The position numbers and the translations under genes are program-made. Source: Saprospiraceae bacterium (GTDB taxonomy: Bacteria > Bacteroidota > Bacteroidia > Chitinophagales > Saprospiraceae). From it: a DNA stretch of 64,000 nucleotides. Positions within the stretch are counted from its first letter, which is position 1. Every line of letters starts with the position of its first letter. The notes under the pieces are model-generated. The model saw only the letters and a program-made list of their open reading frames with translations, had not been told where the DNA came from and did no database searches. Below, one piece after another: positions 1-64,000 of this stretch. Location of the stretch: the NCBI GenBank assembly GCA_022841745.1, contig JALHQW010000044.1:1-64000 (forward strand). Reading direction: 5' to 3'.

Positions 1-90
1 AGTACAAGTCCAAAATCTTTGGGTTCTTCATATGCCGCTACTTTTAGCGGCAAGTTAATGTTGATTAGAACCCTTTTTCAAATAACCTAA

Positions 91-1080
91 TCTTCGACCT
101 GCAATAGGTCAGTTGATAAATGGAATGGTGAGGTTTATTCTCCCTCCGACTTGCCTGACGACCCCAATGCACCTGATTCCTTGACCACACTCAGCAGTGA
201 TGGATCTGGAACAATGGTGATTGATGAAAATGGTGACGTTCATTTATTTTACCCATTGCTGTATGCAAATGGCAATCCAGTTGATACAGGTATTTATTTG
301 GAATTAGGGACAAATGGCATAGCCTATTGGAACGAAACAACAGGTGACGTAGCTGTGATAGCTGGTGCAGAGGACTTTGATGGCGACCAAACAATTACAC
401 TTGGCGGCATCATTGGGGACTACCGTTACTCTAATTCCACCTTAGCTAGCTTTCCAAATGCTTCTATTGACGAAGATGGCAATCTCTACCTTGTTTTTAT
501 GGCCTTCCATGAACTTTTCACAGATGCCGACGGCCTAACCTATCGCCATATTTTCATCACAAAATCTGAAGACGGCGGTGAAACGTGGAGCGCCCCTTTC
601 GATCTCATCAACGAAGATATAACAGATGAACCAGGGTTCATCGAGGCCGCTTATCCCGCTATTCCAGCCCAAACAGGCGATGCCATTCAGGTGATTTACC
701 AGCAGGATTACATTCCGGGCCTCACTGCAGCCAATGTAACTGTCCCAGACCAGTACATCATGCATTTTTCCTTAGACAAGGAAACCTTCGGGCCTGTTTC
801 CAGTGCAAAGGAGCAAACCCAACTTGCCCAGCGACTTACCCTTTCACCTAACCCTGCACATGAGCAGGTACAGGTAGGGTTCGAGTTGGCTGCTCTTGCT
901 GATGTGGAAATCGGGGTTTTTGACCTGTTCGGGAGGCAGCTATCCTACAAGCAGCTTGGCAAGTTGACCGCTGGCGAGCATCGGACAGTTCTTGGACTGA
1001 AGGATTTTCCAAAGGGAGTCTATGCCGTGAAAGTTGTGGCTGATGGACTTGGTTCTGTACAGAAATTGGTCGTGGACTAA
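91..1080 (+). CDS. Secreted T9SS-sorted protein with Asp-box, 5' part missing or broken
   Basis: The C-terminal part of an exported protein. An Asp-box (BNR-like) motif SEDGGETWSAP lies near the middle. The last ~80 residues form a typical T9SS sorting domain, starting LSPNPAHEQV and ending with a KGVYAVKV-type strand and QKLVVD. Such domains direct export across the outer membrane and surface attachment. The frame is open only from position 91, after an in-frame TAA at 88-90. No convincing ATG or signal peptide exists, and the other two frames are also closed just upstream. The gene is therefore either truncated or frameshifted near the window edge. Asp-boxes occur in sialidase-like propellers, but one copy does not fix the function. 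It is host DNA outside element A. Confidence 0.6.
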   Translation, partial: SSTCNRSVDKWNGEVYSPSDLPDDPNAPDSLTTLSSDGSGTMVIDENGDVHLFYPLLYANGNPVDTGIYLELGTNGIAYWNETTGDVAVIAGAEDFDGDQTITLGGIIGDYRYSNSTLASFPNASIDEDGNLYLVFMAFHELFTDADGLTYRHIFITKSEDGGETWSAPFDLINEDITDEPGFIEAAYPAIPAQTGDAIQVIYQQDYIPGLTAANVTVPDQYIMHFSLDKETFGPVSSAKEQTQLAQRLTLSPNPAHEQVQVGFELAALADVEIGVFDLFGRQLSYKQLGKLTAGEHRTVLGLKDFPKGVYAVKVVADGLGSVQKLVVD

Positions 1081-1100
1081 ACCTGACTGCCTAAAACAAA

Positions 1101-1137
1101 AAAAGGTGTGCGGGGTCGGCCCCGTACACCTTTTTTT
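1101..1137 (+). terminator. Rho-independent terminator after the T9SS gene
   Basis: A GC-rich stem (AGGTGTGCGGGG pairing with CCCCGTACACCT, one G-U) closes a short TCGG loop and is followed by seven T. It sits 20 nt after the stop codon at 1080. The flanking A run would also allow leftward termination. Confidence 0.85.
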
Positions 1138-1157
1138 GTCGCTAAAAACCAATAAAA

Positions 1158-1192
1158 AAGCGCAACAAGTTGACAATGAACTCGTTGCGCTT
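1158..1192. repeat. Inverted repeat just outside the left att core
   Basis: Two 14-nt arms, AAGCGCAACAAGTT and AACTCGTTGCGCTT, pair with one mismatch around a 7-nt loop. They end 4 nt before the att core at 1197. They could be a second terminator, or a site linked to the original integration target. The match is real; the role is unknown. Confidence 0.5.
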
Positions 1193-1196
1193 ATGC

Positions 1197-1212
1197 TGTA
1201 CCCGCGACTGGA
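1197..1212. other. attL of element A (16-bp core)
   Basis: TGTACCCGCGACTGGA, identical to the 3' end of the tRNA-Leu gene at 54089-54104 and to the middle copy at 25897. To its right, the stretch TTGATTGTCAGTTG (about 1239-1252) resembles TTGATTATCAGTTG to the right of the middle copy. This suggests integrase arm-binding sites. Confidence 0.9.
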
Positions 1213-1284
1213 GTACACAAACAAATTCTTATCAAGTTGATTGTCAGTTGTTTACGTTTTGTATAGACAGGCCCTAGACACCGC

Positions 1285-1854
1285 TCAGTTGTCCACGTCC
1301 TGTTCCGTTGTTTTTACCTTTTTTATGTCCTTTATTTTGCAGAACACATATTTGGCTCCTGCCAGCTCTTCAATTTTTTCTTTGATAGCAGACAGGTAAA
1401 CCCGCTGTTTTGCCTCCTCACCTGTCCCAAAGACGGCCACTATCAAATTATCATTCTTGTATTTATTGTTCATATAATCCGCCATCTGCCCTACCAATCG
1501 TTGAAGACTGGCCGATTTGAACAATGCCCTAGCAAGCTTAACTTCTATTCCAATCTTGCCCTTCCCTATATCGAAGTCAATCTTCAACCCATTGATTCCT
1601 TCGACGCCTTGCTCCCTATTTACATGCACAAAATGCTTGTTTAGGTGCTCAAAAAGCTGTTTTTGGATGGATGCCTCAGTGAAGCCTTCCAGTAGCTTGG
1701 GGTTTTGGCTGGCCACAAAATCCTCAAGAGCTTCTACCACTAGGTCCATGGTGACCGAATCGTCTTCTATCCGGCCCTCTTTGTCCCGGTTGGTTTTGAG
1801 GAAGAGGTAAAGGATTACCGCCCCTCCGATCACGTACAAAATTTCTGTATCCAT
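1285..1854 (-). CDS. Membrane-anchored PD-(D/E)XK nuclease-like protein, accessory gene
   Basis: A 189-residue protein with one N-terminal membrane segment (about residues 5-19) followed by a charged soluble domain. Residues 90-110 (LKIDFDIGKGKIGIEVKLAR) fit the PD-(D/E)XK nuclease core: Asp93/Asp95, then Glu104-x-Lys106 on the next strand, with a Gln (Q123) on the following helix. The fold call is inference from this motif. The gene lies alone, leftward, between attL and the repressor and has no counterpart in element B, as expected of a cargo gene expressed from the lysogen. A membrane-bound nuclease-like lysogen protein could act in superinfection exclusion or defence; no partner gene is visible. 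Confidence 0.6.
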   Translation of the reverse strand: MDTEILYVIGGAVILYLFLKTNRDKEGRIEDDSVTMDLVVEALEDFVASQNPKLLEGFTEASIQKQLFEHLNKHFVHVNREQGVEGINGLKIDFDIGKGKIGIEVKLARALFKSASLQRLVGQMADYMNNKYKNDNLIVAVFGTGEEAKQRVYLSAIKEKIEELAGAKYVFCKIKDIKKVKTTEQDVDN

Positions 1855-1901
1855 ATCTGATGAGTTATTTAGTTACACCATTGTGCTTCTCATAGTATTT
1901 A

Positions 1902-2318
1902 TCATTCCTTTTCCAGCCGCCCTACCCTATCCTTCAGCTCCACTACTTCTTTCCGCAGCTCATCCAGCTGCCGGAAATACTCCGTCCCTTCTACCATCAT
2001 GCTGCTGGCCACATACGCATGGGCTTCCTCGTCGCCTCGCAAAATATCTGCTGGCTTGTCAGGCAGGATAAACTTCCACCCCTGTCTTGGCCTATCAGGT
2101 ATGTCTCCAGCAGTCAATTCGACAAACATCCATCGAGACATGATGATGCCAGTCATCTGCTCAAGCATGAAAAGGAACTGAACCGATGGCTTAGTATTGC
2201 CAATCACATAGCTGGCCACCGCTCCCCTGCCTAGCCCTGCATGTTCACCAAGCTTATCCCTCGACATGCCAAATCGCTTGCACACAAGGTCAATGTTCGT
2301 TTTGTAATACTCTGTCAA
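1902..2318 (-). CDS. XRE-type repressor of element A
   Basis: 138 residues. The first ~60 form a helix-turn-helix of the XRE/Cro type (MSRDKLGEHAGLGRGAVASY around residues 18-37). The C-terminal 30 residues are a heptad-rich coiled coil (LDELRKEVVELKDRVGRLEKE), probably for dimerisation. It is transcribed leftward, divergent from the early gene at 2438. A perfect 15-bp inverted repeat lies in the intervening 119 bp, so the gene most likely controls the lysis-lysogeny choice. The element B repressor sits at the same place but has little sequence similarity outside the HTH. Confidence 0.8.
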   Translation of the reverse strand: MTEYYKTNIDLVCKRFGMSRDKLGEHAGLGRGAVASYVIGNTKPSVQFLFMLEQMTGIIMSRWMFVELTAGDIPDRPRQGWKFILPDKPADILRGDEEAHAYVASSMMVEGTEYFRQLDELRKEVVELKDRVGRLEKE

Positions 2319-2338
2319 TCAGTAGAATGTAAAAGACT

Positions 2339-2375
2339 GCAAATTTTTGATGATTTTTTTTCATCAAAAATTTGC
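2339..2375. promoter_or_regulatory. Operator: perfect 15-bp inverted repeat
   Basis: GCAAATTTTTGATGA and its exact reverse complement TCATCAAAAATTTGC flank seven T. The repeat lies between the divergent repressor and early gene. Its right arm contains the TTTG of the rightward promoter, so a bound repressor would block that promoter. The T spacer could also make it a weak terminator, but the position favours an operator. Confidence 0.75.
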
Positions 2376-2403
2376 ATATTTCATTAATACGCTGTTACCT
2401 TCG
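2371..2403 (+). promoter_or_regulatory. Early rightward promoter of element A
   Basis: TTTG at 2371-2374, 21 nt, then TACCTTCG at 2396-2403. This is one base from the Bacteroidota -7 consensus TANNTTTG, and the spacing is acceptable. It overlaps the operator and precedes the gene at 2438 by 34 nt. Confidence 0.55.
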
Positions 2404-2437
2404 CACTAACATACTCAAAAATTTTAGTAGAAAAATT

Positions 2438-2707
2438 ATGGAAGCGAAAATTCAAAGCAAAGAGAGCATCCTTGACTTCGTGCGCCGGGTAAAACTGCAC
2501 CGGCTACTCCCGGTCGGCACACCGAGAAAGATTGCTCAAAACTTGGGCAAAAACGACAGCACCGTTCGCGGTGTCAGCAAGGGCCAATGGACTGACCTCG
2601 ACATACTGGAAGCCACAGCCAACGAGCTGATGCGATGCGGAGAGGTTGGCCAGTCCCTGATGGAAATGGTGGCAGAAGAAAGGCTACATGTAAAAATAGC
2701 CGCCTAA
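2438..2707 (+). CDS. Small early regulator-like protein
   Basis: 89 residues. The start at 2438 is preferred to an in-frame upstream ATG at 2372, which would overlap the operator and promoter. Residues ~20-55 (GTPRKIAQNLGKNDSTVRGV) read like a helix-turn-helix, suggesting a Cro- or CII-like regulator. It is the first rightward gene after the operator, the position of Cro in lambdoid circuits. It has no clear homology to the 125-residue protein at the same place in B. Function is inferred from position and this motif only. Confidence 0.6.
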   Translation: MEAKIQSKESILDFVRRVKLHRLLPVGTPRKIAQNLGKNDSTVRGVSKGQWTDLDILEATANELMRCGEVGQSLMEMVAEERLHVKIAA

Positions 2708-2805
2708 AAATATTAAGTATGGTTATTTGAACCGGGTGCGTAGGTAAAACAACAAATCAAATAAGCTGGGATTGCCACTTGCGCACTACAGTTTGATAAA
2801 ATAGC

Positions 2806-3254
2806 AGTGGCCACTGGAAGCGGTGGCCACTCTATAAAAGTTCATTTGGTTTTTTGGGGTTATCCCGTCCCCTGGTCGCTTGCGGCTGGGGGGCGTTCCC
2901 CCTGAAGATTAAATCAGAGAGCGTGTTTAGTAGTTAAAATGTTGGGTTGCCGGGCGATGGCTCGGCAGCTTTTAACTGGAAAACCAGAAAGCATAAACTG
3001 CCGGTGAGGCTCCTAGTGAAGCAACCGGGGCGGGGACGTGCATAGCAAGCCCCGCCCCACATCGAAGGCCAAAAAAAATTGAGTGTTCATAGTGTTTCAA
3101 TGACATTGTTTTAGCGCCCGCAGGGAGGCAAGTTGGCGGTGGGCTTTTTGAAACAACCAGGCGAGCGTTCCCGGATACGGGCAAAAAAAAAGCCGGTGCG
3201 TCAACACCAGCTCCGTAGGCGGGGCGCTCGCCCTACCATACCATAGTACCGCAA
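2806..3254 (+). ncRNA. Conserved structured non-coding block (copy A)
   Basis: A ~450-nt gap with no plausible gene, strongly conserved with 26982-27411 in B although neighbouring genes differ. Successive hairpins: AGTGGCCAC/GTGGCCACT (2806-2831); CCCC-GGTCG/CGGCT-GGGG; GGGGG/CCCCC; GCCGGGC/GCTCGGC with a 4-nt loop; CCGGT/ACCGG; GGGGCGGGG/CCCCGCCCC. An outer pairing GGCGAGCG (about 3160) with CGCTCGCC (about 3224) is replaced in B by GGGCAAGG/CCTTGCCC, a compensatory change at several positions. Other stems switch G-U to G-C or G-C to A-T. A 1-nt indel argues against coding. It ends just before the ATG at 3255. It could be a stable RNA, a long regulatory leader, or a folded DNA element (origin or packaging site). 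Confidence 0.7.
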
Positions 3255-4829
3255 ATGTATTCCAAATCAACGAATTACGCAAACAGCATGATGAGCTGGA
3301 CGGAACCAACGACTAAACTGCAACTTGCCTATTTCAGCAAACATGCGCCTGAGCGCAAGTTGTTCGGTTGGTTCTTGTGGGCGCTCTTGGGCATTTGGGC
3401 CATTGCCGACTTCTACGGCTTCCAGATGCTGTTCACCGAGCACCTGCCAGCCCTGGAGCAATTCAAGAACGTCGTCACCGTTGCCATCCTACTGGTGCTC
3501 CATTATTCCCTGTACATCACAGCCAAAACCTACTGGTTTGCTGCCCTCGATGATGGCCTTGCCGAAACAGATGAGGAAAAAGTGCAAGCGGCCAAAACCG
3601 ATGCCACGCCTTGGATACCCATCACCATCACCCTGCTGATGCTCTTCGCATCGAGGGAGGGCAGCAAGGCGCTCCTGCAAAGCATGGCACCAGTGGCCAC
3701 CATCACCGCCACCACCGGGGCTGACAACGAAAAGTCGGAAAAGCTGGAGTCTGAAAAAAGGGCACTCGACCACGACCTAGCTGCAATCGAGTCGCTGTAC
3801 GCCGACCAGATAAAGGCTGCCGAGAAACCGCACCGGGACGCCATAACCCGGCTAACCCGCAGCCGGAACAATACGCCCTGGAACGAGAAGGCCCGGCGCG
3901 CTACCCTACTAGCCGAAATAAGGAAAGAAGAAAAGCTCAGGGATGATGCCGGCACGGCCCTACTTGCCGAAAAAGGGGTAAAACAACAAAACGCCATGGG
4001 CCGCTATGAAGCGGCCGTGACGCTCATCCAAGGCTCACACACCACTGCGGTCAAATCCATCGAATCGGTCAATAAAAGGGAGTTGGTGGCCGAGGAGCAG
4101 GGCAAGGCTGTGGCCAATCGGTACTCGTGGCTCATTTCGGTGCTCCTTGCGGCGCTGTTTTGGGGCACTTGCTACCGGTGGGTGAAAATCAACCTCAAAT
4201 CGGGCATCCGACCAAACTACACGTTCACAGAATTTGACAAAAACGGCGGCAGCTGGGCACTGCTCAAATTGGCCGTACAGGATGCCTTTAAGCGTCAGTC
4301 GTTCCGTTTCAGTGTTTGGCTCCATGCCACCCTATCCCGTGGCGCCAGGGAACTTCCCAAAATGGATGGCCGCATCAATTTTGTGGACCCGGACGAAAAC
4401 GAAACCGGTGATGATTTCGATGGCTCGCCCACCCTACCCACCGGCTCGGACGAAGACAATATCCGGCAGATGTACGTCCAGCGACGCCATGAATCGCCCA
4501 AGTCAAAAGATACCGCTGTTACAAGTGATAGGGTAACAGGCACCGATGCTGTTATAACGGTGGTTTATGACAAATCCAAGGCCCGTTTGCAAAAACTGTT
4601 ACAGCTCATCCAAGCGTACCACGGCAATTGGGGCAAAGACGACGGCGGTAAGACCAGTACCATCACAGAGAAGCTTGCCAAGCATTGGGCAGAGGCCCAC
4701 GCAATCGTAGAATCAACCCCAGCGGAGGTACTAGGGGAGACACTCACCAGGTACCACAACATCCTCGACAAGGACATTGAGCTATTTTCGAAACCACGTC
4801 CAAGGGATTTGAAAAAAGCTTCAGCATAA
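3255..4829 (+). CDS. Polytopic membrane protein with central coiled coil
   Basis: 524 residues, not a family I can name. Membrane segments lie at about 35-57, 72-95, 117-135 and 290-310. Between the third and fourth is a ~140-residue charged helical region (150-290) rich in Glu, Lys and Ala that should form a coiled coil. The last ~210 residues are hydrophilic. Element B has the same architecture at 27412 with an almost identical N-terminal start (MYSKST-YA). The ATG follows the structured block directly. It opens the early operon, so it may tether replication or assembly to the membrane. The start is supported by conservation of the first residues in both elements. Confidence 0.75.
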   Translation: MYSKSTNYANSMMSWTEPTTKLQLAYFSKHAPERKLFGWFLWALLGIWAIADFYGFQMLFTEHLPALEQFKNVVTVAILLVLHYSLYITAKTYWFAALDDGLAETDEEKVQAAKTDATPWIPITITLLMLFASREGSKALLQSMAPVATITATTGADNEKSEKLESEKRALDHDLAAIESLYADQIKAAEKPHRDAITRLTRSRNNTPWNEKARRATLLAEIRKEEKLRDDAGTALLAEKGVKQQNAMGRYEAAVTLIQGSHTTAVKSIESVNKRELVAEEQGKAVANRYSWLISVLLAALFWGTCYRWVKINLKSGIRPNYTFTEFDKNGGSWALLKLAVQDAFKRQSFRFSVWLHATLSRGARELPKMDGRINFVDPDENETGDDFDGSPTLPTGSDEDNIRQMYVQRRHESPKSKDTAVTSDRVTGTDAVITVVYDKSKARLQKLLQLIQAYHGNWGKDDGGKTSTITEKLAKHWAEAHAIVESTPAEVLGETLTRYHNILDKDIELFSKPRPRDLKKASA

Positions 4830-4856
4830 TCTACAACCATTCAAATCAAAACCATC

Positions 4857-4988
4857 ATGCTAACACCAAACGAATTGTTAATCCTCAAATCCTTTATCAC
4901 GGCCATCCTGATAATCTGTGCCTGGGCATGGACTTGCCAGGATGAAAATAAACCCAGCCATGACCATAAAAATCCAACACCCCTTTAG
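4857..4988 (+). CDS. Conserved small single-pass membrane peptide
   Basis: 43 residues, overlapping the next gene. The first ~25 residues form one membrane segment ending CAWAWTCQ, followed by a hydrophilic tail. Element B has a 32-residue peptide at 28864 ending its membrane segment CAWAWVCQ. Both are preceded by CCATTCAAATCAA about 10-20 nt upstream of ATG and lie just before the same conserved motif. Conservation of the CAWAW-CQ signature across otherwise diverged modules is the evidence that these are real genes. Role unknown; a small membrane effector or holin-like peptide is possible. Confidence 0.65.
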   Translation: MLTPNELLILKSFITAILIICAWAWTCQDENKPSHDHKNPTPL

Positions 4989-5208
4989 AAAATCCGAGAT
5001 CAAGCAGGTCGAGGACTGGCTCAAACTCAATACTGAAGGCATGACCATCGAGGTACACAAATTCAGACCGGGCATGTGCCATTTTGAGGTACAAAGCGAG
5101 CACCCGATGGACTTTTACAAGTTTGGCATTTATAGCGCAATCCATTTGGACGCTCTGCACAAACTCAGGGCCATCAAAGAGCTGAGAAGGAAGCAGCAGG
5201 AGAATTAG
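4942..5208 (+). CDS. Small hypothetical early protein
   Basis: 88 residues from the ATG at 4942; an ATG at 4960 is equally plausible. It overlaps the end of the small membrane peptide in another frame. Basic, mixed alpha/beta composition (MTIKIQHPFRKSEIKQVEDW), no membrane segment, no motif I recognise. It ends four bases before the conserved motif at 5213. No counterpart seen in element B. Confidence 0.5.
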   Translation: MKINPAMTIKIQHPFRKSEIKQVEDWLKLNTEGMTIEVHKFRPGMCHFEVQSEHPMDFYKFGIYSAIHLDALHKLRAIKELRRKQQEN

Positions 5209-5212
5209 ACAT

Positions 5213-5258
5213 ACTAAACATACATCGTGGGAAAACTTCAACCTGGCACATCGCCAGG
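5213..5258 (+). promoter_or_regulatory. Conserved 28-nt block plus hairpin (copy A)
   Basis: ACTAAACATACATCGTGGGA followed by AAAACTTCA, then a CCTGGC/GCCAGG hairpin and AAACCAAATT. Element B has the same block with two A-to-G changes at 28979, followed by a different but equally placed hairpin and AAACCAATT. It lies between the small-membrane-peptide region and the next gene in both. A conserved single-stranded-looking block plus a covarying stem suggests a structured RNA or protein-binding leader. It matches no riboswitch class I know. Confidence 0.6.
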
Positions 5259-5324
5259 CTCAAACCAAATTCAACTCACCCAAAGCGGGGCGGGGTAGTG
5301 TATTCACATTTCAAAAATAACGAC

Positions 5325-5726
5325 ATGAATATCTTGGAAATAGACATGCAGCAATTTGCACCAAAACTTAGCCGGTGGACAGTGGAAACAAGACCAGTAT
5401 TGACTTTTGGCAAAGACGGTTCCTTGCTTTTTCTAGGCAGTAGCCCAGCTGTAACCGGCTTGGAAGCAGGTTCGGGGATTGGCTTTTTCTACGACTCCGA
5501 CTCGCAAACCGTGTACCTCACCGCCGACCCGAAAAGTCCGGTCAAGCTTTGCAGGAAATCAAAATCCAGCGTCAAAAGGCAATACTATATCGGCCTCAAA
5601 AACAAATCGCTTTGCGAGCGAATCAAAACCTATTTGCGAGTCACCCACGACCACGCCTTCAGGACGCTGGTGCATGAACGTGCCCTGGTGCATGGGAAAC
5701 TTGCTTATAAACTTGAACTGCTTTAA
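5325..5726 (+). CDS. Hypothetical early protein, basic
   Basis: 133 residues from ATG 5325, chosen because it follows an untranslated leader; an alternative start at 5298 adds 9 residues. The middle looks beta-rich, the C-terminal third is strongly basic with Lys/Arg pairs (KLCRKSKSSVKRQYYIGLK), suggesting nucleic-acid contact. It is the first gene after the conserved motif, the position held by the DNA methyltransferase in B. Not related to it. Function unknown. Confidence 0.6.
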   Translation: MNILEIDMQQFAPKLSRWTVETRPVLTFGKDGSLLFLGSSPAVTGLEAGSGIGFFYDSDSQTVYLTADPKSPVKLCRKSKSSVKRQYYIGLKNKSLCERIKTYLRVTHDHAFRTLVHERALVHGKLAYKLELL

Positions 5727-5744
5727 TCATTTCAAAATCAATCA

Positions 5745-6110
5745 ATGAAAAAACTAATAATCATCACAGGAAATCCGGGAATGGGCAAAAACCGGGTATT
5801 TCAAGCCATCAAAAAATACCTTCAGCTAGAAAAGGGCAATTGCATCAATTCAAATAGTTTGAGCTACCTAAACAGCTATACTAAAGCATACGTCTATGTT
5901 ACGCCAAGGGCAAAATCCGCAAGAGGCATAGTAAATCACCTGCACGATATGCCAGTGCAGAAAGACGAATCACCCATCGTTTTCCTCGAATTCTGGCACG
6001 ACCTACGCCGGATAAAAGCCTTTGATGTATTTGCAAAGCATTGCACCTACATACACTTGGACACGCCTGATGATGCCGACAAGATCATCCAAAACTTACC
6101 AAACATATAA
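5745..6110 (+). CDS. Small P-loop protein with atypical Walker A
   Basis: 121 residues. The N-terminus KKLIIITGNPGMGKNRVFQA has the form of a nucleotide-binding loop after a hydrophobic strand. The usual Ser/Thr after Gly-Lys is replaced by Asn (GNPGMGKN), which should weaken Mg-nucleotide binding. A second hydrophobic strand with acidic end (SPIVFLEFWHDLRR) could be Walker B, and CTYIHLDTPDD a later core strand. At 121 residues it is a minimal P-loop fold, like small kinases or RNA-virus-style ATPase cores. It could be a kinase-like remnant. No counterpart in B. Confidence 0.6.
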   Translation: MKKLIIITGNPGMGKNRVFQAIKKYLQLEKGNCINSNSLSYLNSYTKAYVYVTPRAKSARGIVNHLHDMPVQKDESPIVFLEFWHDLRRIKAFDVFAKHCTYIHLDTPDDADKIIQNLPNI

Positions 6111-6136
6111 TTTTAATCAGCTTAAATCAATCCCTT

Positions 6137-6550
6137 ATGTCAATCTTAATCAAAGCCGACAAAATCCAAGTCGGGCAAATGGTAAGCACACTTCCAAAAG
6201 AGGTGTGCAAGGTTGAGAAAACAAGTTCAACCATCACCGTTTGGGTTAAAGTAAACGATATAAAAACCGCCTATATCGGCTACCCAAAAGACAGCTTCCT
6301 CGAAGTACACGAGCGAGAAAGCGAAGCGGCAGAAATGCCCGACGATAGCGAGTTGATTGATAGAGTAGTAGCACTTCTTTTCAACTGTGTGCCTAAAATG
6401 CACTGTACCAGTGATGCACTTGATGCTATCACCCACCTCGTACAAAGTGAGGTGTTTGACATTCCCAGGCTCATGGATATTACCAATGACTTTGGCCCTT
6501 TTTTGACTGACATCCGCCCAGAAGTGATTTTGTGCGAAGAAAAATTCTGA
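6137..6550 (+). CDS. Hypothetical early protein
   Basis: 137 residues. The first ~60 residues are beta-rich and could be an SH3-like or OB-like small barrel. A strongly acidic linker follows (HERESEAAEMPDDSELIDR) and then a helical C-terminal half. No catalytic motif or membrane segment. Part of a tightly spaced early operon; the next gene starts 4 nt after its stop. Confidence 0.55.
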   Translation: MSILIKADKIQVGQMVSTLPKEVCKVEKTSSTITVWVKVNDIKTAYIGYPKDSFLEVHERESEAAEMPDDSELIDRVVALLFNCVPKMHCTSDALDAITHLVQSEVFDIPRLMDITNDFGPFLTDIRPEVILCEEKF

Positions 6551-6553
6551 ACT

Positions 6554-6772
6554 ATGACCAATACCGAAAAAAGACCATTCCTCCGCAAGGGAATGCGCAT
6601 TCGCACCTGTGTTTGGCCCAGTATTTCGACTAGGAAAGTCGAGGGCACGGTAGTCAAAGAACCTGGCTACTTCGACGTTGTCAGGGTCGTACTAGACAAC
6701 GACGACGGCATGGCCACCTGGGTTGAAATACAAAGAGTAGAGCTTATTTTTTTACCAGCGCCACTACGATGA
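6554..6772 (+). CDS. Small hypothetical protein, SH3-like barrel candidate
   Basis: 72 residues, beta-rich (VEGTVVKEPGYFDVVRVVLD), with a pattern of short strands typical of small SH3/KOW-like folds. Overlaps the next gene by an ATGA junction at 6769, indicating translational coupling. Function not identified. Confidence 0.55.
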   Translation: MTNTEKRPFLRKGMRIRTCVWPSISTRKVEGTVVKEPGYFDVVRVVLDNDDGMATWVEIQRVELIFLPAPLR

Positions 6773-7227
6773 ATGCCTACACAACCCTCCGCACCCGCCT
6801 CGATGAGGTCATCGAGCAAACCGCCCAGGCGATGAACGCCGCCGTGATGGGCGGCCAACTCACTAGCGACCAGGTGACGGACAAGGTGCAGCACCTTATA
6901 AACCTTGCCAAGAAATTCGCTGAGGTGGCCGACTCGCAGGCCCCAGCGAGCTTCACCGACCAGGAGGCAGCGCCATCGAGTGCGACCGTGGACGTAGTCA
7001 ACCTAATAAACTTGTCGCCCATCGAGCGCCCGGACGTGATGACAGTGGAAACGGCCCCGCAGGTGGGATTCGTCAAGCTCTCGTTCGGCTTCGTGAACCT
7101 GCTACAAGTGGCGCTCCTCGACGTGAGCGCCAAGCAACTATACCTGGTCGGTGGCGTAATGCGCTCCCTAGACCGGGAGGACGTGGTGAAGCTCGTTTAC
7201 CATACCAAACTTTACCAGCTACGATAA
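6769..7227 (+). CDS. Hypothetical early protein
   Basis: 152 residues in two parts. Residues 1-65 are helical (LRTRLDEVIEQTAQAMNAA...), separated by a Ser/Ala/Pro linker from a hydrophobic C-terminal half (VGFVKLSFGFVNLLQVALLD). It lies directly before the DUF3987-like gene and could be its partner, but I recognise no family. Start set by the ATGA overlap with the preceding gene. Confidence 0.55.
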   Translation: MNAYTTLRTRLDEVIEQTAQAMNAAVMGGQLTSDQVTDKVQHLINLAKKFAEVADSQAPASFTDQEAAPSSATVDVVNLINLSPIERPDVMTVETAPQVGFVKLSFGFVNLLQVALLDVSAKQLYLVGGVMRSLDREDVVKLVYHTKLYQLR

Positions 7228-7241
7228 CACTATTCCCATTC

Positions 7242-8771
7242 ATGAAACGAACATCACCAACAACAAAGATTTTAAAACCCAGTCAGGTAAAGGCCAATGG
7301 CCATCCTCCAGACAACACTGACGATGACATGGCCGAGAGGTCTAAGGCAGTGCAGGAGCTGCTGAAGAACCGCAGTAGTGCGATTCTACCATTCCCCGAA
7401 AAAGTGTTCCCGGACGTGGTGCAAAGGCTGATGAAAGTCTTCTACACCAGCTCAGGACTCCCATTCGAGTATTATTACGCCGCGCTGCTCGGTGCGACGG
7501 CCATCCTGATGGGCAACAAGTACCGCATCCGGGCCAAGTCGGATTTTATTCAACCTCAGATACTCTACCTCGCAATCGTGGGCAAATCCGGCCTGGGCAA
7601 GTCGCCGCCGATGAAAATAATATTCGGGCCTATTTATGACATCGAAGCTCGCTTGGCAGAGAAAAACAACGAGATGCTGCGGGCCTATGCCGCGCAGCGC
7701 CAGGAAGCACAGGAGAACAAACTGCCCTTCGATATGGAGGAGCCGCACCCCAGCAAGATACTACTGGGGCAGATAACCATTGAGGCGCTCTTCGACGTAC
7801 TGGCACAAAACCCCTTGGGCGTCGGCATGGTGGACGAGGAGCTGACCGGTTTCCTAGAAGGCATGGGGCAATACAAATCAGGAAAGAGCAACGAGCTTCA
7901 ATATTGGCTGAAGCTTTTTGACAATCCAAAGACCGACAGCATTACCAGGAAGGGAAACAAGGAGCTGGTCATTCGAAATGGCAATGTCACCATTTTTGGC
8001 GGCGTACAGCCGGGCCTGCTCACGGCCATTGCCAACGGCAAGATGACCTCCATCGGCTTGCCTCAGCGCTTCCAGTTCGTGGTGCCGGAAAAGCAGGACA
8101 TACCGGACTGGAACGAGATTGAGCCGGATGAAACGGTCTTCAGGAAATACAAGGCGTACATTGATTTCATTTTTGAGATGCCTGGCCGCATTGAGCGGAA
8201 GAACCAAACAACCTTGTACAACCAGTGGAACATCGAGCGCATTGACATGGGCCTGTCGCCCAAGGCAAAGGAGATGTACGTGGAATTCTACCGCAAACTT
8301 CGCCTGCAGATGAACGAGGAAGTGGACGATAAGAAGTTCGGTCAGCTCTCCAAGCTGCGAAGCTATTGCCTTCGGTATGCGCTCATCCTGGAAGTGATGC
8401 ACTTCAGCGCCAAGCATTTCGAGGTCCACAACGGATGGTGGAAGCTCTCAAAGGACGAACAACTGGCCATCCTCGACAAGCACGAAGTGGGCGAAGTGGC
8501 CATGGGCGGCGCTATCGCACTTATCGAGTATTTCATCAGCACCAGCATGACCGTGCTGGCCAGGTTCGACAACGTGCTCAACACCTACCCGGAAGAGGTG
8601 CGAATTTGGTACAATGGACTGCCGGATATGTTCAAAAGCAGCTTTGCCGTGGAAATAGGGAAGGCAGCTGGACTGAGCCGCAGCACGGTGTACAATTACT
8701 TAAACGACGCTGTGCTCTTCAAAAAAATACTGGAGACCAGTATGATAGTGAAGCGCATCGTAACTGAATGA
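7242..8771 (+). CDS. DUF3987-type P-loop protein, putative replicative helicase/primase component
   Basis: 509 residues. Walker A GKSGLGKSP at residues 114-122, followed ~70 residues later by VGMVDEELTGFLEGM, a good Walker B with Asp-Glu-Glu. A further conserved stretch VTIFGGVQPGLLTAI continues the ATPase core. This order (strand, GxxGxGKS, long helical insert, DEE, GG-x-QP) is that of DUF3987 proteins, common in mobile elements beside primase or replication genes. It is the only large replication-type gene in element A, occupying the place of B's primase-helicase. The C-terminus has a basic helix-turn-helix-like segment (AAGLSRSTVYNYLND), possibly for origin binding. CCCATTC lies directly before the ATG. 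Confidence 0.8.
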   Translation: MKRTSPTTKILKPSQVKANGHPPDNTDDDMAERSKAVQELLKNRSSAILPFPEKVFPDVVQRLMKVFYTSSGLPFEYYYAALLGATAILMGNKYRIRAKSDFIQPQILYLAIVGKSGLGKSPPMKIIFGPIYDIEARLAEKNNEMLRAYAAQRQEAQENKLPFDMEEPHPSKILLGQITIEALFDVLAQNPLGVGMVDEELTGFLEGMGQYKSGKSNELQYWLKLFDNPKTDSITRKGNKELVIRNGNVTIFGGVQPGLLTAIANGKMTSIGLPQRFQFVVPEKQDIPDWNEIEPDETVFRKYKAYIDFIFEMPGRIERKNQTTLYNQWNIERIDMGLSPKAKEMYVEFYRKLRLQMNEEVDDKKFGQLSKLRSYCLRYALILEVMHFSAKHFEVHNGWWKLSKDEQLAILDKHEVGEVAMGGAIALIEYFISTSMTVLARFDNVLNTYPEEVRIWYNGLPDMFKSSFAVEIGKAAGLSRSTVYNYLNDAVLFKKILETSMIVKRIVTE

Positions 8772-8798
8772 CATTTTTAAACTAAATCCATATTCGAC

Positions 8799-9164
8799 AT
8801 GAAATTTCCAACCAAAGAAGATTTACCGTTGATGCCCAGTTTTCCGGGCCTAGGATTATTGTATCCGGGCGGCGCTCCGATTCCAATGAGCAATATGCAC
8901 TATGAAGGAAAATCCTATGAAGATATTAAACGGGCATTCATAATGTTCCGGGTGGACAAAGGACCAGCATTGGAGCCGGTAGAGCTTGAAATCTTGCAGC
9001 AATATTTGGTTTATTATGTTCATGCGCCATTGTTCAATTTGGACAAAGAATTATGGCGGTTTAATGCGCCGCTCAGGGCTTTGGCTTGGAAAATAAAACC
9101 TAATGTTGAAAGCATTGATAACTTTTTGCACAGGGCAATGGATTTTGGATTAGACCCATTTTAA
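8799..9164 (+). CDS. Hypothetical early protein
   Basis: 121 residues, no recognised family. The N-terminus is Pro/Gly-rich (LMPSFPGLGLLYPGGAPIPM); residues 45-115 are helical with conserved-looking aromatics. Starts 27 nt after the DUF3987-like gene and ends 3 nt before the next start, so it belongs to the replication operon. Lower GC than its neighbours upstream, possibly from a different source. Confidence 0.55.
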   Translation: MKFPTKEDLPLMPSFPGLGLLYPGGAPIPMSNMHYEGKSYEDIKRAFIMFRVDKGPALEPVELEILQQYLVYYVHAPLFNLDKELWRFNAPLRALAWKIKPNVESIDNFLHRAMDFGLDPF

Positions 9165-9167
9165 GCC

Positions 9168-9410
9168 ATGACCGAAGCCCAACGCATCATCCACTACCTA
9201 CGCCATCACAAGGGCGGAGAACTACCTAGGCCATCATGCAGCTTCACGGATGTCAAGTTCACGCAATTGGTTAAGTGTATTGGCTTTGAGAGTGCCGTGA
9301 GCATGGTCAAATACACAGACAAATGGAACTCGAAAGCATATCTAGTAACAACTTATAAAGCCTTTTTGGATTATGAAAACAGCAGCAGACCTACAAAACC
9401 TGATCAATGA
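9168..9410 (+). CDS. Small hypothetical protein
   Basis: 80 residues, basic, with two Cys (one in RPSCSFTD, one in KCIGFES). Overlaps the next gene by 38 nt in another frame. No identified domain. Confidence 0.45.
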   Translation: MTEAQRIIHYLRHHKGGELPRPSCSFTDVKFTQLVKCIGFESAVSMVKYTDKWNSKAYLVTTYKAFLDYENSSRPTKPDQ

Positions 9411-9723
9411 AATAGATGAATTAACAGCTAATGGCTGCTACAATGGTGATAAGGCTTTGAAAAATAAAGCGGCCCGAAATCGGAGGTTTTATTATAAGGT
9501 CATGTTGTACCTGGAAACGGTACCAAGGGAGTTTTTTTTAAAAAAACAATTGGATAAAACCGTTGAATACATAAGAGTGACGACAGAGCGGGGAACACCT
9601 GAATTACTTAAAAAGATATACCCTGAATTAAACTATCGAAAAGCACGTGCGCAATGGCGCAGGGATAACAATGTCCCTCATTGGCAGAACCAAATCAAGG
9701 TTATCCAATTTATCATCAATTAA
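9373..9723 (+). CDS. Small basic hypothetical protein, last early gene of A
   Basis: 116 residues, rich in Lys, Arg and Tyr (KNKAARNRRFYYKVMLYLET), probably a nucleic-acid-binding helical protein. It ends the early operon; a terminator follows at 9857. The overlap with the upstream gene makes the exact start uncertain. No counterpart in B at protein level, though both early operons end with the same type of terminator leader. Confidence 0.5.
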   Translation: MKTAADLQNLINEIDELTANGCYNGDKALKNKAARNRRFYYKVMLYLETVPREFFLKKQLDKTVEYIRVTTERGTPELLKKIYPELNYRKARAQWRRDNNVPHWQNQIKVIQFIIN

Positions 9724-9856
9724 ATCTTTTTTTAACTTAAAATAAACAATTAGGAATTATAAAACCTGGACCTCCGGCTCGACATTGACGAAGGGCAGGC
9801 CTGGTCGCACCACCGACCCAGAAGAATAAGTTGGTTTTTCGTTTTTGTTGTTTTCG

Positions 9857-9886
9857 GCCCTGGGCACTTAGCCCGGGGCTTTTTTA
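9857..9886 (+). terminator. Terminator of the early operon (A)
   Basis: GCCCTGGGC and GCCCGGGGC pair around ACTTA, then six T. The lead-in GTTGGTTTTTCGTTTT is shared with the corresponding terminator of B at 35025-35046. The segment 9724-9856 before it holds no gene that I can support. Confidence 0.8.
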
Positions 9887-10016
9887 TTTGCGCCGGCGAT
9901 TACGGGCAGGGTAGCGCATAGAATGCACTCACAGTTTCGCAAACCACGCCACGATGCCCAACCCGATGACGCCCACCAACTCTAAAGCACTTAGATTCTC
10001 CATGCGCAAGTTTTAT

Positions 10017-10054
10017 TGGCCGCCCACCGTCACCGAGGGCGGCCAGCTTTTTTT
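10017..10054 (+). terminator. Second strong terminator before the origin region (A)
   Basis: TGGCCGCCC and GGGCGGCCA form a 9-bp stem with an 11-nt loop, followed by GCTTTTTTT. It isolates the iteron region from early transcription. Its presence inside the small open frame 9954-10190 is the reason I do not call that frame a gene. Confidence 0.8.
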
Positions 10055-10088
10055 AAACCGGTTGCCAGCCGCAATTTTCGGCAATTCC

Positions 10089-10550
10089 GTCCACCGGCGC
10101 CCTGGAGAAGTGTATTTGTCCAGAAATCGTTTAGTAAAAAAACGCTGGGTTTCTGGACAGAATAGTAGGAGTAAAATAGTAAATGATTGATTATTAATTA
10201 ATTATACTATTCCTATACTACTAAAACAATTTTTGCACGTCCAAAAACCGTCCAGAATCCGTCCAAAATCCGTCCAACCCGCTGGACGAAACAATAAACA
10301 GCCGTCATATTAATTTTATTTCTGTCCAACAGAACTTCAAATTCTGGACGATTGTCCAGAATTTTGGACGCTCTAACCATTTGACAATGAATGAGTTGCA
10401 AAAACCGTCCAGAATCTGTCCAAACAAAAAAGCGTCGTAAATTATTGATTGTGAATAAGTTACGTTGTAATCTGTTTGTTTGTCCAACAGTTTTCTAAAA
10501 TAGAAAAATAAAAGGGGAGAAAAGAGGGGTAAAAAGGGGGTGTCCAGAAG
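10089..10550. repeat. Iteron region of element A, candidate replication origin
   Basis: About 15 copies of GTCCA or its complement TGGAC within 460 bp, mostly as GTCCAGAAT or GTCCAAAA. Four lie head to tail at 10239-10277 with an 11-bp period (CGTCCAAAAAC, CGTCCAGAATC, CGTCCAAAATC, CGTCCAACCCG). Inverted copies and AT-rich stretches surround them. The region is non-coding and sits between replication genes and the late promoter. The same position in B holds a different repeated word with the same 11-bp period. This is the expected look of an iteron origin recognised by an element-specific protein. Confidence 0.7.
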
Positions 10551-10616
10551 TACAGCGGTTTTTTTTTTCAGCGCAGATGCAAAGCGCACGGATTCATCGA
10601 ATTATCTAAAAAACTA

Positions 10617-10624
10617 TACATTTG
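10617..10624 (+). promoter_or_regulatory. Promoter -7 box before the late/regulatory genes (A)
   Basis: TACATTTG, an exact TANNTTTG match, 54 nt before the ATG at 10678. The same octamer occurs at 36355 in B before the homologous gene, and the following leader (TGAGAAAA, then CCCATTC) is also conserved. No clear TTTG at -33, so an activator may be needed. Confidence 0.7.
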
Positions 10625-10677
10625 TAAGATAAATGAGAAAACTGCGGCAACCCATTCATCACAGCGCAATACCGTAC

Positions 10678-10998
10678 ATGTCGCAATCCGCACCGCCATA
10701 TTCGCACCATCCCATGACAGATTTGCCCGAACAGCTCCAGACCGTTCGGGCGGGACGCGTTTGGGTGCGACCAGAGCTAAAGCCCATCCTCACAAAGGCT
10801 GACCTCCGAGAACATTTTCAACTCCGCGACAACCGTGCTCTGCTAACCCGTGTCGTGACGCCAGCCGTGTTATTCGCCATCGGCATGGACGTGGACACTT
10901 ACAAGAGCCGTTCGGCCTTCACGCAGGCGGAAAGCAGCCTAATCTACCAAGCGCTGGGCATCGCCTGGCTGCGCACATCCATTAAAAGCAAGCCATGA
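10678..10998 (+). CDS. Conserved small protein, putative regulator (A)
   Basis: 106 residues. The start at 10678 (MSQSAPP) is chosen because it aligns with MAQSVQL in the B homologue at 36414; an in-frame ATG at 10633 would add 15 residues. The conserved core is TKADLREHFQLRDNRALLTR and a C-terminal LIYQALGIAWLRT. The first part resembles a winged-helix recognition region. It follows the iterons and a strong -7 box and overlaps the Cys-rich gene. It may be an activator of late genes or an origin-binding protein; both are inference. Confidence 0.7.
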   Translation: MSQSAPPYSHHPMTDLPEQLQTVRAGRVWVRPELKPILTKADLREHFQLRDNRALLTRVVTPAVLFAIGMDVDTYKSRSAFTQAESSLIYQALGIAWLRTSIKSKP

Positions 10999-11174
10999 CC
11001 AAAGTGAAAGTCAAGCCCAAAAAGGTCCAGCTGGAGCGGATCGCCATCTGTGAGGATTGCACCTGGTTCATCACCACCATAAGGCGGTGCCGGCAGTGCG
11101 GCTGCAAGGTGGAGGACCGGGCTAAAATGACCGATAGGGGATGCCCCTTATATAAATGGCCGGGCGATATCTGA
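10995..11174 (+). CDS. Cys-rich mini-protein, probable zinc ribbon (A)
   Basis: 59 residues with Cys19, Cys22, Cys32, Cys35, Cys37 and Cys50 (CEDCTWFI, then RRCRQCGCKVEDRAK and DRGCP). All six Cys are kept in the B homologue at 36731, a pattern fit for a zinc ribbon. Its ATG overlaps the stop of the preceding gene (ATGA), so the two are coupled. Likely a DNA- or protein-binding regulator working with the upstream gene. A strong terminator follows. Confidence 0.75.
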   Translation: MTKVKVKPKKVQLERIAICEDCTWFITTIRRCRQCGCKVEDRAKMTDRGCPLYKWPGDI

Positions 11175-11189
11175 CCCGCCCTGCCATCA

Positions 11190-11224
11190 AAAGGCCCCAA
11201 TTCCCCAGCTGGGGCCTTTTTTTT
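11190..11224 (+). terminator. Terminator after the Cys-rich gene (A)
   Basis: AAGGCCCCA and TGGGGCCTT form a 9-bp stem followed by eight T in total. It separates the two-gene regulatory unit from the late operon, so the late genes must have their own promoter between 11225 and 11409. Confidence 0.85.
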
Positions 11225-11230
11225 GCCCTA

Positions 11231-11312
11231 CAAAACCTTGCATTATCGTGCATAACCTTACCAAAGCCTGCAAAACCTTGCATTATCGTGCAACATCGTG
11301 CATAAAATTAGG
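11231..11312. repeat. Direct repeats in the late-operon control region (A)
   Basis: A 22-bp sequence beginning CAAAACCTTGCATTATCGTG occurs twice (11231-11252 and 11271-11292), with a third partial copy CATCGTGCATAA at 11293. B has a weaker version at 37011 (CCTTGCATAACC). The repeats lie between a terminator and the first structural gene, where an activator of late transcription would bind. Downstream CATGTTTG (about 11333) is one base from a TANNTTTG box. Confidence 0.55.
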
Positions 11313-11409
11313 AGTCTGGGCACCCATCCCCCCATGTTTGTAGGGCAAAAAGCGAAGCAATCGGCCACCTGGCGCAAACCGGGATCCGACCAAAATCAAA
11401 CATAGCCGC

Positions 11410-11868
11410 ATGGACGCCAAAAATGTGATAATCGCCGCTGGAGTGCTGTACCTGCTGCTGCCAAAGGCAGCTTCCGCAGCCGCCAACAGGGTGGCATGGG
11501 ACTTTGATAAGGTGCGCATCCCCGGCGATATCAAACTTGCAAAGGGCGGCTTCGACCTTCGCCTGCGCATCACCAACAACCTGCCCACCGCCATCAGCTT
11601 CGAGACCTACAAGGGCGAGATAAGCCAGAACGGCAAGCTGCTCGGCACTATAGACACCAAGAAGAGCATCAGCCTCCCCAGTGGCCAGCCGGTCATCGTG
11701 GAATCGTTCGTGCGGGTGAAGGGCCTCGATCTGCTCAAGGCCCTGGCAGGGGGTTCCAGTGCGCTGCTTGAGCCGGTCATCATTGATAGTTACGTCGGCT
11801 TCGACGTGGCGGGCAATATGATCGAGCTGCCTATCAGCAACTCCATAAGCCTCTTCTATGTCCAGTGA
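11410..11868 (+). CDS. LEA14-like protein with N-terminal membrane anchor (A)
   Basis: 152 residues. A hydrophobic segment at residues 6-24 anchors it. The rest reads as a late-embryogenesis-abundant (LEA14/WHy) beta-sandwich: FDLRLRITNNLPTAISFETY with the typical N-N-x-P centre, then GKLLGTIDTKKSISLPSGQP. Such domains bind proteins or surfaces; in phages they are rarely annotated. The homologue at 37177 keeps the layout. It starts the late operon and overlaps the transglutaminase-like gene by 11 nt in both elements, so the two products probably act together in virion membrane or spike base. Confidence 0.75.
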   Translation: MDAKNVIIAAGVLYLLLPKAASAAANRVAWDFDKVRIPGDIKLAKGGFDLRLRITNNLPTAISFETYKGEISQNGKLLGTIDTKKSISLPSGQPVIVESFVRVKGLDLLKALAGGSSALLEPVIIDSYVGFDVAGNMIELPISNSISLFYVQ

Positions 11869-13378
11869 TGCCTGGGCAGACAAGACCATAGCGCCGCCGA
11901 CCAAGGGCGTGCGGCTGGTGAGGGCCAGGTACAGCCTGCGGGACATCGCCAAGCTGTGCCACCGGGCCTTCTTGGAAGATAGGGACATGCTGCGGGACTT
12001 CGCAAAGGCGTTCCCGCCAACCCGTGCCGGGCTGCGGTCAATATTTGACTTCGTTGACCGCCACTTTGAGTACCAGGAGGACCGTGCCTTCAGCGCCGAC
12101 GGCGATGAGCTGGCCGTGCAGGCCGTGCAGTCACCAGCTGCCATGTGGCACCTCACGCGCAACGGCGACTGCAAGAGCTTCACCGTGTTCATCGCCTGCG
12201 CGGTGCACCACATGGGGCTTCCGGTAATATTCAGGCTAGTGGGCTACGGCTCCAAAACAGACTATCACATCTACCCGGTGGCCGTGCTAAACGGCAAGGA
12301 GGTCCCGCTGGACGTGGTTTTCAGAAAGCAACAAAACGGTGCTTTTGGCACTGAAAAAATACCTATGAAAAAGGTCCAGGACATACTGGAGGCCCCGGGC
12401 CTCTACAAAGTTGGAACGACAGCCCAAGCCGTCACCGCAAAAGACATCGAGTCGGCTGCGAGCCAGATCGCCGCCACCTTCTCCGACATCTCCGACAGCG
12501 TCATCGACGAAGACGGCGGCGACATCACCACCATGACCCAGGGCGAGTTCGACGTCTGGCTGCTCCGGCGCAGCCTGGCCGCCAACGACATGAAGCTTAG
12601 CGAGCTGCCGACCGGCCAACAGGCCAAAGTGCGCAAGCACCTGAGCGAGAAGACCGCAGCTGCCTTCAAGCCGATGAGGGTGGCGCTGCCGCCCGTGCAG
12701 GAAGAGGTATCGGGCATCAAGGACGCCATCGATAAAATCAAGGACGCCCTGCAGAAGGCGCTGAAAAAGCTTGCCAACGCCTTTCATAAAGTCGAGGCAG
12801 GAAAACTCGCCCCCTTCTTCCTGTTCCAGTACCTGCCGCCCGCACAGCTCGCAAAGGCCGCTTTGGAGGTCAGGCGCCGCAAGGCCCAACAGGACAAGGT
12901 CATTGACAGCATGGTGAAAAAGGGCAACGTGGGCAGCCGGGAGGCCATACTGGCCTCGATGGCCACCGAGTTCAAAAAGAAGCACGGCTGCACCCCGCAG
13001 GAGGCATTGGCCGCTGCGGGTGGCAAGAAGGTGGGCGTGGTGGGCGTGGCTGCTGCTGCCACCTACGTGGCCACGCACCCCAAGCAGGTGGCAGCGGCGG
13101 GCAAGGCGCTCTTCGGGTTCATCGGAAAGCTCATCAAGCTCTTCAAGAAAAAGGACAAGGACGACGAGGCAGCGGAAGCCGCCGTGGCCGACGCCAACGC
13201 CAGCGACCTGGCACTGCTTGAGGGCACCGACACCGGGGACGGCACCACTACCACCGAGAGCAAGAGCGGAAGCGACAGCTCCACCACCACCGAGGGCGGC
13301 GACAACAACATGCTGCTCATCGGCCTGGGCATCGGCGCACTGGCGCTGCTGATGATGGGCGGCAAAAAAGGGCAGTAA
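11858..13378 (+). CDS. Transglutaminase-like membrane protein (A)
   Basis: 506 residues. Residues 90-160 hold a transglutaminase/cysteine-protease core: Cys105 in GDCKSFTVF, His137 in YHIYPVAV, Asp152 in PLDVVF, all kept in the B homologue. Known transglutaminase-like folds cross-link or cleave peptides. Residues 290-400 are basic and helical (APFFLFQYLPPAQLAKAALE). A low-complexity Thr/Ser/Gly/Asp tail leads to a C-terminal membrane segment (MLLIGLGIGALALLMMGG). The start overlaps the LEA-like gene. A capsid cross-linker, maturation protease or membrane-vertex protein is possible; the triad supports enzymatic activity. Confidence 0.8.
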   Translation: MSSDAWADKTIAPPTKGVRLVRARYSLRDIAKLCHRAFLEDRDMLRDFAKAFPPTRAGLRSIFDFVDRHFEYQEDRAFSADGDELAVQAVQSPAAMWHLTRNGDCKSFTVFIACAVHHMGLPVIFRLVGYGSKTDYHIYPVAVLNGKEVPLDVVFRKQQNGAFGTEKIPMKKVQDILEAPGLYKVGTTAQAVTAKDIESAASQIAATFSDISDSVIDEDGGDITTMTQGEFDVWLLRRSLAANDMKLSELPTGQQAKVRKHLSEKTAAAFKPMRVALPPVQEEVSGIKDAIDKIKDALQKALKKLANAFHKVEAGKLAPFFLFQYLPPAQLAKAALEVRRRKAQQDKVIDSMVKKGNVGSREAILASMATEFKKKHGCTPQEALAAAGGKKVGVVGVAAAATYVATHPKQVAAAGKALFGFIGKLIKLFKKKDKDDEAAEAAVADANASDLALLEGTDTGDGTTTTESKSGSDSSTTTEGGDNNMLLIGLGIGALALLMMGGKKGQ

Positions 13379-13396
13379 CTAAACCTTTCAAATTAT

Positions 13397-13720
13397 ATGG
13401 CAACGAAGAAAAAAGCAGTGGCCCCAGAAGCGGGTCCCGAACGTCCAGCGCAGCCGCTCATATTGGAGCCGCAGACTGGCGGGCCCTCCATACCTGACCT
13501 GGTGCGCAATGTGAAGACCCCTGAACAGGTATGGGACGAAGTGCTGGAGCTGGGCCGCAAGCTGGGCATCGATACCAAGATGGCCATCGACCTGCTGCAG
13601 CTCACGGCACAGCGCAATTCCATCACGATGTCCATGCCGCTGGAAGGGTTGGGCGAGCTGATAACGGGCATGCCGTCATTTGAGGCAAGCGCCCCGATTC
13701 GGCCAGAAGACGGATTATAA
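13397..13720 (+). CDS. Small late protein of unknown function (A)
   Basis: 107 residues. A basic, Pro-rich N-terminus precedes a helical core TPEQVWDEVLELGRKLGIDTKMAIDLLQL that aligns with DEVWADVEEVSERLGIDKKMALDLLQL of the 103-residue B protein. No membrane segment. Same place in both late operons, so probably a virion or assembly component. A hairpin follows at 13743. Confidence 0.7.
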   Translation: MATKKKAVAPEAGPERPAQPLILEPQTGGPSIPDLVRNVKTPEQVWDEVLELGRKLGIDTKMAIDLLQLTAQRNSITMSMPLEGLGELITGMPSFEASAPIRPEDGL

Positions 13721-13742
13721 TTTAAACTCATAATTGTCAGCA

Positions 13743-13770
13743 AGCGCCGCCCGCTATTATGGGCGGCGCT
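13743..13770. terminator. Stem-loop after the 107-residue gene (A)
   Basis: AGCGCCGCCC and GGGCGGCGCT form a perfect 10-bp stem with an 8-nt loop. No T run follows, so it is more likely an mRNA-stabilising or processing hairpin than a terminator. B has GCCGGGCTTTC/GAAAGCCCGGC at the same place (39540). Confidence 0.55.
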
Positions 13771-13845
13771 GCTCTGAGCCTTTAAAAAGCGCCGGGTGTT
13801 TTTACCAGGCATTCAACCATATTTTCTAACTAAAAAAATGTAGTC

Positions 13846-14043
13846 ATGCCAAAAGCAAAAAGCCGCAAGGCCACCAAGCCAGCGACCAAGCGACGCAAAA
13901 AAGTAGGTTCCAGTGGCACCTGCGAGACGAAGACCTACAAAAGCCAGGCGAGGGCCGAAGGTGCCGCATCCATGGCCCGTGCCATCCTGCCGAAGTCAAA
14001 AAAGGTGACGGTGGACGGCAAAAAGGTCATCATCTGCCCCTGA
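13846..14043 (+). CDS. Small basic protein, probable nucleic-acid binding (A)
   Basis: 65 residues with a Lys/Arg-rich N-terminus (KAKSRKATKPATKRRKK), then a short domain with two Cys and the pattern KTYKSQARAEGAASMARA. The 85-residue B protein at 40876 has the same plan, with KTYKRELCGAKSNLDSKAAS. Likely a virion DNA-condensing protein. The leader AACCATATTTTCTAACTAAAAAAATG is similar in both elements. Confidence 0.65.
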   Translation: MPKAKSRKATKPATKRRKKVGSSGTCETKTYKSQARAEGAASMARAILPKSKKVTVDGKKVIICP

Positions 14044-14093
14044 TGCCGGCAGCTCCCGGTTCCTGATCCATTCATCAAAAAAAACTGAGTCCT

Positions 14094-14696
14094 ATGGCTT
14101 GTCTTCCATGCGAAAGGGCACGGCTCATCCGGCTCGGCAAAATCAAACTCAACAAAATGGCTAAGAAAAAGTCATCCAAGAAAAAAAGCCCGTCCAAGCA
14201 GAAATCGGTGCGTGGCTTTGGCGGCGGCACCCTGAGCGTACAAATGGGCGATTTGCTCTACGTGGTCGGCGGCGCTGCGCTCAACTATCTGGTCATCAAT
14301 CCGGCCATCAACAAGCTGACGGAAAAGATGAAGAAAAAGGACGGCACGCCCATGCTCGGCGAGCACCAGGGCAAGATTCTGACCATCGCTAAGGGCGGCG
14401 GTGCGGGCTATGCGGCCTATGCCATCAAGAAACTGCCCAAGGAAGCCCGTTTGGCGCTGGTGGGCGTGGCCGCTGCGAGCGGCATCGAGCTGGCCGGGCA
14501 GGTGATGCCTGATAAGATGGTGGCCCTCAACGGCACTGGCGACCTCTTCCTGAACGTCGGCAGCACCCAGTTTCTCGAAATCCCGATGAACAATCGCCTC
14601 GGCGCAGCTGGCGACCGGGTGGCCGTGTTCGGTGCTGAGGATGCCGAGGGCGTGGCCGTGTTCGGCACCGGCGACCTGTTCAGCGGTGGCCTGTAA
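14094..14696 (+). CDS. Multi-pass membrane protein with conserved CxxC N-terminus (A)
   Basis: 200 residues. The N-terminal peptide MACLPCERARLIRLGKI is nearly the same in B (41190), so the upstream ATG is preferred over the internal ATG at 14157 (MAKKKSSKKK). A Lys-rich stretch follows, then hydrophobic segments at about 45-65, 98-115 and 120-140. The C-terminus GTGDLFLNVGSTQFLEIPMN is also conserved. It lies directly before the candidate major capsid gene. Probably an integral protein of an internal virion membrane, by analogy with membrane-containing phages; not proven. Confidence 0.7.
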   Translation: MACLPCERARLIRLGKIKLNKMAKKKSSKKKSPSKQKSVRGFGGGTLSVQMGDLLYVVGGAALNYLVINPAINKLTEKMKKKDGTPMLGEHQGKILTIAKGGGAGYAAYAIKKLPKEARLALVGVAAASGIELAGQVMPDKMVALNGTGDLFLNVGSTQFLEIPMNNRLGAAGDRVAVFGAEDAEGVAVFGTGDLFSGGL

Positions 14697-14723
14697 TTAA
14701 CTGTAAACCCATTTTTCTCACTT

Positions 14724-14746
14724 TGGGGTAGTTGGTAAAACCCCCA
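14724..14746 (+). promoter_or_regulatory. Conserved leader hairpin before candidate capsid gene (A)
   Basis: TGGGG pairs with CCCCA around TAGTTGGTAAAAC. In B the stem is GGAGG/CCTCC at 41847-41868, a compensatory G-C to A-T change, while the loop GTAGGTAAAA and downstream ATTTGTGCTATGTGG are conserved. Likely an mRNA feature affecting translation or stability of an abundant product. Confidence 0.5.
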
Positions 14747-14763
14747 TTCAAATTATTTGTGCT

Positions 14764-15480
14764 ATGTGGTATCAACGATTGTTTGGTGCTGCCCTGGAGG
14801 CAGCGCAGCGGTTCGCCAAGGCGGCGGGCCAGGATGCTAAGAAGGCAATGCCAGGCGAGCTTATTTTCGTGGTCCCGCTCGATGCGGAAGAAAGCGATTA
14901 TGAAATTGACCTGGGCACCGAGACAGGCGTCACGAAGATTCCGATCGAGAAGCGCCTTACGTTCCGGGACAACTTCGCCATCAGCGGCATGGCCGTGGGC
15001 GTGTTACCGGTAACCGTGGATTCTGGTGGCGTTCCCCTTTGGGGCGCCAACCATGCCGAGTACTGGGAAGATCCAGGTGTGTTCAGCGTGGCCGCAGGTG
15101 CCGCCAAGCTCAACGAGAGCCAGTGCATCGCTGGCGTATGGAACGGCCACATGACCTTCCAGAACAACGAGGAGACCAAGATCGTGCGCATGCCGCTCCG
15201 TGGCTTCCGCACCGTACAGACGACACAAGCGGCCACCATCACGCCCTACAGCGGCGGCACGGCCTACAAGACGGCCAACGAGCACAATGGCAACGAGCTG
15301 AAGAGCCTCGGCGGCATCGTCAAGGTTGCAGGCGGCAACGAGAACAAAATCCTCATCCACATCGAGTGCAAGGACAAGACCAACCTGGTAGGCACGGCCA
15401 CCAGGAAGAACTACCTGTACGTGGTGCTGCGCGGTGCCTTCATCAAGGGCGGCACGATCGCAGAGCTTCAGACGAAGTAA
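14764..15480 (+). CDS. Candidate major capsid protein (A)
   Basis: 238 residues, beta-rich after a helical N-terminus (WYQRLFGAALEAAQRFAKAA). The B homologue at 41885 (240 residues) is among the best conserved late proteins (NLVGTATRKNYLYVVLRGA against NLVGTSTRKNYLVVVLRGA). Three signs suggest high expression: a conserved leader hairpin, a strong terminator directly after it in both elements, and its place mid-operon. No HK97 or known double jelly-roll signature is evident. A single jelly-roll capsid protein would fit a tailless phage. The structural assignment is inference. Confidence 0.55.
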   Translation: MWYQRLFGAALEAAQRFAKAAGQDAKKAMPGELIFVVPLDAEESDYEIDLGTETGVTKIPIEKRLTFRDNFAISGMAVGVLPVTVDSGGVPLWGANHAEYWEDPGVFSVAAGAAKLNESQCIAGVWNGHMTFQNNEETKIVRMPLRGFRTVQTTQAATITPYSGGTAYKTANEHNGNELKSLGGIVKVAGGNENKILIHIECKDKTNLVGTATRKNYLYVVLRGAFIKGGTIAELQTK

Positions 15481-15510
15481 TGCCCGGGGCGGCGATGCCC
15501 CAACCCTGGC

Positions 15511-15548
15511 ACACAGGCGGCGCTGCGAGGCGCTGCCTGTGTCCTTTT
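15511..15548 (+). terminator. Terminator-like stem after candidate capsid gene (A)
   Basis: ACACAGGC pairs with GCCTGTGT, with an inner GCG/GCGC pairing, followed by CCTTTT. B has a stronger version at 42641. It should reduce transcription of downstream genes relative to the capsid gene. Confidence 0.65.
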
Positions 15549-15585
15549 CGATTCTTCAAGGAAGTTGAATTAAACCCATTCCAGT

Positions 15586-16086
15586 ATGTATTTCTACCAC
15601 CACCTTGGGCGCAGCATGAAGCAGTTCGTCGAGCGCCCTGATGGCCTTCCGGTCATCTACCAGCAAGAGGTCCTCATTCCCCTTACCACCGACCAGGCCG
15701 AGCACGACATCACGGACGCCGTGCGTCTAATGACCCAGTACGTTGGCGTGGGGCTGTGGGTCGTGGAGCCGAGCGCTGCCGGCGTGCAGAAGCTGACCGA
15801 AAAACTGACCTGCTGCAGCCGTGCCATCTTCGATACGGCTTGCCTCACACTAAAAGACAACACTGCCGTGCTCTTCAATGGCATGCCACTGCGCATGATC
15901 GAGAAGGCGAACGCTAACGGCCTGCCGTACTATGTGACACCCAAAGGGTTCCTGAACTTCACCGAGAGCAAGCTGAAGGTATGGGGCTTTGCCGCCATAG
16001 CCGCCAACACGGCAGTGAAGCTGTTGGTGGACTATGTGGTGCCGATCGGCAAGAACAATGCTGACCTGCAGAACCTGAACAAGTAG
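15586..16086 (+). CDS. Candidate minor capsid protein (A)
   Basis: 166 residues, mostly beta by composition, with the conserved start MYFYHHLGR and the stretch AGVQKLTEKLTCCSRAIFDT kept in B (42722, 165 residues). It follows the larger capsid candidate. A pair of small jelly-roll proteins in neighbouring genes is the arrangement of sphaerolipovirus-like and SSIP-1-like tailless phages; whether that holds here needs structure prediction. AAACCCATTC lies just before the ATG. Confidence 0.6.
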   Translation: MYFYHHLGRSMKQFVERPDGLPVIYQQEVLIPLTTDQAEHDITDAVRLMTQYVGVGLWVVEPSAAGVQKLTEKLTCCSRAIFDTACLTLKDNTAVLFNGMPLRMIEKANANGLPYYVTPKGFLNFTESKLKVWGFAAIAANTAVKLLVDYVVPIGKNNADLQNLNK

Positions 16087-16108
16087 TTTTCACCGAAAAG
16101 CGCAAGCC

Positions 16109-17059
16109 ATGTTCCTAAACACGGACCAGTTCATCGAAAAATACCATGCCGACAAGATGCCCTACTTCAAGGTCTATAAGGGCACGGCCATATCGGAAAA
16201 GCACTGCATGGCCAGGCTGTCCGAGAAGCCCGACGATATCGAGGGCACGGAGGCGCTCCTGGCGTTCGGTGCCAACCGGCTGCAGCAGTTTTTCGAAATG
16301 TACGAGGATGGGAACGTGACTATCGTCTGCAAGTCGGCACCGAAGAACGAATCCGGTAACGCAACCAACGTGCGCTGGGGCGATGGCAAAAACGCAAGCA
16401 GCATGGCAAAGGAAATTGTGGGCAGTACGGGCTATCAAAGCCCTACGCGCCAAATGAAGGAAATGTTGGAAATGATGGCCCTGATGAAGGGCGTGTTTGG
16501 CACCAACAACGACCAGCAGGGCCAATTGCTCAAGCTCCAACTCGATATGGCTGAACGGCAGCGAGAAGCGGAAATCAAGTCGCTGAAGCGTGAATTCGCC
16601 TGGACCAGGAAGGAGGAAGAGTACCAAGCGATGTTGGCGGGCGAAGAGCCTGGCTGGGGCGAAACGGTCGGGAAGGAGCTTATTGGCCTGATAAAGCCGA
16701 TAGCTGCGACGTTCCTGGCTGGCCAACAACCGGCCCGGCAGCCTGCAGGCCTGCCTACTGTGAACGGCGTCGGCCAAGCTGCCAAGGATCCGGCCCAGCA
16801 AAAGGCGGGAGCTCCCGCCGCCAACAACAACCCGATGCACGGTGCAAGCCTCGACCTCATCCTGCACTACGTCCGTGAAATTGCCATGGACGTGTTCCCT
16901 GAATTTTCGGTAAACGAGGTACTGCCGGCACTGGCCTTCGTGGCCAAGCTCGGCAAGGACGATATCCGCAAGAACGTGATCCCGTTCATCGAAGCGCAGC
17001 GCCAACAGCTTGCCATGGCAAGGCGTGGCGCCGCTCCTAAAAACGACGAGGAAGAATGA
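16109..17059 (+). CDS. Structural/assembly protein with helical middle (A)
   Basis: 316 residues. The N-terminal ~100 residues are the conserved domain (YFKVYKGTAISEKHC, NVTIVCKSAPKNESGN). A long helical region (SPTRQMKEMLEMMALMKGVF to REAEIKSLKREF) follows, then an Ala/Pro/Gln-rich linker and a helical C-terminus ending in an acidic tail KNDEEE. The B copy at 43232 has the same plan. Overlaps the next gene by ATGA. Possibly a scaffold or penton/vertex component. No nucleotide-binding motif, so it is not a packaging ATPase. Confidence 0.65.
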   Translation: MFLNTDQFIEKYHADKMPYFKVYKGTAISEKHCMARLSEKPDDIEGTEALLAFGANRLQQFFEMYEDGNVTIVCKSAPKNESGNATNVRWGDGKNASSMAKEIVGSTGYQSPTRQMKEMLEMMALMKGVFGTNNDQQGQLLKLQLDMAERQREAEIKSLKREFAWTRKEEEYQAMLAGEEPGWGETVGKELIGLIKPIAATFLAGQQPARQPAGLPTVNGVGQAAKDPAQQKAGAPAANNNPMHGASLDLILHYVREIAMDVFPEFSVNEVLPALAFVAKLGKDDIRKNVIPFIEAQRQQLAMARRGAAPKNDEEE

Positions 17060-17796
17060 GCCAGCTTACTGATACTTTCAATGAGTTTTTCCAGGAAGCG
17101 GATGTTTCGCCCGGCCCGAGCCTGCTCTATCCGATGGATAACGACCGGGACGGGCTGGACATCTCGCACCACGTCAAGGACAACGACCGGGGCAAGCCCA
17201 TCTACGGCACCTTCGTCGAGTTCGTCAACTGCGGACAGACGGTGGTTTGGATTGACAACGCCGTGCCCATCATGCCGGGCGGCTATTACACCCGCAAAAA
17301 TCCCTGTTACAACGTGCGCTGGCAGTTCGGCGCACTGGCAGTGGCTCCATCGGCCAAGAGCTTTTACATACAAACCGGCAACAACCTCAAAATCCTTGTC
17401 CACAAGACCAAGGATGCTTTTGCCGACCTGAAGCAGGGCCTTGCCGACATCACAGTGGGAGCAATCACCGTTGACATCGCTCCTGCCACGGCAGCGGTTG
17501 ACGCACCAAGTGGCGCATTGACACTCGCAGCTGTGATTAATATACCTGCCGGAAAGCGGAGGGTGGTCATTATCAATAAGGGGTCAACCGTTCCCGTCGG
17601 TGGCAACTTCGGCAACGATGCATCGGCTACCGTCACCTGCGGTGCTTTGGCAAAGGAACTGCCCGTTGACCCAAGTAGTGATGGCTTTCTACTGGAGTCA
17701 AGTGGCCTTAATGCGGCCACCAATACTTATGGCACCTTGCCATCTGTAGCGATTGGCAACGCTGGCGGCGCTGCCATAGACTGGTATGCTGTGTAG
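17056..17796 (+). CDS. Structural protein with conserved N-terminus, variable C-terminus (A)
   Basis: 246 residues. Residues 1-135 match the B protein at 44215 closely (SPGPS-LYP, FVEF-NCGQTVVWID, IMPGGYYTRKNPCY). The C-terminal ~110 residues (from TVGAITVDIAPATAAVDAP) are beta-rich and differ. This is the pattern of an adaptor whose N-terminus binds the particle and whose C-terminus meets a variable spike. It precedes the exported fibre genes. No signal peptide. Confidence 0.65.
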   Translation: MSQLTDTFNEFFQEADVSPGPSLLYPMDNDRDGLDISHHVKDNDRGKPIYGTFVEFVNCGQTVVWIDNAVPIMPGGYYTRKNPCYNVRWQFGALAVAPSAKSFYIQTGNNLKILVHKTKDAFADLKQGLADITVGAITVDIAPATAAVDAPSGALTLAAVINIPAGKRRVVIINKGSTVPVGGNFGNDASATVTCGALAKELPVDPSSDGFLLESSGLNAATNTYGTLPSVAIGNAGGAAIDWYAV

Positions 17797-17855
17797 GCGC
17801 AAACCTTGTTGAAGCGATTAAATAATTTTCCATCGAACTGAAATTCGTACACACG

Positions 17856-18470
17856 ATGAAAAAAGCAATGATAAAATATTGGCTCGTAGCCGTTCTGGCG
17901 GTCGTAGGCAGCCAGTCCGCTTTTTCACAGTACTATACTGTGAACGCCCTGCCGATGTGCTGGACGACGCCGCTTGGCGTGGATAGCACGGTTTTTCTGT
18001 CGCAGCTTGACGCTACACAGAAGCCCAAGCCAGATAGGAAGTATTACTACAACGCCCAGGGCAACGCCGTGACGGTCTCCAGTGGCGTCCTTCGCTTTGG
18101 GGAGTGCAGTACCCCGACCAACGATAGCCTGACGGTTCGGCTGGATGTCCAACTGCAGGACAATGACACTATCATCAACCAACTGACTACCATCATCAAT
18201 ATCCTGGGCGGCCCCGCTGATTGCCAGGTACAAAACGAGTACCGGGAGGAAACCCTGACATCAACCCAAACCTACGCTACCAACACCTTGCACAGCATCG
18301 CCATCGAGGCGGTGAGCGGTACGGTGACAGTGAGCACCGATAGCGCCCCCGCTGTCACGCTCCAGGTTGGAGACGTGCACCGGGCAAGCGCAGGGGCTTG
18401 CCGATACATCCAATCCAGCGTCACCATTACCATCACGGCAGGGAGTGCCAATATCCTGCGAATTTTCTGA
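17856..18470 (+). CDS. Exported fibre-like protein (A, short form)
   Basis: 204 residues beginning with a clear Sec signal peptide (MIKYWLVAVLAVVGSQSAFSQ, cleavage after FSQ or so). The mature part has Thr/Val-rich beta strands (AIEAVSGTVTVSTDSAP). The B homologue at 44969 has similar ends but a ~300-residue insertion. The leader CAAACCTTGTTGAAGC is conserved. It ends 3 nt before the next exported gene. A surface or receptor-contact protein is likely. Confidence 0.65.
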   Translation: MKKAMIKYWLVAVLAVVGSQSAFSQYYTVNALPMCWTTPLGVDSTVFLSQLDATQKPKPDRKYYYNAQGNAVTVSSGVLRFGECSTPTNDSLTVRLDVQLQDNDTIINQLTTIINILGGPADCQVQNEYREETLTSTQTYATNTLHSIAIEAVSGTVTVSTDSAPAVTLQVGDVHRASAGACRYIQSSVTITITAGSANILRIF

Positions 18471-18473
18471 CCC

Positions 18474-20303
18474 ATGAAAAAGGTACTGTACATACTCCTT
18501 TTGGTTGTGACCTTTGGCGGCATCGCAAGTGCTCAACAGGTCGAAATCCTGAAAAAAGGCGGCGGGGCATCCGTGCGCAGGAGTAGCGACAATATGGTGA
18601 GCAACTTCGACCCATCGCTGGCTGCTGTGCCACTGCGCACCAACGACCTTTGCTTCGACCGTCGCCGCGGGGCGCTCTACCGATGGAACGGCGTATCCTG
18701 GCAAATCTTTTTTGGAAGGGACGATGGCCAGCAAGCTGACGTCGCCTATACAGTGACGAACCCGGCAAGCAATATCCTGACCGCGTGGGATCCTCAGCTT
18801 TACAACAAAGCGACGGTATTTTATTCCACTGCTGGAGTAGATACATTCTACATAGATACCCTGATTTTTACTGGCGTGGTAACGCCTGGGGAAATATATG
18901 TGATTGACTTCAGCACGACCAGTCGGACTACCGATGCCGACACGGTGCTGATCCATTTCAACTCGATGTGGAAAACCTACGACCAACAGCCACTACCTGA
19001 ATGGAAATGCCCGCCTCGTGGCCGTATTCACATGGCCTTCCGTGTGCATGTGAGCGTGGAGGGGGCGACTTTGGTGGAGGTGGATGATATTTTGGGGAGT
19101 TGGGGGCATTCGGCGGGTTCTGGCGGCGTGACGCCTACAGTCCTTTCTGATAGCCTGGGTAATGTCACATTAGACAGGGCGTACAATAATTTTGGAGCAA
19201 CCCCATCCAAGATAACCGTTGACGCCGCTCAGGGCCAAACCGGTGGACTTGAGATTGAAACCAAGGGGAGCAATAATTTTACTATTGATATACAAGATGC
19301 AGGCAATGTTGTTATTCAACAGAGCGGCGTGGATATATTCATTATTGATTCTATTGGAAACGTTTTCATAAAGCGGCCTATAAATTATTCCATTGGCCTT
19401 GATTTTGGGACAACCTTAGGTAGGGTATTCCGTGCAGACAATAACAGCACTGTGGCGCAATTTGGCCCAAATGGGTTTGTAACAATTGACGGGGACAATA
19501 GGCGAATAAGCGGGAATCAACAATTGTACTACAGGACACAGACAGTAAGCGGGAATCAATTTTGCCACATATTTGAAAACTCATCCACCCTTACCTCGGT
19601 AAACGGTGGATTTATGCAGTTCGGGCTTAATGTCACCTATGCACCAACATCGGGCAGCGGTGATTATGTGTGGATGCAAAATCGTGGCACCATAAACCAA
19701 ACTGGAACCGCTTCCCAATCAATTATTGGGTATGATGTTGGGATCAATGTCCAAGGCTTGCTTGGCCAGTTTTATTCAATCAGGGACACCACGTCTAAGG
19801 GGTTTTCCTATTATCAAAGCTCAGCAACAAAGAAAAATTATTGGAATGGGCTTTCAGGCTTTGGGACGCTGGCACCCAGTACCAAGGTACATATTAACGG
19901 CAATGACCAACTTCGATATGAAGACAGCGCCCAAGGTGCAGGCAAGGTGCTCGTCAGTGACGCCAATGGCGTTGCGAGCTGGTCGAGCATGTGGACAAAT
20001 TCAACGGCCACGAACAATGTCACCACCGACCTGGTCGATGGCGCAACCCCCTATAAATTTGTCGAGGTGGCCAATATCGCTATTGGTGAGATCAACACCA
20101 TTGTCGAGTTGCCGCCGTTTGCAGGCACTACCGAGTGGGTTACGGTAAAGTTTAACAGCACGATGATGGCTAATGCCACCATCACTGGTGATGGCTCGGA
20201 GACCATTGACGGCGCTGTGGACATCACCATCACAGCCCAGCCAAATTATTCCATCACCTTCAAGAAAGGAGCATCCCAATGGCGCATCGCATCAAACTAC
20301 TAA
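18474..20303 (+). CDS. Exported fibre/spike protein (A)
   Basis: 609 residues with a signal peptide (MKKVLYILLLVVTFGGIASAQQ). The first ~215 residues are specific to A. From LSDSLGNVTLDRAYNNFGAT onward the sequence is repetitive and beta-rich and aligns with the B protein at 46525 (GDNRRISGNQQLYYRTQTVS, VHINGNDQLRYED). Asp/Gly/Asn repeats resemble phage tail-fibre shafts and the trimerising fibres that precede a chaperone-like end. The last 25 nt overlap the spike gene. Confidence 0.7.
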   Translation: MKKVLYILLLVVTFGGIASAQQVEILKKGGGASVRRSSDNMVSNFDPSLAAVPLRTNDLCFDRRRGALYRWNGVSWQIFFGRDDGQQADVAYTVTNPASNILTAWDPQLYNKATVFYSTAGVDTFYIDTLIFTGVVTPGEIYVIDFSTTSRTTDADTVLIHFNSMWKTYDQQPLPEWKCPPRGRIHMAFRVHVSVEGATLVEVDDILGSWGHSAGSGGVTPTVLSDSLGNVTLDRAYNNFGATPSKITVDAAQGQTGGLEIETKGSNNFTIDIQDAGNVVIQQSGVDIFIIDSIGNVFIKRPINYSIGLDFGTTLGRVFRADNNSTVAQFGPNGFVTIDGDNRRISGNQQLYYRTQTVSGNQFCHIFENSSTLTSVNGGFMQFGLNVTYAPTSGSGDYVWMQNRGTINQTGTASQSIIGYDVGINVQGLLGQFYSIRDTTSKGFSYYQSSATKKNYWNGLSGFGTLAPSTKVHINGNDQLRYEDSAQGAGKVLVSDANGVASWSSMWTNSTATNNVTTDLVDGATPYKFVEVANIAIGEINTIVELPPFAGTTEWVTVKFNSTMMANATITGDGSETIDGAVDITITAQPNYSITFKKGASQWRIASNY

Positions 20304-22612
20304 TTATGCTTTCCCTGATAGCGGGCAGCGCACTTGCACAGCGGCAGCGGATGGCTACCATTGTGGACTTTGGAGCCGTTGGTAACAACAGTACCAATAA
20401 TGCGGCGGTATTCAACAGCCTGAACTCGATCGCAGGTTTTGACACGCTAACGGTTCTGGTGCCAAAAGGCGTGTACCGCACCGGCACGGCAACGCTGAAC
20501 GGCAAGGTCAATCTCCAATTTGAGCACGGCGCTCAAATCGTACTTAATGCGAATGCCAACCTCACCATATCGGGCAAATTAATCAATGCCTCGAATGTAT
20601 TTTCAGCGAAAGGCAGTGGCGCAAGGGTCTTGATGAACGTGGATCGCTTCCAACTTGAGTGGTTCAAGTTCACTTATGGATCGGGGCTCAGTAATGTGGC
20701 CAAGTATGCCAACCGGCGTACCTGGGAAATGGTCAACTACTCCATGAACGACTCGCAGGTTGGCGTCCTGGAACTCCCTTGTTCTAAAACGCTGGAAGTG
20801 GATTTCGATATCGGGGTGCAGGGCGCATGGATGAGCGTCAACAACAACCTGACCATTTATTGCCCCTGCCCGACCGACAGGTTCAGGTTGCAATTGTTGC
20901 AAGACACGATAGGTACTATCCAGTTTGCCTATCAACTAGCAACTGCGAAGTCCGCCACATTCGAGAATGTGGAGGTCTATACCAACCCTCACAATTGGCG
21001 TTCCACGACGTACAACGTAACAGCCGGAAGCCGTACCATCACAGTCGGCACGGCAATATTCCGTGACAGCGTATTCGATACTGGCAGGATCATCTACCTC
21101 AATGGTGGATCATATGCGAGCCAGGATACTGCGCTGATCATAGATTCCTTGTACTCTACCACATCTGCCAGACTAAAATATGCAGCTCCTGCGACCCGCT
21201 CCGGGACTTGCTATTTCAGTACGCAAGAAGGGAATAGGACGTTCATGTTGATGCTTGGCAGCAATGTTGACAGCGTGTCCATCAAATGGAGCGCATGGTC
21301 GAATTTCGTTACCTGCACAACGCCTGGGTGCTTTGACGCCAACGACGTCGGGGCTATCATGGAGCTAAGAAGGCCTGGCAGCCTGAACGATGTTTTTCTG
21401 GCTGAGGTCCAGCGTGTTAAGGGTGACACTGCTTTTCTCGTTTCCCCCATCACCAATTCCAACGGGACAAACACAAGCAGCTTTGGCTACAACAACACGC
21501 AGGTAGTTTACAGGGCTACCAAGAGCAATTTTACGGCTACCGGCTGCAAGTTTTCCGGAGGATGGGGGGAGGTGGCAGACAGTGGTGGCAATTTGTACAA
21601 TGGAACAATTGGCGTTTACAACTCGCAAATTGAAACCTTCCGAGGAGGGTTCCAGATGAGGGGCGGCATTTATGCTAGCTTCATTATGGACAATTGCACC
21701 GTTTCGTCTGGCCTTGACATTTATGGAAATGGCTACTTCGACATAACTGGTGTGGATATGAACGTTCTGCACTCAAACGGAAACAGCTCGATCCACTTAA
21801 GGAACTCCAAGTTTTTCAACAGCCGCGCGTTTGGAATGAGCCAGAACAAGTCGCCACGTTCAGACGCTGTGCCCTGGTATGAGCCAACTGTGAACATTGC
21901 CGACTGCGGATTTTTTGGGGAGACGTTTTACAAGCCCTTAGAGATTGTGAGTATTGGCAGCGTATATATCAACTCCGTGGTGTGCAAGGCTGGTATCGTA
22001 GCCGATGCACGTCGGCACCTGAGCGTGACCAATACGTCGATCAAAATGGTGTCACCCGCTGGCACCATCAATGCGCTCGACCTTAGCAGTAGGGACTCCC
22101 TTCAGGGGATGTTCGTCTCCAATGTTTCCATCGAAATCCAAAACGGCAGTCATGCCGTCAACATCACCAATGGCCATACTGGGCGGCGGGATGTTTTGGA
22201 GAATATCAACATAGTCGTGAAAACCGACACGACCCTGTACGTGTGGGAAAGCCCGCGCAGCACCTACCTTTTGCGTTTCAACACATCGAGCGAAGTCTTG
22301 ATCAGTAAGCTCAACGTGAAGACCTACAAGGCGTATGACCGCTACCGGGCGGTACTGTACTCTCAAAAAAGTAATACCGTCCTGTTCGACCAATGCAGGT
22401 TCACGCTTGCCGATGCCCAGATAGACCTGGGCTGGGTGAACAATACCGGAAGCCCTGCCTGCAAATGGCTGTTCCGGGATTGCATTTCAAGCGTGGATAG
22501 GATAGATATTATCGGTACTTCAACGGGCACGTTTAACGTGGGCGCTGAAACGACCGTAGCGCCCACGCAAAGCGGAAGCCCTGGAGGGACGGTGAATGTG
22601 ACGAATTTGTAA
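20279..22612 (+). CDS. Exported pectate-lyase-like spike (A)
   Basis: 777 residues. Signal peptide MAHRIKLLIMLSLIAGSALAQ, then the N-terminal signature of right-handed beta-helix tailspikes: VDFGAVGNNSTNNAAVFNSL, VLVPKGVYRTG, NLQFEHGAQIVLNANANLTI. Such folds bind or cleave surface polysaccharide. B has a closely similar protein at 47847 with the same signal peptide. Starts inside the end of the previous gene (25-bp overlap), so fibre and spike are probably co-translated. The signal peptide on a phage-like spike is the oddity here. It could instead be a lysogen surface protein. Confidence 0.8.
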   Translation: MAHRIKLLIMLSLIAGSALAQRQRMATIVDFGAVGNNSTNNAAVFNSLNSIAGFDTLTVLVPKGVYRTGTATLNGKVNLQFEHGAQIVLNANANLTISGKLINASNVFSAKGSGARVLMNVDRFQLEWFKFTYGSGLSNVAKYANRRTWEMVNYSMNDSQVGVLELPCSKTLEVDFDIGVQGAWMSVNNNLTIYCPCPTDRFRLQLLQDTIGTIQFAYQLATAKSATFENVEVYTNPHNWRSTTYNVTAGSRTITVGTAIFRDSVFDTGRIIYLNGGSYASQDTALIIDSLYSTTSARLKYAAPATRSGTCYFSTQEGNRTFMLMLGSNVDSVSIKWSAWSNFVTCTTPGCFDANDVGAIMELRRPGSLNDVFLAEVQRVKGDTAFLVSPITNSNGTNTSSFGYNNTQVVYRATKSNFTATGCKFSGGWGEVADSGGNLYNGTIGVYNSQIETFRGGFQMRGGIYASFIMDNCTVSSGLDIYGNGYFDITGVDMNVLHSNGNSSIHLRNSKFFNSRAFGMSQNKSPRSDAVPWYEPTVNIADCGFFGETFYKPLEIVSIGSVYINSVVCKAGIVADARRHLSVTNTSIKMVSPAGTINALDLSSRDSLQGMFVSNVSIEIQNGSHAVNITNGHTGRRDVLENINIVVKTDTTLYVWESPRSTYLLRFNTSSEVLISKLNVKTYKAYDRYRAVLYSQKSNTVLFDQCRFTLADAQIDLGWVNNTGSPACKWLFRDCISSVDRIDIIGTSTGTFNVGAETTVAPTQSGSPGGTVNVTNL

Positions 22613-22691
22613 TGAAAGCCGCTTGACAATGATCCTGGCAGGTACTACTGGCAGCATCCAGAAAAGGGGCACCGTGTGGCGTAGGTTGTAA
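22613..22691 (+). pseudogene. Remnant of the exported-protein gene kept intact in B
   Basis: Directly after the spike stop (TAATGA) comes ATGAAAGCCGC with an early TGA, then a frame reading MILAGTTGSIQKRGTVWRRL. This matches the C-terminus of the B protein at 50177 (LIMPGITGMFQKRGAVWRRLQ). Start and end survive but about 750 bp between are gone. The 20-residue frame from 22629 is probably not functional. Confidence 0.7.
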
Positions 22692-22752
22692 AACGCATAT
22701 TTACTGAAAACTGCACTGTGACAAATAGGCCCATGAACGCAAAACCGACGCT

Positions 22753-23064
22753 ATGCAAATCGCAATCGAAAGCCGTGGGCCTGCACTGATAACTCAAATT
22801 AAAAAAGCAGTGGCAGACACCTTCACAAAATTGGACAATTCGACCTACATCCAATATGGAGTGGTCGTATCTATAATCATGCTGGTTGCCTGGTCCATCA
22901 CCTTCAAGGTGACGACCGAGGCTCAGATAACCAGGCTGAAGGAAAAGCTGGAGGAGGCGAACAGCACCCTCATAAAAATACAAACCACCTTGCCCAGCAA
23001 GGACTGGTTAGAACTCAAGTTTTCAACGCTTGAAGCCCAATTGGGCAATAAGCAAAAAAAGTAA
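22753..23064 (+). CDS. Holin/spanin-like membrane protein (A)
   Basis: 103 residues. One membrane segment at about 37-55 (GVVVSIIMLVAWSITFKV) followed by a coiled coil (ITRLKEKLEEANSTLIKIQTT). B has a 72-residue protein of the same plan at 51068. It lies two genes before the lysozyme, the usual place of a holin or spanin. Assignment from topology and context. Confidence 0.6.
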   Translation: MQIAIESRGPALITQIKKAVADTFTKLDNSTYIQYGVVVSIIMLVAWSITFKVTTEAQITRLKEKLEEANSTLIKIQTTLPSKDWLELKFSTLEAQLGNKQKK

Positions 23065-23071
23065 AGCAACC

Positions 23072-23638
23072 ATGCCAAAAGCAATTATAGCAGCCTACGA
23101 ATACGGGCAAGGCGGCCCAACGTGGACGGCCGCTTATCAAGCGTACAACTTCAGCGATGTAATTGGTGGCTCTATAGCCTTTGACGCCAACAACCCCTCC
23201 ACGAAGCAGGAAATGGCGAAACTAGGAATTAGTGCCCCCTGCATAGTGATTGGACGCTATTGTAGTGCAGGGGGGCAAACAGATTTTAAGGCAATGGCAA
23301 AAATGACCGGTACACCTAGTCCCCAAGCCATTGCTAACGCCGCGGAAAGCATTGCTCAAAATGAGCATTTTAAAAATTGCGAAGTTAATTCCGGGCCATT
23401 AACTACCGCTGCTGATAGTGGCAGTGGAGACGATGATACCCAAAGCGGCTTCGGTCTAAACCCTTGGGGAATCTTCTCCCTCCCCTTTGATGCCCCTTGG
23501 TGGATATGGGCAGCAATCGCAGGCGGCGCTGCCATCGGCAGCACCTCCGCAAACGGCAAGGTCGGACGCTACGGATGGGGAGCGGTGGCCGTGATAGCCG
23601 GTGGCAACGCCATTAATGCGTACAAAGCATCGGAATGA
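23072..23638 (+). CDS. Conserved late protein with C-terminal membrane segment (A)
   Basis: 188 residues, start 23072 rather than upstream frame positions that overlap the previous gene. The N-terminus PKAIIAAYEYGQGGPTWTAA and the segment ISAPCIVIGRYCS are conserved with B (51293). Around residue 125 the motif GFGLNPWGIFSLPFDAPWW leads into a Gly/Ala-rich membrane segment. Overlaps the lysozyme start by ATGA. Could be a membrane partner of the lysozyme or a virion membrane protein. Confidence 0.65.
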   Translation: MPKAIIAAYEYGQGGPTWTAAYQAYNFSDVIGGSIAFDANNPSTKQEMAKLGISAPCIVIGRYCSAGGQTDFKAMAKMTGTPSPQAIANAAESIAQNEHFKNCEVNSGPLTTAADSGSGDDDTQSGFGLNPWGIFSLPFDAPWWIWAAIAGGAAIGSTSANGKVGRYGWGAVAVIAGGNAINAYKASE

Positions 23639-24252
23639 ACAAAACCGCCAAGATATTCCTAATTGCCGCTGGACTGCTGGGCACGGCCGCTATGGCCAAT
23701 GCCAGCCCAGGCGGCGCCACGGGAGCCGCGAGCTTTGCCCGCAGCTATGCCCGTGTGAAGCGCTGGGAAGGTGGCTACCAAGACGACCCTAACGACCCCG
23801 GCAACTTCGACAACCAAGGCCGAAACATCGGAACGAACATGGGCATCACCCCCGCCACGTTCCGGCAGGCTACCGGGCGCTGGCCATCCAGGGCTGAAAT
23901 GAAGGCGCTCACACCTGAGCAAGCAGCGGAGATTTTCCGCAAACTATTTTGGGATAAGATATGGGGCGATAAATTCAAAGATGCTGCCTTGGCCGACATT
24001 GTCCTGGATGGCGTGGTCAATCATGGCCGTGGCGTCCGTCTCTTTCAGGAAGTGCTGGGCGATGTGGCCACCGACAATGCGTGGGGGCCAGAAACCCACG
24101 CTTCGATGCTGGCCAAGAATCCCGCCCAACTCTACCGGGCATACCGGGAGCGCCGCCGAAAGTATTACCACCAACTGGCCGACAACGACCCCAAACTAGC
24201 AACCTTCCTGAAGGGCTGGTTACGGCGAATTGACAGTTTTCAGGATTACTAG
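23635..24252 (+). CDS. GH108-type lysozyme (N-acetylmuramidase) with signal anchor (A)
   Basis: 205 residues. N-terminal signal or signal-anchor (KIFLIAAGLLGTAAMANAS), then the GH108 core: Glu45 in RWEGGYQDDPNDPGN as catalytic acid, GTNMGITPATF, and LFWDKIWGD. The C-terminal half (VLDGVVNHGRGVRLFQEVLG, WGPETHASML) is the peptidoglycan-binding part normally paired with GH108. It cuts the glycan backbone of peptidoglycan for lysis. Nearly the same in B. Export by its own signal means a classical holin may only trigger, not release, it. Confidence 0.85.
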   Translation: MNKTAKIFLIAAGLLGTAAMANASPGGATGAASFARSYARVKRWEGGYQDDPNDPGNFDNQGRNIGTNMGITPATFRQATGRWPSRAEMKALTPEQAAEIFRKLFWDKIWGDKFKDAALADIVLDGVVNHGRGVRLFQEVLGDVATDNAWGPETHASMLAKNPAQLYRAYRERRRKYYHQLADNDPKLATFLKGWLRRIDSFQDY

Positions 24253-24280
24253 CATTTCATCACCATTCAAATATTTCATC

Positions 24281-24625
24281 ATGGAAAATCTAAAAGAACT
24301 TCGGGAATTACTGCAATTCCTTTTTGGCCTCCAAGGCGCTTTGGTAGATGCCTTGGAAGATGGAAAATTTAGCCGCTTCGACCTGCTCAGGTTCTGGGCA
24401 ATTGTGCCGTTGGCAAAGCCCGCATTTCAGAATCTGGAAAACCCAATTGAGCGTTACAAAAATTTGACCCCAACCGAGAAGGCAGGGTTGATTGCCGAAA
24501 TGAAAGCGGGGTTTGATTTGCCGGATGATGAAGTAGAGGGCCTGATCGAAGACTCGCTGACGTTGGCAATGGCGAACATCGAACTCGCCCAGCGTTGGGC
24601 AAGGATCGGAAAGGAAACAGCCTAA
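24281..24625 (+). CDS. Variable cassette protein between lysozyme and integrase (A)
   Basis: 114 residues, helical and acidic (LKELRELLQFLFGLQGALVD). Start 24281 follows ATCACCATTCAAATATTTCATC, a leader shared with the unrelated gene at 52500 in B. No recognised domain. Same slot, different gene in each element, suggesting a swappable cassette. Confidence 0.6.
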   Translation: MENLKELRELLQFLFGLQGALVDALEDGKFSRFDLLRFWAIVPLAKPAFQNLENPIERYKNLTPTEKAGLIAEMKAGFDLPDDEVEGLIEDSLTLAMANIELAQRWARIGKETA

Positions 24626-24674
24626 AGAAAAGCCTTGTCTTTTACACAAAAGCGGGTGTTCCAATTTAGCTTAG

Positions 24675-24704
24675 AAGCCTTGGTAGCAATGCCAAGGCTT
24701 TTTT
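24675..24704 (+). terminator. Late operon terminator (A)
   Basis: AAGCCTTGG and CCAAGGCTT pair around TAGCAATG, followed by TTTT. It stands between the rightward late operon and the leftward integrase and can serve both. Identical in B. Confidence 0.8.
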
Positions 24705-25819
24705 CATGCCGCCAACTTCTCACCTGGTGCCGGGAAGCTCGCCCTGAGTTTCACCAAATCAGCCACGCCCAGCTGGCGAAGGTATTTGTCCACCATATCA
24801 AGGGAATGATGCCTGAGCTGTATCTGCAGTTCTTTCAAGCTCACGCCTGCCTTCACACATGCAACAGCGCCCGTATGCTTCCAACTGTACATCTTGTATT
24901 CCGAGGAAAAGCCAAGCGCATCCAGCACCGCCCTGTGGCGCTCGCCCAGGGTGTTCCTGCCGATTGGCTTGTAAATGCTCTTGGCCGAATGAAAAACATA
25001 GCTGTTTGGGGGCAGCTCCTTCAGGTGCTCGAGCGCGGGGGCGAACGCATCCGGGATGGCCACGAATTCAGTCTTATGGTTCTTGCTGCCTGGTGGCAAG
25101 TGGCCACGGTCGCCATGCTCTGCAAAATCGGACCGGACCATGATTTTCCGCTCCTCGAAATAGATGTCCTCGACCTTAAGGTGGATAAGCTCTGCCCTGG
25201 GCCGCAAAAAGCAGTAGTACACGAATTGACAGTGAAGCCACAGCTGCGGGTCGTTTTTTTCGAGGTGGGCAGCGAGCCGGGCAGCCTGGTGCGATTGAAA
25301 GTACCTGGCAGGGTCAGACTTTCCCTTTTTAGGCTCAAAGCCATCGAGCCAGCCCTTCATGCCGCAGCGTTCGAATAAAAAATTCAGCGAACGCCTGGCT
25401 TCGTGCACGGTAGCCGGTCGGTGGGTACGCTGGTAGTCCCTCAGGAACTCCTTTGCCGACTCCGGGGTCACTTCCCTCGCGCCAAGGTACTGGAACAACA
25501 GCTTCAGCTTTGTCTCAAAGCATGAAAAGGAATGCTTTCGAAGCTCAGGGCGGCGAGCCTCGAGGGCGGCGAACAATTCTTGTCGCTGGAGGAAGTTGGC
25601 TGGAGGAGGGACGAATGCAGCTTCGAGTTTAGCGAGCAGTGCGTTTCCTGCCACTACCCTACCCTCGATGGTATCGTGTTGGTTGATACCAGTGTAGTAT
25701 TTTTTCCACTTGCCAGTAGAAGGATCCTTAAAATGAACGAACCATTCCTTGGTAAGGTCTAGACCCTGGTCCCGGAGGACAAAAAATTTTTTTTCTGATT
25801 GTGTACCCATTGAAATCAA
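24704..25819 (-). CDS. Tyrosine integrase (A)
   Basis: 371 residues with the tyrosine recombinase layout: N-terminal arm-binding part, SAM-like core-binding domain (about 95-160), catalytic domain from ~175. Catalytic residues visible: Arg in FLRPRAEL (206/208), His315 in YSWKHTGAV, His337 in LRHHSL, and the nucleophile Tyr346 in DMVDKYLRQL. It directs integration at the tRNA-Leu 3' end, 78 bp from the att core. The protein is identical to the copy in B, unlike all other shared genes. Confidence 0.92.
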   Translation of the reverse strand: MISMGTQSEKKFFVLRDQGLDLTKEWFVHFKDPSTGKWKKYYTGINQHDTIEGRVVAGNALLAKLEAAFVPPPANFLQRQELFAALEARRPELRKHSFSCFETKLKLLFQYLGAREVTPESAKEFLRDYQRTHRPATVHEARRSLNFLFERCGMKGWLDGFEPKKGKSDPARYFQSHQAARLAAHLEKNDPQLWLHCQFVYYCFLRPRAELIHLKVEDIYFEERKIMVRSDFAEHGDRGHLPPGSKNHKTEFVAIPDAFAPALEHLKELPPNSYVFHSAKSIYKPIGRNTLGERHRAVLDALGFSSEYKMYSWKHTGAVACVKAGVSLKELQIQLRHHSLDMVDKYLRQLGVADLVKLRASFPAPGEKLAA

Positions 25820-25896
25820 TCATGGACAATCAGTGTGAGGGAAAATTTGTCTATCGCCTTTAAAACTCCTAGTAAAATAAGGAGTTAAAGAAAAAA

Positions 25897-25912
25897 TGTA
25901 CCCGCGACTGGA
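25897..25912. other. Shared att core between elements A and B
   Basis: TGTACCCGCGACTGGA. It is the right end of A and the left end of B, as expected when a second element integrates at an att site beside the first. Only the core is present here; the rest of the tRNA is not, so this is not a tRNA gene. Confidence 0.9.
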
Positions 25913-25996
25913 TACCACAGACAAACCCCTCACCCCCTTGATTATCAGTTGGTTATATTTCTCGCAGACATACCGCCGACAACCGCCATTTGTCTA

Positions 25997-26392
25997 TCAC
26001 TTTTCCCCTTTCCGTAGCCGCTCCTTTTCCTCCATGCAATCCTTCAGCATCCCTACAAGGTTGGCGTTTGCTTCGGCCAGTTGCTCCACGCTCTTTACCT
26101 GGGCGGGCTTGTAGCTGGCCCGCTCTTGTGGCTCCATGGCCACTACCGGAAAAGCCCCCGGCTCCCCTTCCATTTCCCCCTCCCCTATCAGCAGCCAACG
26201 CAAATTGATTTCTGGGTAATGGATGGCAAAGGCTTGGAAAAAATCTGCTTTGGGGTACTGGGTTTTGTCGTTGACGATATTCGAAATACTTTTTTCGTCG
26301 TATCCCGTTACCTCGCTAAAAAGTTTTTGAGAAATTTTTTTACTCTCAAAAAATCTTTTAACCCGTTGATTTATAGTTGTTTCTAAAGCCAC
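25997..26392 (-). CDS. XRE-type repressor of element B
   Basis: 131 residues. N-terminal helix-turn-helix (ISQKLFSEVTGYDEKSISNI, about residues 19-38), then PEINLRWLLIGEGEM, a motif typical of Bacteroidota XRE repressors, and a coiled-coil C-terminus. Divergent from 26446. Different enough from the A repressor to allow the two elements different immunity, which would permit tandem lysogeny. Confidence 0.85.
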   Translation of the reverse strand: MALETTINQRVKRFFESKKISQKLFSEVTGYDEKSISNIVNDKTQYPKADFFQAFAIHYPEINLRWLLIGEGEMEGEPGAFPVVAMEPQERASYKPAQVKSVEQLAEANANLVGMLKDCMEEKERLRKGEK

Positions 26393-26404
26393 AATGGAAA
26401 ATTG

Positions 26405-26440
26405 TTCATTTTTATGAAAAAAAATCTATGTAAAAATTTG
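26405..26440 (+). promoter_or_regulatory. Operator/promoter region of element B
   Basis: TTCAT-TTTT-ATGAA (26405-26418) is a short inverted repeat between the divergent genes. TAAAAATTTG (26431-26440) is a near match to the TANNTTTG box with one extra base. Transcription would start close to the ATG at 26446, giving a leaderless or nearly leaderless message. Weaker evidence than the A operator. Confidence 0.4.
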
Positions 26441-26445
26441 GATTA

Positions 26446-26823
26446 ATGGAAGAAGTTTCACCACTTTTGTCGAAAAGTTACTCAACTTATTTAAAAAAGA
26501 GGAAAATGAATTTTGAAGAATATCTGAAAAAGAACCTTACAGGGGAGCAATGGGAGTCTTTGTCTTCTGTGCTTTGGGAAAGTACGAATATGCGTACAAG
26601 GAAAGTAAAAAATCCCGCAAGTATTGCCCATAGCGAGCTTTTGGAGTTGGCTTCAATGCTAAATGTATTTGCATACACCCTTTACTTGAATTGGGGCGCT
26701 GGCAGGGAAACAATTACTAAAATAGAATTAGATAACCTAGAGTACATCTTTCTTCAAAAGTCTCCAGACAAGGAAAAGGCTTTCGAGTATTCAGAAAAGA
26801 AAAGGGCGGCAATGGCCGCCTAA
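26446..26823 (+). CDS. Small early regulator-like protein (B)
   Basis: 125 residues from 26446, or 105 from ATG 26506 if transcription starts near 26447. Helical, charged; the stretch NPASIAHSELLELASMLNVF resembles the second half of an HTH domain. First rightward gene after the repressor, the Cro/CII position. Not similar to the A gene in that slot except for size. Confidence 0.6.
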   Translation: MEEVSPLLSKSYSTYLKKRKMNFEEYLKKNLTGEQWESLSSVLWESTNMRTRKVKNPASIAHSELLELASMLNVFAYTLYLNWGAGRETITKIELDNLEYIFLQKSPDKEKAFEYSEKKRAAMAA

Positions 26824-26913
26824 AAGAAAGGGAGGCAAGGCAGCTTTTCGTATGGGGGTGCATTTGCTGCCTTCGCCATCCCCCCAATTTAAAGTTGGTT
26901 TCTTGTTTTGGTG

Positions 26914-26947
26914 GCGGGGGGTAGTTTGGGGAGTACCCCCCGCATTT
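26914..26947 (+). terminator. Terminator-like inverted repeat after the early gene (B)
   Basis: GCGGGGGGTA and TACCCCCCGC form a perfect 10-bp stem around a 10-nt loop, followed by ATTTT. It separates the early regulator gene from the structured block, implying that the block has its own promoter or depends on read-through. The rest of 26824-26981 holds no gene. Confidence 0.6.
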
Positions 26948-26981
26948 TAAAAGCATCTTCATCCATTTTTTGAAAAATGGC

Positions 26982-27411
26982 AGTGGCCATCGGAAGCGGT
27001 GGCCACTTTATAAAAAATTGGTTTTTCAGGTTTATATAGTCCCCTGGTCGCTTGCGGCCGGGGAGCTTTCCCCTGAAAGGATAATCAGAGTGTTCTGTTA
27101 GCATGTGGAGTTGCCGGGCGAAGGCTCGGCAGCTTTTCTACCTCAAAAACCAGAAAACATAAACTGCCGGTGAGGCCTTAGTGAAGCGACCGGGGCGGGG
27201 ACGTGCATAGCAAGCCCCGCCCCAAATCGAGGCCAAAGAGAACAGAGTAGTTTTTGTTTCAATGACATTGTTAGCGCCCGCAGGGAGGATTTTGGCGGGG
27301 CTGTTTGAAATCAAACCGGGCAAGGATTCCACGAACGGGAACAAAAAAAGGCGATGCTGTAAACATCGCCTCTCATTCAAGGAGCCTTGCCCCCTAAATA
27401 TCGCACTGCAA
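26982..27411 (+). ncRNA. Conserved structured non-coding block (copy B)
   Basis: Counterpart of 2806-3254 with the same order of stems. Differences fall mainly in loops or as paired changes: GGTCG/CGGCC (one G-U to G-C change), GGGGA/TCCCC (G-C to A-T), outer stem GGGCAAGG/CCTTGCCC (about 27317 and 27385) in place of GGCGAGCG/CGCTCGCC, and an inner AGGCGATG/CATCGCCT hairpin replacing a GGTG/CACC one. GTTTCAATGACATTGTT and AGCGCCCGCAGGGAGG are conserved single-stranded candidates. It ends directly before the ATG at 27412. Confidence 0.7.
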
Positions 27412-28302
27412 ATGTATTCAAAATCAACAGCTTACGCAAGTGAGCGCCCATCGAATATAATGGACGAACTTCGCCAAGGGCTTACCAGTATCAAAACTGG
27501 CTACAAGGCCAACTTGCTCAAATATGCCTACCAGCGCAACCCAGATTCCCTTCTCGATGAAACACTATTGTTTATTTGGGCACTTATGGCCATTGCTTGC
27601 GCCTTTACCGTGGCATACGGTGGTTACTACCACTACTCCATGCTCCAATCTGCCTTTGGCGTAGGCATTTGGAGCGTGGTAGGCTCCTTTGTGGTGTTCA
27701 TCGCCTTGGAGATTGCCAAAATTTACCTTGGCCTTGTGTTCACCCGGTCACTTTTCTCCATGCTATGGTACAAGAGTATTTACCGTTTCCTATTTACGGC
27801 ACTGCTTGGCTTCATCGTGGTAGTGGCGTTCACCTGGTCTATCAACATCAGCACGAAGGGCGTGGCTAGCGTAAACGCCTTGGCAAAGCAAACCGACCTC
27901 TACCAGTCCAAGCCCTTCACCCCTCCCCCATCGGTAGCGGAAATTGACAGGCAAATAGCTGGCCTTGGCACAGTTGATCAGGCAGCGGCGGGCAGCACAT
28001 GGCGGGGGGTCACTACAGAAAGGGCCGTGAAGCTGATGCGGGAAAACGGTAAGACCCGCTCCGAGCTGCTTGCCCAAAAATCGGCATTGCTGGCCACGGC
28101 TCAGGCACAACATGACAGCCTTCAAACGGTGCTGAAAACAGAAATAACCAATACCGCTACCCTACTCACCGACTACGGGGGCAAAGCCGAATATGCCACC
28201 ATTGTGCTATTGTTGCTCATCGTCCTTTTCGAGTTCATCAACTACCACAACAACAAAGCCCAAGCAGCCGAAGCAGCCGCCTTGCCCCTAAAAAAAGCAT
28301 AG
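27412..28302 (+). CDS. Polytopic membrane protein, zero-frame product (B)
   Basis: 296 residues from ATG 27412; the start is fixed by MYSKSTAYA matching MYSKSTNYA of A. Three membrane segments at about 45-65, 75-95 and 115-135, a helical region with Ala/Gln/Lys (SVAEIDRQIAGLG to HDSLQTVLKTEITN), then a fourth segment (ATIVLLLLIVLFEFINY). Zero-frame translation stops 10 residues after that in PLKKA. The A homologue continues for over 200 residues. A slippery A7 run and a 13-bp stem at the stop suggest that part of the ribosomes shift -1 and add the domain at 28296. Confidence 0.75.
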   Translation: MYSKSTAYASERPSNIMDELRQGLTSIKTGYKANLLKYAYQRNPDSLLDETLLFIWALMAIACAFTVAYGGYYHYSMLQSAFGVGIWSVVGSFVVFIALEIAKIYLGLVFTRSLFSMLWYKSIYRFLFTALLGFIVVVAFTWSINISTKGVASVNALAKQTDLYQSKPFTPPPSVAEIDRQIAGLGTVDQAAAGSTWRGVTTERAVKLMRENGKTRSELLAQKSALLATAQAQHDSLQTVLKTEITNTATLLTDYGGKAEYATIVLLLLIVLFEFINYHNNKAQAAEAAALPLKKA

Positions 28303-28340
28303 CCCCTACTGTTACGGAAACAACCGAAACAGTAGGGGCT
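28290..28340 (+). promoter_or_regulatory. Candidate programmed -1 frameshift signal
   Basis: Slippery heptamer A AAA AAA at 28290-28296 in zero-frame CTA AAA AAA GCA TAG. Four nt later a perfect 13-bp stem AGCCCCTACTGTT/AACAGTAGGGGCT (28301-28313 with 28328-28340) starts, overlapping the stop codon. After a -1 slip the frame is open to 28658, adding 120 residues (415 in all). No T run follows the stem, so it is not a usual terminator. An error or true mutation in the A7 run would mimic this; the stem argues for a signal. Confidence 0.6.
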
Positions 28341-28658
28341 GACGAACCTAAAACAGTGGCTTTGAGCATTGTTCCTGAAATAGAGAAACAGCTTGAAACC
28401 ATTGTGCCACAACGGTTACAGCCTGTTACGGAAAAGCGGGAAACAGTTATTGTAACAGCCAAGGGCGAAGATGTTTCTCAGTGGCGCAAGTACGCCAATA
28501 TCTATTACAAGCGTAGCCTTACCAGCGCAGATGAAACAACCCGTAACAGGAACCGGGAAACATACGAGCATTACCGAGACTTGCTGGAAACAGTGGGTCA
28601 CAAGATAATAGAAGGGGCGGCAACGATTACTATTCACGATAAAGAAGCTGTTGCATGA
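28296..28658 (+). CDS. C-terminal domain of the membrane protein in the -1 frame (B)
   Basis: Open in the -1 frame from the slippery site; a GTG at 28356 would otherwise give a separate 100-residue protein. Hydrophilic, helical near the end (NRETYEHYRDLLETVGHKII), with a Thr/Val-rich first part containing repeats of GTTACGGAAA-like sequence at DNA level. In A the matching region is fused in frame after the fourth membrane segment. Treated as the frameshift extension; independent translation is the alternative. Overlaps 28655 by ATGA. Confidence 0.6.
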   Translation, partial: SIAPTVTETTETVGADEPKTVALSIVPEIEKQLETIVPQRLQPVTEKRETVIVTAKGEDVSQWRKYANIYYKRSLTSADETTRNRNRETYEHYRDLLETVGHKIIEGAATITIHDKEAVA

Positions 28659-28867
28659 ACCCATACCGTGAACCCAGTTATACAGTCGGCCAAACTGTTT
28701 GGTACACCCCATTTATGGGAGTGCGGCTTTTCCAAAGTCGTATAAATACAATAAATGGAGATTGGGTGAAAATTGACGGCATCAAACGCCATTTGCCATT
28801 TTCTCAAATCACGTTGCTAAGGGAGGATTTATTCAAACTTTACGAACCATTCAAATCAACAACATGA
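28655..28867 (+). CDS. Small hypothetical protein, SH3-like candidate (B)
   Basis: 70 residues, beta-rich (VGQTVWYTPFMGVRLFQSRI, INGDWVKIDGIKRHLPFSQI), consistent with a small KOW/SH3-like barrel. Coupled to the upstream frame by an ATGA overlap, and its last four bases overlap the next ATG. No function known. Confidence 0.6.
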   Translation: MNPYREPSYTVGQTVWYTPFMGVRLFQSRINTINGDWVKIDGIKRHLPFSQITLLREDLFKLYEPFKSTT

Positions 28868-28962
28868 CACCATTACTACTCACCGTCAAAGCAGCCTTTT
28901 TTTTTGGCTTACTTATATGCGCCTGGGCTTGGGTTTGCCAGCCCGACAAAGAGGAGAGTTAG
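28864..28962 (+). CDS. Conserved small single-pass membrane peptide (B)
   Basis: 32 residues: one membrane segment ending LLICAWAWVCQ, then an acidic tail PDKEES. The match to the A peptide at 4857 (IICAWAWTCQDE), the shared CCATTCAAATCAA leader and the same position before the conserved motif support both as real. Confidence 0.65.
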   Translation: MTPLLLTVKAAFFFGLLICAWAWVCQPDKEES

Positions 28963-28978
28963 ACCTACCGTAGAGAGA

Positions 28979-29031
28979 ACTAAGCATACATCGTGGGAGA
29001 ACTTCACACCTCCAGGCAAGCGCCTGGGAGG
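28979..29031 (+). promoter_or_regulatory. Conserved 28-nt block plus hairpin (copy B)
   Basis: ACTAAGCATACATCGTGGGA then GAACTTCA, followed by CCTCCAGGC/GCCTGGGAGG with an AAGC loop, then AAAACCAATTTT and the ATG of the methyltransferase. In A the first 28 nt match at 26 positions while the stem sequence is different but paired. The position directly before the coding start here suggests a leader RNA element controlling translation. Confidence 0.6.
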
Positions 29032-29043
29032 AAAACCAATTTT

Positions 29044-29862
29044 ATGACCCATATATCATTATTCAATGGAATCAGCACCACATTATATGCCGCCGAGCTT
29101 GCCCAATGGCAAAACATCGCAGCAAGCGAAATTGACCCATGGTGCAATAAGCACATGGCCAGGTGGTTCCCCCACGTCGAGCAGCTTGGCGACATTACGA
29201 CTGCCGATTTTACCCGGTTTAGAGGCGTGGCTGACGTACTCTCCGGGGGCTTTCCTTGCCAAAATATCAGCTGCTTGGGAAAAGGGGAGGGCATCAAAGG
29301 GGCAAAAAGTAGTCTTTGGAAGCATTATTGGCGAGCAATTGCGGAGATTTTACCTGGATATGCGGTTATTGAAAATTCGGGACGGCTTAATTCAGCCGGG
29401 CTTGAATCCATCTTATACGACCTTGCCGAAATCGGGTATGATGGTGAGTGGTGTACTATTTCGGCTGCCCAATATGGGGCCGAACATGTCCGTGAAAGAG
29501 CGTACATACTTGCCTACCCCAACTCACAGAGACGGCGCAACCTATTACATCTTATCCAAGCAGAACGCAGCGAAATGTTTGCACCGGTACAAAAAAAAGA
29601 AGGGGCCGACACTACCGCAAGAAGCTATCCTTTTGAGCGAGTACGAGAAAGCTATGGTGAATCCTGTCTTTTACGAGATTATCATGGGCTTACCAAAAAA
29701 CTGGACCCGGTTAACCGAATTGGAGGACTCGGAAACGCCATGTACTGGCCCATCCCATACGCCATCTTCCGATGGATAGATTTTGCGGAAAAATGCACTG
29801 AGGCGGAATGGTTGCAGGTCAACTATGATGCTTTGATGAGTCTTGAAACTGATAATTCATAA
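29044..29862 (+). CDS. DNA (cytosine-5) methyltransferase
   Basis: 272 residues. C5-methyltransferase motifs in order: I, SLFNGISTTLYAAE (SAM binding, FxGxG variant); IV, GGFPCQNIS with catalytic Cys72; VI, ENS at 110-112 (usual ENV); VIII, QYGAEHVRERAYILA with Arg150 and Arg152; and X, GGLGNAMYWPIPYAI near the end. The target-recognition region is short. No restriction partner is visible, so it is a solitary enzyme, probably protecting element DNA or modifying the host. Start 29044 is used because the upstream GTG at 28993 lies in the conserved motif. Confidence 0.92.
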   Translation: MTHISLFNGISTTLYAAELAQWQNIAASEIDPWCNKHMARWFPHVEQLGDITTADFTRFRGVADVLSGGFPCQNISCLGKGEGIKGAKSSLWKHYWRAIAEILPGYAVIENSGRLNSAGLESILYDLAEIGYDGEWCTISAAQYGAEHVRERAYILAYPNSQRRRNLLHLIQAERSEMFAPVQKKEGADTTARSYPFERVRESYGESCLLRDYHGLTKKLDPVNRIGGLGNAMYWPIPYAIFRWIDFAEKCTEAEWLQVNYDALMSLETDNS

Positions 29863-29867
29863 TTACC

Positions 29868-30026
29868 ATGCCCATCACCACCTACACATTCGGTACTGGT
29901 CAAATCCTTCGCCACTTCATAACAAGCTGGGGAACTGATATGTGGCTGTGCAGCTTCCCTAAATGGGGGAGGAAGTATGTGTTGGCGCATGAGGTGGTGG
30001 ACATTCACATTTTTTCAAATAACTAA
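29868..30026 (+). CDS. Small hypothetical protein (B)
   Basis: 52 residues, aromatic and Trp-rich (FITSWGTDMWLCSFPKWGRK), fitted exactly between the methyltransferase (5 nt) and the next gene (3 nt). The tight spacing is the main support. No domain recognised. Confidence 0.5.
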   Translation: MPITTYTFGTGQILRHFITSWGTDMWLCSFPKWGRKYVLAHEVVDIHIFSNN

Positions 30027-30029
30027 TCC

Positions 30030-30539
30030 ATGACCACCACCGAAACAAAATACCCATTCGCCGAAATCCTTCCCATCGCCCAGGATGTACTGGCTCAGCT
30101 GGCCCCTCATTGCGTCCGCTGCGAAATAGCGGGTAGCATCCGCCGAAAAAAGGAAATGTGCAAGGACATTGAAATTGTCTGCATTCCCCAACCGTACGAG
30201 GGAAGCGGATTTTTTGAATCCGGCATAGCTACCGTAGTGAACCGCTGGGAGAAGGTTAAAGGAGAGTTGCCATGCCTCTACACCCAGCGCATATTGCCGG
30301 AGGGCATCAAGCTGGATTTGTTCATCGCAACGCCTGAAAACTGGGGCTATATCTTCATGCTGCGCACCGGCTCACGGGAATTTAATTTCCGCTGGGTGAT
30401 TGCCCTTAAAAACAAGTTTTACCGCCTTCACGACGGCGGCATTTTTGCCAATGGCCGCGCCGTGCCAGTCAGGGAAGAGTCCGACGTTTTCCGGCTGCTG
30501 GGAATGGCATTTGTTGAACCTGAAAAAAGAACCGCATGA
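30030..30539 (+). CDS. Mini PolX-like nucleotidyltransferase
   Basis: 169 residues. The polymerase-beta nucleotidyltransferase signature is visible: helix then CEIAGSIRRKKEMCKDIEIV with Gly35-Ser36 and the acidic pair Asp46-x-Glu48 (normally DxD), and a third carboxylate Asp96 in GIKLDLFIA. The C-terminus (DGGIFANGRAVPVREESDVF, LGMAFVEPEKR) matches the thumb end of family X DNA polymerases (LG-x-x-x-x-PEER-like). It lacks the 8-kDa and PHP domains, so it is a palm-thumb-only form. It may fill gaps, add nucleotides or prime. Overlaps the next gene by ATGA. Confidence 0.8.
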   Translation: MTTTETKYPFAEILPIAQDVLAQLAPHCVRCEIAGSIRRKKEMCKDIEIVCIPQPYEGSGFFESGIATVVNRWEKVKGELPCLYTQRILPEGIKLDLFIATPENWGYIFMLRTGSREFNFRWVIALKNKFYRLHDGGIFANGRAVPVREESDVFRLLGMAFVEPEKRTA

Positions 30540-30751
30540 AATCTGGAATACAAATACCAGCCACTACCCATAGTGCCCAATGGAAATTAATTTCCGCTAC
30601 CGCTTACGAATCCTATATCCACCTAGCCTTTAAAGGAATCATGGAGGATACAGGCAGGCTAATGAACATTATTATCGAAGCTCATGAAATTCACGAAATC
30701 GAAGCGGCGATTTTGGAATTTCGTAAAAATCAACCTGAAAATAGAATTTGA
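30536..30751 (+). CDS. Small hypothetical protein (B)
   Basis: 71 residues, mixed beta then helix (RLMNIIIEAHEIHEIEAAIL). Start coupled to the PolX-like gene by ATGA. Short beta-beta-helix folds of this size are often nucleic-acid-binding accessory proteins, but nothing specific is recognised. Confidence 0.5.
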   Translation: MKSGIQIPATTHSAQWKLISATAYESYIHLAFKGIMEDTGRLMNIIIEAHEIHEIEAAILEFRKNQPENRI

Positions 30752-30752
30752 T

Positions 30753-31085
30753 ATGAAATGGAAAAGACTACAATCACACCCTGAATTTCGCTGTAATCTA
30801 TGCTATAAGCCCTTTTCGGAAGGGGGTTTTGTTTATGAGGAAAGCATAGAGGAAATACCTAATTCTACATTCATGCTTACCGCCTGTACTATCATTTGTG
30901 CCCGCAAAATCGAAAAGCACCCCGGCCTAAAAAGCTATATAAAAGATGGCAAGAAAAGGGCTATCAAGGCACACGAAAGCAGGGACATAAGAGAAGATGA
31001 AAAAGCGAAAGAGGCATTTGAAAGCATTCTTAAAGATGCTGCTGAAAACACCGGCTTGAAACTGGTATCTATAAAAGATAATTGA
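30753..31085 (+). CDS. Small protein with possible Cys cluster (B)
   Basis: 110 residues from ATG 30753, 1 nt after the preceding stop. CNLCYKPFSEGG provides a CxxC; two further Cys occur in TACTIICARK. This could be a zinc-binding site of HNH/treble-clef type, though no nuclease residues are evident. The C-terminal half is a charged helix. Precedes the primase gene. Confidence 0.55.
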   Translation: MKWKRLQSHPEFRCNLCYKPFSEGGFVYEESIEEIPNSTFMLTACTIICARKIEKHPGLKSYIKDGKKRAIKAHESRDIREDEKAKEAFESILKDAAENTGLKLVSIKDN

Positions 31086-31102
31086 ACACCACCACCCATT
31101 CC

Positions 31103-34100
31103 ATGAGTTATATAACAAACGAAGCCGAAATAAAAGAAGCCGCCGACGTCCTCTCCACCATCATGGAGACCGCCCCAGGCATTGAACTAAAAAAGCAGGG
31201 GGCCAACTGGATAGGCAAATGCCCCTTGCCTGGCCACAATGAAAAGACAGGCAGCTTCACCGTTTCGCCTCAAAAGCGCATGTGGAAATGCTTCGGCTGT
31301 GGCAAGGGCGGCGATTCGGCCCGCTTTGTCATGGAGATGAACCGGGAGGTGTACCCAGCGGCGCTGGAGCGGGTAGCCAAGGCTAGCAAAATCACCGTCC
31401 AATACGATAAGAGCATCACCCCGGAGCAACGGACGGCGTACAACGACAAAAAGCGATTGCTCCAGGAGCGACGGGAAAGCCTGCGGGCCTACCTAAAAGG
31501 GGTGGTGGAGTTTTTGCAGAGCGACAACAATTCAATGATTACCGTTACGGAAAACGGCATTGAATACGCTGAATTTGCGGGCCGTCGCTACAAACTTTCC
31601 ACCATTGAAAAATTTGCGCTTTGTGCCCCGTTCAACAATAATTCAATTACCGACAATGCAGCGGCCCAGAAATGGAGCATTCCAATTTTGGTACAGTTGG
31701 GCGTCCTGAACATGGGCGACAATGGCAAAGCCTACGACGTTTGGAAATCCCGCTGGATTTTCCCCATTCGGGATGCCGACGGGCATTTTGTCACGCTGGG
31801 CGGGCGGGCCACTAAGGAGAAATTGGCTGAAGGTTGGAGCAAGTACATGAACGGCAAGGGCTACGACCCATCCAACTACAACCTCGAAACCGATAACGTA
31901 GGCTATAACAAGTCCAAAACATTCTACGGCTTCCATGAGGGCAAGAAAGCGATTTATGCCAAGGAAGCGGTCATGCTCGTGGAAGGCTACACCGACGTTT
32001 TAAGCCTGCACGAAGCGGGTTTTGATACTGCCGTGGCCACCTGCGGCACTGCCCTTACGCTGGGGCATATTGAGGTGCTGAAATCGAACGGCATTGCGGA
32101 TGTGACCATCTTCCGGGATGGCGACAAAGCGGGCATTGCAGCGGCGGAAAGGGATGTGAAGCTACTCGTTGAAAATGGCATTGCGCCCTACGTTGTGCTT
32201 TGCGATGTGTTCAGCAAAGCGCATTTCGAGCGCTGGTTTTCGGAAAACGTACTGCTTGGCTCCAAACTGAGCCTCTACGAATTGGAGGGGATGTTTGAGG
32301 AAGAAATAGACAATTGGGCCGTGGAGACGGACGAAACCCAGGCGGCGGTTTGGAATAAAATCAGCGAGGGCAGCACCCTCAAAAAGTACCGCCTCAAATG
32401 CTTTTTGCACAACCAACCCGACCCCATCACCTACGAGCCAGCGGCTCACGACCCCGATAGCCTTGTTAGGGAGCTATCAAAGAACGATTTCAAGGCGTTC
32501 CTTGAAATGAAAAAACAGGACGGGCTTATCTGGCTGGTAATGAAGGATTACCGCCGAAACGATGTGCAGGTGCAAGCGGCTACCATCCAACAGGCGGCCA
32601 GTCTTTTGCAGCATATCAAAGACCCAGCTAGGGGCGCTTACCTCAAGAACCTCACGCAAGGCGAGCACCTGGGCAGTGTACAGCGGGCCATTGAAAGCGA
32701 GATAAAGAAGCTCGAAGCGGCCAAGGGCGATAAAAAGCAGAAATTCAGCAAAGACCTCGACGAGCAACAAATGGCCGATGCCAGTGATTACGGCATGTTC
32801 GTACGCAATAACCAATATTGGCGCTATGACAAGGAAAACTACCTCTACCACGGCCAAGCCGTTACCAATTTCATTTTCGAGCCTCGCTACCTGATAAAAG
32901 ACCCTGTGGCCAGTGCCCGGATTTTGACCATAAAAAACATTTACGGCCATACGGCGGTATTGAACCTGCCCCAAGAGATGTTTGGAACCATTGGCAAGAT
33001 GCAGGACGTAATTAGCGGCGAAGGCAATTTCATATTTGAACCGGGCATTAAGGCCACGGATTTCAGTATGATTCGTAAAATGGTGTTTGACCAGATGAAG
33101 GACCACGTAGCCTACCGACTCATGGCAATGGGTCACCACCACAATGGCTTTTATGTCTGGGCAAATGGCCTGTACTCCTACGAGGGCGACTGGCTGCCCT
33201 GCGACGATTTGGGACTCGTGGAGCATAACGGCGTGAAGTACCTACTGCCGGGCCGTGCCCACTCCGACGACCCGAACTATGAGAAAACCGAGGCATCGGA
33301 CGAATACATCAAGAAATTTGCCTACTATCAGGGCGATGGAATCATCTTCCAAGATTGGAGCGAGAAGTTCATCACCATTTACGGCGAGAACGGCGCTATG
33401 TCCATGATGTGGGCATTTGCTTCGCTCTTCCGGGATGTGATATGGGCAAAGCATAAGGGCTTTCCCCATATCAACTTTTCAGGCAAGAAAGGCAGCGGCA
33501 AATCCCGGATAATGTGGTCTATCATGGCGCTATGGGGGGAAGCCCATCAGGATGGGGCGCTGGGCAATTCCACCTATAAATCGTTCTTTCAAACGTTCAT
33601 GCAGAAAGTGAATTCCGTCGTTTGGTTCGAGGAATTTCACAGCAAATTGGACTTTGGCACCTGGATTAAATCCATGATGGCCGTTTACGACAACACGGGG
33701 CGTAACAAAGCCGACATTGCCTCGCATATCTCCACCAAGAAAACGACCATCAAAAGCGCCTTTGCCTACACCGGGCAAGATGAACCTACCGGGCTGGGCG
33801 ATGACAATGCCCTGTGGAGCCGTACCATTGTGCGGGAGCCAAAAAAGAACGTTTCTCCCAACGCCTACAAGCTGCTGGATGAATTGACGGCCATCGAGGA
33901 TAGCGGCCAATTGACGGGTATCACCTGTGCCGTGCTGAAACACCGCAAAAAGGTTGAAAAGCAGTACGCCCGTGTGATGGGCGAGCAAATGGAGGCGCTA
34001 AAGGCCGAGCTTGGCCTACGTGGCGGCTTGGCGCAAAAGGCAGAGGACCGGACGTTGAACAACTTGGTGCCACTGCTGGCCATGTATAAGATTTTGGAGG

Positions 34101-34663
34101 CAGAAATTACTTTTCCATTTGGCTATGATGAACTCATGGGCATCGTCATTGACCAAATAAAATACCAAACGAAAGGGATTCTTACCCAGGACAAAGAAGC
34201 CGTGTGGTGGGATGAAATAGAGCTACTGACCAACCGGGGCACCCTTCGCCACGATAAACACTTGATAGTGGAGGCCGTGTCCAGCGTCAGCATAGAGTCA
34301 GGCCGGGGCCAAACACAATCAAAGGCGCTGAAAGGGGAAACACAGGTTATTTTCATCCGCATGAAGGATTGCTACGCAGAGTACCGCTTGGATATGGTGA
34401 AAAAGCAGAACAACGACCTCACCCCGGAGGGGATTTTGTTCAAGGATTTGCAAAAGTCGGAGGCGTACATAGGCGTCGTGCCTTCCAAGAAATTTGAAAA
34501 CAACAGCCGGGTTTATCGGTGCTGGGCCTTTGACCTTAGCAAATTGATGGAAACGGAATTCATCACCACTGCCGAGGCGGTGGAACTGTACCGGAGACGG
34601 GAGGGGAACGGGGTTGCGGAGGATTTACCGGAGAATAACAAGGCTGTGGAGGCGGCATCTTAA
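31103..34663 (+). CDS. Primase-helicase fusion (CHC2 zinc finger, Toprim, P-loop ATPase)
   Basis: 1186 residues from ATG 31103 (CCCATTC just before it). Zinc finger Cys40, His45, Cys63, Cys66 (GKCPLPGHNEKTGSF, WKCFGCGKGG), as in DnaG-type primases. Toprim domain: VMLVEGYTDVLSLHEAGF near residues 290-305 with the catalytic Glu, and FRDGDKAG near 338 with the DxD metal site. Between 500 and 780 is a long linker; Walker A FSGKKGSGKSRIMWS lies near 790-805, with acidic VVWFEEFHSK as Walker B about 40 residues later. This combination makes primers and unwinds DNA for element replication. The A element uses an unrelated DUF3987-type protein. Confidence 0.9.
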   Translation: MSYITNEAEIKEAADVLSTIMETAPGIELKKQGANWIGKCPLPGHNEKTGSFTVSPQKRMWKCFGCGKGGDSARFVMEMNREVYPAALERVAKASKITVQYDKSITPEQRTAYNDKKRLLQERRESLRAYLKGVVEFLQSDNNSMITVTENGIEYAEFAGRRYKLSTIEKFALCAPFNNNSITDNAAAQKWSIPILVQLGVLNMGDNGKAYDVWKSRWIFPIRDADGHFVTLGGRATKEKLAEGWSKYMNGKGYDPSNYNLETDNVGYNKSKTFYGFHEGKKAIYAKEAVMLVEGYTDVLSLHEAGFDTAVATCGTALTLGHIEVLKSNGIADVTIFRDGDKAGIAAAERDVKLLVENGIAPYVVLCDVFSKAHFERWFSENVLLGSKLSLYELEGMFEEEIDNWAVETDETQAAVWNKISEGSTLKKYRLKCFLHNQPDPITYEPAAHDPDSLVRELSKNDFKAFLEMKKQDGLIWLVMKDYRRNDVQVQAATIQQAASLLQHIKDPARGAYLKNLTQGEHLGSVQRAIESEIKKLEAAKGDKKQKFSKDLDEQQMADASDYGMFVRNNQYWRYDKENYLYHGQAVTNFIFEPRYLIKDPVASARILTIKNIYGHTAVLNLPQEMFGTIGKMQDVISGEGNFIFEPGIKATDFSMIRKMVFDQMKDHVAYRLMAMGHHHNGFYVWANGLYSYEGDWLPCDDLGLVEHNGVKYLLPGRAHSDDPNYEKTEASDEYIKKFAYYQGDGIIFQDWSEKFITIYGENGAMSMMWAFASLFRDVIWAKHKGFPHINFSGKKGSGKSRIMWSIMALWGEAHQDGALGNSTYKSFFQTFMQKVNSVVWFEEFHSKLDFGTWIKSMMAVYDNTGRNKADIASHISTKKTTIKSAFAYTGQDEPTGLGDDNALWSRTIVREPKKNVSPNAYKLLDELTAIEDSGQLTGITCAVLKHRKKVEKQYARVMGEQMEALKAELGLRGGLAQKAEDRTLNNLVPLLAMYKILEAEITFPFGYDELMGIVIDQIKYQTKGILTQDKEAVWWDEIELLTNRGTLRHDKHLIVEAVSSVSIESGRGQTQSKALKGETQVIFIRMKDCYAEYRLDMVKKQNNDLTPEGILFKDLQKSEAYIGVVPSKKFENNSRVYRCWAFDLSKLMETEFITTAEAVELYRRREGNGVAEDLPENNKAVEAAS

Positions 34664-34684
34664 ATCATTTTAAAAATCAACGAT

Positions 34685-35023
34685 ATGAAAATGCTGAAAA
34701 TGAACGATGAATTAGTGCAAATATTTGTACAAATGACCATGCTTAAAGAAAGCGAAGCTCCACAGCTATACAATAAAATTATAGAAGGCGGCGGCTGGGT
34801 GCTAAAAGCTATTGACAAGCATTTTGAAGCGGTTAACCTCCAATGTTCCAAGCGAGTCCAAATAATGCTTCTTGCTATCAGCGATGGAGCAATAGGGCGG
34901 GCGGTTCAATACGTAAGGCCAATGTATGATTGGGCAAAAGAAACTGGAACAATGGAAATAACTTGGGAAGATTTCAATTTGCGTATTTTCCCGATGGGCT
35001 ACCCCGATTTCACCAAAGACTAA
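34685..35023 (+). CDS. Hypothetical early protein (B)
   Basis: 112 residues, helical, starting 21 nt after the primase-helicase. Segments such as LYNKIIEGGGWVLKAIDKHF and KRVQIMLLAISDGAIGRAVQ suggest a compact all-alpha fold. Followed by the early-operon terminator. No family recognised. Confidence 0.55.
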   Translation: MKMLKMNDELVQIFVQMTMLKESEAPQLYNKIIEGGGWVLKAIDKHFEAVNLQCSKRVQIMLLAISDGAIGRAVQYVRPMYDWAKETGTMEITWEDFNLRIFPMGYPDFTKD

Positions 35024-35046
35024 AGTTGGTTTTTCGTTTTGTTTTA

Positions 35047-35085
35047 AGCCCTGGGCGGCGGCTACGGCGCTCAGGGGCTTTTAAA
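35047..35085 (+). terminator. Duplicated terminator hairpin, copy 1 (B)
   Basis: CCCTGGGCG and CGCTCAGGG pair over 9 bp (one G-U) with a 10-nt loop, followed by GGCTTTT. The 31-bp sequence is repeated exactly at 35269. The lead-in GTTGGTTTTTCGTTTT is shared with the terminator at 9857 in A. Confidence 0.75.
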
Positions 35086-35096
35086 AAAATAGTTCT

Positions 35097-35231
35097 ATGG
35101 AAATTCCAATCGAACAATGGAGAGACACCATCCTGATGACAGGATGCTTTGAGCAGGATTTTAGGGACGATACACCATTCATCGTGGGGTACTGGGTTGC
35201 GCTTTTCGGAATTGATATTTTTTCGCAATAG
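35097..35231 (+). CDS. Small hypothetical protein between two identical terminators (B)
   Basis: 44 residues (MEIPIEQWRDTILMTGCFEQ at the start). It begins 20 nt after copy 1 of the terminator and ends 37 nt before copy 2, so the hairpin plus gene look like a duplicated or inserted unit. Being framed by terminators, it needs read-through or its own promoter. Coding status moderately likely. Confidence 0.4.
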   Translation: MEIPIEQWRDTILMTGCFEQDFRDDTPFIVGYWVALFGIDIFSQ

Positions 35232-35268
35232 TTGCTTCTTTCCTCTTTTCCTTACTACATTTTCATTC

Positions 35269-35305
35269 AGCCCTGGGCGGCGGCTACGGCGCTCAGGGGT
35301 TTTTA
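35269..35305 (+). terminator. Duplicated terminator hairpin, copy 2 (B)
   Basis: Same 31 bp as 35047-35077, followed by TTTTT. It lies 14 nt before the ATG at 35319. Two identical copies 222 bp apart can also recombine. Confidence 0.75.
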
Positions 35306-35318
35306 AAAAATCATTTCA

Positions 35319-35666
35319 ATGGAAAATTTGTATCAACTAATCAACGCCGTGCTTGCCTTCAAAAAGGCAAGGAGGCAAGTTCTGACAGAGTTTGAAGATT
35401 TTGGCAAAAAGGGCCTTTTGAAAACCTACGGGGATTGTCTATCATTTCCTAGCTATCAAGAGTCCGAGAACGAAATGTTTAGGCTGATAGAAGTAATGGA
35501 GCTTACTGACTTCGATGTTGATGGCAGCGACAAACTATCGCTACAAATGGCGCTAGTTCAGAGCGAAAGGCAGTTAAAGGACGTGATTGATTTCCTAGAA
35601 GAAAAGGAGCTAGGCGAAGACTTCAACGACTGGCTGCATGAACATGACCCTGATAAAGCATTTTGA
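35319..35666 (+). CDS. Hypothetical protein, last gene before origin region (B)
   Basis: 115 residues, helical and strongly acidic toward the C-terminus (LKDVIDFLEEKELGEDFNDW). The N-terminus is basic (AFKKARRQVL). No family recognised. It ends the B early region; a strong terminator follows at 35687. Confidence 0.55.
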   Translation: MENLYQLINAVLAFKKARRQVLTEFEDFGKKGLLKTYGDCLSFPSYQESENEMFRLIEVMELTDFDVDGSDKLSLQMALVQSERQLKDVIDFLEEKELGEDFNDWLHEHDPDKAF

Positions 35667-35686
35667 CTCACACTTCGAGTATTACC

Positions 35687-35719
35687 AAAGCCCCGGCGCT
35701 CTCCGCACCGGGGCTTTTT
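35687..35719 (+). terminator. Terminator before the iteron region (B)
   Basis: AAAGCCCCGG and CCGGGGCTTT form a 10-bp stem around CGCTCTCCGCA, followed by TT and C. It parallels the terminator at 10017 in A. Confidence 0.8.
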
Positions 35720-35955
35720 CACTTCCCCCGCCCCCCCCTTTCCTAAAAGCAATTGCCCGATAGGGCACAACAACAGCTGTGAGCGCAGCGAACACCATTC
35801 GTTTCCTCCACGAAAAAATTTTTCCCTTTTCCCCCGCACCCCCAAAAAAGAGTTTACCAGCAGAAGGGAAGGCCGTGCATACACTGTTTTTGTCGATTGA
35901 AACCCCGCTGGATTTTTTAGCGCCGAAAATTCACAGCTAAAAGGGGGTAAAATCT
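35720..35955. other. Gene-free stretch before the iterons (B)
   Basis: I see no gene here. It holds C- and A-rich homopolymer runs and GCACAACAACAGC-type sequence. It is the left shoulder of the presumed origin region. Confidence 0.5.
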
Positions 35956-36257
35956 GCACTACCGCACTACCTGAGCAATTTTCATCCTTTTTTTTAGGTC
36001 AAAATGTCAGGTTCTTCTGTTTTAAATGTTTGAAAATCAAGTATTTAGAAAGGATGCTCCAAAAACACATTACGAAAAAAAAATGCACTACCTGTGCACT
36101 ACCTGTGCACTACTTTTTGCGATTTGCACTACCTAAAACAAAAAGTGTCAGGTAGTGCGGTAGTGCAAAAGTAGTACATCAAAATGTTTAGACATTTCAT
36201 AACTCATTGATAATCAGGCAAAAAAAAGTCAGGTAGTGCGGTAGTGCAGGTAGTGCA
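35956..36257. repeat. Iteron region of element B, candidate replication origin
   Basis: About 11 copies of GCACTACC or its complement GGTAGTGC. Three lie head to tail at 36085-36114 with an 11-bp period (TGCACTACCTG). The rightmost copies are in the opposite orientation (GGTAGTGCGGTAGTGCAGGT). AT-rich DNA (36001-36080, 36165-36230) lies between. Same position as the TCCAG-type array in A, but a different word, matching the different replication proteins. Confidence 0.75.
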
Positions 36258-36354
36258 GAAAAACACGGTCTCCAAATATTTTTTCTGAGTGCTAAAAAAT
36301 CGGGGGAAAAAGGCCAAAAATCCCTCCCATCAAAAAACATGTATCCTAAAAGGT

Positions 36355-36362
36355 TACATTTG
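36355..36362 (+). promoter_or_regulatory. Promoter -7 box before the regulatory genes (B)
   Basis: TACATTTG, exact TANNTTTG, 52 nt before the ATG at 36414; the same octamer and leader features occur in A at 10617. Confidence 0.7.
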
Positions 36363-36413
36363 TACGCAAATCAATACTACTGAGAAAAGCTGCGCAAACA
36401 ACCCATTCTGGCC

Positions 36414-36731
36414 ATGGCGCAATCCGTTCAACTACATTTGTTCAATCCCGTGGAAATGCCCGAACGCTTGGAGATAGCCGTTCAGGGCATGGCCTATGTT
36501 CGGCCCCTGGCTCGACAGTTCCTCACCAAAGGCGATTTGAGGGAACATTTCCAGTTGCGAGACAACCGGGCGCTACTGCGCAAGGTCTTCACCCCCGAAA
36601 TACTGGCCGCCGTCGAAATGGACATAGAGACTTACAAAGCCCGAAAGGAGTTCACGCTCACCGAAAGCGCCCGCATCTACGAGGCGCTGGGTATCCAGTG
36701 GCTGCGCACGGGACAAAAGGCAAAACCATAA
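36414..36731 (+). CDS. Conserved small protein, putative regulator (B)
   Basis: 105 residues. Core LTKGDLREHFQLRDNRALLR and C-terminal ESARIYEALGIQWLRT match the A protein at 10678; the N-terminal 30 residues differ. Overlaps the Cys-rich gene by one base (TAATG). Conserved in the gap between origin and late genes in both elements, so a regulator or origin-binding protein is likely. Confidence 0.7.
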   Translation: MAQSVQLHLFNPVEMPERLEIAVQGMAYVRPLARQFLTKGDLREHFQLRDNRALLRKVFTPEILAAVEMDIETYKARKEFTLTESARIYEALGIQWLRTGQKAKP

Positions 36732-36919
36732 TGGCAAAGGTCAAAGTGAAATCAAAGGCCGTGCAGGCCGCAAGGGTGGCCATCTGCGAGGCTTGCCCCT
36801 ACTTCATCCCCACCATTCGCCGCTGCCGACAGTGCGGCTGCAAAGTGGAGGATAGGGCCAAGATGGAGGATAGGGGATGCCCCATGAACCGCTGGCCGGG
36901 CGATTTGCCCAACGTTTAA
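36731..36919 (+). CDS. Cys-rich mini-protein, probable zinc ribbon (B)
   Basis: 62 residues with six Cys at the same positions as the A copy (CEACPYFI, RRCRQCGCKVEDRAKM, DRGCP). RRCRQCGCKVEDRAKM is identical in both, unusually strong conservation. Ends before a terminator at 36952. Confidence 0.75.
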   Translation: MAKVKVKSKAVQAARVAICEACPYFIPTIRRCRQCGCKVEDRAKMEDRGCPMNRWPGDLPNV

Positions 36920-36951
36920 TAGTTTTCATTTTCATACATGCTGATTTTTTG

Positions 36952-36981
36952 AAGCCAGTAGCGCCAACTACTGGCTTTTTT
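36952..36981 (+). terminator. Terminator after the Cys-rich gene (B)
   Basis: AAGCCAGTAG and CTACTGGCTT form a perfect 10-bp stem around CGCCAA, followed by TTTTT. The next ~195 bp (36982-37176) hold the presumed late promoter: CCTTGCATAACC, and TAATTGTG (about 37106) as a weak -7 box. Confidence 0.85.
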
Positions 36982-37176
36982 TATGCCCTTTCTTTTCTTA
37001 TTTGACCTTGCATAACCCCGCACAGCCTTGCTTGCGCCCGCCGCATTGCCCAAAAGCCCGCCAAATACTGCCAATTCTTAGGAATGCGGAACCCTACCAT
37101 AGCATAATTGTGGCCTAATAGCGCACAGGGCGCAAACACGGATTCGACCCGTAGCTAACTTAACCACAACCGTCTT

Positions 37177-37626
37177 ATGAACTGGAAAAATGCCATTTTG
37201 CTTGGCCTCGGTGCCTACTGGCTGCTCGGAAAAGCGGGCACGGCGGCCTACAACAAAGTGGCTTGGTCATTTGACAAGGTGCGGCTGCGTGACATCAAGC
37301 TGGCCAAGGGCGGCTTCAACCTGCGCTTGCGGGTTCAAAACAACTTGCCGACTGCCATCAAATTGGCAAGCTACCAGGGTGAAATATTTCAAAATGGAAC
37401 ATTGCTGGCCACCATAGAAAATGTGACGCCTATCAACTTGCCCAGTGGCCAAGAGGTGGTCATAACGGCATTTGCCAAAGTGAAGGGCGTGGACTTGCTC
37501 AAGTCCCTGATCAACGGAAATCAATTGGCACCAGTAATCATTGACAGCTATGCTGGCATTGACGTAGGGGCGGGGGAAGTGACCATTCCTATCAAGAACA
37601 CCTTCCACCTTTTCTATGTCGAATAG
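37177..37626 (+). CDS. LEA14-like protein with N-terminal membrane anchor (B)
   Basis: 149 residues: hydrophobic segment at 6-20, then an LEA14/WHy-type sandwich (FNLRLRVQNNLPTAIKLASY, TPINLPSGQEVVITAFAKVK). Aligns along its length with the A protein at 11410. Overlaps the next gene by 11 nt, as in A. Confidence 0.75.
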   Translation: MNWKNAILLGLGAYWLLGKAGTAAYNKVAWSFDKVRLRDIKLAKGGFNLRLRVQNNLPTAIKLASYQGEIFQNGTLLATIENVTPINLPSGQEVVITAFAKVKGVDLLKSLINGNQLAPVIIDSYAGIDVGAGEVTIPIKNTFHLFYVE

Positions 37627-39169
37627 CGCTTGGGCAAACCGAACCATACCCCGGCCTACCAAAGGTGTCAGGCTGGTAAAGGAGAATTACAACCTCCGTG
37701 ACATTGCGAAGCTGTGCCATCGGGCATTTCTGGAAGATGCCTGGCAGGTGAGGGCGTTTTCCAAGGCTTTCCCGCCAACACGGGCTGGATTGCGGGCGCT
37801 CTTCGACTTCGTGGACGAAAACTTTGAGTATGTCGAAGACCGGGGCTATACCCCACGGGGCAAGGAAGTGCCCGTGCAAGCGGTGCAAAGCCCATCGGCC
37901 ATGTGGCACACAACCCGGCAGGGCGACTGCAAATCGTTCACCGTGTTCATAGCCGCCACCGTCCATAACATGGGTTTGCCCGTGATACTCCGATTGGTGG
38001 GCTACGGCTCCAAGTACGAAAAGCACATCTACCCGGTGGCCTTGCTCAATGGGCAAGAAATACCCCTCGATGTGGTCTATAAAAAGCAACAAAACGGGCC
38101 GTTTGGCTCAGAAAAATTACCGATGGACAAAATACAAGACATCGTAGAAAAGGCTGGACTCTACAAAGTGGGCAAGATGGCCCCGCAGGTGACGGAAGCC
38201 GATTTGGAGGCAGCATTGGACAATATCAATGCCGTGGCCGACAGCATCCCAAATTATGTGGACGCCTATGACGGCGACATTACCAGCATGAGCGCCGGGG
38301 AGTTCGATACATGGCAACTGGGCAGGGCGTTGGATGCCAATGGCCAGTCCATGCGGGCATTACCGGCCGATGCACAGCAGAAAGTGGCCAGGCATATAGC
38401 CAACAACCGCCAAGCTGCATTCCGCCCGGTGAAAGTGGCCGTGCCAGTGCCCGCAGGTACCGAAGTGAGCGGCGTAAAGGACGTGCTCGACAAAATCGCC
38501 GATGCCATCAAAAAGGCGTTGAAAAAATTTGTCAACGTGTTCCACAAAGAGGACACTAAAAAGATAGCCCCATTCTTCCTTTACCTGTTCCTGACTCCAG
38601 CACAGCTGGCCAAAGCGAGGCCGCAGGTACGCAAGCGCCACGCCAAGCAGTCGGCCATTCTGGACAATATGGTAAGGAAGGGACTTGGAAGCCGTTCGCA
38701 GATTTTGGCGAGCATGGCGACCAATTTCAAAAAACAGTATGGCGTCACGCCTCAGGTGGTGCTGGCCACGGCCATCAACCGCCGCAAGAAAATGGGCGCT
38801 GTGGGAGCCGAGGCAGCCGCAGAGGGCGGTGCAGGTGGTACCGCTGAGGCTCAACTGGCACTGAAGGCCATTGACACCCTCGATAAAAACAAGGAGAAGA
38901 TAGTGGAGGCCGTTCGCAAGGTTTGGAACATCCTAAAGGCTATTTTCAAGAAAAAAGACAAGGCCGACGAAGCTGCCGAGGCGGATTCCAACGCTGCCAA
39001 TGCCTCCGACCTCTCGCTGTTGGAAAACACGGAAGGCGGCGCTGCCGACACTGGCGCTGACACCTCCACGGATACCGACACGGACACCAACGAAGCCAGT
39101 GGCGCTGGCTCCAATATGCTATTGCCCCTGGGCATCGGCTTGGCGGCGCTCTACTTTATCAGTAAGTAA
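37616..39169 (+). CDS. Transglutaminase-like membrane protein (B)
   Basis: 517 residues. Triad Cys105 (GDCKSFTVF), His137 (KHIYPVAL), Asp152 (PLDVVYKK), at the same residue numbers as in A, so the catalytic domain aligns without gaps. A basic helical region (APFFLYLFLTPAQLAKARPQ), a charged low-complexity segment and a C-terminal membrane segment follow. The last third is more diverged than the catalytic domain. Confidence 0.8.
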   Translation: MSNSAWANRTIPRPTKGVRLVKENYNLRDIAKLCHRAFLEDAWQVRAFSKAFPPTRAGLRALFDFVDENFEYVEDRGYTPRGKEVPVQAVQSPSAMWHTTRQGDCKSFTVFIAATVHNMGLPVILRLVGYGSKYEKHIYPVALLNGQEIPLDVVYKKQQNGPFGSEKLPMDKIQDIVEKAGLYKVGKMAPQVTEADLEAALDNINAVADSIPNYVDAYDGDITSMSAGEFDTWQLGRALDANGQSMRALPADAQQKVARHIANNRQAAFRPVKVAVPVPAGTEVSGVKDVLDKIADAIKKALKKFVNVFHKEDTKKIAPFFLYLFLTPAQLAKARPQVRKRHAKQSAILDNMVRKGLGSRSQILASMATNFKKQYGVTPQVVLATAINRRKKMGAVGAEAAAEGGAGGTAEAQLALKAIDTLDKNKEKIVEAVRKVWNILKAIFKKKDKADEAAEADSNAANASDLSLLENTEGGAADTGADTSTDTDTDTNEASGAGSNMLLPLGIGLAALYFISK

Positions 39170-39187
39170 CCAAATTTATCTAACGAT

Positions 39188-39499
39188 ATGGCAAGCAAGA
39201 AAAAAGCGGACGCAGTGCCGCCCATCAGCGATGCTCCGATACAGGAGCCTACACCAACAGAAAACCAAGGGCCACGCCCATACACGCCTGATGAAGTTTG
39301 GGCAGATGTGGAGGAAGTGAGCGAGCGCTTGGGCATTGACAAGAAAATGGCCCTTGACCTTTTGCAGTTGACGCTGCAAGTGAACGAATCACAATTGGTA
39401 GTTAGGCTTGCCTACAAGCCCGAAGAAATAACGGCATTGGCAAAGCAAATCATTCCATTGGTGATGGATTACAAGGCCAAGGCTACCCAGGAAGGTTAG
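39188..39499 (+). CDS. Small late protein of unknown function (B)
   Basis: 103 residues, homologous to 13397 in A through DEVWADVEEVSERLGIDKKM. Basic start, Pro-rich linker, helical core. In B the inserted leftward genes (39636-40711) separate it from the small basic protein. Confidence 0.7.
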   Translation: MASKKKADAVPPISDAPIQEPTPTENQGPRPYTPDEVWADVEEVSERLGIDKKMALDLLQLTLQVNESQLVVRLAYKPEEITALAKQIIPLVMDYKAKATQEG

Positions 39500-39539
39500 A
39501 TAGTTTGGATTATAACTGAAATAAAATTTGTCCAGTCAC

Positions 39540-39567
39540 GCCGGGCTTTCTTCGATGAAAGCCCGGC
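39540..39567. terminator. Stem-loop after the 103-residue gene (B)
   Basis: GCCGGGCTTTC and GAAAGCCCGGC, an 11-bp perfect stem with a TTCGAT loop and no T run. Same place as the hairpin at 13743 in A. Confidence 0.55.
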
Positions 39568-39583
39568 AGACTTTGGCGAACAA

Positions 39584-39613
39584 AAAAGCCCCCCGCAACG
39601 GCGGGAGGCTTTC
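39584..39613 (-). terminator. Leftward terminator of the inserted cassette
   Basis: On the minus strand AAAGCCTCCCGC and GCGGGGGGCTTT pair with one mismatch and are followed by T residues. It ends transcription of the leftward gene at 39636 before it meets the late operon. Confidence 0.7.
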
Positions 39614-39635
39614 TTGAAAATCTTGCGGCTTTGTA

Positions 39636-39866
39636 CTACGTGCAGTCGGCGGCAAGCTCATCGAAGCGGATAAAATGCTCACTGAGCACCTGTATATCTG
39701 CTGAAGTGAAAAAGGTGCCAGTGCCGTGGTCTAAGTGGCTCAAGACGTGCAGCCAGCACAGTTGTAGCTTTTGGCTATAATCTGTGGGCTTGTCTGTACC
39801 GAACGCACTGGATACGACGAGGTTATTCTCGTCTCGGGTTGGAAGTTTCTTTTCGATTGTGGACAT
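39636..39866 (-). CDS. Small hypothetical protein of the inserted cassette
   Basis: 76 residues from ATG 39866 (MSTIEKKLPTRDENNLVVSS); a longer frame to 39920 exists. Contains LCWLHVLSHLDHGTGTFFTS, mostly helical. Leftward, against the late operon. A minus-strand TATCTTTG (40040-40047) upstream could be its -7 box, giving a ~170-nt leader. No family recognised. Confidence 0.5.
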   Translation of the reverse strand: MSTIEKKLPTRDENNLVVSSAFGTDKPTDYSQKLQLCWLHVLSHLDHGTGTFFTSADIQVLSEHFIRFDELAADCT

Positions 39867-40079
39867 CGTGAAAAGGTTTGAAAATGTGAAAAGGAGTACG
39901 GGCTGTCCACAATCGTCCACGGCAAGCGCAGAATATCACGGTTATGGCCTTGCGGCCTCTCCGTTACCCGTACCCCAGATTTTAAGTTTCTTGAAATCAT
40001 TTGCCGTTGGAAGATTGATTAGACGATTGTTGGACGCTGCAAAGATAAATGAGGATTTTTTAAGAAGCTGTTAAAAAAA

Positions 40080-40105
40080 AAGCCCGGCGCAAAGGCGGCG
40101 GGCTT
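40080..40105 (-). terminator. Leftward terminator of the KilA-N gene
   Basis: On the minus strand AAGCCCGCCGC and GCGCCGGGCTT pair around CTTT and are followed by a T run (A run at 40070-40081 on plus). It closes the KilA-N unit, which also has its own promoter. Confidence 0.75.
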
Positions 40106-40141
40106 GGGATGGCGGCAACCATTGTCTGTTCAGACAATAGT

Positions 40142-40711
40142 TCAACTGTTGAAAAGCGATTCCTCAAAGAAGTCCCTTTGTTTTTTGGACATCTTGCTGC
40201 GCAGGTAAGCGCCTTGGCGCTCTTCGATTTGCAGCTTTTGAAGTTCCAAGAAATCGGGATTGGCGAGAAGGCTTGTCATCAGTTGGTTCAATCGCACCCT
40301 TCGCCCGGCGCTTTCCTTGAGCATGGTTTCCATCTTCTTGAGGTTGCCGAAAAGGATGTGGTCAATGGTGCTGAACACCCAAACCTCAAAATTTGGGTCG
40401 AGCCATGCGGCGAATTTGAGGGCGAGAACACGGTGCATCCAAGTGCCGGATTTTTGCTTGGAAGTGTATAAATCGTCCTCTTTTTCGACATTTAAAAAGC
40501 CGGAATTCCGGCTATTTAAACAGGCTTCGATAAACCTTTTGGTGCTGTCATTTTCCATGAAATGGGAAATTTTAGCATCAAAAATCTTTGCCATCTCGGT
40601 GGCATTGACCATCACGTTTTCGCCTGTTAGCACAAAATGTACCGGATTGCCATCGAAAGTATAGTCGATGGGTTCGGGCTTAACGATTGAAAGTTCTTTT
40701 TTCATAAACAC
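40142..40711 (-). CDS. KilA-N domain protein, inserted moron
   Basis: 189 residues (or 187 from the second ATG). The KilA-N pattern is clear: VMVNATEMAKIFDAKISHFM near residues 33-52, then TKRFIEACLNS, and SGTWMHRVLALKFAAWLDPNFEVWV. KilA-N domains bind DNA and are common in phage lysogeny genes and antirepressors. It is leftward within the rightward late operon, with its own promoter and terminator, and absent from A. Typical of a moron expressed in the lysogen. The C-terminus is a basic helical part. Confidence 0.88.
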   Translation of the reverse strand: MFMKKELSIVKPEPIDYTFDGNPVHFVLTGENVMVNATEMAKIFDAKISHFMENDSTKRFIEACLNSRNSGFLNVEKEDDLYTSKQKSGTWMHRVLALKFAAWLDPNFEVWVFSTIDHILFGNLKKMETMLKESAGRRVRLNQLMTSLLANPDFLELQKLQIEERQGAYLRSKMSKKQRDFFEESLFNS

Positions 40712-40748
40712 AAGGATTTTGATTGTGAATAAAATTGAGTTGAGAATG

Positions 40749-40778
40749 CAAATTTAATCATAAATCATTGATTGTCAA
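40749..40778 (-). promoter_or_regulatory. Promoter of the KilA-N gene
   Basis: Read leftward: TTG (40778-40776), exactly 19 nt, then TAAATTTG (40756-40749), a full TANNTTTG match with consensus spacing. Transcription should begin near 40742, ~30 nt before the ATG. Confidence 0.7.
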
Positions 40779-40875
40779 GTGTTTACGAAAATATTTTCTC
40801 AAAATAACCAAGAAAAAAGCCGAGCAGTTGCCCGGTATTTTGAACCCATATTTTCTCATCAAAAAAATGTAACAA

Positions 40876-41133
40876 ATGGCGACTGCAAAGAAGCGGCCAG
40901 CGAAGCGAAAAGCGCCTGCTGCCCGTGCAAAGAAAGGCACTGGTCAGACCATCAAAATCACGGTTGGCGGGGTGAAAAAAACCTACAAGCGTGAACTGTG
41001 CGGGGCGAAGTCGAACCTTGACAGCAAGGCGGCGAGCATCCGGGCGGCAGGTGGCACGGCTAGGGTGCTCAAAAACAGTGCTGGTTCTTACTGCCTGTAC
41101 AAAGGCCCCCGCAAGGCAAAACCGAAGCGCTGA
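40876..41133 (+). CDS. Small basic protein, probable nucleic-acid binding (B)
   Basis: 85 residues with an extremely basic N-terminus (ATAKKRPAKRKAPAARAKKG), a short beta/alpha domain (TIKITVGGVKKTYKRELCGA) and a basic tail. Homologous in plan and position to 13846 in A. Likely condenses virion DNA. Confidence 0.7.
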   Translation: MATAKKRPAKRKAPAARAKKGTGQTIKITVGGVKKTYKRELCGAKSNLDSKAASIRAAGGTARVLKNSAGSYCLYKGPRKAKPKR

Positions 41134-41189
41134 CAGTGAGGCCCACTAACGGCAATTCCTAATCCATTCAACAAAAAAAATCGAGCCTC

Positions 41190-41801
41190 ATGGCATGTCT
41201 TCCTTGTGAACGGGCACGGCTTGCACGGCTCGGCAAAATTTCAAACAACATGGCTAAGAAAAAGTCATCCAAAAAAAAAGGCGGTACCCGCAAGCGTAAG
41301 CGGGTAGGCGCTATGTCTGGCAAACTTGCCAACCGTCAAATCAGCGTAGGTCTGTACGACATCCTTTTCGGCGTCGGTGGCCTGCTTGCCAACTTCCTCG
41401 TTGTGAACCCATTGGTGAACAAAATCAATGCTGCAATGGTGAAAGGCGACAAATCGCCACTGCTGGGCCAGTACCAGGGCGCTATCCTGAACCTTGCCAA
41501 AACGCTTGGCTTTGCCTTCTCTGCTTATCAGTTCAAAACGCTGCCAAAAGAAGCCCGGATTGCCATCATTGGCGCTGCGCTGGGCGGTGGCTTGGAGTCT
41601 GTGGTAGGCTTCCTGCCAGCAGAGTACAAAGAGAAGTTTGCTTTGGCGGGCACTGGCGATTTAATGCTCAACGTCGGCAGTACGCAACTGCTTGAAATCC
41701 CGATGCGAGCGGGCGGGCTGGACGATAGCCCGGCCATCTATGGCAACAACGAGGACATTGCTGTTTTCGGCACGGGGGATTTGTTCGACGGGTCGCTGTA
41801 A
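41190..41801 (+). CDS. Multi-pass membrane protein with conserved CxxC N-terminus (B)
   Basis: 203 residues. MACLPCERARLARLGKI start, KKKSSKKKGGTRKRKR basic stretch, hydrophobic segments at about 50-70 and further ones to 145, and the conserved end GTGDLMLNVGSTQLLEIPM. Conservation of the first 17 residues with A supports the upstream start. Confidence 0.7.
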   Translation: MACLPCERARLARLGKISNNMAKKKSSKKKGGTRKRKRVGAMSGKLANRQISVGLYDILFGVGGLLANFLVVNPLVNKINAAMVKGDKSPLLGQYQGAILNLAKTLGFAFSAYQFKTLPKEARIAIIGAALGGGLESVVGFLPAEYKEKFALAGTGDLMLNVGSTQLLEIPMRAGGLDDSPAIYGNNEDIAVFGTGDLFDGSL

Positions 41802-41846
41802 TAGCGCCCACAACCCAAAAGCATTCTTAAACCCATTCTTTTACTT

Positions 41847-41868
41847 GGAGGTCGTAGGTAAAACCTCC
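41847..41868 (+). promoter_or_regulatory. Conserved leader hairpin before candidate capsid gene (B)
   Basis: GGAGG/CCTCC around TCGTAGGTAAAA; the A stem has GGGG/CCCC at the corresponding place (14724-14746). A paired substitution supports an RNA hairpin. Followed by CTATTTGTGCTATGTGG as in A. Confidence 0.5.
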
Positions 41869-41884
41869 GCAAACTATTTGTGCT

Positions 41885-42607
41885 ATGTGGTATCAACGTT
41901 TGTTCGGAGCGGCAATCGAAGCTGCTCAAAAATTCGCCCTGGCGGCTGGCCAGAAAAAAGCCAAAGCCATGCCCGGCGAACTCATCTACATCGTGCCCCT
42001 CGATGCAAGCCTCAGCGATTACGAAATCAATTTGGGCGCTGGCGAAACGGGTGCAACCACCATTCCGATTGAAAAGCGGTTGGCGTTCAAAGACAACTTT
42101 GCCGTTTCGGGCATGGCTGTTGGCGTTCTTCCACAAACCGTGCATGCGACGGATGGCCCGCTTTGGGGAAGTGACCATGTTCAGTATTGGGAGGACCCCA
42201 ACGTTTTCTCTGTCGCAATCGGTTCGGCCAAGCTGACGGAAAGCCAATGTATTGCCGGCGTTTGGAACGGCTATTTCAGCCTTCAAACAAACGAGGACTC
42301 GAAAATCGTGCGTATGCCCCTCCGTGGGTTCCGCAGGATTTTGCAGACTCAGCGCAGTACGCAGGTTACAGGCTTCAGCGGCACTACCAGCACTTTCAAT
42401 ACGCACAACATGCAGGACGGGGGTGAACTCCAAAGCCTGGGCGGCGTGGTGAAGATTGCTGGCGGCAACGAGAACAAAATCAACATCCACATCGAGTGCA
42501 AGGACAAAACCAACCTCGTTGGTACTTCCACCCGGAAAAACTACCTCGTGGTGGTGTTGCGTGGCGCCTACATCAAGGGCGGTACACTTGCTGAATTGCA
42601 AGGTTGA
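41885..42607 (+). CDS. Candidate major capsid protein (B)
   Basis: 240 residues, aligned end to end with 14764 in A (MPGELIYIVPLDASLSDYEI, NFAVSGMAVGVLPQTV, CIAGVWNG, NKINIHIECKDKTNLVG). Beta-rich with few charged helices. Followed at once by a strong terminator. The same expression-based and position-based arguments as for A apply. Confidence 0.55.
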   Translation: MWYQRLFGAAIEAAQKFALAAGQKKAKAMPGELIYIVPLDASLSDYEINLGAGETGATTIPIEKRLAFKDNFAVSGMAVGVLPQTVHATDGPLWGSDHVQYWEDPNVFSVAIGSAKLTESQCIAGVWNGYFSLQTNEDSKIVRMPLRGFRRILQTQRSTQVTGFSGTTSTFNTHNMQDGGELQSLGGVVKIAGGNENKINIHIECKDKTNLVGTSTRKNYLVVVLRGAYIKGGTLAELQG

Positions 42608-42640
42608 TTTTTGCCCAGGAGCGGGCGAAGGCTCCACAAA

Positions 42641-42682
42641 AAAGCACACCATTGGCCGCACATGGCCAATGGTGGCTTTTTC
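42641..42682 (+). terminator. Strong terminator after candidate capsid gene (B)
   Basis: CACCATTGGCC and GGCCAATGGTG form a perfect 11-bp stem around GCACAT, followed by GCTTTTTCC. It should set the capsid transcript apart from lower-level downstream transcription. Confidence 0.85.
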
Positions 42683-42721
42683 CTTTCATTTTTTCATCAA
42701 GGAAGTTGAAAACCCATTCTT

Positions 42722-43219
42722 ATGTATTTCTACCATCACCTTGGCCGTGGCACAAAGCAGTTCGTAGAGAACCCATCCGGCCTTCCAGTCATCTACCAAG
42801 AGCAGGTCATCATACCGCTTATCCCTGGCACCAATGAGCATGACATTACCGACGCCGTGCGCTTGCTGACGCAATACCACGCTGTGGGGCTTTGGGTTGT
42901 AGAACCCAGCGCATCTGGAGTGCAGAAACTGACCGAAAAGCTGACCTGTGCCAGCCGTGCCGTTTTTGACACTGCTTATCTCACCCTAAAAGACAATACG
43001 GCTACGCTCTTCAAAAACCTCAGCCTCAGGTTGATTGAAAAGGCCAATGCCAATGGCATGCCGTTCTACGTTGCCCAAAAAGGCTTCATCAACTTGACGG
43101 AAAGCAAACTAAATGTCTGGAGCGCCTCGATCGGCACTGATACGGCCATCGTGCTGATGATTGATTACGTGATACCTGCCGGAAAAGACCAAGCTGACAG
43201 GGCATTGATTAACAAGTAA
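42722..43219 (+). CDS. Candidate minor capsid protein (B)
   Basis: 165 residues, homologous to 15586 in A (MYFYHHLGRGTKQFVENPSG; SGVQKLTEKLTCASRAVFDT; ANGMPFYVAQKGFINLTESK). Predominantly beta by composition. The shared leader GGAAGTTGAA then AACCCATTC precedes the ATG in both. Confidence 0.6.
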   Translation: MYFYHHLGRGTKQFVENPSGLPVIYQEQVIIPLIPGTNEHDITDAVRLLTQYHAVGLWVVEPSASGVQKLTEKLTCASRAVFDTAYLTLKDNTATLFKNLSLRLIEKANANGMPFYVAQKGFINLTESKLNVWSASIGTDTAIVLMIDYVIPAGKDQADRALINK

Positions 43220-43231
43220 ACGTGTAGCGCC

Positions 43232-44218
43232 ATGTTTTTAACCGTAGAAAAGTTCTTGGAAAAATACCACCGAGACCGTATGCCTTATTTTAAGGTGTAC
43301 AAGGGTAGCTCGATTGCTGAAAAGCACTGCATGGAGCGGCTTACGGAATTGCCGGAAGGCGTGGCCAAGGAAAACACGGATGAGCTGTTGGCGCAAGGCG
43401 CTGATAAGCTGCAATCGTTTTTTGACAGCTTCGACGATGGGAATGTGACGGTGGTTTGCAAGTCGGCTCCCAAAAATGACAGCGGCAACCAATCCAACGT
43501 CCGCTGGGGCGATGGCAAAAACTCATCGGATATGACCAAGCAGGGCGTAGGCAATGCCACGGGGGGCGGCTATGTAAGCCCTACCCGCCAAATGAAAGAA
43601 ATTTTGGAAATGATGGCTTTGATGAAAGGCGTCTTTGGCGTTGGGGAAAACGACCGCAACAGCCAAGCGGAGCTAATGCGCCTTCAGCTTGAAATGGCCG
43701 ATAAGCAACGTAAGGCCGATTTGAAGGCATTGAAGGATACTTTCGAGCGGCAAAAAATGATAGAGGAATATGAATCCATGCTGGCCGGGGAACCGCCCAG
43801 CATTACCGATACTTTGCTGACCGAAGCTATTGGCCTCATCAAGCCATTGGCGTCCACTTGGATGATGAAGCAGGGCGCTTTGCCGCCCGCACAATTGCCC
43901 GTCGTGAACGGCATGGAGGCTGTGAAGCCAAAAAAGGCCAAGGTGTCTGGCAATCCGCAATCCGTAAGTCCAGCTCCGCAGCCGGGTCAGCATCCAATGA
44001 TGAACATGAGCATGGATAGGACGCTCGTTTGCATCCGCCAAATTATGGAGGGTGCTTTTCCTGACTACAACGTGAACGAAGTAATGCCCGTGCTCGCTGA
44101 AATGTGCGTAGGGCAAAGAGACTTCATCCGGCAATATGTGATTCCGAATATTGAAGCAAAACGCCAAGCTGCCACCGCTCCAAGGCGGGCAGGTTCGCAC
44201 AATGACGAGGAAGAATGA
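43232..44218 (+). CDS. Structural/assembly protein with helical middle (B)
   Basis: 328 residues. Conserved N-terminus (YFKVYKGSSIAEKHC, NVTVVCKSAPKNDSGNQSNV), long amphipathic helices (QMKEILEMMALMKGVFGVGE), linker, and an acidic tail SHNDEEE. Overlaps 44215 by ATGA as in A. No Walker motifs. Confidence 0.65.
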   Translation: MFLTVEKFLEKYHRDRMPYFKVYKGSSIAEKHCMERLTELPEGVAKENTDELLAQGADKLQSFFDSFDDGNVTVVCKSAPKNDSGNQSNVRWGDGKNSSDMTKQGVGNATGGGYVSPTRQMKEILEMMALMKGVFGVGENDRNSQAELMRLQLEMADKQRKADLKALKDTFERQKMIEEYESMLAGEPPSITDTLLTEAIGLIKPLASTWMMKQGALPPAQLPVVNGMEAVKPKKAKVSGNPQSVSPAPQPGQHPMMNMSMDRTLVCIRQIMEGAFPDYNVNEVMPVLAEMCVGQRDFIRQYVIPNIEAKRQAATAPRRAGSHNDEEE

Positions 44219-44901
44219 GCCAGCTACTCACCGATACTTTCAACGATTACTACCCAGAGGGCGGTATGTCGCCGGGGCCGAGCGAACCCTACCCGCATGA
44301 CAACAACCGGGATGGGTTGGTGATTTCCGACCATCGGGCGGACAATCAGCGTGGCAAACCGATATTCGGCAGCTTCGTGGAGTTCATCAACTGCGGCTCT
44401 ACCGTGGTTTGGCTGGATGAGAGCATTCCCATTATGCCGGGCGGCTACTATTCCTGCAAAAACCCGTGTTACGATGTGTCCTGGGCATTCGATGCACTGT
44501 CATCACCACCAACGCCAAAGAGCAAGTACATACAATCGGGCAACCGCTTGAAAATCCGCATCCACAAAACGAGGGATGCTTATGCTTACTTGTCGCAAGG
44601 ATTGGCGGACATCAGTACAGGGAATATCACAGTGAACACCTCACCACCGGTGGCCACCAATTTGGTTGCAGTTAATGACACCATTGCAACCGACTTGAAT
44701 TTGCCCGCTGCCATCATCCGTGGCAAAATCAAGAACTTGGGAGGAGATTCGCCCGCCAACATTACCGTAAACGGCCAAGAACTGGCACCGGGTGATGAGT
44801 ACGAATTGGGGGCTTTCTATGCAGGTGATAAGCTCTATGTGCCGCCCGCCTACAACGTGGTGGCCAATGGCTCCCTTTGGAGCTATTACTACGAAAAATA
44901 A
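44215..44901 (+). CDS. Structural protein with conserved N-terminus, variable C-terminus (B)
   Basis: 228 residues; residues 1-140 align with 17056 in A (MSPGPSEPYPHDNNRDGLVI, FVEFINCGSTVVWLD, IMPGGYYSCKNPCY). The C-terminal part (NTSPPVATNLVAVNDTIATD) is unrelated to A. Adaptor-type arrangement next to the spike genes. Confidence 0.65.
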   Translation: MSQLLTDTFNDYYPEGGMSPGPSEPYPHDNNRDGLVISDHRADNQRGKPIFGSFVEFINCGSTVVWLDESIPIMPGGYYSCKNPCYDVSWAFDALSSPPTPKSKYIQSGNRLKIRIHKTRDAYAYLSQGLADISTGNITVNTSPPVATNLVAVNDTIATDLNLPAAIIRGKIKNLGGDSPANITVNGQELAPGDEYELGAFYAGDKLYVPPAYNVVANGSLWSYYYEK

Positions 44902-44968
44902 ACCTCACGTACAAACCTTGTTGAAGCCCGTAGAAAATTTTTCCTGAACATCAACCGGAAATACAGCA

Positions 44969-46519
44969 ATGAAAAAAATACTTTTTTCGATAGTTCTTGC
45001 AACACTTTGTTTCAGTGCCGCACATGCGCAGCAATTTGGGGACTGGGAGATAGTCTGCTGGGATTCCAGCGGAGTTACCATTCCCTTGCAAGTTCGGGTA
45101 AGCACTGCGAATAGTACCGGGGCGCTTATCCGCACATTTTACCGATTCACGCCTGGGGCATTGACCAAGGTTGTGCCAACGGTTGGCACCATTTCGGCCT
45201 GCGGCAATTCGCAGCTTCAGCAAATCGTGGTGAACCTCCAAACCAACCTGGTGGACAATGACACGCTGATTGCTCAAATCCAAAACTTGATAAATATACA
45301 GAATAATATTACGGTTAACCTGGATTCGCTTTTGGGCTTGGTGGATAGCATTGCGGGGAACACAGAACAGCCTCAGATTTGCGATTGTGTCTATGAAGTC
45401 AATCAGCGGAATTGGAGCTACACCGTAACGCCTGGTACGAAAAATACTTATTGGAATGCAAACCGATTTGTTACAAGGGATTGCGGCGGCGGCGTGGAAG
45501 AAATATTTTCCCAAGATTACAGCGAATTGGAAGATTTAGATATTTACGTAGGCTATACCAATTCTGGACTTACAAACCTGACCAGTGGTACAGGCTACAT
45601 TGATTCTTTCGTTGTTTTTTTGAAAAACCCGCTCGATACACTTACAATCTGGCTGCATCCTGATAGCCTGGCCACTCGATATCCTACGCTTACTTTTCCA
45701 AAAGCAAACCTAGTGTTTAACGCTGCCAGTACATCAACCTGGGTGACGGCGGTTAAGGCTGTAATTGCGAAAGCACTACAGTTAAATGCAGCTGCAAACC
45801 AGTTGGTGCCGCCTCAGAATATACCTTTTGTGACAATAAATAGCAGCGGCGCATTTATTGTTGGTTTTGAGGTTATACATCAACCGATTGGATATTATTG
45901 CAATATAAGGCATGATGCAGAAGCGGGGCGAATGTACTACCATCCAACAGGAGGCGGCGGCGCTGGCACTGCTTCCATAATTAAAGGTCGTGGCCAAGTA
46001 AGTGGCATATCCCAAGTTAGCTATGTAACAAGCTGCGGTACTATTGCCACAACCTATAGTGAATTTATGTTGACCACCAGGACAGGTATATTTTGGGATT
46101 CATTGGCGATGAAAACAAGCCCAGCCCCTACTACATCGGGCGTTGGGTCTATTACTTGCTCGGAAACTTGCCCTAATTCTCCCACGGATTGCGTAGAAAT
46201 ATGTAACGACATTAGCAATCCCATACCAGTTGTTGTTATTACAAATGAATCAGATTGCCCAGTGGGCAATATCGTGGAAATACCGCTCTCGCTTACGGCG
46301 CAATCGTCCACGTTGTCGGGCAATTTTTACCATTCGGTAACTATCAGTGTCACCTCCGGCACCGTCACCATATCTGCGGTGAACCCCAGCGGTACCACGT
46401 CGGGCACGTTTGCCAGCGGTAAGACCTTCACGGCCACGGCGAAGGAATGCGAGTTGATACCAACCAGTTTCATCATTAATGCAACCAGCGGGGCAGTTAC
46501 GGTGGCCACAATCCGATAA
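44969..46519 (+). CDS. Exported fibre-like protein (B, long form)
   Basis: 516 residues with signal peptide MKKILFSIVLATLCFSAAHAQ. N-terminal ~110 residues and the C-terminal strand-rich segment (TISVTSGTVTISAVNPSGTT) resemble the 204-residue A protein. About 300 residues between (from CDCVYEVNQRNWSYTV) are extra. Cys-rich pieces (CGNSQLQQ, CSETCPNSPTDCVEICNDIS) suggest disulfides, consistent with export. It ends 5 nt before the next exported gene. Confidence 0.65.
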   Translation: MKKILFSIVLATLCFSAAHAQQFGDWEIVCWDSSGVTIPLQVRVSTANSTGALIRTFYRFTPGALTKVVPTVGTISACGNSQLQQIVVNLQTNLVDNDTLIAQIQNLINIQNNITVNLDSLLGLVDSIAGNTEQPQICDCVYEVNQRNWSYTVTPGTKNTYWNANRFVTRDCGGGVEEIFSQDYSELEDLDIYVGYTNSGLTNLTSGTGYIDSFVVFLKNPLDTLTIWLHPDSLATRYPTLTFPKANLVFNAASTSTWVTAVKAVIAKALQLNAAANQLVPPQNIPFVTINSSGAFIVGFEVIHQPIGYYCNIRHDAEAGRMYYHPTGGGGAGTASIIKGRGQVSGISQVSYVTSCGTIATTYSEFMLTTRTGIFWDSLAMKTSPAPTTSGVGSITCSETCPNSPTDCVEICNDISNPIPVVVITNESDCPVGNIVEIPLSLTAQSSTLSGNFYHSVTISVTSGTVTISAVNPSGTTSGTFASGKTFTATAKECELIPTSFIINATSGAVTVATIR

Positions 46520-46524
46520 CACCC

Positions 46525-47862
46525 ATGAAGAAAATACTGTACATACTGTTTTTTTCGGCTTGCGCCTGGGTAGCTCAGGGGCAAAGTGTAATCATATCCA
46601 GCACAGCGGCGGCGATAGATACCGCCTATTTGGTGGGGGGGGATACGTTGGTAATTGTTGCGGGGGATACATTTATGGTGCCAGGGTTAGGTGGCGTAAC
46701 CCCTGCAATACTTTCTGATAGCCTTGATAAAATAAATCTTGATAGGGCCTATAATAATTTTGGTGCAACTCCTTCAAAAATTGTAGTTGATGGGGCAGAA
46801 GGCCAAACAGGGGGGCTTGTGGTAGAAACCAAGGGTAGCAATAATTTTGTTATTGATATACAGGATAACGGCAACATTGTGATTCGAGAAAGCGGAGTTG
46901 ATAAATTTATTATTGATTCACTGGGTAACGTGTTCATAAAACGCCCAATAAATTATTCTATCGGCCTCGATTTTGGGACAAACTTAGGTAGGGTATTGCG
47001 TGCAGATAATAACAGCACAGTGGCACAGTTTGGCCCAAACTCTTTTTTAACCATTGATGGTGACAATAGGAGGATTTCAGGCAATCAACAGTTGTTCTAT
47101 CGTACACAAACCGTTTCGGGCAATCAATTTTGCCACGTGTTTGAAAACAGCTCAACCGTAACATCCCTCAACGGGGGTTTTATGCAGTTTGGGCTTGGTT
47201 TTAATTATGCTCCTACTACTGGTAGCGGCGATTATGTGTTTATTCAAAACAGGGGCACGGTAAACCAAACCGGCACCGCTACCCAAACCGTTGTAGGTTA
47301 TGAAGTAGGATTGACGGTACAAGGCTTATTGGGCAATTTTTACTCAATCCGGGACACCACCTCAAAGGGATGGGGGATATACCAAACTTCTGCAATCAAG
47401 AAAAATTACTTAAACGGGCTAACGGGTTTTGGTACGCTATCTCCCACGACAAAGGTGCATATCAGCGGCGCAAATCAATTGCGCTATGAAGATACCAATC
47501 AAGGAGCGGGAAAAGTGCTCACCAGTGACGCTAACGGCGTTAGCACTTGGCGGAACATGTACACCAACCAAACGGCAGCAAGTAATGTAACCACTGACCT
47601 TGCTACCCCTGCGACCTCGTTTCTGTTTGTTGAGGTGGCCGCTATCAGTGCAGGGCAAACGTCCACGGTAGTCGAGTTGCCGCCATTTTCTACGGGGCCG
47701 CAAGAAGTCACGGTTAAATTCAACGCTACAATGGTAGAAAACGCCATCATTGAGGGCGATGGCTCAGACACTATTGATGGCGCTACAAATCTCACAGTAT
47801 TGGCAAATCCCCAGATTTGCTATACATTTATAAAAGGAGCTACAGGATGGCGCATAAAATAA
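46525..47862 (+). CDS. Exported fibre/spike protein (B)
   Basis: 445 residues; signal peptide MKKILYILFFSACAWVAQGQ. Almost all of the mature part aligns with residues ~215-609 of the A protein (LSDSLDKINLDRAYNNFGAT, GDNRRISGNQQLFYRTQTVS). It lacks the A-specific N-terminal domain. Overlaps the spike gene by 16 bp. Confidence 0.7.
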   Translation: MKKILYILFFSACAWVAQGQSVIISSTAAAIDTAYLVGGDTLVIVAGDTFMVPGLGGVTPAILSDSLDKINLDRAYNNFGATPSKIVVDGAEGQTGGLVVETKGSNNFVIDIQDNGNIVIRESGVDKFIIDSLGNVFIKRPINYSIGLDFGTNLGRVLRADNNSTVAQFGPNSFLTIDGDNRRISGNQQLFYRTQTVSGNQFCHVFENSSTVTSLNGGFMQFGLGFNYAPTTGSGDYVFIQNRGTVNQTGTATQTVVGYEVGLTVQGLLGNFYSIRDTTSKGWGIYQTSAIKKNYLNGLTGFGTLSPTTKVHISGANQLRYEDTNQGAGKVLTSDANGVSTWRNMYTNQTAASNVTTDLATPATSFLFVEVAAISAGQTSTVVELPPFSTGPQEVTVKFNATMVENAIIEGDGSDTIDGATNLTVLANPQICYTFIKGATGWRIK

Positions 47863-50177
47863 CGATATTATTCATACTGTGTTCAGGATTGCTTTTTGCC
47901 CAGCGTCCCCTCATGCGTTCTATTACGCAGTTTGGCGCTAATGGCAATGGCGTAGCCGACAATGCAGCGGTTTTCACGCTATTAAATAGCATTGGAAACA
48001 GCGACAGTTTTACTATTTATGTGCCCAAAGGGGTTTACCGGACTGGGTCTGCGCTAATCAACTCAAACGTTAATTTAGAATTTGAGGCGGGTGCTCAGAT
48101 TGTTGTAAATGCCAGCGCTACCCTTACTATAAACGGCAGGTTGATTAACGCAAATAGCGTTTTTTCCACGAATAGCACAGGGGCAAGGGTCGTATTGCCC
48201 ACTGTTGACCGTTTTAAACTGGATTGGTTTAAATTCACTTATGGCGCTGGCATCAGCAACGGCGCTAAATATGCCAACCGTAGGACTTGGGAGATGGTGA
48301 ACAACAGCATGAATTTTTCTTATGCGGGCGTATTGGAATTGCCATGCTCCAAGACCTTGGAGATTGACTTTGATATAGGCATCCAGGGTAGCTGGATGAC
48401 TATAGACAACAACTTTAATATTTATTGCCCTTGCCCCAATGACCGATTTAAGATACATATGCTGCAGGATACAATCGGTACTATCCAATTTGCGTATCAG
48501 CTCGCAACCGCAAAATCAGCCACATTTGAGAACGTTGAAGTCTATTGCAACCCCCACAACTGGCGAAATTCAACCTACAGTGTAACCGCAGGCAGTCGAA
48601 CCATTACGGTCAGTTCCGCAATTTTTCGAGACAGCGTATTTGATACTGGCCGCATCATCTACCTCAACGGCGGCTCGTACGCAAGCCAGGATACGGCTTT
48701 AATCATTGACAGCCTTTATAGCAACACCTCGGCAAGGTTAAAATATGCGGCCCCTGCAACCCGTTCGGGCACATGCTATTTTTCGACCCAGGAAGGCAAC
48801 CGTACCTTTTTGCTGATGCTTGGTAGCAATACTGATTCAGTGTCTATCAAGTGGAGTGCTTGGAGCAATTACGTGACTTGTACAGTCCCCGGTTGCTTTG
48901 ATGCAAACGACCTTGGCGCTATATTGGAGCTACGTAAGCCTGGCAGCCTGAACGATGTTTTTTTGGCAGAAATCCAGCGTGTCAAAGGAGACACTGCATT
49001 TTTAGTGGCTCCCATCACAAACAGCAACGGAACAAATACAAGCAGTTTTGGCTACAACAATAGCCAAAATGTGTACCGTGCTACCCGGTCAAATTTCACA
49101 GCCACCAATTGCAAATTTTCGGGGGGATGGGGCGAAGTGGCCGACAGCGGAGGAAACCTAAATAACGGCACAATAGCGGTTTACAACTCGCAAATAGAAA
49201 CCTTTAGAGGAGGATTCCAGATGAGGGGCGGTATTTATGCCAATTTCATCATGGATAATTGTGTGGTAACATCTGGTCTCGATATATATGGAAATGGGTA
49301 TTTCGACATTACGGGCGTGGACATGAATGTACTACACTCTAATGGAAACTCGAGTATTCATCTTCGCAACTCGAAATTTTTCAACACCCGTGCTTTTGGT
49401 ATGTCACAGAACAAAGCGCCAAGAAGCGATGCTGTGCCTTGGTACGAACCTGCGGTGAATATTGATAATTGCGAATTTTACGGAGAAACATTCTACAAAC
49501 CCCTGGAAATCGTCTCTATTGGTAGCGTGTTTATCAACGGCGTGGTTTGCAAGGCCGGCATAGTCGCAGATGCCAGGCGGCACATGAGCGTTACGAACAC
49601 CAATATTAAAATGGTATCACCTGCTGGCACAATTAACGCACTAGACTTGTCAAGCCGTGACAGCTTACAGGGGATGTTCGTTTCAAACATTTCCATTGAA
49701 ATTGAAAACGGCTCACATGCCATCAACATAACCAATGGCCATGCGGGGCGGCGAGATGTTCTTGATAACATCAACATCGTCGTGAAAACCGACACGACGA
49801 AATATGTTTGGGAAGCCCCTAGGAGCACTTACCTTCTCAGGCTCAACACACTGAGCGAGGTGGTCATTAGCAAGCTAAACGTAAAAACCTATAAGGCATA
49901 CGACCGATACCGGGCAGTGCTGTATTCGCAGAAGTCCAACAATGTCCTATTTGACCAATGCAAGTTCACACTTGGCGATGCCCAAATGGATCTTGGATGG
50001 GTGAACAATACAGGCAGCCCAGCCTGCAAATGGCTCTTCCGTGATTGTGTTAGCAGTGTGGATAGAATAGACATCATTGGAACATCCACCGGAACATTTG
50101 ACGTTGGAGCGGAAACCACTGTATTGCCGACGCAAAGCGGCACCGCTGGCACTACCGTAGCTGTAACAAATTTGTGA
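47847..50177 (+). CDS. Exported pectate-lyase-like spike (B)
   Basis: 776 residues from ATG 47847, fixed by MAHKITILFILCSGLLFAQ matching the A signal peptide. Beta-helix N-terminus (ITQFGANGNGVADNAAVFTL, YVPKGVYRTGSA). Very similar to the A spike through most of its length, so receptor or glycan specificity may be the same. Stop overlaps the next ATG (TGATG). Confidence 0.8.
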   Translation: MAHKITILFILCSGLLFAQRPLMRSITQFGANGNGVADNAAVFTLLNSIGNSDSFTIYVPKGVYRTGSALINSNVNLEFEAGAQIVVNASATLTINGRLINANSVFSTNSTGARVVLPTVDRFKLDWFKFTYGAGISNGAKYANRRTWEMVNNSMNFSYAGVLELPCSKTLEIDFDIGIQGSWMTIDNNFNIYCPCPNDRFKIHMLQDTIGTIQFAYQLATAKSATFENVEVYCNPHNWRNSTYSVTAGSRTITVSSAIFRDSVFDTGRIIYLNGGSYASQDTALIIDSLYSNTSARLKYAAPATRSGTCYFSTQEGNRTFLLMLGSNTDSVSIKWSAWSNYVTCTVPGCFDANDLGAILELRKPGSLNDVFLAEIQRVKGDTAFLVAPITNSNGTNTSSFGYNNSQNVYRATRSNFTATNCKFSGGWGEVADSGGNLNNGTIAVYNSQIETFRGGFQMRGGIYANFIMDNCVVTSGLDIYGNGYFDITGVDMNVLHSNGNSSIHLRNSKFFNTRAFGMSQNKAPRSDAVPWYEPAVNIDNCEFYGETFYKPLEIVSIGSVFINGVVCKAGIVADARRHMSVTNTNIKMVSPAGTINALDLSSRDSLQGMFVSNISIEIENGSHAINITNGHAGRRDVLDNINIVVKTDTTKYVWEAPRSTYLLRLNTLSEVVISKLNVKTYKAYDRYRAVLYSQKSNNVLFDQCKFTLGDAQMDLGWVNNTGSPACKWLFRDCVSSVDRIDIIGTSTGTFDVGAETTVLPTQSGTAGTTVAVTNL

Positions 50178-51001
50178 TGAAGCGACTTTTGAAAATATTC
50201 CTTTTTTCTGTTGCGGCGTTGCTGGCAATGGGTGCTGGCTTTTCCTATTTACCTTGGCTGAGTAAGGTAGGTTCTAGTAAAATAGGGTATGGTACCCGGT
50301 TGGTTTTCCCAGGAGCTACCACTAGCGCAGGCGCAGACAGTATCTTAGTATCGGGGTTGGGTGCCGACAACCTGGGGAACCACACGGCTACCCAGGCGCT
50401 AAATATGCAAACCTTCACCATCAACAATGCCCGTCAAATAAGCGGGGCGGACGTGTTTACAGACGCAACTGATTCATGTGGATTGCGAAGCAACGGCGAA
50501 GGTTGGCTAATCTCGAACGCCATGGGCCGCTACCTTGTAAACGGCAATATTGCGCAGCAAATAAACCATGCTACCCAAGCGATTGCTTTCAATGTTGACC
50601 CCAGCAATGGCAACGCAATGGCAATGTCCGAGCAGGGAGGCAGTTCTTTTTTCAACTATGCCTCCAACACCGAAGCCCTTACACTCGGTACCGCTGGCAG
50701 TGGCTCTAGCGTAATCATCAATTCCTTAGAAGCTCAGAATTGGGCAACCTACACGGCCACGGCTACACTTACCAGCTTAACCAGCTTCGACGAGGTGGAC
50801 GTAAGCGCCGCTGGCCAAACCTTCACCTTTCCCACGGGTGCCACCGGAGGCGCACTGAAGTATGTGAGCAACATTGATGCCGTGGAAACTATCACCGTAG
50901 CGGCCCCAGGCGGCGAAACGGTGGCCGGCTCGACTTTGATAATGCCCGGAATTACGGGCATGTTTCAAAAACGGGGCGCCGTGTGGCGGCGGCTCCAATA
51001 A
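50177..51001 (+). CDS. Exported protein lost from element A
   Basis: 274 residues from ATG 50177. Signal peptide or anchor MKRLLKIFLFSVAALLAMGAG; mature part beta-rich (LTSLTSFDEVDVSAAGQTFT, GETVAGSTLIMPG). The C-terminal VWRRLQ follows a segment like those ending other fibre genes here (GATGWRIK at 47862). A retains only its start and last 20 codons. Possibly an alternative receptor-binding tip. Confidence 0.65.
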   Translation: MKRLLKIFLFSVAALLAMGAGFSYLPWLSKVGSSKIGYGTRLVFPGATTSAGADSILVSGLGADNLGNHTATQALNMQTFTINNARQISGADVFTDATDSCGLRSNGEGWLISNAMGRYLVNGNIAQQINHATQAIAFNVDPSNGNAMAMSEQGGSSFFNYASNTEALTLGTAGSGSSVIINSLEAQNWATYTATATLTSLTSFDEVDVSAAGQTFTFPTGATGGALKYVSNIDAVETITVAAPGGETVAGSTLIMPGITGMFQKRGAVWRRLQ

Positions 51002-51067
51002 ACAAAACGACCGGGCAAACTACACCCATTCACAACGCATTAAAAGCCCGTGAACTTAGAAATAGCA

Positions 51068-51286
51068 ATGACATCAACATTTCTCATTCTTTGTGCGGTA
51101 TCGGTGGCCGTAAGCCTTGCGACCGCTATCAGCATGTGGATGTACACCCGAAAGCAGCAAGCCGAAATGAGCGACCTGAGAAAAGAGAACATGCAGCTGC
51201 ACATAGAAGTGCAGCACCAAAAAAACCAACTGGAAATCATGCACGGCCAATACCTCGAATTGTTGGAGAGGTTGGCCAGAAAATAA
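51068..51286 (+). CDS. Holin/spanin-like membrane protein (B)
   Basis: 72 residues from ATG 51068 (78 from a GTG at 51050). One membrane segment (FLILCAVSVAVSLATAISMW) and a coiled coil (MSDLRKENMQLHIEVQHQKN). Same place and plan as 22753 in A. Confidence 0.6.
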   Translation: MTSTFLILCAVSVAVSLATAISMWMYTRKQQAEMSDLRKENMQLHIEVQHQKNQLEIMHGQYLELLERLARK

Positions 51287-51292
51287 CAGCAC

Positions 51293-51856
51293 ATGAAAGC
51301 AGTAATAGTAGCCTACGAAAATGAAATAAATGGCCCTGCATGGCAAGCCGCCTACGGTTCTTATGAGATGGGCAATGCCATTGAGGGAGCAATAGGCATA
51401 GATGCCAGCAAGCCTGCCAACCGTGTGCAGATGCAGGCCCTTGGCATTACTGCACCGGCCATCATCATTGCACGCTATTGCAGCGGGAATGGCCAAACGC
51501 ATGTAAAATACCTGGCACAAATGAAGGGCATACCAAGCCCCTCGGCCATTGCCGATGCTGCGGCCAAGGTGATGCAATCCAGCAGCGCACAGAATTGCAA
51601 CAGCAGTGCAAATCCAGTTCCCGTGCTTACCAATTCCGGCAGTGGCACCGACGAGGGGGAAAGCAGCGGTTTTGGCCTTAATCCCTGGGGAATTTTCTCG
51701 CTTCCCTTCGATGCTCCGTGGTGGGTTTGGGCAGCAATCGCAGGCGGCGCTGCCATCGGCAGCACGTCGGCAGATGGGAAGCTAGGCCGATATGGCTGGG
51801 GAGCCGTGGCGGTGGTGGCCGGGGGAAATGCGCTAACTGCCTACAAAAAGCAATGA
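51293..51856 (+). CDS. Conserved late protein with C-terminal membrane segment (B)
   Basis: 187 residues, homologous to 23072 (KAVIVAYENEINGPAWQAAY, APAIIIARYCSG, GFGLNPWGIFSLPFDAPWW, GGAAIGSTSADGKLGRYGWG). Overlaps the lysozyme start by ATGA as in A. Confidence 0.65.
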   Translation: MKAVIVAYENEINGPAWQAAYGSYEMGNAIEGAIGIDASKPANRVQMQALGITAPAIIIARYCSGNGQTHVKYLAQMKGIPSPSAIADAAAKVMQSSSAQNCNSSANPVPVLTNSGSGTDEGESSGFGLNPWGIFSLPFDAPWWVWAAIAGGAAIGSTSADGKLGRYGWGAVAVVAGGNALTAYKKQ

Positions 51857-52470
51857 ATAATACCGCCAAAATAGCCCTCGTGCTCGCCGGATTGCTCGGC
51901 TTCGCAGCCATGGCCAATGCCAGCCCAGGCAGCGCTGGCGGTGGCGTCAGCTTCGCCCGCAGTTATGCCCGTGTGCGCAGGTGGGAAGGCGGCTACCAAG
52001 AAAACCCCAACGACCCCGGCAACTATGACAACGAAGGGCGGCTAATTGGTACCAATATGGGCATCACGCCTGGCACCTACAAACAAGCTACCGGGTATTG
52101 GCCGACAAAAGCCGAAATGAAGGCGCTAACACCTGATCAGGCAGCGGCCATTTTCAAGCTGCTTTTTTGGGATAAAATATGGGGCGATAAGTTCAAGGAT
52201 GCAGCGCTGGCTGATATTGTCCTCGATGGCGTCGTCAATCATGGCCGGGGCGTCCGATTGTTTCAGGAAATACTCGGCGACGTGGAGCAAGACAACAAAT
52301 GGGGACCTGAAACCCATGCTTCCATGCTGGCCAAAAACCCCGCCCAACTCTACCGAGCTTACCGGGAGCGCCGCAAGCGCTACTATCTACAGCTGATAGA
52401 AAATGACCCCAAACTGGCCGTTTTCAAAAATGGCTGGATGAGACGGATTGACAGCTTTACGGATTATTAG
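51853..52470 (+). CDS. GH108-type lysozyme with signal anchor (B)
   Basis: 205 residues: KIALVLAGLLGFAAMANAS leader, Glu45 in RWEGGYQENPNDPGN, GTNMGITPGTY, LFWDKIWGD, then the peptidoglycan-binding half (GVVNHGRGVRLFQEI, WGPETHASML). Cleaves peptidoglycan glycan strands for lysis. Confidence 0.85.
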   Translation: MNNTAKIALVLAGLLGFAAMANASPGSAGGGVSFARSYARVRRWEGGYQENPNDPGNYDNEGRLIGTNMGITPGTYKQATGYWPTKAEMKALTPDQAAAIFKLLFWDKIWGDKFKDAALADIVLDGVVNHGRGVRLFQEILGDVEQDNKWGPETHASMLAKNPAQLYRAYRERRKRYYLQLIENDPKLAVFKNGWMRRIDSFTDY

Positions 52471-52499
52471 GTATCTTATCACCATTCAAATATCTCATC

Positions 52500-52817
52500 A
52501 TGTGGAAAACATTCGCCAAAATGGCTTTTGAGTACGTCGAGGATTTTTTGCTAAAGAAAATTTCCTCCGTGCAGTATTTTCGTGACACCCTAGAGTTCTT
52601 TGTTTTCTTGGGTGGCCAAGCCGTTGACGTTACAACCGACAACGACCCCAATAACAAAGCCCAGCTTCAACAGATTTGGGAAAAGAACTTTGTGAACTTG
52701 TTATCTATTGTACTCCGTGGCGTGTACGATGTGGTGAAAAATCCGCAGGTGAAAGAGCGGGTAATCGCCATTTTGAGGAAAACGCTCAACGATATAGAGG
52801 CTAATCCGGTAGCCTAA
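52500..52817 (+). CDS. Variable cassette protein between lysozyme and integrase (B)
   Basis: 105 residues, helical and amphipathic (EYVEDFLLKKISSVQYFRDT, LLSIVLRGVYDVVKNPQVKE). Unrelated to the gene in the same slot of A although the leader ATCACCATTCAAATATCTCATC is shared. Ends where the near-identical integrase segment begins. Confidence 0.6.
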   Translation: MWKTFAKMAFEYVEDFLLKKISSVQYFRDTLEFFVFLGGQAVDVTTDNDPNNKAQLQQIWEKNFVNLLSIVLRGVYDVVKNPQVKERVIAILRKTLNDIEANPVA

Positions 52818-52866
52818 AGAAAAGCCTTGTCTTTTACACAAAAGCGGGTGTTCTAATTTAGCTTAG

Positions 52867-52896
52867 AAGCCTTGGTAGCAATGCCAAGGCTTTTTT
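52867..52896 (+). terminator. Late operon terminator (B)
   Basis: Same AAGCCTTGG/CCAAGGCTT stem and T run as at 24675, within the segment that is nearly identical in both elements. Confidence 0.8.
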
Positions 52897-54011
52897 CATG
52901 CCGCCAACTTCTCACCTGGTGCCGGGAAGCTCGCCCTGAGTTTCACCAAATCAGCCACGCCCAGCTGGCGAAGGTATTTGTCCACCATATCAAGGGAATG
53001 ATGCCTGAGCTGTATCTGCAGTTCTTTCAAGCTCACGCCTGCCTTCACACATGCAACAGCGCCCGTATGCTTCCAACTGTACATCTTGTATTCCGAGGAA
53101 AAGCCAAGCGCATCCAGCACCGCCCTGTGGCGCTCGCCCAGGGTGTTCCTGCCGATTGGCTTGTAAATGCTCTTGGCCGAATGAAAAACATAGCTGTTTG
53201 GGGGCAGCTCCTTCAGGTGCTCGAGCGCGGGGGCGAACGCATCCGGGATGGCCACGAATTCAGTCTTATGGTTCTTGCTGCCTGGTGGCAAGTGGCCACG
53301 GTCGCCATGCTCTGCAAAATCGGACCGGACCATGATTTTCCGCTCCTCGAAATAGATGTCCTCGACCTTAAGGTGGATAAGCTCTGCCCTGGGCCGCAAA
53401 AAGCAGTAGTACACGAATTGACAGTGAAGCCACAGCTGCGGGTCGTTTTTTTCGAGGTGGGCAGCGAGCCGGGCAGCCTGGTGCGATTGAAAGTACCTGG
53501 CAGGGTCAGACTTTCCCTTTTTAGGCTCAAAGCCATCGAGCCAGCCCTTCATGCCGCAGCGTTCGAATAAAAAATTCAGCGAACGCCTGGCTTCGTGCAC
53601 GGTAGCCGGTCGGTGGGTACGCTGGTAGTCCCTCAGGAACTCCTTTGCCGACTCCGGGGTCACTTCCCTCGCGCCAAGGTACTGGAACAACAGCTTCAGC
53701 TTTGTCTCAAAGCATGAAAAGGAATGCTTTCGAAGCTCAGGGCGGCGAGCCTCGAGGGCGGCGAACAATTCTTGTCGCTGGAGGAAGTTGGCTGGAGGAG
53801 GGACGAATGCAGCTTCGAGTTTAGCGAGCAGTGCGTTTCCTGCCACTACCCTACCCTCGATGGTATCGTGTTGGTTGATACCAGTGTAGTATTTTTTCCA
53901 CTTGCCAGTAGAAGGATCCTTAAAATGAACGAACCATTCCTTGGTAAGGTCTAGACCCTGGTCCCGGAGGACAAAAAATTTTTTTTCTGATTGTGTACCC
54001 ATTGAAATCAA
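52896..54011 (-). CDS. Tyrosine integrase (B)
   Basis: 371 residues, identical to the A integrase, with the same catalytic residues (Arg206/208, His315, His337, Tyr346). It ends 78 bp from the att core that lies in the tRNA 3' end. Identity of protein, flanks and arm sites means either integrase can act on any of the three att sites. Confidence 0.92.
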   Translation of the reverse strand: MISMGTQSEKKFFVLRDQGLDLTKEWFVHFKDPSTGKWKKYYTGINQHDTIEGRVVAGNALLAKLEAAFVPPPANFLQRQELFAALEARRPELRKHSFSCFETKLKLLFQYLGAREVTPESAKEFLRDYQRTHRPATVHEARRSLNFLFERCGMKGWLDGFEPKKGKSDPARYFQSHQAARLAAHLEKNDPQLWLHCQFVYYCFLRPRAELIHLKVEDIYFEERKIMVRSDFAEHGDRGHLPPGSKNHKTEFVAIPDAFAPALEHLKELPPNSYVFHSAKSIYKPIGRNTLGERHRAVLDALGFSSEYKMYSWKHTGAVACVKAGVSLKELQIQLRHHSLDMVDKYLRQLGVADLVKLRASFPAPGEKLAA

Positions 54012-54088
54012 TCATGGACAATCAGTGTGAGGGAAAATTTGTCTATCGCCTTTAAAACTCCTAGTAAAATAAGGAGTTAAAGAAAAAA

Positions 54089-54104
54089 TGTACCCGCGAC
54101 TGGA
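54089..54104. other. attR of element B, inside the tRNA-Leu 3' end
   Basis: TGTACCCGCGACTGGA, complement of the tRNA acceptor 3' strand and part of the T arm. The element rebuilds the tRNA end, so the gene stays intact. To the left, TTTGTCTATCGCC and an ACTCCT/AGGAGT hairpin are identical to those before the middle att site. Confidence 0.9.
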
Positions 54105-54174
54105 TTTGAACCAGCACATCCTTGCGGACACTACCCCCTCAAAGTAGCGCGTCTACCAATTTCGCCACACGGGT
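54091..54174 (-). tRNA. tRNA-Leu (anticodon GAG)
   Basis: Read leftward the gene starts ACCCGTGTGGCGAAATTGGT and folds into a full cloverleaf. Acceptor ACCCGTG pairs with CGCGGGT (one G-U) plus discriminator A. The anticodon stem CTACT/GGTAG carries loop TTGAGGG with anticodon GAG. A long variable arm (TGTCCGCAAGGATG), as in class II tRNAs, and a T arm CTGGTTCAAATCCAG follow. CCA is not encoded. It is the integration target. Confidence 0.93.
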
Positions 54175-54204
54175 ATAAAAATCTGCTTTTCTTGAAAAGC
54201 GGGG

Positions 54205-54212
54205 CAAATATA
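54205..54212 (-). promoter_or_regulatory. Promoter -7 box of the tRNA-Leu gene
   Basis: On the minus strand TATATTTG, an exact TANNTTTG match, ~30 nt before the tRNA 5' end. A TTTG at 54230-54227 is closer than the usual 19 nt, so the -33 part is unsure. Confidence 0.55.
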
Positions 54213-54408
54213 CGCCTTTTCCGCTTCAAAGGAAGCCGAAAAAATATTTTTAAAAAAAAGTTAAAAAACATAGAATAATAAATATTAAATTTGTCTATGT
54301 TTGTCCCGTCATTGAAATTTGAACATAACATCTCAGCCGAGCTTCATTGGTTTTTTTGAAAAGAGACTGATACTTTAACTTAATCCAGAACATTTTACCA
54401 AGGCTCGC

Positions 54409-54573
54409 ATGGAACACTCTGTTACACTATTACTCCTGATGGCCCTGTCATTTGGGCTTCTACTTTTCACCGTCGGTTCCGGGAAACCGGGCAAAGCCGC
54501 CGCTGATTCCACCGAAGACAATCCGTCTTCCCGCTTTTCATTGGACAGTCCTGAAACTTCCCGAAGTTTTTAG
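54409..54573 (+). CDS. Small membrane protein, hypothetical (host)
   Basis: 54 residues: a membrane segment (VTLLLLMALSFGLLLFTVG) then a hydrophilic Ser-rich tail. A hairpin follows 12 nt after the stop, supporting an independent transcription unit. Coding status plausible but unproven. Confidence 0.4.
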   Translation: MEHSVTLLLLMALSFGLLLFTVGSGKPGKAAADSTEDNPSSRFSLDSPETSRSF

Positions 54574-54584
54574 TCCGTCGCTGC

Positions 54585-54622
54585 GACTACCCCATCAGCG
54601 CGACTGCGCTGGTGGGATAGTC
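54585..54622. terminator. Stem-loop after the small membrane gene
   Basis: GACTACCCCATCAGCGC and GCGCTGGTGGGATAGTC pair over 17 positions with a few G-U or mismatched ones around GACT. It is followed by ACCCTTTTCC, so it may terminate transcription. Confidence 0.6.
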
Positions 54623-54660
54623 ACCCTTTTCCATTTGAAAACAAGGAACTGTTTAGCAGA

Positions 54661-54704
54661 AGGTGTTTTAGGGGAAAAATGAAAATCTTCCACCTAAAAC
54701 ACCT
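54661..54704. repeat. Intergenic inverted repeat
   Basis: AGGTGTTTTAGG and CCTAAAACACCT are perfect 12-bp arms separated by 20 nt. Placed between two host genes; could be a regulator site or a weak terminator. Confidence 0.5.
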
Positions 54705-54783
54705 CCTACTAAATAGCTACAATACAATTGCAGTAAACTTGGCATAATTTTTTCATATTAAATTTACCACGTTTTATAATTCC

Positions 54784-55212
54784 ATGAAAATGAAGACCCT
54801 CCATTCACTAGTCACTGCTATTGTCCTTTGTATAGGGCAATACGCCCATTGCCAAGGCGCTGCTGCTTTCGACCCTGCCCCAGAAATTACCGCTGCCGTA
54901 AATCCAAGGACAGCCCCGGCCAAGCCCACAACGGTTCGCAGCCTGAAACGGTTCCCGCAAATGCACACGGGATTTGCTATCGAAATCGCTTTTTCCACTT
55001 ACCCGATGGATGCTACCAATCCCATTTTCCAGCAATTTGGGAACGTGCGGTACGACAAGCAGCCCGAGGGCGGCTACTCCTACCTCATCATGGCCAATTT
55101 CTCTTCGAAGGAATCGGCCCTCGACTTCCTGAACAACGTGGTGAAGCCGAAGGCCGAAAAAGCCAAGCTCATCCAATACAATGAAGGTACTCGCAAGGTG
55201 ATACGGGATTAA
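54784..55212 (+). CDS. Secreted SPOR-like domain protein (host)
   Basis: 142 residues. Signal peptide (LHSLVTAIVLCIGQYAHCQ), a Pro/Ala linker, then ~75 residues resembling a SPOR domain: FAIEIAFSTYPMDATNPIFQ, YSYLIMANFSSKESALDFLN, KLIQYNEGTRKVIRD. SPOR domains bind denuded peptidoglycan at division sites. Strand-helix-strand order fits; similarity is not strong enough to be certain. Confidence 0.6.
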   Translation: MKMKTLHSLVTAIVLCIGQYAHCQGAAAFDPAPEITAAVNPRTAPAKPTTVRSLKRFPQMHTGFAIEIAFSTYPMDATNPIFQQFGNVRYDKQPEGGYSYLIMANFSSKESALDFLNNVVKPKAEKAKLIQYNEGTRKVIRD

Positions 55213-55274
55213 CTCCCCGCATCGGCCTTGTGCCAAAATAGTAGTTTTCTTTTCTTGAGACCAATGACGATGAA

Positions 55275-55311
55275 GCCCGCTACCAGGTTATCTGGAGCGG
55301 GCGTTTTTTTT
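55275..55311 (+). terminator. Terminator after the SPOR-like gene
   Basis: GCCCGCT and AGCGGGC pair around ACCAGGTTATCTGG (itself able to pair), then G and eight T. Confidence 0.85.
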
Positions 55312-55349
55312 GAGGCCACTGGCCGTCAACCGTCTATCGTCTATCGTAA

Positions 55350-56081
55350 CTATTTCTGCTCCTCAGCCTTCAACTGCGCCTTGGTCTTCTTCTCCCCTTC
55401 TGGCTTTTCCTTGTCGAATAAACGATAGCCGAGGTTCACGCCTGCGAAGGTGTAAGCATCATTTTTGTAGGCATTGCCGGAGGCTTGGGTGCCATCCAGG
55501 AAATCAGAGATGGTAAAGCGATAGCTGACTTCGAATTCCAGCACAATTTTTTGGTTCAAATCAACCCGGAACCCTCCACCGAGGGGCATTCCAATATGCC
55601 AGTTGATGTACTCAATTTGCTTGTCACTGCTTTCTGTATCGCCATAGGTTACGTTTGGGTCGAAATGCGCCACCGAGGCTCCAGCGAACATATAGAAGGA
55701 GTTCATTTTTTGGTAGCCATGCTTGGCATTGTAGCGCTTTCGGCCCCTGAAGTCCTTCTCGCCAAGGATGGCAATCTCTGACAGCCTACCATCGAATGAA
55801 TTATTGCGAAGGAAATTGCGGTCAAAATTACGGTCAGCGCCCGACAAGCCACCATGCAAAAGGTTCAGGCGAATGGCATGTTCCCTATCAAAGTAGCGGC
55901 GAATGCTGAACTGGCCGCCAGCATGGATTTCCTTGATGGTGAAAAGTGGCGGGGTTAAGTCGCCGTAGTAGTTCATGGCCCCAAAGGCAGCACTTATTTC
56001 CCAGTGCTTTTTTTGGGAAAAAATCGTGAGGGGCAAAGACAAGATCAGGCAGCCAACAACCAGTAGCTTAAAGGATTTCAT
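55350..56081 (-). CDS. DUF6089-like outer-membrane beta-barrel protein (host)
   Basis: 243 residues from ATG 56081, which opens a good signal peptide (MKSFKLLVVGCLILSLPLTI). The mature part starts HWEISAAFGAMNYYGDLTPP, typical of DUF6089 proteins of Bacteroidota, and continues with alternating strands and Tyr/Phe-rich turns to VNLGYRLF. A short Lys/Glu-rich tail follows. Probably a small outer-membrane barrel of unknown role. Confidence 0.8.
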   Translation of the reverse strand: MKSFKLLVVGCLILSLPLTIFSQKKHWEISAAFGAMNYYGDLTPPLFTIKEIHAGGQFSIRRYFDREHAIRLNLLHGGLSGADRNFDRNFLRNNSFDGRLSEIAILGEKDFRGRKRYNAKHGYQKMNSFYMFAGASVAHFDPNVTYGDTESSDKQIEYINWHIGMPLGGGFRVDLNQKIVLEFEVSYRFTISDFLDGTQASGNAYKNDAYTFAGVNLGYRLFDKEKPEGEKKTKAQLKAEEQK

Positions 56082-56391
56082 AACATACCCTTTTTGTGCC
56101 AACAAGCCATCTGCCCCCTACGGCACCGTGGTGTTTGATGCCATCAAACGGAATGGATATAACTCGGCATCCAAAACCACGATACACCGGAAAAGGCACA
56201 ATGCGGCAAGCGGCGTATTTAAAAATAGAAACTTGATAAGGGATTGGTATGATAAGTTTATTCGGGTAAGCAACTCGGTTGCCTTGTCACTGCAAAATTC
56301 ATGCTCAAACGATAGTGGGAAAAGAAGCGATTGCTTTAAGACGAGAATTATTTGGTTGGATGGAGCATACTTCGCCGTTAGGCGAGACTCC
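56082..56391. other. Gene-free stretch (host)
   Basis: No supportable gene. Contains the upstream region of the leftward barrel gene; no clear TANNTTTG box was found on that strand. Confidence 0.5.
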
Positions 56392-56450
56392 TTTTAGGGG
56401 CAGCAAATTGATTTTTTGCTCAGCAAAAAATCAATTTGCTGCCCCTAAAA
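56392..56450. repeat. Perfect 29-bp palindrome, likely bidirectional terminator
   Basis: Arms TTTTAGGGGCAGCAAATTGA then TTTTTTGCT, and the exact complement, are separated by one base. T-rich ends on both strands would terminate transcription in both directions. It lies 19 bp from the end of the leftward gene at 56469. Confidence 0.75.
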
Positions 56451-56468
56451 AAACTCACAGCTACTCCC

Positions 56469-56903
56469 CTATTTCAGGACGGAAGTACCTTGCCGGGAGG
56501 CCATTATCAGGTTTTGAAGTTGCTGTTTGGTGGTCGAACTGGACAGCACCTCCGCCAGCCGTTTTTCGAACTGCTTGGCATTGGTGATTTCGATTTTCCG
56601 GGGGCCGTCTTCCTCAATGATGGACAAGGTAGCCGGGAAAAAAGCGTCGGCTTTGTGGACGTACCTGAGCAGCTCCTTGCGCCGGTTTCGCAGCTTTGGT
56701 GCCACGATATTGAACACATGGTAACTATTGGGCTGCTTACTGCCGTTTGGCGTCACGGTGGTCGTCACGAGTTCGCCCCGCAGTATATTATGGGTCTTTT
56801 CGTCCAACAAGTTGGCCTGCTCCCGCAAGAGGTCAACCGGAGAAGGTTCTATCTCCTTGAAATTGAGTTCGCCCCAAAGGTCTTTGCTGGTCAATTGCGA
56901 CAT
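56469..56903 (-). CDS. Hypothetical cytoplasmic protein in operon with EEP phosphatase-like gene
   Basis: 144 residues, charged, no signal peptide (LLREQANLLDEKTHNILRGE; NAKQFEKRLAEVLSSSTTKQ). Starts 4 nt after the upstream gene ends, so the two are co-transcribed. No family recognised. Confidence 0.6.
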   Translation of the reverse strand: MSQLTSKDLWGELNFKEIEPSPVDLLREQANLLDEKTHNILRGELVTTTVTPNGSKQPNSYHVFNIVAPKLRNRRKELLRYVHKADAFFPATLSIIEEDGPRKIEITNAKQFEKRLAEVLSSSTTKQQLQNLIMASRQGTSVLK

Positions 56904-56907
56904 CTCA

Positions 56908-57702
56908 TCAGTATTTTAGTGAAAACTTCAACGGCAAATGGTCTGAAAAACGTTCGGCAACCCGTCCGTTCTTGTTCAAGAAACTGCTTTCGCCGTCAAA
57001 TGTTATGATTTCAAGGTCATTTGGGTCAAAATTCTTGATTAATTCTGGTCTAATCAAGACCTGATCGTATAAATGCCAATGATAATTGCTGTTCATGTAG
57101 AAAGTTCCCGGTACTTTGTCGTTCAAGTCGCCCAGAAATCCCCACATCGGGTTATAAAAATAGGCATAAGTCCTGAACTGAACCGTCCTTGTTTTCTTTC
57201 GAGCAATCTTTCTCGTCATGACCGCATTAAAGCCAGCATGCGAAACCATTCCATTGTCGAAAGGATGCATGTTGAAATCGCCCACCACTACCGTCCGGCT
57301 GATGCCATATTCCTTTTCCACCTGTGCCAAACTGAGGTTTATGAAAATGGCCTCCTCGCCTTGTTGGATGTCCGTGAAGTTGACCTTACTTGGCAAGTGC
57401 AAGGCCACCAAAAGGAACTCCTCCGTATCCTCCACTCTGAACAGCCAAACGGAATACCGAGGCTCATCCGCCACCAATTGGATTTGGCTCGGTGGCAGCC
57501 TCGTGAACAGTTGCACCTTCGATTTTTGCTCTGACAATGAAGTGTATCCACCAAGTACCTGCCCCACCGAAAATTGGTTCAGCGGAAGCCGATTTTCAGC
57601 AATTATTAACACATCCAACTGGTGAAGCACGGCCAAGTTTTCCAACTGCGGCCGGAGGTCTTTCTTTACGATGTTCCAGAAAAGGAAGTTCAGTTTTGGC
57701 AT
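56908..57702 (-). CDS. Endonuclease/exonuclease/phosphatase (EEP) family protein
   Basis: 264 residues with the EEP metal-enzyme signature in order: Asn10 (LFWN), Glu36 (IIAENR), His102 (ALHLPSK), Asp142 and Asn144 (VVGDFNMHP), YDQVLI, and Asp254-His255 (SDHLPL). The family hydrolyses phosphodiesters or phosphoesters (DNase I, ExoIII, sphingomyelinase-like). No signal peptide, so it acts in the cytoplasm. First gene of a two-gene operon. Substrate unknown. Confidence 0.85.
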   Translation of the reverse strand: MPKLNFLFWNIVKKDLRPQLENLAVLHQLDVLIIAENRLPLNQFSVGQVLGGYTSLSEQKSKVQLFTRLPPSQIQLVADEPRYSVWLFRVEDTEEFLLVALHLPSKVNFTDIQQGEEAIFINLSLAQVEKEYGISRTVVVGDFNMHPFDNGMVSHAGFNAVMTRKIARKKTRTVQFRTYAYFYNPMWGFLGDLNDKVPGTFYMNSNYHWHLYDQVLIRPELIKNFDPNDLEIITFDGESSFLNKNGRVAERFSDHLPLKFSLKY

Positions 57703-57754
57703 GGTAGCATTTCAAAAACGGGGTCAAAGCTAAACATTCCAATGCCTATAAAAT

Positions 57755-57784
57755 AACGGCGGCTGCCCATGAGCAGCCGCCGTT
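57755..57784 (-). terminator. Terminator of the large T9SS gene
   Basis: AACGGCGGCTGC/GCAGCCGCCGTT, a perfect 12-bp stem with a 6-nt loop. On the minus strand it is followed by ATTTTAT. It lies between the leftward gene ending at 57826 and the next start at 57702. Confidence 0.8.
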
Positions 57785-57825
57785 GCGTTTTATCAAAACA
57801 AAGTTGTCGTAATTTAATAGGTCAA

Positions 57826-60800
57826 TCAATTCTTGCTGATGACCAATTTCTGTTCGAAGCGGGTATCGCCAGCATTCACTTGCACGAAGTAGATACCACT
57901 GCCAAGGCCGCTGATGTCTAGCTGCTCGTTGACATAGCCAACTGCACCCAGTTTCCTGACTATGACTTTTTGGCCTAAGGCATTGATGATTTCAAGCGAA
58001 ACCTCCGCATTCTCGGCTATGTCCATCAGCTTGATATTGACATCGTTGCTGGCAGGATTTGGCACGATTTCGATGTTTGGCTTCTCGCCCACACCCGTAC
58101 CGTTCGCAAAGTCGAGGTTGTACTCGTTGAACAACTTGTCAATTTCCGAGAAATCAGGCGATGCATCGTCGCAAGCATCAGCTGCCTGGTTGAAATAGCT
58201 GTTGAGTTCCAGCAGTGACTGGTTGAGGGCAGTACCATAGATAACCTTCTGGCCTATGGTCAAAGTATTGCCAGCATTTAGGTAGATGTTCACCAAATCC
58301 TGCAAACCACCAATGGTATATGCGCCAGTCAATTCATTGCCAGCGGCATCGAAGAAGTGCACACGGCAGTTGCCTGTTGCATCGCAATAAACGATACAGG
58401 GGTGCAGGTCAATACAGCCAAGGTGCTGGTTGCGGATGTTCGTCCGGTTCAGGCCATTGTACTGCATATTGTAGCGGATGTTCAGTTCCAATGCCAATGC
58501 ATTGGCTGCCAAGGCGTTCTTCAGGCCGCCGATGCCCATCGGGTTACAGCCCGTGCAGTTCACCTGCTGGCAATTGGCCAGTATGGCTGGTCCGCCCGTG
58601 CCGGGCAACAGGTTCATCATGCACTGCGCATCGTTCACGGTGATGGAACGGTTGGCACCGCCAACTGCCACTGGCCCGCTGCCGAGCAACGTCGTGATGA
58701 CGGAAAGGTCGGTAGTGGCAGCTGAAACCGTGTTGCCAGGAGCACCGCCCTCGATGCCCCATTCGGCCATAGAGAAGGTCTCCAACGGCTGGCAGGCACC
58801 TGAGTAGGTCACTTCGCAAAGCGACGGGTGGGCATTGCCACAGCGGTCGGTGATACGGAAGAAGAAGGTACGGCCAAACGTGAAATCGCCATCGCCATCC
58901 GGGTCGGAGCATTCCCACAGGCCGGAATCGTCAACAAGCGTAACGAAAACTTGGCTGCCGTAGCAAACATCGTAGTAGTTGCCAGCAGCAAGCAGTTCTT
59001 GGATCTTGCTGTTGAAATTGTAGTCGTCAGGGCAAGGAACGTCATCAATGCACGCCAGGTTGGTCACGTCCACCGATACGGGGCTGTTGCCACTTGGGCA
59101 AGTACCGACCGGTGCCTGGTTGTCCTCAATGATGTAGGTGAAGCTCCAGGGGCGGGTACGGCCACCGCAATCACGGTAAACATAGCTATAGGTGCGGGTA
59201 CCAGTACAGCCATTGGCTGAAATGTTCTGCGTTATGGTCGGGCCGGTCACCTGTATCACCTGGCCGCAGAAATCGAATAGGACTTGCGGGAAAGGTGCCA
59301 CGGCATAAGCCAAGCAGCTGACCACGTTCACCTCATTGGCAGGCGCAAAGAAGTCGCCAGAGTAAAGGAAGTTGTAGCGCTTGCTCCAGGTATGGGTATT
59401 GCCCTCGCAGTCGGTATAGGTCCATGCATAGGTACGGCTGCCGTCACAACCAAAAGCATTTGGGAGCGTGGTAATGGCCGGGCCAACTGGGTTCAGCAGG
59501 TTGCCACAGTTGTCGAACACGACAGGCGGCGTGGGTAGGATGGCGTTCACGGGGCATTCAACCGAAACCACCTGGCTGGCAGGAACGGTGAAATCGAGGT
59601 ACTCGATGTGATAATTGAACTGCCAAACGGCCATGTTGCCCTCGCAATCCGTGTAGGTGAAATAATACACCCGGTCGCCCTCGCAGGCATTTTTGGGCGT
59701 GGAAGTAATGACTGGCGTCAACACCTCGCCACAGTTGCTCGTGACCGCGGGTGGCGTAGGCACCAAATCCGTGTCATCGGGGCAATCCACGATAGCGTTG
59801 CCAAACGGTACTGGAATGGTGAACGGCTCCCGCTCCACGGTTGTGACATGGCTCCAAGTCCTTGACAAGCCCGCACAATCCGTGTAAGTCCAGGTGAAAG
59901 TCCTAGTACCCTCACAAGTGATGGGGTTGGGTGCATTCACGATAACCGGACCTGTAGGCGTTAAGGCCTTGCCACAACCATCCACCACGGCTGGCGGCAT
60001 AGGCTGCACGATCAGCGCAGGGCAAGCCACTGTACTGGCGCCATTAGCCGGGACATTGAAGATCGGATAGGCCGGAACCGTAAAAGTGGAAGTACAGGTA
60101 ACAGGCGCTGTCTGACAAGCTGCGCCAGCATAGGTGAAAGTCACCGTGATGATCCTGCTGTTTGGATTGCAAATCAGCGGTGCGGCAGGTGCGTTATTGG
60201 TCACGGTTCCACCCGTACATCCGCCCGAAACAGTGGCCGAAGCCAACCAGTTGGCATAGGCCGTGTTCATTTGGGCTTGCGTTAGGCAAGCACTCGCCGT
60301 CGTGGGCGTTGGACAGATCAGCACAGGAGCCGCTGAGGAGGCCACCGTGAAAGTCGCCTGGCAGGACGCTGACCCACAGTCCGTGGTATAGTTGAAGGTG
60401 ACGGTCGTGGTACCTCCGCAAGCAGGCGGTGCTCCCGTGTTGTTGTTCGTCAGCGCACCGTTGCAGCCGCCTGTGCCACTTGCAGTTGCCAACCATGCTG
60501 CAAATTGAGCATTGACAGCAGCTTGAGTCTGGCACGCCGCTGCCGTTGTACTTGTCGGGCAGGTCAGCATAAACGCCGGTGGTGCGGCCACCGTAAAGTC
60601 CGCCATGCAGGTGGTTATAAAAGGTGCGCAAGTGCTGGTATAGGTGAAGGTCACCGTTCTTGTACCGCCACAAGCAGGCGGTGCGCCCGTATTGTTGTTC
60701 GTCAAAATACCGTTGCAACCGCCTGTGCCACTTGCAGTTGCCAGCCAAGCTGCAAATTGCGCATTCACGGCAGCTTGTGTCTGGCAGCTTACTACCGTGG

Positions 60801-61881
60801 TATTGATCGGGCAGGTGAGCACCACAGGAGGAGAAGCGGGTCCGCCTGAGGAACATGAGTTCACCGCAGGGCCGGTACCGGGTAGGGAGCAATGGATGTT
60901 TCCAAAAGTGCCTACTTGACCAGTGAAATCAACAGGGTTTCCATCGGCCCGGAACCTCACGCCATTAAAAGTGCTGGTCACATTGGTTCCAACCAGGGCA
61001 AGCCTGGTGTACCTGAAAACCAAGTCACCACCCGTCAGTATCAAGCTGTCCCCATTCGTCGAATTGGAATAAAGGACGTCCACATCTACCATAAAATAAT
61101 CGTCGGTAGCGTTGCTGGGCGTGCCGTTGTCGTTGCAGGCACTGATATTGTTGAAAGTGAAGCCGATAACCTCACAGGGCGGTGGAGCCGTAATATTGGT
61201 CAAGCTATAATCATCCACACCGAGACCGTCGTCTGCACCTGTTGCATCAAAATCAAACCAACGGAAACAAAAAGTTGCTCCAGGAGCGATGCTCAATCCA
61301 GCAATATTTGATGAAATAACCGCTGTGCTCCATGGCCCGCCTGCTGGATTTGTACCCACTGAGGCTTGAGTTGGGGCGAGGTATTCAAGCGCAGGAACTG
61401 TTGTCCATGTACCTGCGCCATTGATGCCCGTAGTATTTTGGTTGTACTGAAAATCCAACTTGTCGTTACGGCCAAGTGTGCCAAATCGCCATTGCTCGCC
61501 GGTATAGGTAACTGTTAAGGATGTGATGGTAGCACCTGTATTATTGGTATAGCAAACACCAAAATTTGGCACCAAACTACCACTCCGCAAGCCGCCCAAT
61601 GCCCTTTCAGTACTGGGTGCTACAAGACCAAAACTGTAAGTGTCGCCTGCATTGCTGCTGCCAGTCCCAGCGGTGTAAAGGCCATTGGCATTCGTTCCGC
61701 CTTCAATAAATGACCAACCTGTAGGCACGGTTGACGAAGTGCCCGTGTTGGCCAAGCTACTAAAATCTTGAGCATCGGTAAATGCTGCATTTGGGATGGA
61801 AATCTGGGCCATTGTACCAGTGCCTAAAAACAGCACGGTCAGAAAGCCCAGGACTTGTCGAAATGTAAATCTGAATTGCAT
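57826..61881 (-). CDS. Large secreted repeat protein with T9SS sorting domain
   Basis: 1351 residues. Signal peptide FRQVLGFLTVLFLGTGTMAQ. An N-terminal ~250-residue beta domain precedes several Cys-rich repeats (CPTSTTAAACQTQAAVNAQF, AAWLATASGTGGCNG) of ~75 residues. HYR-like units with CP-x-x-x-x-PTPPAV, CG-x-x-LTP and YTDCEGN follow. The C-terminus EIVPNPASNDVNIKL to FEQKLVISKN is a T9SS sorting domain. Surface adhesion or matrix role is likely. Repeats at DNA level suggest internal recombination. Confidence 0.85.
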   Translation of the reverse strand: MQFRFTFRQVLGFLTVLFLGTGTMAQISIPNAAFTDAQDFSSLANTGTSSTVPTGWSFIEGGTNANGLYTAGTGSSNAGDTYSFGLVAPSTERALGGLRSGSLVPNFGVCYTNNTGATITSLTVTYTGEQWRFGTLGRNDKLDFQYNQNTTGINGAGTWTTVPALEYLAPTQASVGTNPAGGPWSTAVISSNIAGLSIAPGATFCFRWFDFDATGADDGLGVDDYSLTNITAPPPCEVIGFTFNNISACNDNGTPSNATDDYFMVDVDVLYSNSTNGDSLILTGGDLVFRYTRLALVGTNVTSTFNGVRFRADGNPVDFTGQVGTFGNIHCSLPGTGPAVNSCSSGGPASPPVVLTCPINTTVVSCQTQAAVNAQFAAWLATASGTGGCNGILTNNNTGAPPACGGTRTVTFTYTSTCAPFITTCMADFTVAAPPAFMLTCPTSTTAAACQTQAAVNAQFAAWLATASGTGGCNGALTNNNTGAPPACGGTTTVTFNYTTDCGSASCQATFTVASSAAPVLICPTPTTASACLTQAQMNTAYANWLASATVSGGCTGGTVTNNAPAAPLICNPNSRIITVTFTYAGAACQTAPVTCTSTFTVPAYPIFNVPANGASTVACPALIVQPMPPAVVDGCGKALTPTGPVIVNAPNPITCEGTRTFTWTYTDCAGLSRTWSHVTTVEREPFTIPVPFGNAIVDCPDDTDLVPTPPAVTSNCGEVLTPVITSTPKNACEGDRVYYFTYTDCEGNMAVWQFNYHIEYLDFTVPASQVVSVECPVNAILPTPPVVFDNCGNLLNPVGPAITTLPNAFGCDGSRTYAWTYTDCEGNTHTWSKRYNFLYSGDFFAPANEVNVVSCLAYAVAPFPQVLFDFCGQVIQVTGPTITQNISANGCTGTRTYSYVYRDCGGRTRPWSFTYIIEDNQAPVGTCPSGNSPVSVDVTNLACIDDVPCPDDYNFNSKIQELLAAGNYYDVCYGSQVFVTLVDDSGLWECSDPDGDGDFTFGRTFFFRITDRCGNAHPSLCEVTYSGACQPLETFSMAEWGIEGGAPGNTVSAATTDLSVITTLLGSGPVAVGGANRSITVNDAQCMMNLLPGTGGPAILANCQQVNCTGCNPMGIGGLKNALAANALALELNIRYNMQYNGLNRTNIRNQHLGCIDLHPCIVYCDATGNCRVHFFDAAGNELTGAYTIGGLQDLVNIYLNAGNTLTIGQKVIYGTALNQSLLELNSYFNQAADACDDASPDFSEIDKLFNEYNLDFANGTGVGEKPNIEIVPNPASNDVNIKLMDIAENAEVSLEIINALGQKVIVRKLGAVGYVNEQLDISGLGSGIYFVQVNAGDTRFEQKLVISKN

Positions 61882-62207
61882 GTTGTAAGATTTTTATGAA
61901 GGGAAACCGGATACATGGTTATTTGCCATGCTCCAAATAAACTTATCGAGTGAAAACTAGCAACAGGGATACGGGTGTCTAAACCAAGACTAATACGTGT
62001 GTTAAATCGGCAAGGGACATTGGCAAGCTCTGGAACCTTGCTCAATTCTGGTTCAAAGATTGGAAGAAATATCCAGATGACCAATCCATTTAGTGGAATT
62101 GTTCCGATTAGTATATTCAATGACTAAGCCTAAGAAATGCATGAAAAAGGCATGTAGGATTTAATTCCAACAAAGTCAATGCTTTGAGGCTTTTGGAAAA
62201 ACAAAAT
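61882..62207. other. Gene-free stretch upstream of the large T9SS gene
   Basis: No gene that I can support. It should hold the leftward promoter of the 1351-residue gene, but no TANNTTTG match was found on that strand. Confidence 0.5.
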
Positions 62208-62233
62208 CGGCTACCAATTTGCAATGGTAGCCG
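62208..62233 (-). terminator. Terminator at the end of the T9SS fragment
   Basis: CGGCTACCA/TGGTAGCCG, a 9-bp perfect stem with an 8-nt loop, followed on the minus strand by ATTTTGTTTTT. Confidence 0.8.
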
Positions 62234-62265
62234 CATGACTGGTTCTATGGTAATTTCACATAAAC

Positions 62266-62598
62266 TTAATCCTTGGAAATGACCAGCTTCTGCTCAAACC
62301 TTTCCCCGCCAGCCCTCACCACGACGAAGTACATGCCGCTATTGAAGCCGCTCAGGTCAATCCGCTCGTTCAGGTAGCTCGCCCTGCCAAAGTCCTTGGG
62401 GAGCAACAACTGCCCGAGCGAGTTGTGCAGTTCGAGCACGATTTCGGCTGCGTCGTCCAATTCCGACATCCTGACCGTCACTTCGCTGCTGGCTGGGTTG
62501 GGCACAAGGACAAGGCCGACATTGGCCTTTGGGTCTGGCTTGGCATTCAGGACGGCCTTTTCCTTGATGCCTTCGTATGCAAAGTGGTTATGGCTTCA
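62266..62598 (-). pseudogene. Detached T9SS C-terminal sorting domain
   Basis: An open frame without a convincing start reads FAYEGIKEKAVLNAKPDPKA, then VLVPNPASSEVTVRMSELDD and ends FEQKLVISKD, a complete T9SS sorting domain. An in-frame stop lies just upstream, and the frame overlaps the end of the next gene. It looks like the end of a secreted protein whose body was replaced. Its last residues (FEQKLVISK) match the neighbouring 1351-residue protein. Confidence 0.65.
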
Positions 62599-64000
62599 AT
62601 ACTTCAATCAGATTATTGAAATTGGCCTCCCATATCACATAATCGCCCAACCCAGTAAATCCATTTCCATCTATATCTGTGGGAACATAACCTTCTATGA
62701 GGTTGTTAAAATCGCTCTCCCAATCTATGTATTCCTCTAGTCCTACAAAGGAATTGGCGGGGTTTGCGCTAAAGTTTCCACTATAAAACACTGGTATTCC
62801 ACCTACCGCTCCGAGGTTGCTCCCATAAGCCTGGCTGGCGCTCCCAAAATGATAGGCAGCACTCGTCGTAAATGCTACAGGGTTTGCACTCCATGTTTCC
62901 AACAGGCTGCGACCTTTAACGACTACATAGTAGCTGCTTCCAGCGGATGCTGGTGGAAATAGTGCCGTTGCTGCGCCAGTTGTGCTCAGCACAGTTTGGG
63001 TTGAATAAAGCTGCGAATAAGGCGCCGTTGGTGCATGAAGTGCAACAGTGATAGAGTCACATTGAGTGGCAGTCGCATCAGGCACGCCACTATTCATCAT
63101 CACAGGCCGCATGGTAGTTCCCTGCATGTAACCTTCAACGAAGGTTTGGGTGAGCGCAAGTGAAGTTTCGCAATTTGTCAAAAACTCTAAGCCCCAGCCC
63201 TCGATGGAGCCACCATCTTGGTCAACAAAATCCTGCACCGTCAATGTCCAAGTTCCATTTGGCGATGTGCCGTTAAGGGTGGAAAACAGTCTTACCGGTT
63301 TGTAGGTACCATTGATGGCATACGGTGGAGGGGTTGCGGCAGTGGAGGTATTGCAGGTACTTTCAAATTGGGCAGCAGTGAGAATGGCCGCATCATCAAA
63401 TGTGACGAGTATATGGTTCTGGCTGCAGCCTTCAGCCGAAACTGGGACGCCGGGCCTATCAAATAGTGTGTAAACTGAATTATCAGGCGCCGTCAAGGTC
63501 GCATTTAAATCACCAATCCAAGAATGGTGCAACGTGAGGTTTTTCACCCTCATAAAAATGATATTGCCCACCACGCCACTTACGTTCAAGGTGGAGGTTA
63601 CGGTAGGCGTACCTGTCGCTGAAATGGTTATCGGCACGTTGGTGCTTACAGGGTTCGTCAAGCAGTCGGAATTGTAGGTTTTGAACCTAAAATTAGCTGC
63701 CCATGGGCCTGCTCCGCAAGTATTTGTGCCACGAACCCGCCAATAATAGGTGGTGTTCGGGTTGAGCGTAGCTGTTATTTGGTAGTTGGTGGTAGTAACG
63801 CCAGTGACATTCACCACAGTGGTGGCAAAACTGGGCACGGTGGAGACTTGAACATCATAAGCCGAAGCGTTCGCAGTTGTGTTCCAGGATAATTGGGGGC
63901 TAACCTGGTGCAAGGACAGGTTTGGGGGCGACACAAGGGTTATTGCATTGATGTTCACATTCTGGACATTGAAAACAACAGCATCGGTGATGGTCGTGGC
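62588..64000 (-). CDS. Secreted protein with fibronectin-like and P/Homo-B domains, partial
   Basis: 470 residues visible; the start lies beyond the window. Visible order: an Fn3-like domain (SPQLSWNTTANASAYDVQVS, YYWRVRGTNTCG); a proprotein-convertase P/Homo-B domain (ISATGTPTVTSTLNVSGVVG, HSWIGDLNATLTAPDNS, GTWTLTVQDFVDQDGGSIEG); then another beta domain; and a C-terminus with Asp/Asn/Gly-rich repeats (DIDGNGFTGLGDYVIWEANF). It stops without its own T9SS domain, though the detached domain at 62266 follows in another frame, so a frameshift joining them once is possible. Confidence 0.8.
   Translation of the reverse strand, partial: ATTITDAVVFNVQNVNINAITLVSPPNLSLHQVSPQLSWNTTANASAYDVQVSTVPSFATTVVNVTGVTTTNYQITATLNPNTTYYWRVRGTNTCGAGPWAANFRFKTYNSDCLTNPVSTNVPITISATGTPTVTSTLNVSGVVGNIIFMRVKNLTLHHSWIGDLNATLTAPDNSVYTLFDRPGVPVSAEGCSQNHILVTFDDAAILTAAQFESTCNTSTAATPPPYAINGTYKPVRLFSTLNGTSPNGTWTLTVQDFVDQDGGSIEGWGLEFLTNCETSLALTQTFVEGYMQGTTMRPVMMNSGVPDATATQCDSITVALHAPTAPYSQLYSTQTVLSTTGAATALFPPASAGSSYYVVVKGRSLLETWSANPVAFTTSAAYHFGSASQAYGSNLGAVGGIPVFYSGNFSANPANSFVGLEEYIDWESDFNNLIEGYVPTDIDGNGFTGLGDYVIWEANFNNLIEVLKP

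Follow-up and report, generated by a model that had tools for sequence, protein, structure and literature searches.

A conserved early-region module in two tandem proviral elements of a Saprospiraceae bacterium: a predicted structured leader with a candidate antisense small RNA gene

A non-coding block of about 430 nt is conserved between two integrated elements that lie in tandem, A (at about 1.1-25.9 kb) and B (at about 25.9-54.1 kb), in the 64,000-nt stretch of Saprospiraceae DNA analysed here (hereafter the window). We favour the reading that this block is the structured leader of an early transcript together with an embedded antisense small RNA (sRNA) gene that would control the early gene downstream. 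Its best-supported part is the predicted sRNA gene, which belongs to a familiar type of regulator but occurs in a new setting; its predicted form is found in seven elements, and its anatomy, strand and recurrence are supported by sequence evidence. The block had been described in an initial annotation as one new structured RNA. Folding agrees that it is structured, but what was taken for a single RNA resolves into two predicted RNA features on opposite strands, of which the antisense sRNA gene is the part that recurs.

RESULTS

Two tandem elements share a conserved non-coding module

A blastn alignment joined A 2792-3282 to B 26969-27439 with 78.6% identity over 499 columns, and 339 of the 434 ungapped aligned columns are identical. 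In both elements the block sits between the cro-position gene and an early gene, and begins about 85 nt after the former in A and about 147 nt after it in B (Table 1). The interval originally delimited, 2806-3254, is indeed conserved and non-coding, but its right edge was set too early: conservation continues to 3283/27440, with 84% identity across 3252-3283, whereas past these positions identity falls to 22% over the next 60 nt ungapped, i.e. to chance level. That is, the conserved module extends beyond the downstream start codon and ends at the -33 box of a predicted antisense promoter. The earlier exclusion of a shared reading frame held up, as six-frame translations show no frame open in A and B alike, which rules out a protein-coding block.

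Table 1. Features of the conserved module and of the adjoining genes in elements A and B (window coordinates)
Feature	Coordinates	Strand	Remarks
A cro-position gene	2438..2707	+	89-aa ORF; opens the rightward early transcript; without family match
B cro-position gene	26446..26823	+	125 aa; no Pfam and no PHROG match
A whole conserved module (leader, predicted antisense sRNA gene and its promoter)	2795..3283		limits from blastn and the drop in identity
B whole conserved module	26971..27440		limits from blastn and the drop in identity
A predicted structured leader	2795..3182	+	H1 2806-2831, H2 about 2867-2894, H3 2944-2972, H4 3027-3058, H5 about 3113-3145
B predicted structured leader	26971..27340	+	H1 26982-27007, H2 about 27039-27066, H3 27108-27135, H4 27192-27223, H5 about 27272-27303
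A 8-bp outer stem H6	3160..3232	+	arms 3160-3167 GGCGAGCG and 3225-3232 CGCTCGCC
B 8-bp outer stem H6	27318..27392	+	arms 27318-27325 GGGCAAGG and 27385-27392 CCTTGCCC
A predicted antisense sRNA	3183..3246	-	about 64 nt, putative start placed from the promoter; SL1 3241-3215, SL2/terminator 3214-3189, then a T run
B predicted antisense sRNA	27341..27403	-	about 63 nt; SL1 27399-27375, SL2/terminator 27374-27346
A predicted antisense promoter	3252..3283	-	TTTG-N20-TACATTTG; covers start codon 3255
B predicted antisense promoter	27409..27440	-	CTTG-N20-TACATTTG; covers start codon 27412; one mismatch in the -33 box
A first gene after leader	3255..4829	+	524 aa; by inspection a membrane protein, having hydrophobic stretches
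B first gene after leader	27412..28302	+	296 aa; membrane protein by inspection

Element B, the right one, ends at a tRNA-Leu. A tyrosine integrase is present in A, and the B copy of the integrase region is 99.9% identical over 1282 nt (A 24619-25900, B 52811-54092), the two elements being about 66-80% identical elsewhere where alignable; such near-identical integrase ends suggest that A and B recently exchanged sequence or underwent gene conversion. The replication-type genes differ, with DUF3987 in A versus a DnaG-type primase in B. A weak match to a DpnII/MboI-type nuclease, below the Pfam cut-off, lies at the left end of A (1285-1854, minus strand), and a C5 cytosine methylase is encoded in the early region of B (28993-29862, plus strand). 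The A gene is taken to occupy the cro position because of a divergent HTH-like gene at 1902-2318; it has no PHROG match at E<=0.001 and a single, chance-level match (E 0.09). The first gene after the A leader matches neither Pfam nor PHROG. Its counterpart in B is a relative of a gene in a third element (L058:7819-9174), and the B start codon at 27412 was picked by similarity to A, the mechanical ORF starting at 27262.

This third, more distant element of the group is carried by the same genome on contig C91 (G000:C91; L058, L059). The group as a whole (window 1100-54200; L018-L025, L046-L060) has an integrase, an endolysin (PHROG 315) and a common, conserved protein of ~240 aa, called capsid candidate from its position only, and is possibly an undescribed virus family. 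None of ten predicted virion-region proteins of A matched a PHROG at E<=0.001, and the predicted structure of the capsid candidate is of low confidence (mean pLDDT 46.5). A profile of the capsid candidate detected related elements in 4 of 396 genomes of the order and, built with five rows, in 16 of 398 genomes of the family, the source genome being included in both counts. The early operon of relatives of Lewinella sp. W8 and Neolewinella agarilytica holds, between small early genes, two or three tRNA-like modules (L018:7490-7660, plus; L021:11876-12400, minus; L023:9582-9813, minus), made of an acceptor stem and a T arm with GGTTCGATTCC, the normal D and anticodon arms being missing; ARAGORN made no call at these three loci and their Rfam matches stayed under the gathering score.

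Folding and substitution patterns of the block

Folding energies of the block are far below those of dinucleotide shuffles (60 each), with z-scores of -7.9 (plus) and -4.1 (minus) in A and -6.4 on either strand in B. Within the left part, A 2800-3120 folds at -140.2 on the plus strand (z -6.2) versus -108.0 on the minus strand (z -2.9), and B 26976-27280 at -125.0 (z -5.5) versus -108.3 (z -4.7). The leader folds better on the plus strand in all three cases compared (A, B and the C91 element), and H1, H2 and H3 taken singly behave likewise. Folding, rather than covariation, thus supports a predicted plus-strand structured leader in the left ~320 nt, detected in A and B only.

The 8-bp outer stem (H6) reported earlier stands, with 8 of 8 pairs kept between A and B and 4 of 8 changed on both sides. 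The accompanying claim of at least four stems with paired substitutions was too strong: two-sided changes are seen in this stem and in SL2, but not in H1-H4. That is, H1 differs by C-G/U.G exchanges only, H3 by one G.U/A-U exchange at most, H4 is invariant, and H2 is short of one pair in B. SL2, the terminator hairpin, is a minus-strand structure; in pair lists matched by eye, two of its eight pairs are changed on both sides and one on one side, and none is broken. When whole minimum-energy folds were compared with permuted substitutions, neither pair retention (p 0.09-0.45) nor, over the same four fold/strand combinations, the count of pairs changed on both sides (p 0.26-0.75) was significant, so that two sequences are not enough to sustain a claim of broad covariation. 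RNAalifold, which picks its own pairs, gave 5 such pairs on the plus strand and 6 on the minus strand.

H3 was scored as a plus-strand terminator in B and not in A, where four T only come after it; as a guess, the leader may therefore also set readthrough into the early operon. An antiterminator pairing of the H3 3′ arm with the following sequence was rejected, being in the wrong order for attenuation. A minus-strand terminator score was given to H1 in A (2801, -18.9), not in B. One could accordingly imagine that the block acts mainly in cis, as an attenuator or put-like antitermination element controlling plus-strand transcription, and that the antisense unit is secondary. The plus-strand preference of the leader and its location after the first early gene agree with this, as do the H3 score in B and a plus-strand terminator found after the cro-position gene in another element, G184. 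We nevertheless hold it possible rather than probable, given the lack of a terminator score for H3 in A, the non-significant covariation of the leader and the lack of any homologue of the leader beyond A and B in the sequences searched.

A predicted antisense sRNA gene at the right end of the module

The Bacteroidota promoter consensus consists of a -7 box TAnnTTTG and a -33 box TTTG (PMC7366714). A perfect TTTG-N18-22-TAnnTTTG motif occurs once in the 64 kb of the window, both strands included, namely at the antisense site of A (3283-3252); the 8.43-Mb source genome contains 321 perfect motifs, an enrichment over the 177 of the reversed pattern, yet this amounts to no more than about one perfect motif per 52 kb of strand. 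In A and B alike, an intrinsic terminator lies about 60 nt past the predicted antisense promoter. When promoters were scored more loosely, the window held 11 promoter-terminator pairs, among them those of A and B, which means that such a pair alone is not rare. Moreover, A-rich sequence often precedes Bacteroidota start codons and could mimic a -7 box. Another TAnnTTTG box with a terminator-like hairpin was noticed at 11404-11307 on the minus strand, just ahead of the A gene at 11410 and outside the seven units described below.

Searches for relatives of the block

The initial annotation recognised no known RNA class in the block, and Rfam comparisons at relaxed thresholds likewise gave no credible match for either copy; at the gathering score the tRNA was the sole match in the window, and L058, L018, L056 and L069 had none. 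Phage records yielded nothing by blastn with the block or tblastn with two proteins, plasmid records no block homologue by blastn, IMG/VR nothing with two DNA patterns and five protein queries, and 100 related genomes no block homologue by DNA. Among the contigs of our own genome set, one protein alignment retrieved nothing and another only three loci already known.

Nor did a covariance model of the core (R1), the kind of search suggested in the initial annotation, deliver further homologues: across 298 genomes of the family it found no credible homologue besides the source genome, and weak matches in four genomes. R1 included a mis-placed 5-pair helix, with 3 of 5 pairs non-standard in A and in B. 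The weak matches L008 and L009 were rejected as lying inside ORFs, L007 as lying between two ordinary genes, and L010:1663-1583 (minus strand, genome G277; 34 bits) as two adjacent hairpins lacking the conserved linker, as judged by alignment only. R1 found no credible block in sets of 8, 15 and 3 stretches from related elements, and further weak matches fell in L023, L053 and L050.

The predicted antisense unit recurs in related elements

The antisense unit, dissimilar in sequence, was seen again in five related elements (C91, C11, C26, G167 and G251). The C91 element, which neither blastn nor R1 matched to the block of A and B, has a structured 285-nt gap between its cro-position gene and the gene related to that of B, with a perfect TTTG-N22-TACTTTTG over the start codon at the homologous place and a minus-strand terminator at 7738-7711. 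In C11, C26 and G167 a TAACTTTG box sits at the start codon, which is preceded at about 92-95 nt by a terminator, and G251 has a box and a terminator ahead of an HTH gene. Against an sRNA speaks the -33 box: it is imperfect in B and in C11 (CTTG, which passes the -33 scan), not recognised in C26 and G167, which do not pass, and nowhere perfect in G251. The strict unit was missing from G174 (a minus-strand terminator and no clear box), G184, G254, G561, G155, G160, G122 and G294, where some early regions may be incomplete.

As a control, we considered 415 mechanical gene starts (ORFs of >=60 aa) in 14 sequences, with the box sought from -10 to +12 and the terminator <=150 nt upstream. An antisense -7 box was present at 6 of them, an antisense terminator at 16 and both at 6, i.e. 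all six boxes came with a terminator (hypergeometric probability 1.2e-9, or 1.5e-6 counting the six as four lineages). B is absent from the six, since the start of its mechanical ORF is at 27262. The association weakens when the window around the start codon is widened: boxes at antisense start codons then numbered 11 of 232, and a terminator accompanied 6 of these 11 versus 20 of the 232 overall.

Each of the seven predicted RNAs (those of A, B, C91, C11, C26, G167 and G251) folds into a pair of hairpins, of which the second is the terminator, and fold z-scores in the six tested were -3.6 (A), -6.1 (B), -5.8 (C91), -4.2 (C11), -4.0 (G167) and -4.2 (G251). The sRNA region is better folded on the minus strand in 8 of 8 elements, G174 included. 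Since SL2 was selected via its minus-strand fold, SL1, which was not used in the selection, provides the fairer strand test; it is better on the minus strand in 6 of 7, that is, in all but C26. Between C11 and G167, 9 of 14 SL1 pairs taken in order differ on both sides, a count in which the register may be off. The minus-strand preference of the sRNA and SL1, set against the plus-strand preference of the leader, points to a probable overlap of two oppositely oriented RNAs at this place.

In an alignment of the downstream membrane proteins (A10), the C11/G167 group had no real similarity to the B group, so what is claimed for these elements is a common position and not homology. As the downstream genes are not all related (C11/G167 versus B, and an HTH protein in G251), a common target function is doubtful.

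It might be argued that the minus-strand terminator does no more than protect the early region against stray antisense transcripts, that the -7 box simply results from the A-rich surroundings of the start codon, and that there is no regulatory sRNA. The promoter-like boxes are short, looser pairs exist elsewhere in the window, and antisense transcription can be noise, as stated in PMC7366714. We consider this improbable in view of the coincidence of strict boxes and terminators (6 of 6 among the 415 starts), the second hairpin, SL1, in 7 of 7 predicted RNAs, and the end of the A/B module at the -33 box.

DISCUSSION

A model for control of the early region

From the anatomy described above we infer transcription of the sRNA gene, its start point, its pairing mechanism, the sign of its effect and its benefit. 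A minus-strand promoter over the start codon of the first post-leader gene would produce an RNA of ~60 nt, which would fold as two hairpins and end at the intrinsic terminator within the block. This RNA would be able to base-pair with the final ~60 nt of the leader, its complementarity stopping about 9 nt short of the start codon. Because the 5′ arm of the leader 8-bp stem is present in its sequence, it could replace that arm, and pairing with the leader would thus most likely open the stem. Translation or stability of the early message would then be lowered, a block of translation start or a destabilisation being the simplest effects, and the early region might be kept quiet in the manner of lambda OOP RNA.

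A more ambitious version would see a two-RNA switch, in which a new leader RNA of ~320 nt, perhaps an antitermination element, and a fast-evolving antisense sRNA, conserved in shape and position but not in sequence, together decide on expression of the early operon, and thereby of the lytic programme, in an undescribed family of Bacteroidota integrating viruses. Taken as one joint claim, we regard this as speculative and rather unlikely.

The initial annotation had also allowed for folded DNA, which here would be a replication origin or a transfer or packaging site. Dense inverted repeats in non-coding DNA would fit such a site, but one strand folds better via G.U pairs, an asymmetry that is meaningless for duplex DNA and argues for RNA over an origin or packaging signal; the differing replication-type genes of A and B and the position within the early transcript also speak against it, and we judge it quite improbable. 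Least convincing is a longer antisense RNA of ~445 nt reading past SL2 to H1, so that the whole block would be one minus-strand unit: the module does span the antisense promoter to H1, H1 has its minus-strand terminator score in A, and B folds equally well on both strands, but SL2 makes a good terminator in both copies, H1 lacks such a score in B, and H1, H2 and H3 are better on the plus strand, which makes this very improbable.

If the predicted sRNA genes are transcribed, they would constitute a point of control by antisense RNA that recurs in the early region across a provirus group whose proteins are mostly without match in the phage libraries used. They would be recognisable by their anatomy, i.e. 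an antisense -7 box over a start codon with a terminator upstream, where sequence similarity fails, and would offer a testable candidate for lysogeny control in Bacteroidota.

Comparison with known systems

A literature search, thin on subscription papers, brought up no description of an RNA of this kind from Saprospiraceae, Lewinella or other Bacteroidota proviruses. With downstream proteins of 278-524 aa, too large for a small hydrophobic toxin, the units do not correspond to type I toxin-antitoxin loci. The put RNA of phage HK022 is structured and lies between cro and the remainder of the early operon. The lambda nutR/tR1 region has the same position (for tR1, see PMC5869508). The likeness of the A/B leader to both is one of position only.

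Hairpin RNAs counter-transcribed from plasmids, such as ColE1 RNAI and pIP501 RNAIII, are complementary to a structured leader and act on replication primers or on rep mRNA. By analogy, the predicted sRNA resembles them as a hairpin antisense RNA facing a structured leader.

The nearest known kinds are the DonS-type antisense RNAs of Bacteroides and lambda OOP RNA, neither of which is claimed as a homologue. DonS-type RNAs, as described in PMC7366714, are 78-128 nt long and divergently encoded against the gene that they repress. The predicted sRNAs, likened to them by description, agree in phylum (Bacteroidota), size and arrangement. DonS, however, acts on susC homologues of polysaccharide loci, whereas here a two-hairpin RNA of 60-105 nt would face proviral early genes, and Pfam revealed no SusC/TonB match in the downstream proteins.

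OOP (pO-oop-tO), as described in PMC5869508, is a short antisense RNA of a temperate-virus early region with its own promoter and a hairpin terminator, and overlaps the 3′ end of cII by 52 bases. The units described here differ in promoter type, no sequence relation to OOP being claimed or found, and the A/B RNA would face a non-coding leader before the next gene rather than the 3′ end of a cII-like regulator. They are like OOP in having a predicted promoter directed against the early transcript (its motif perfect in A and C91, with one -33 mismatch in B) and an intrinsic terminator that would close a short RNA.
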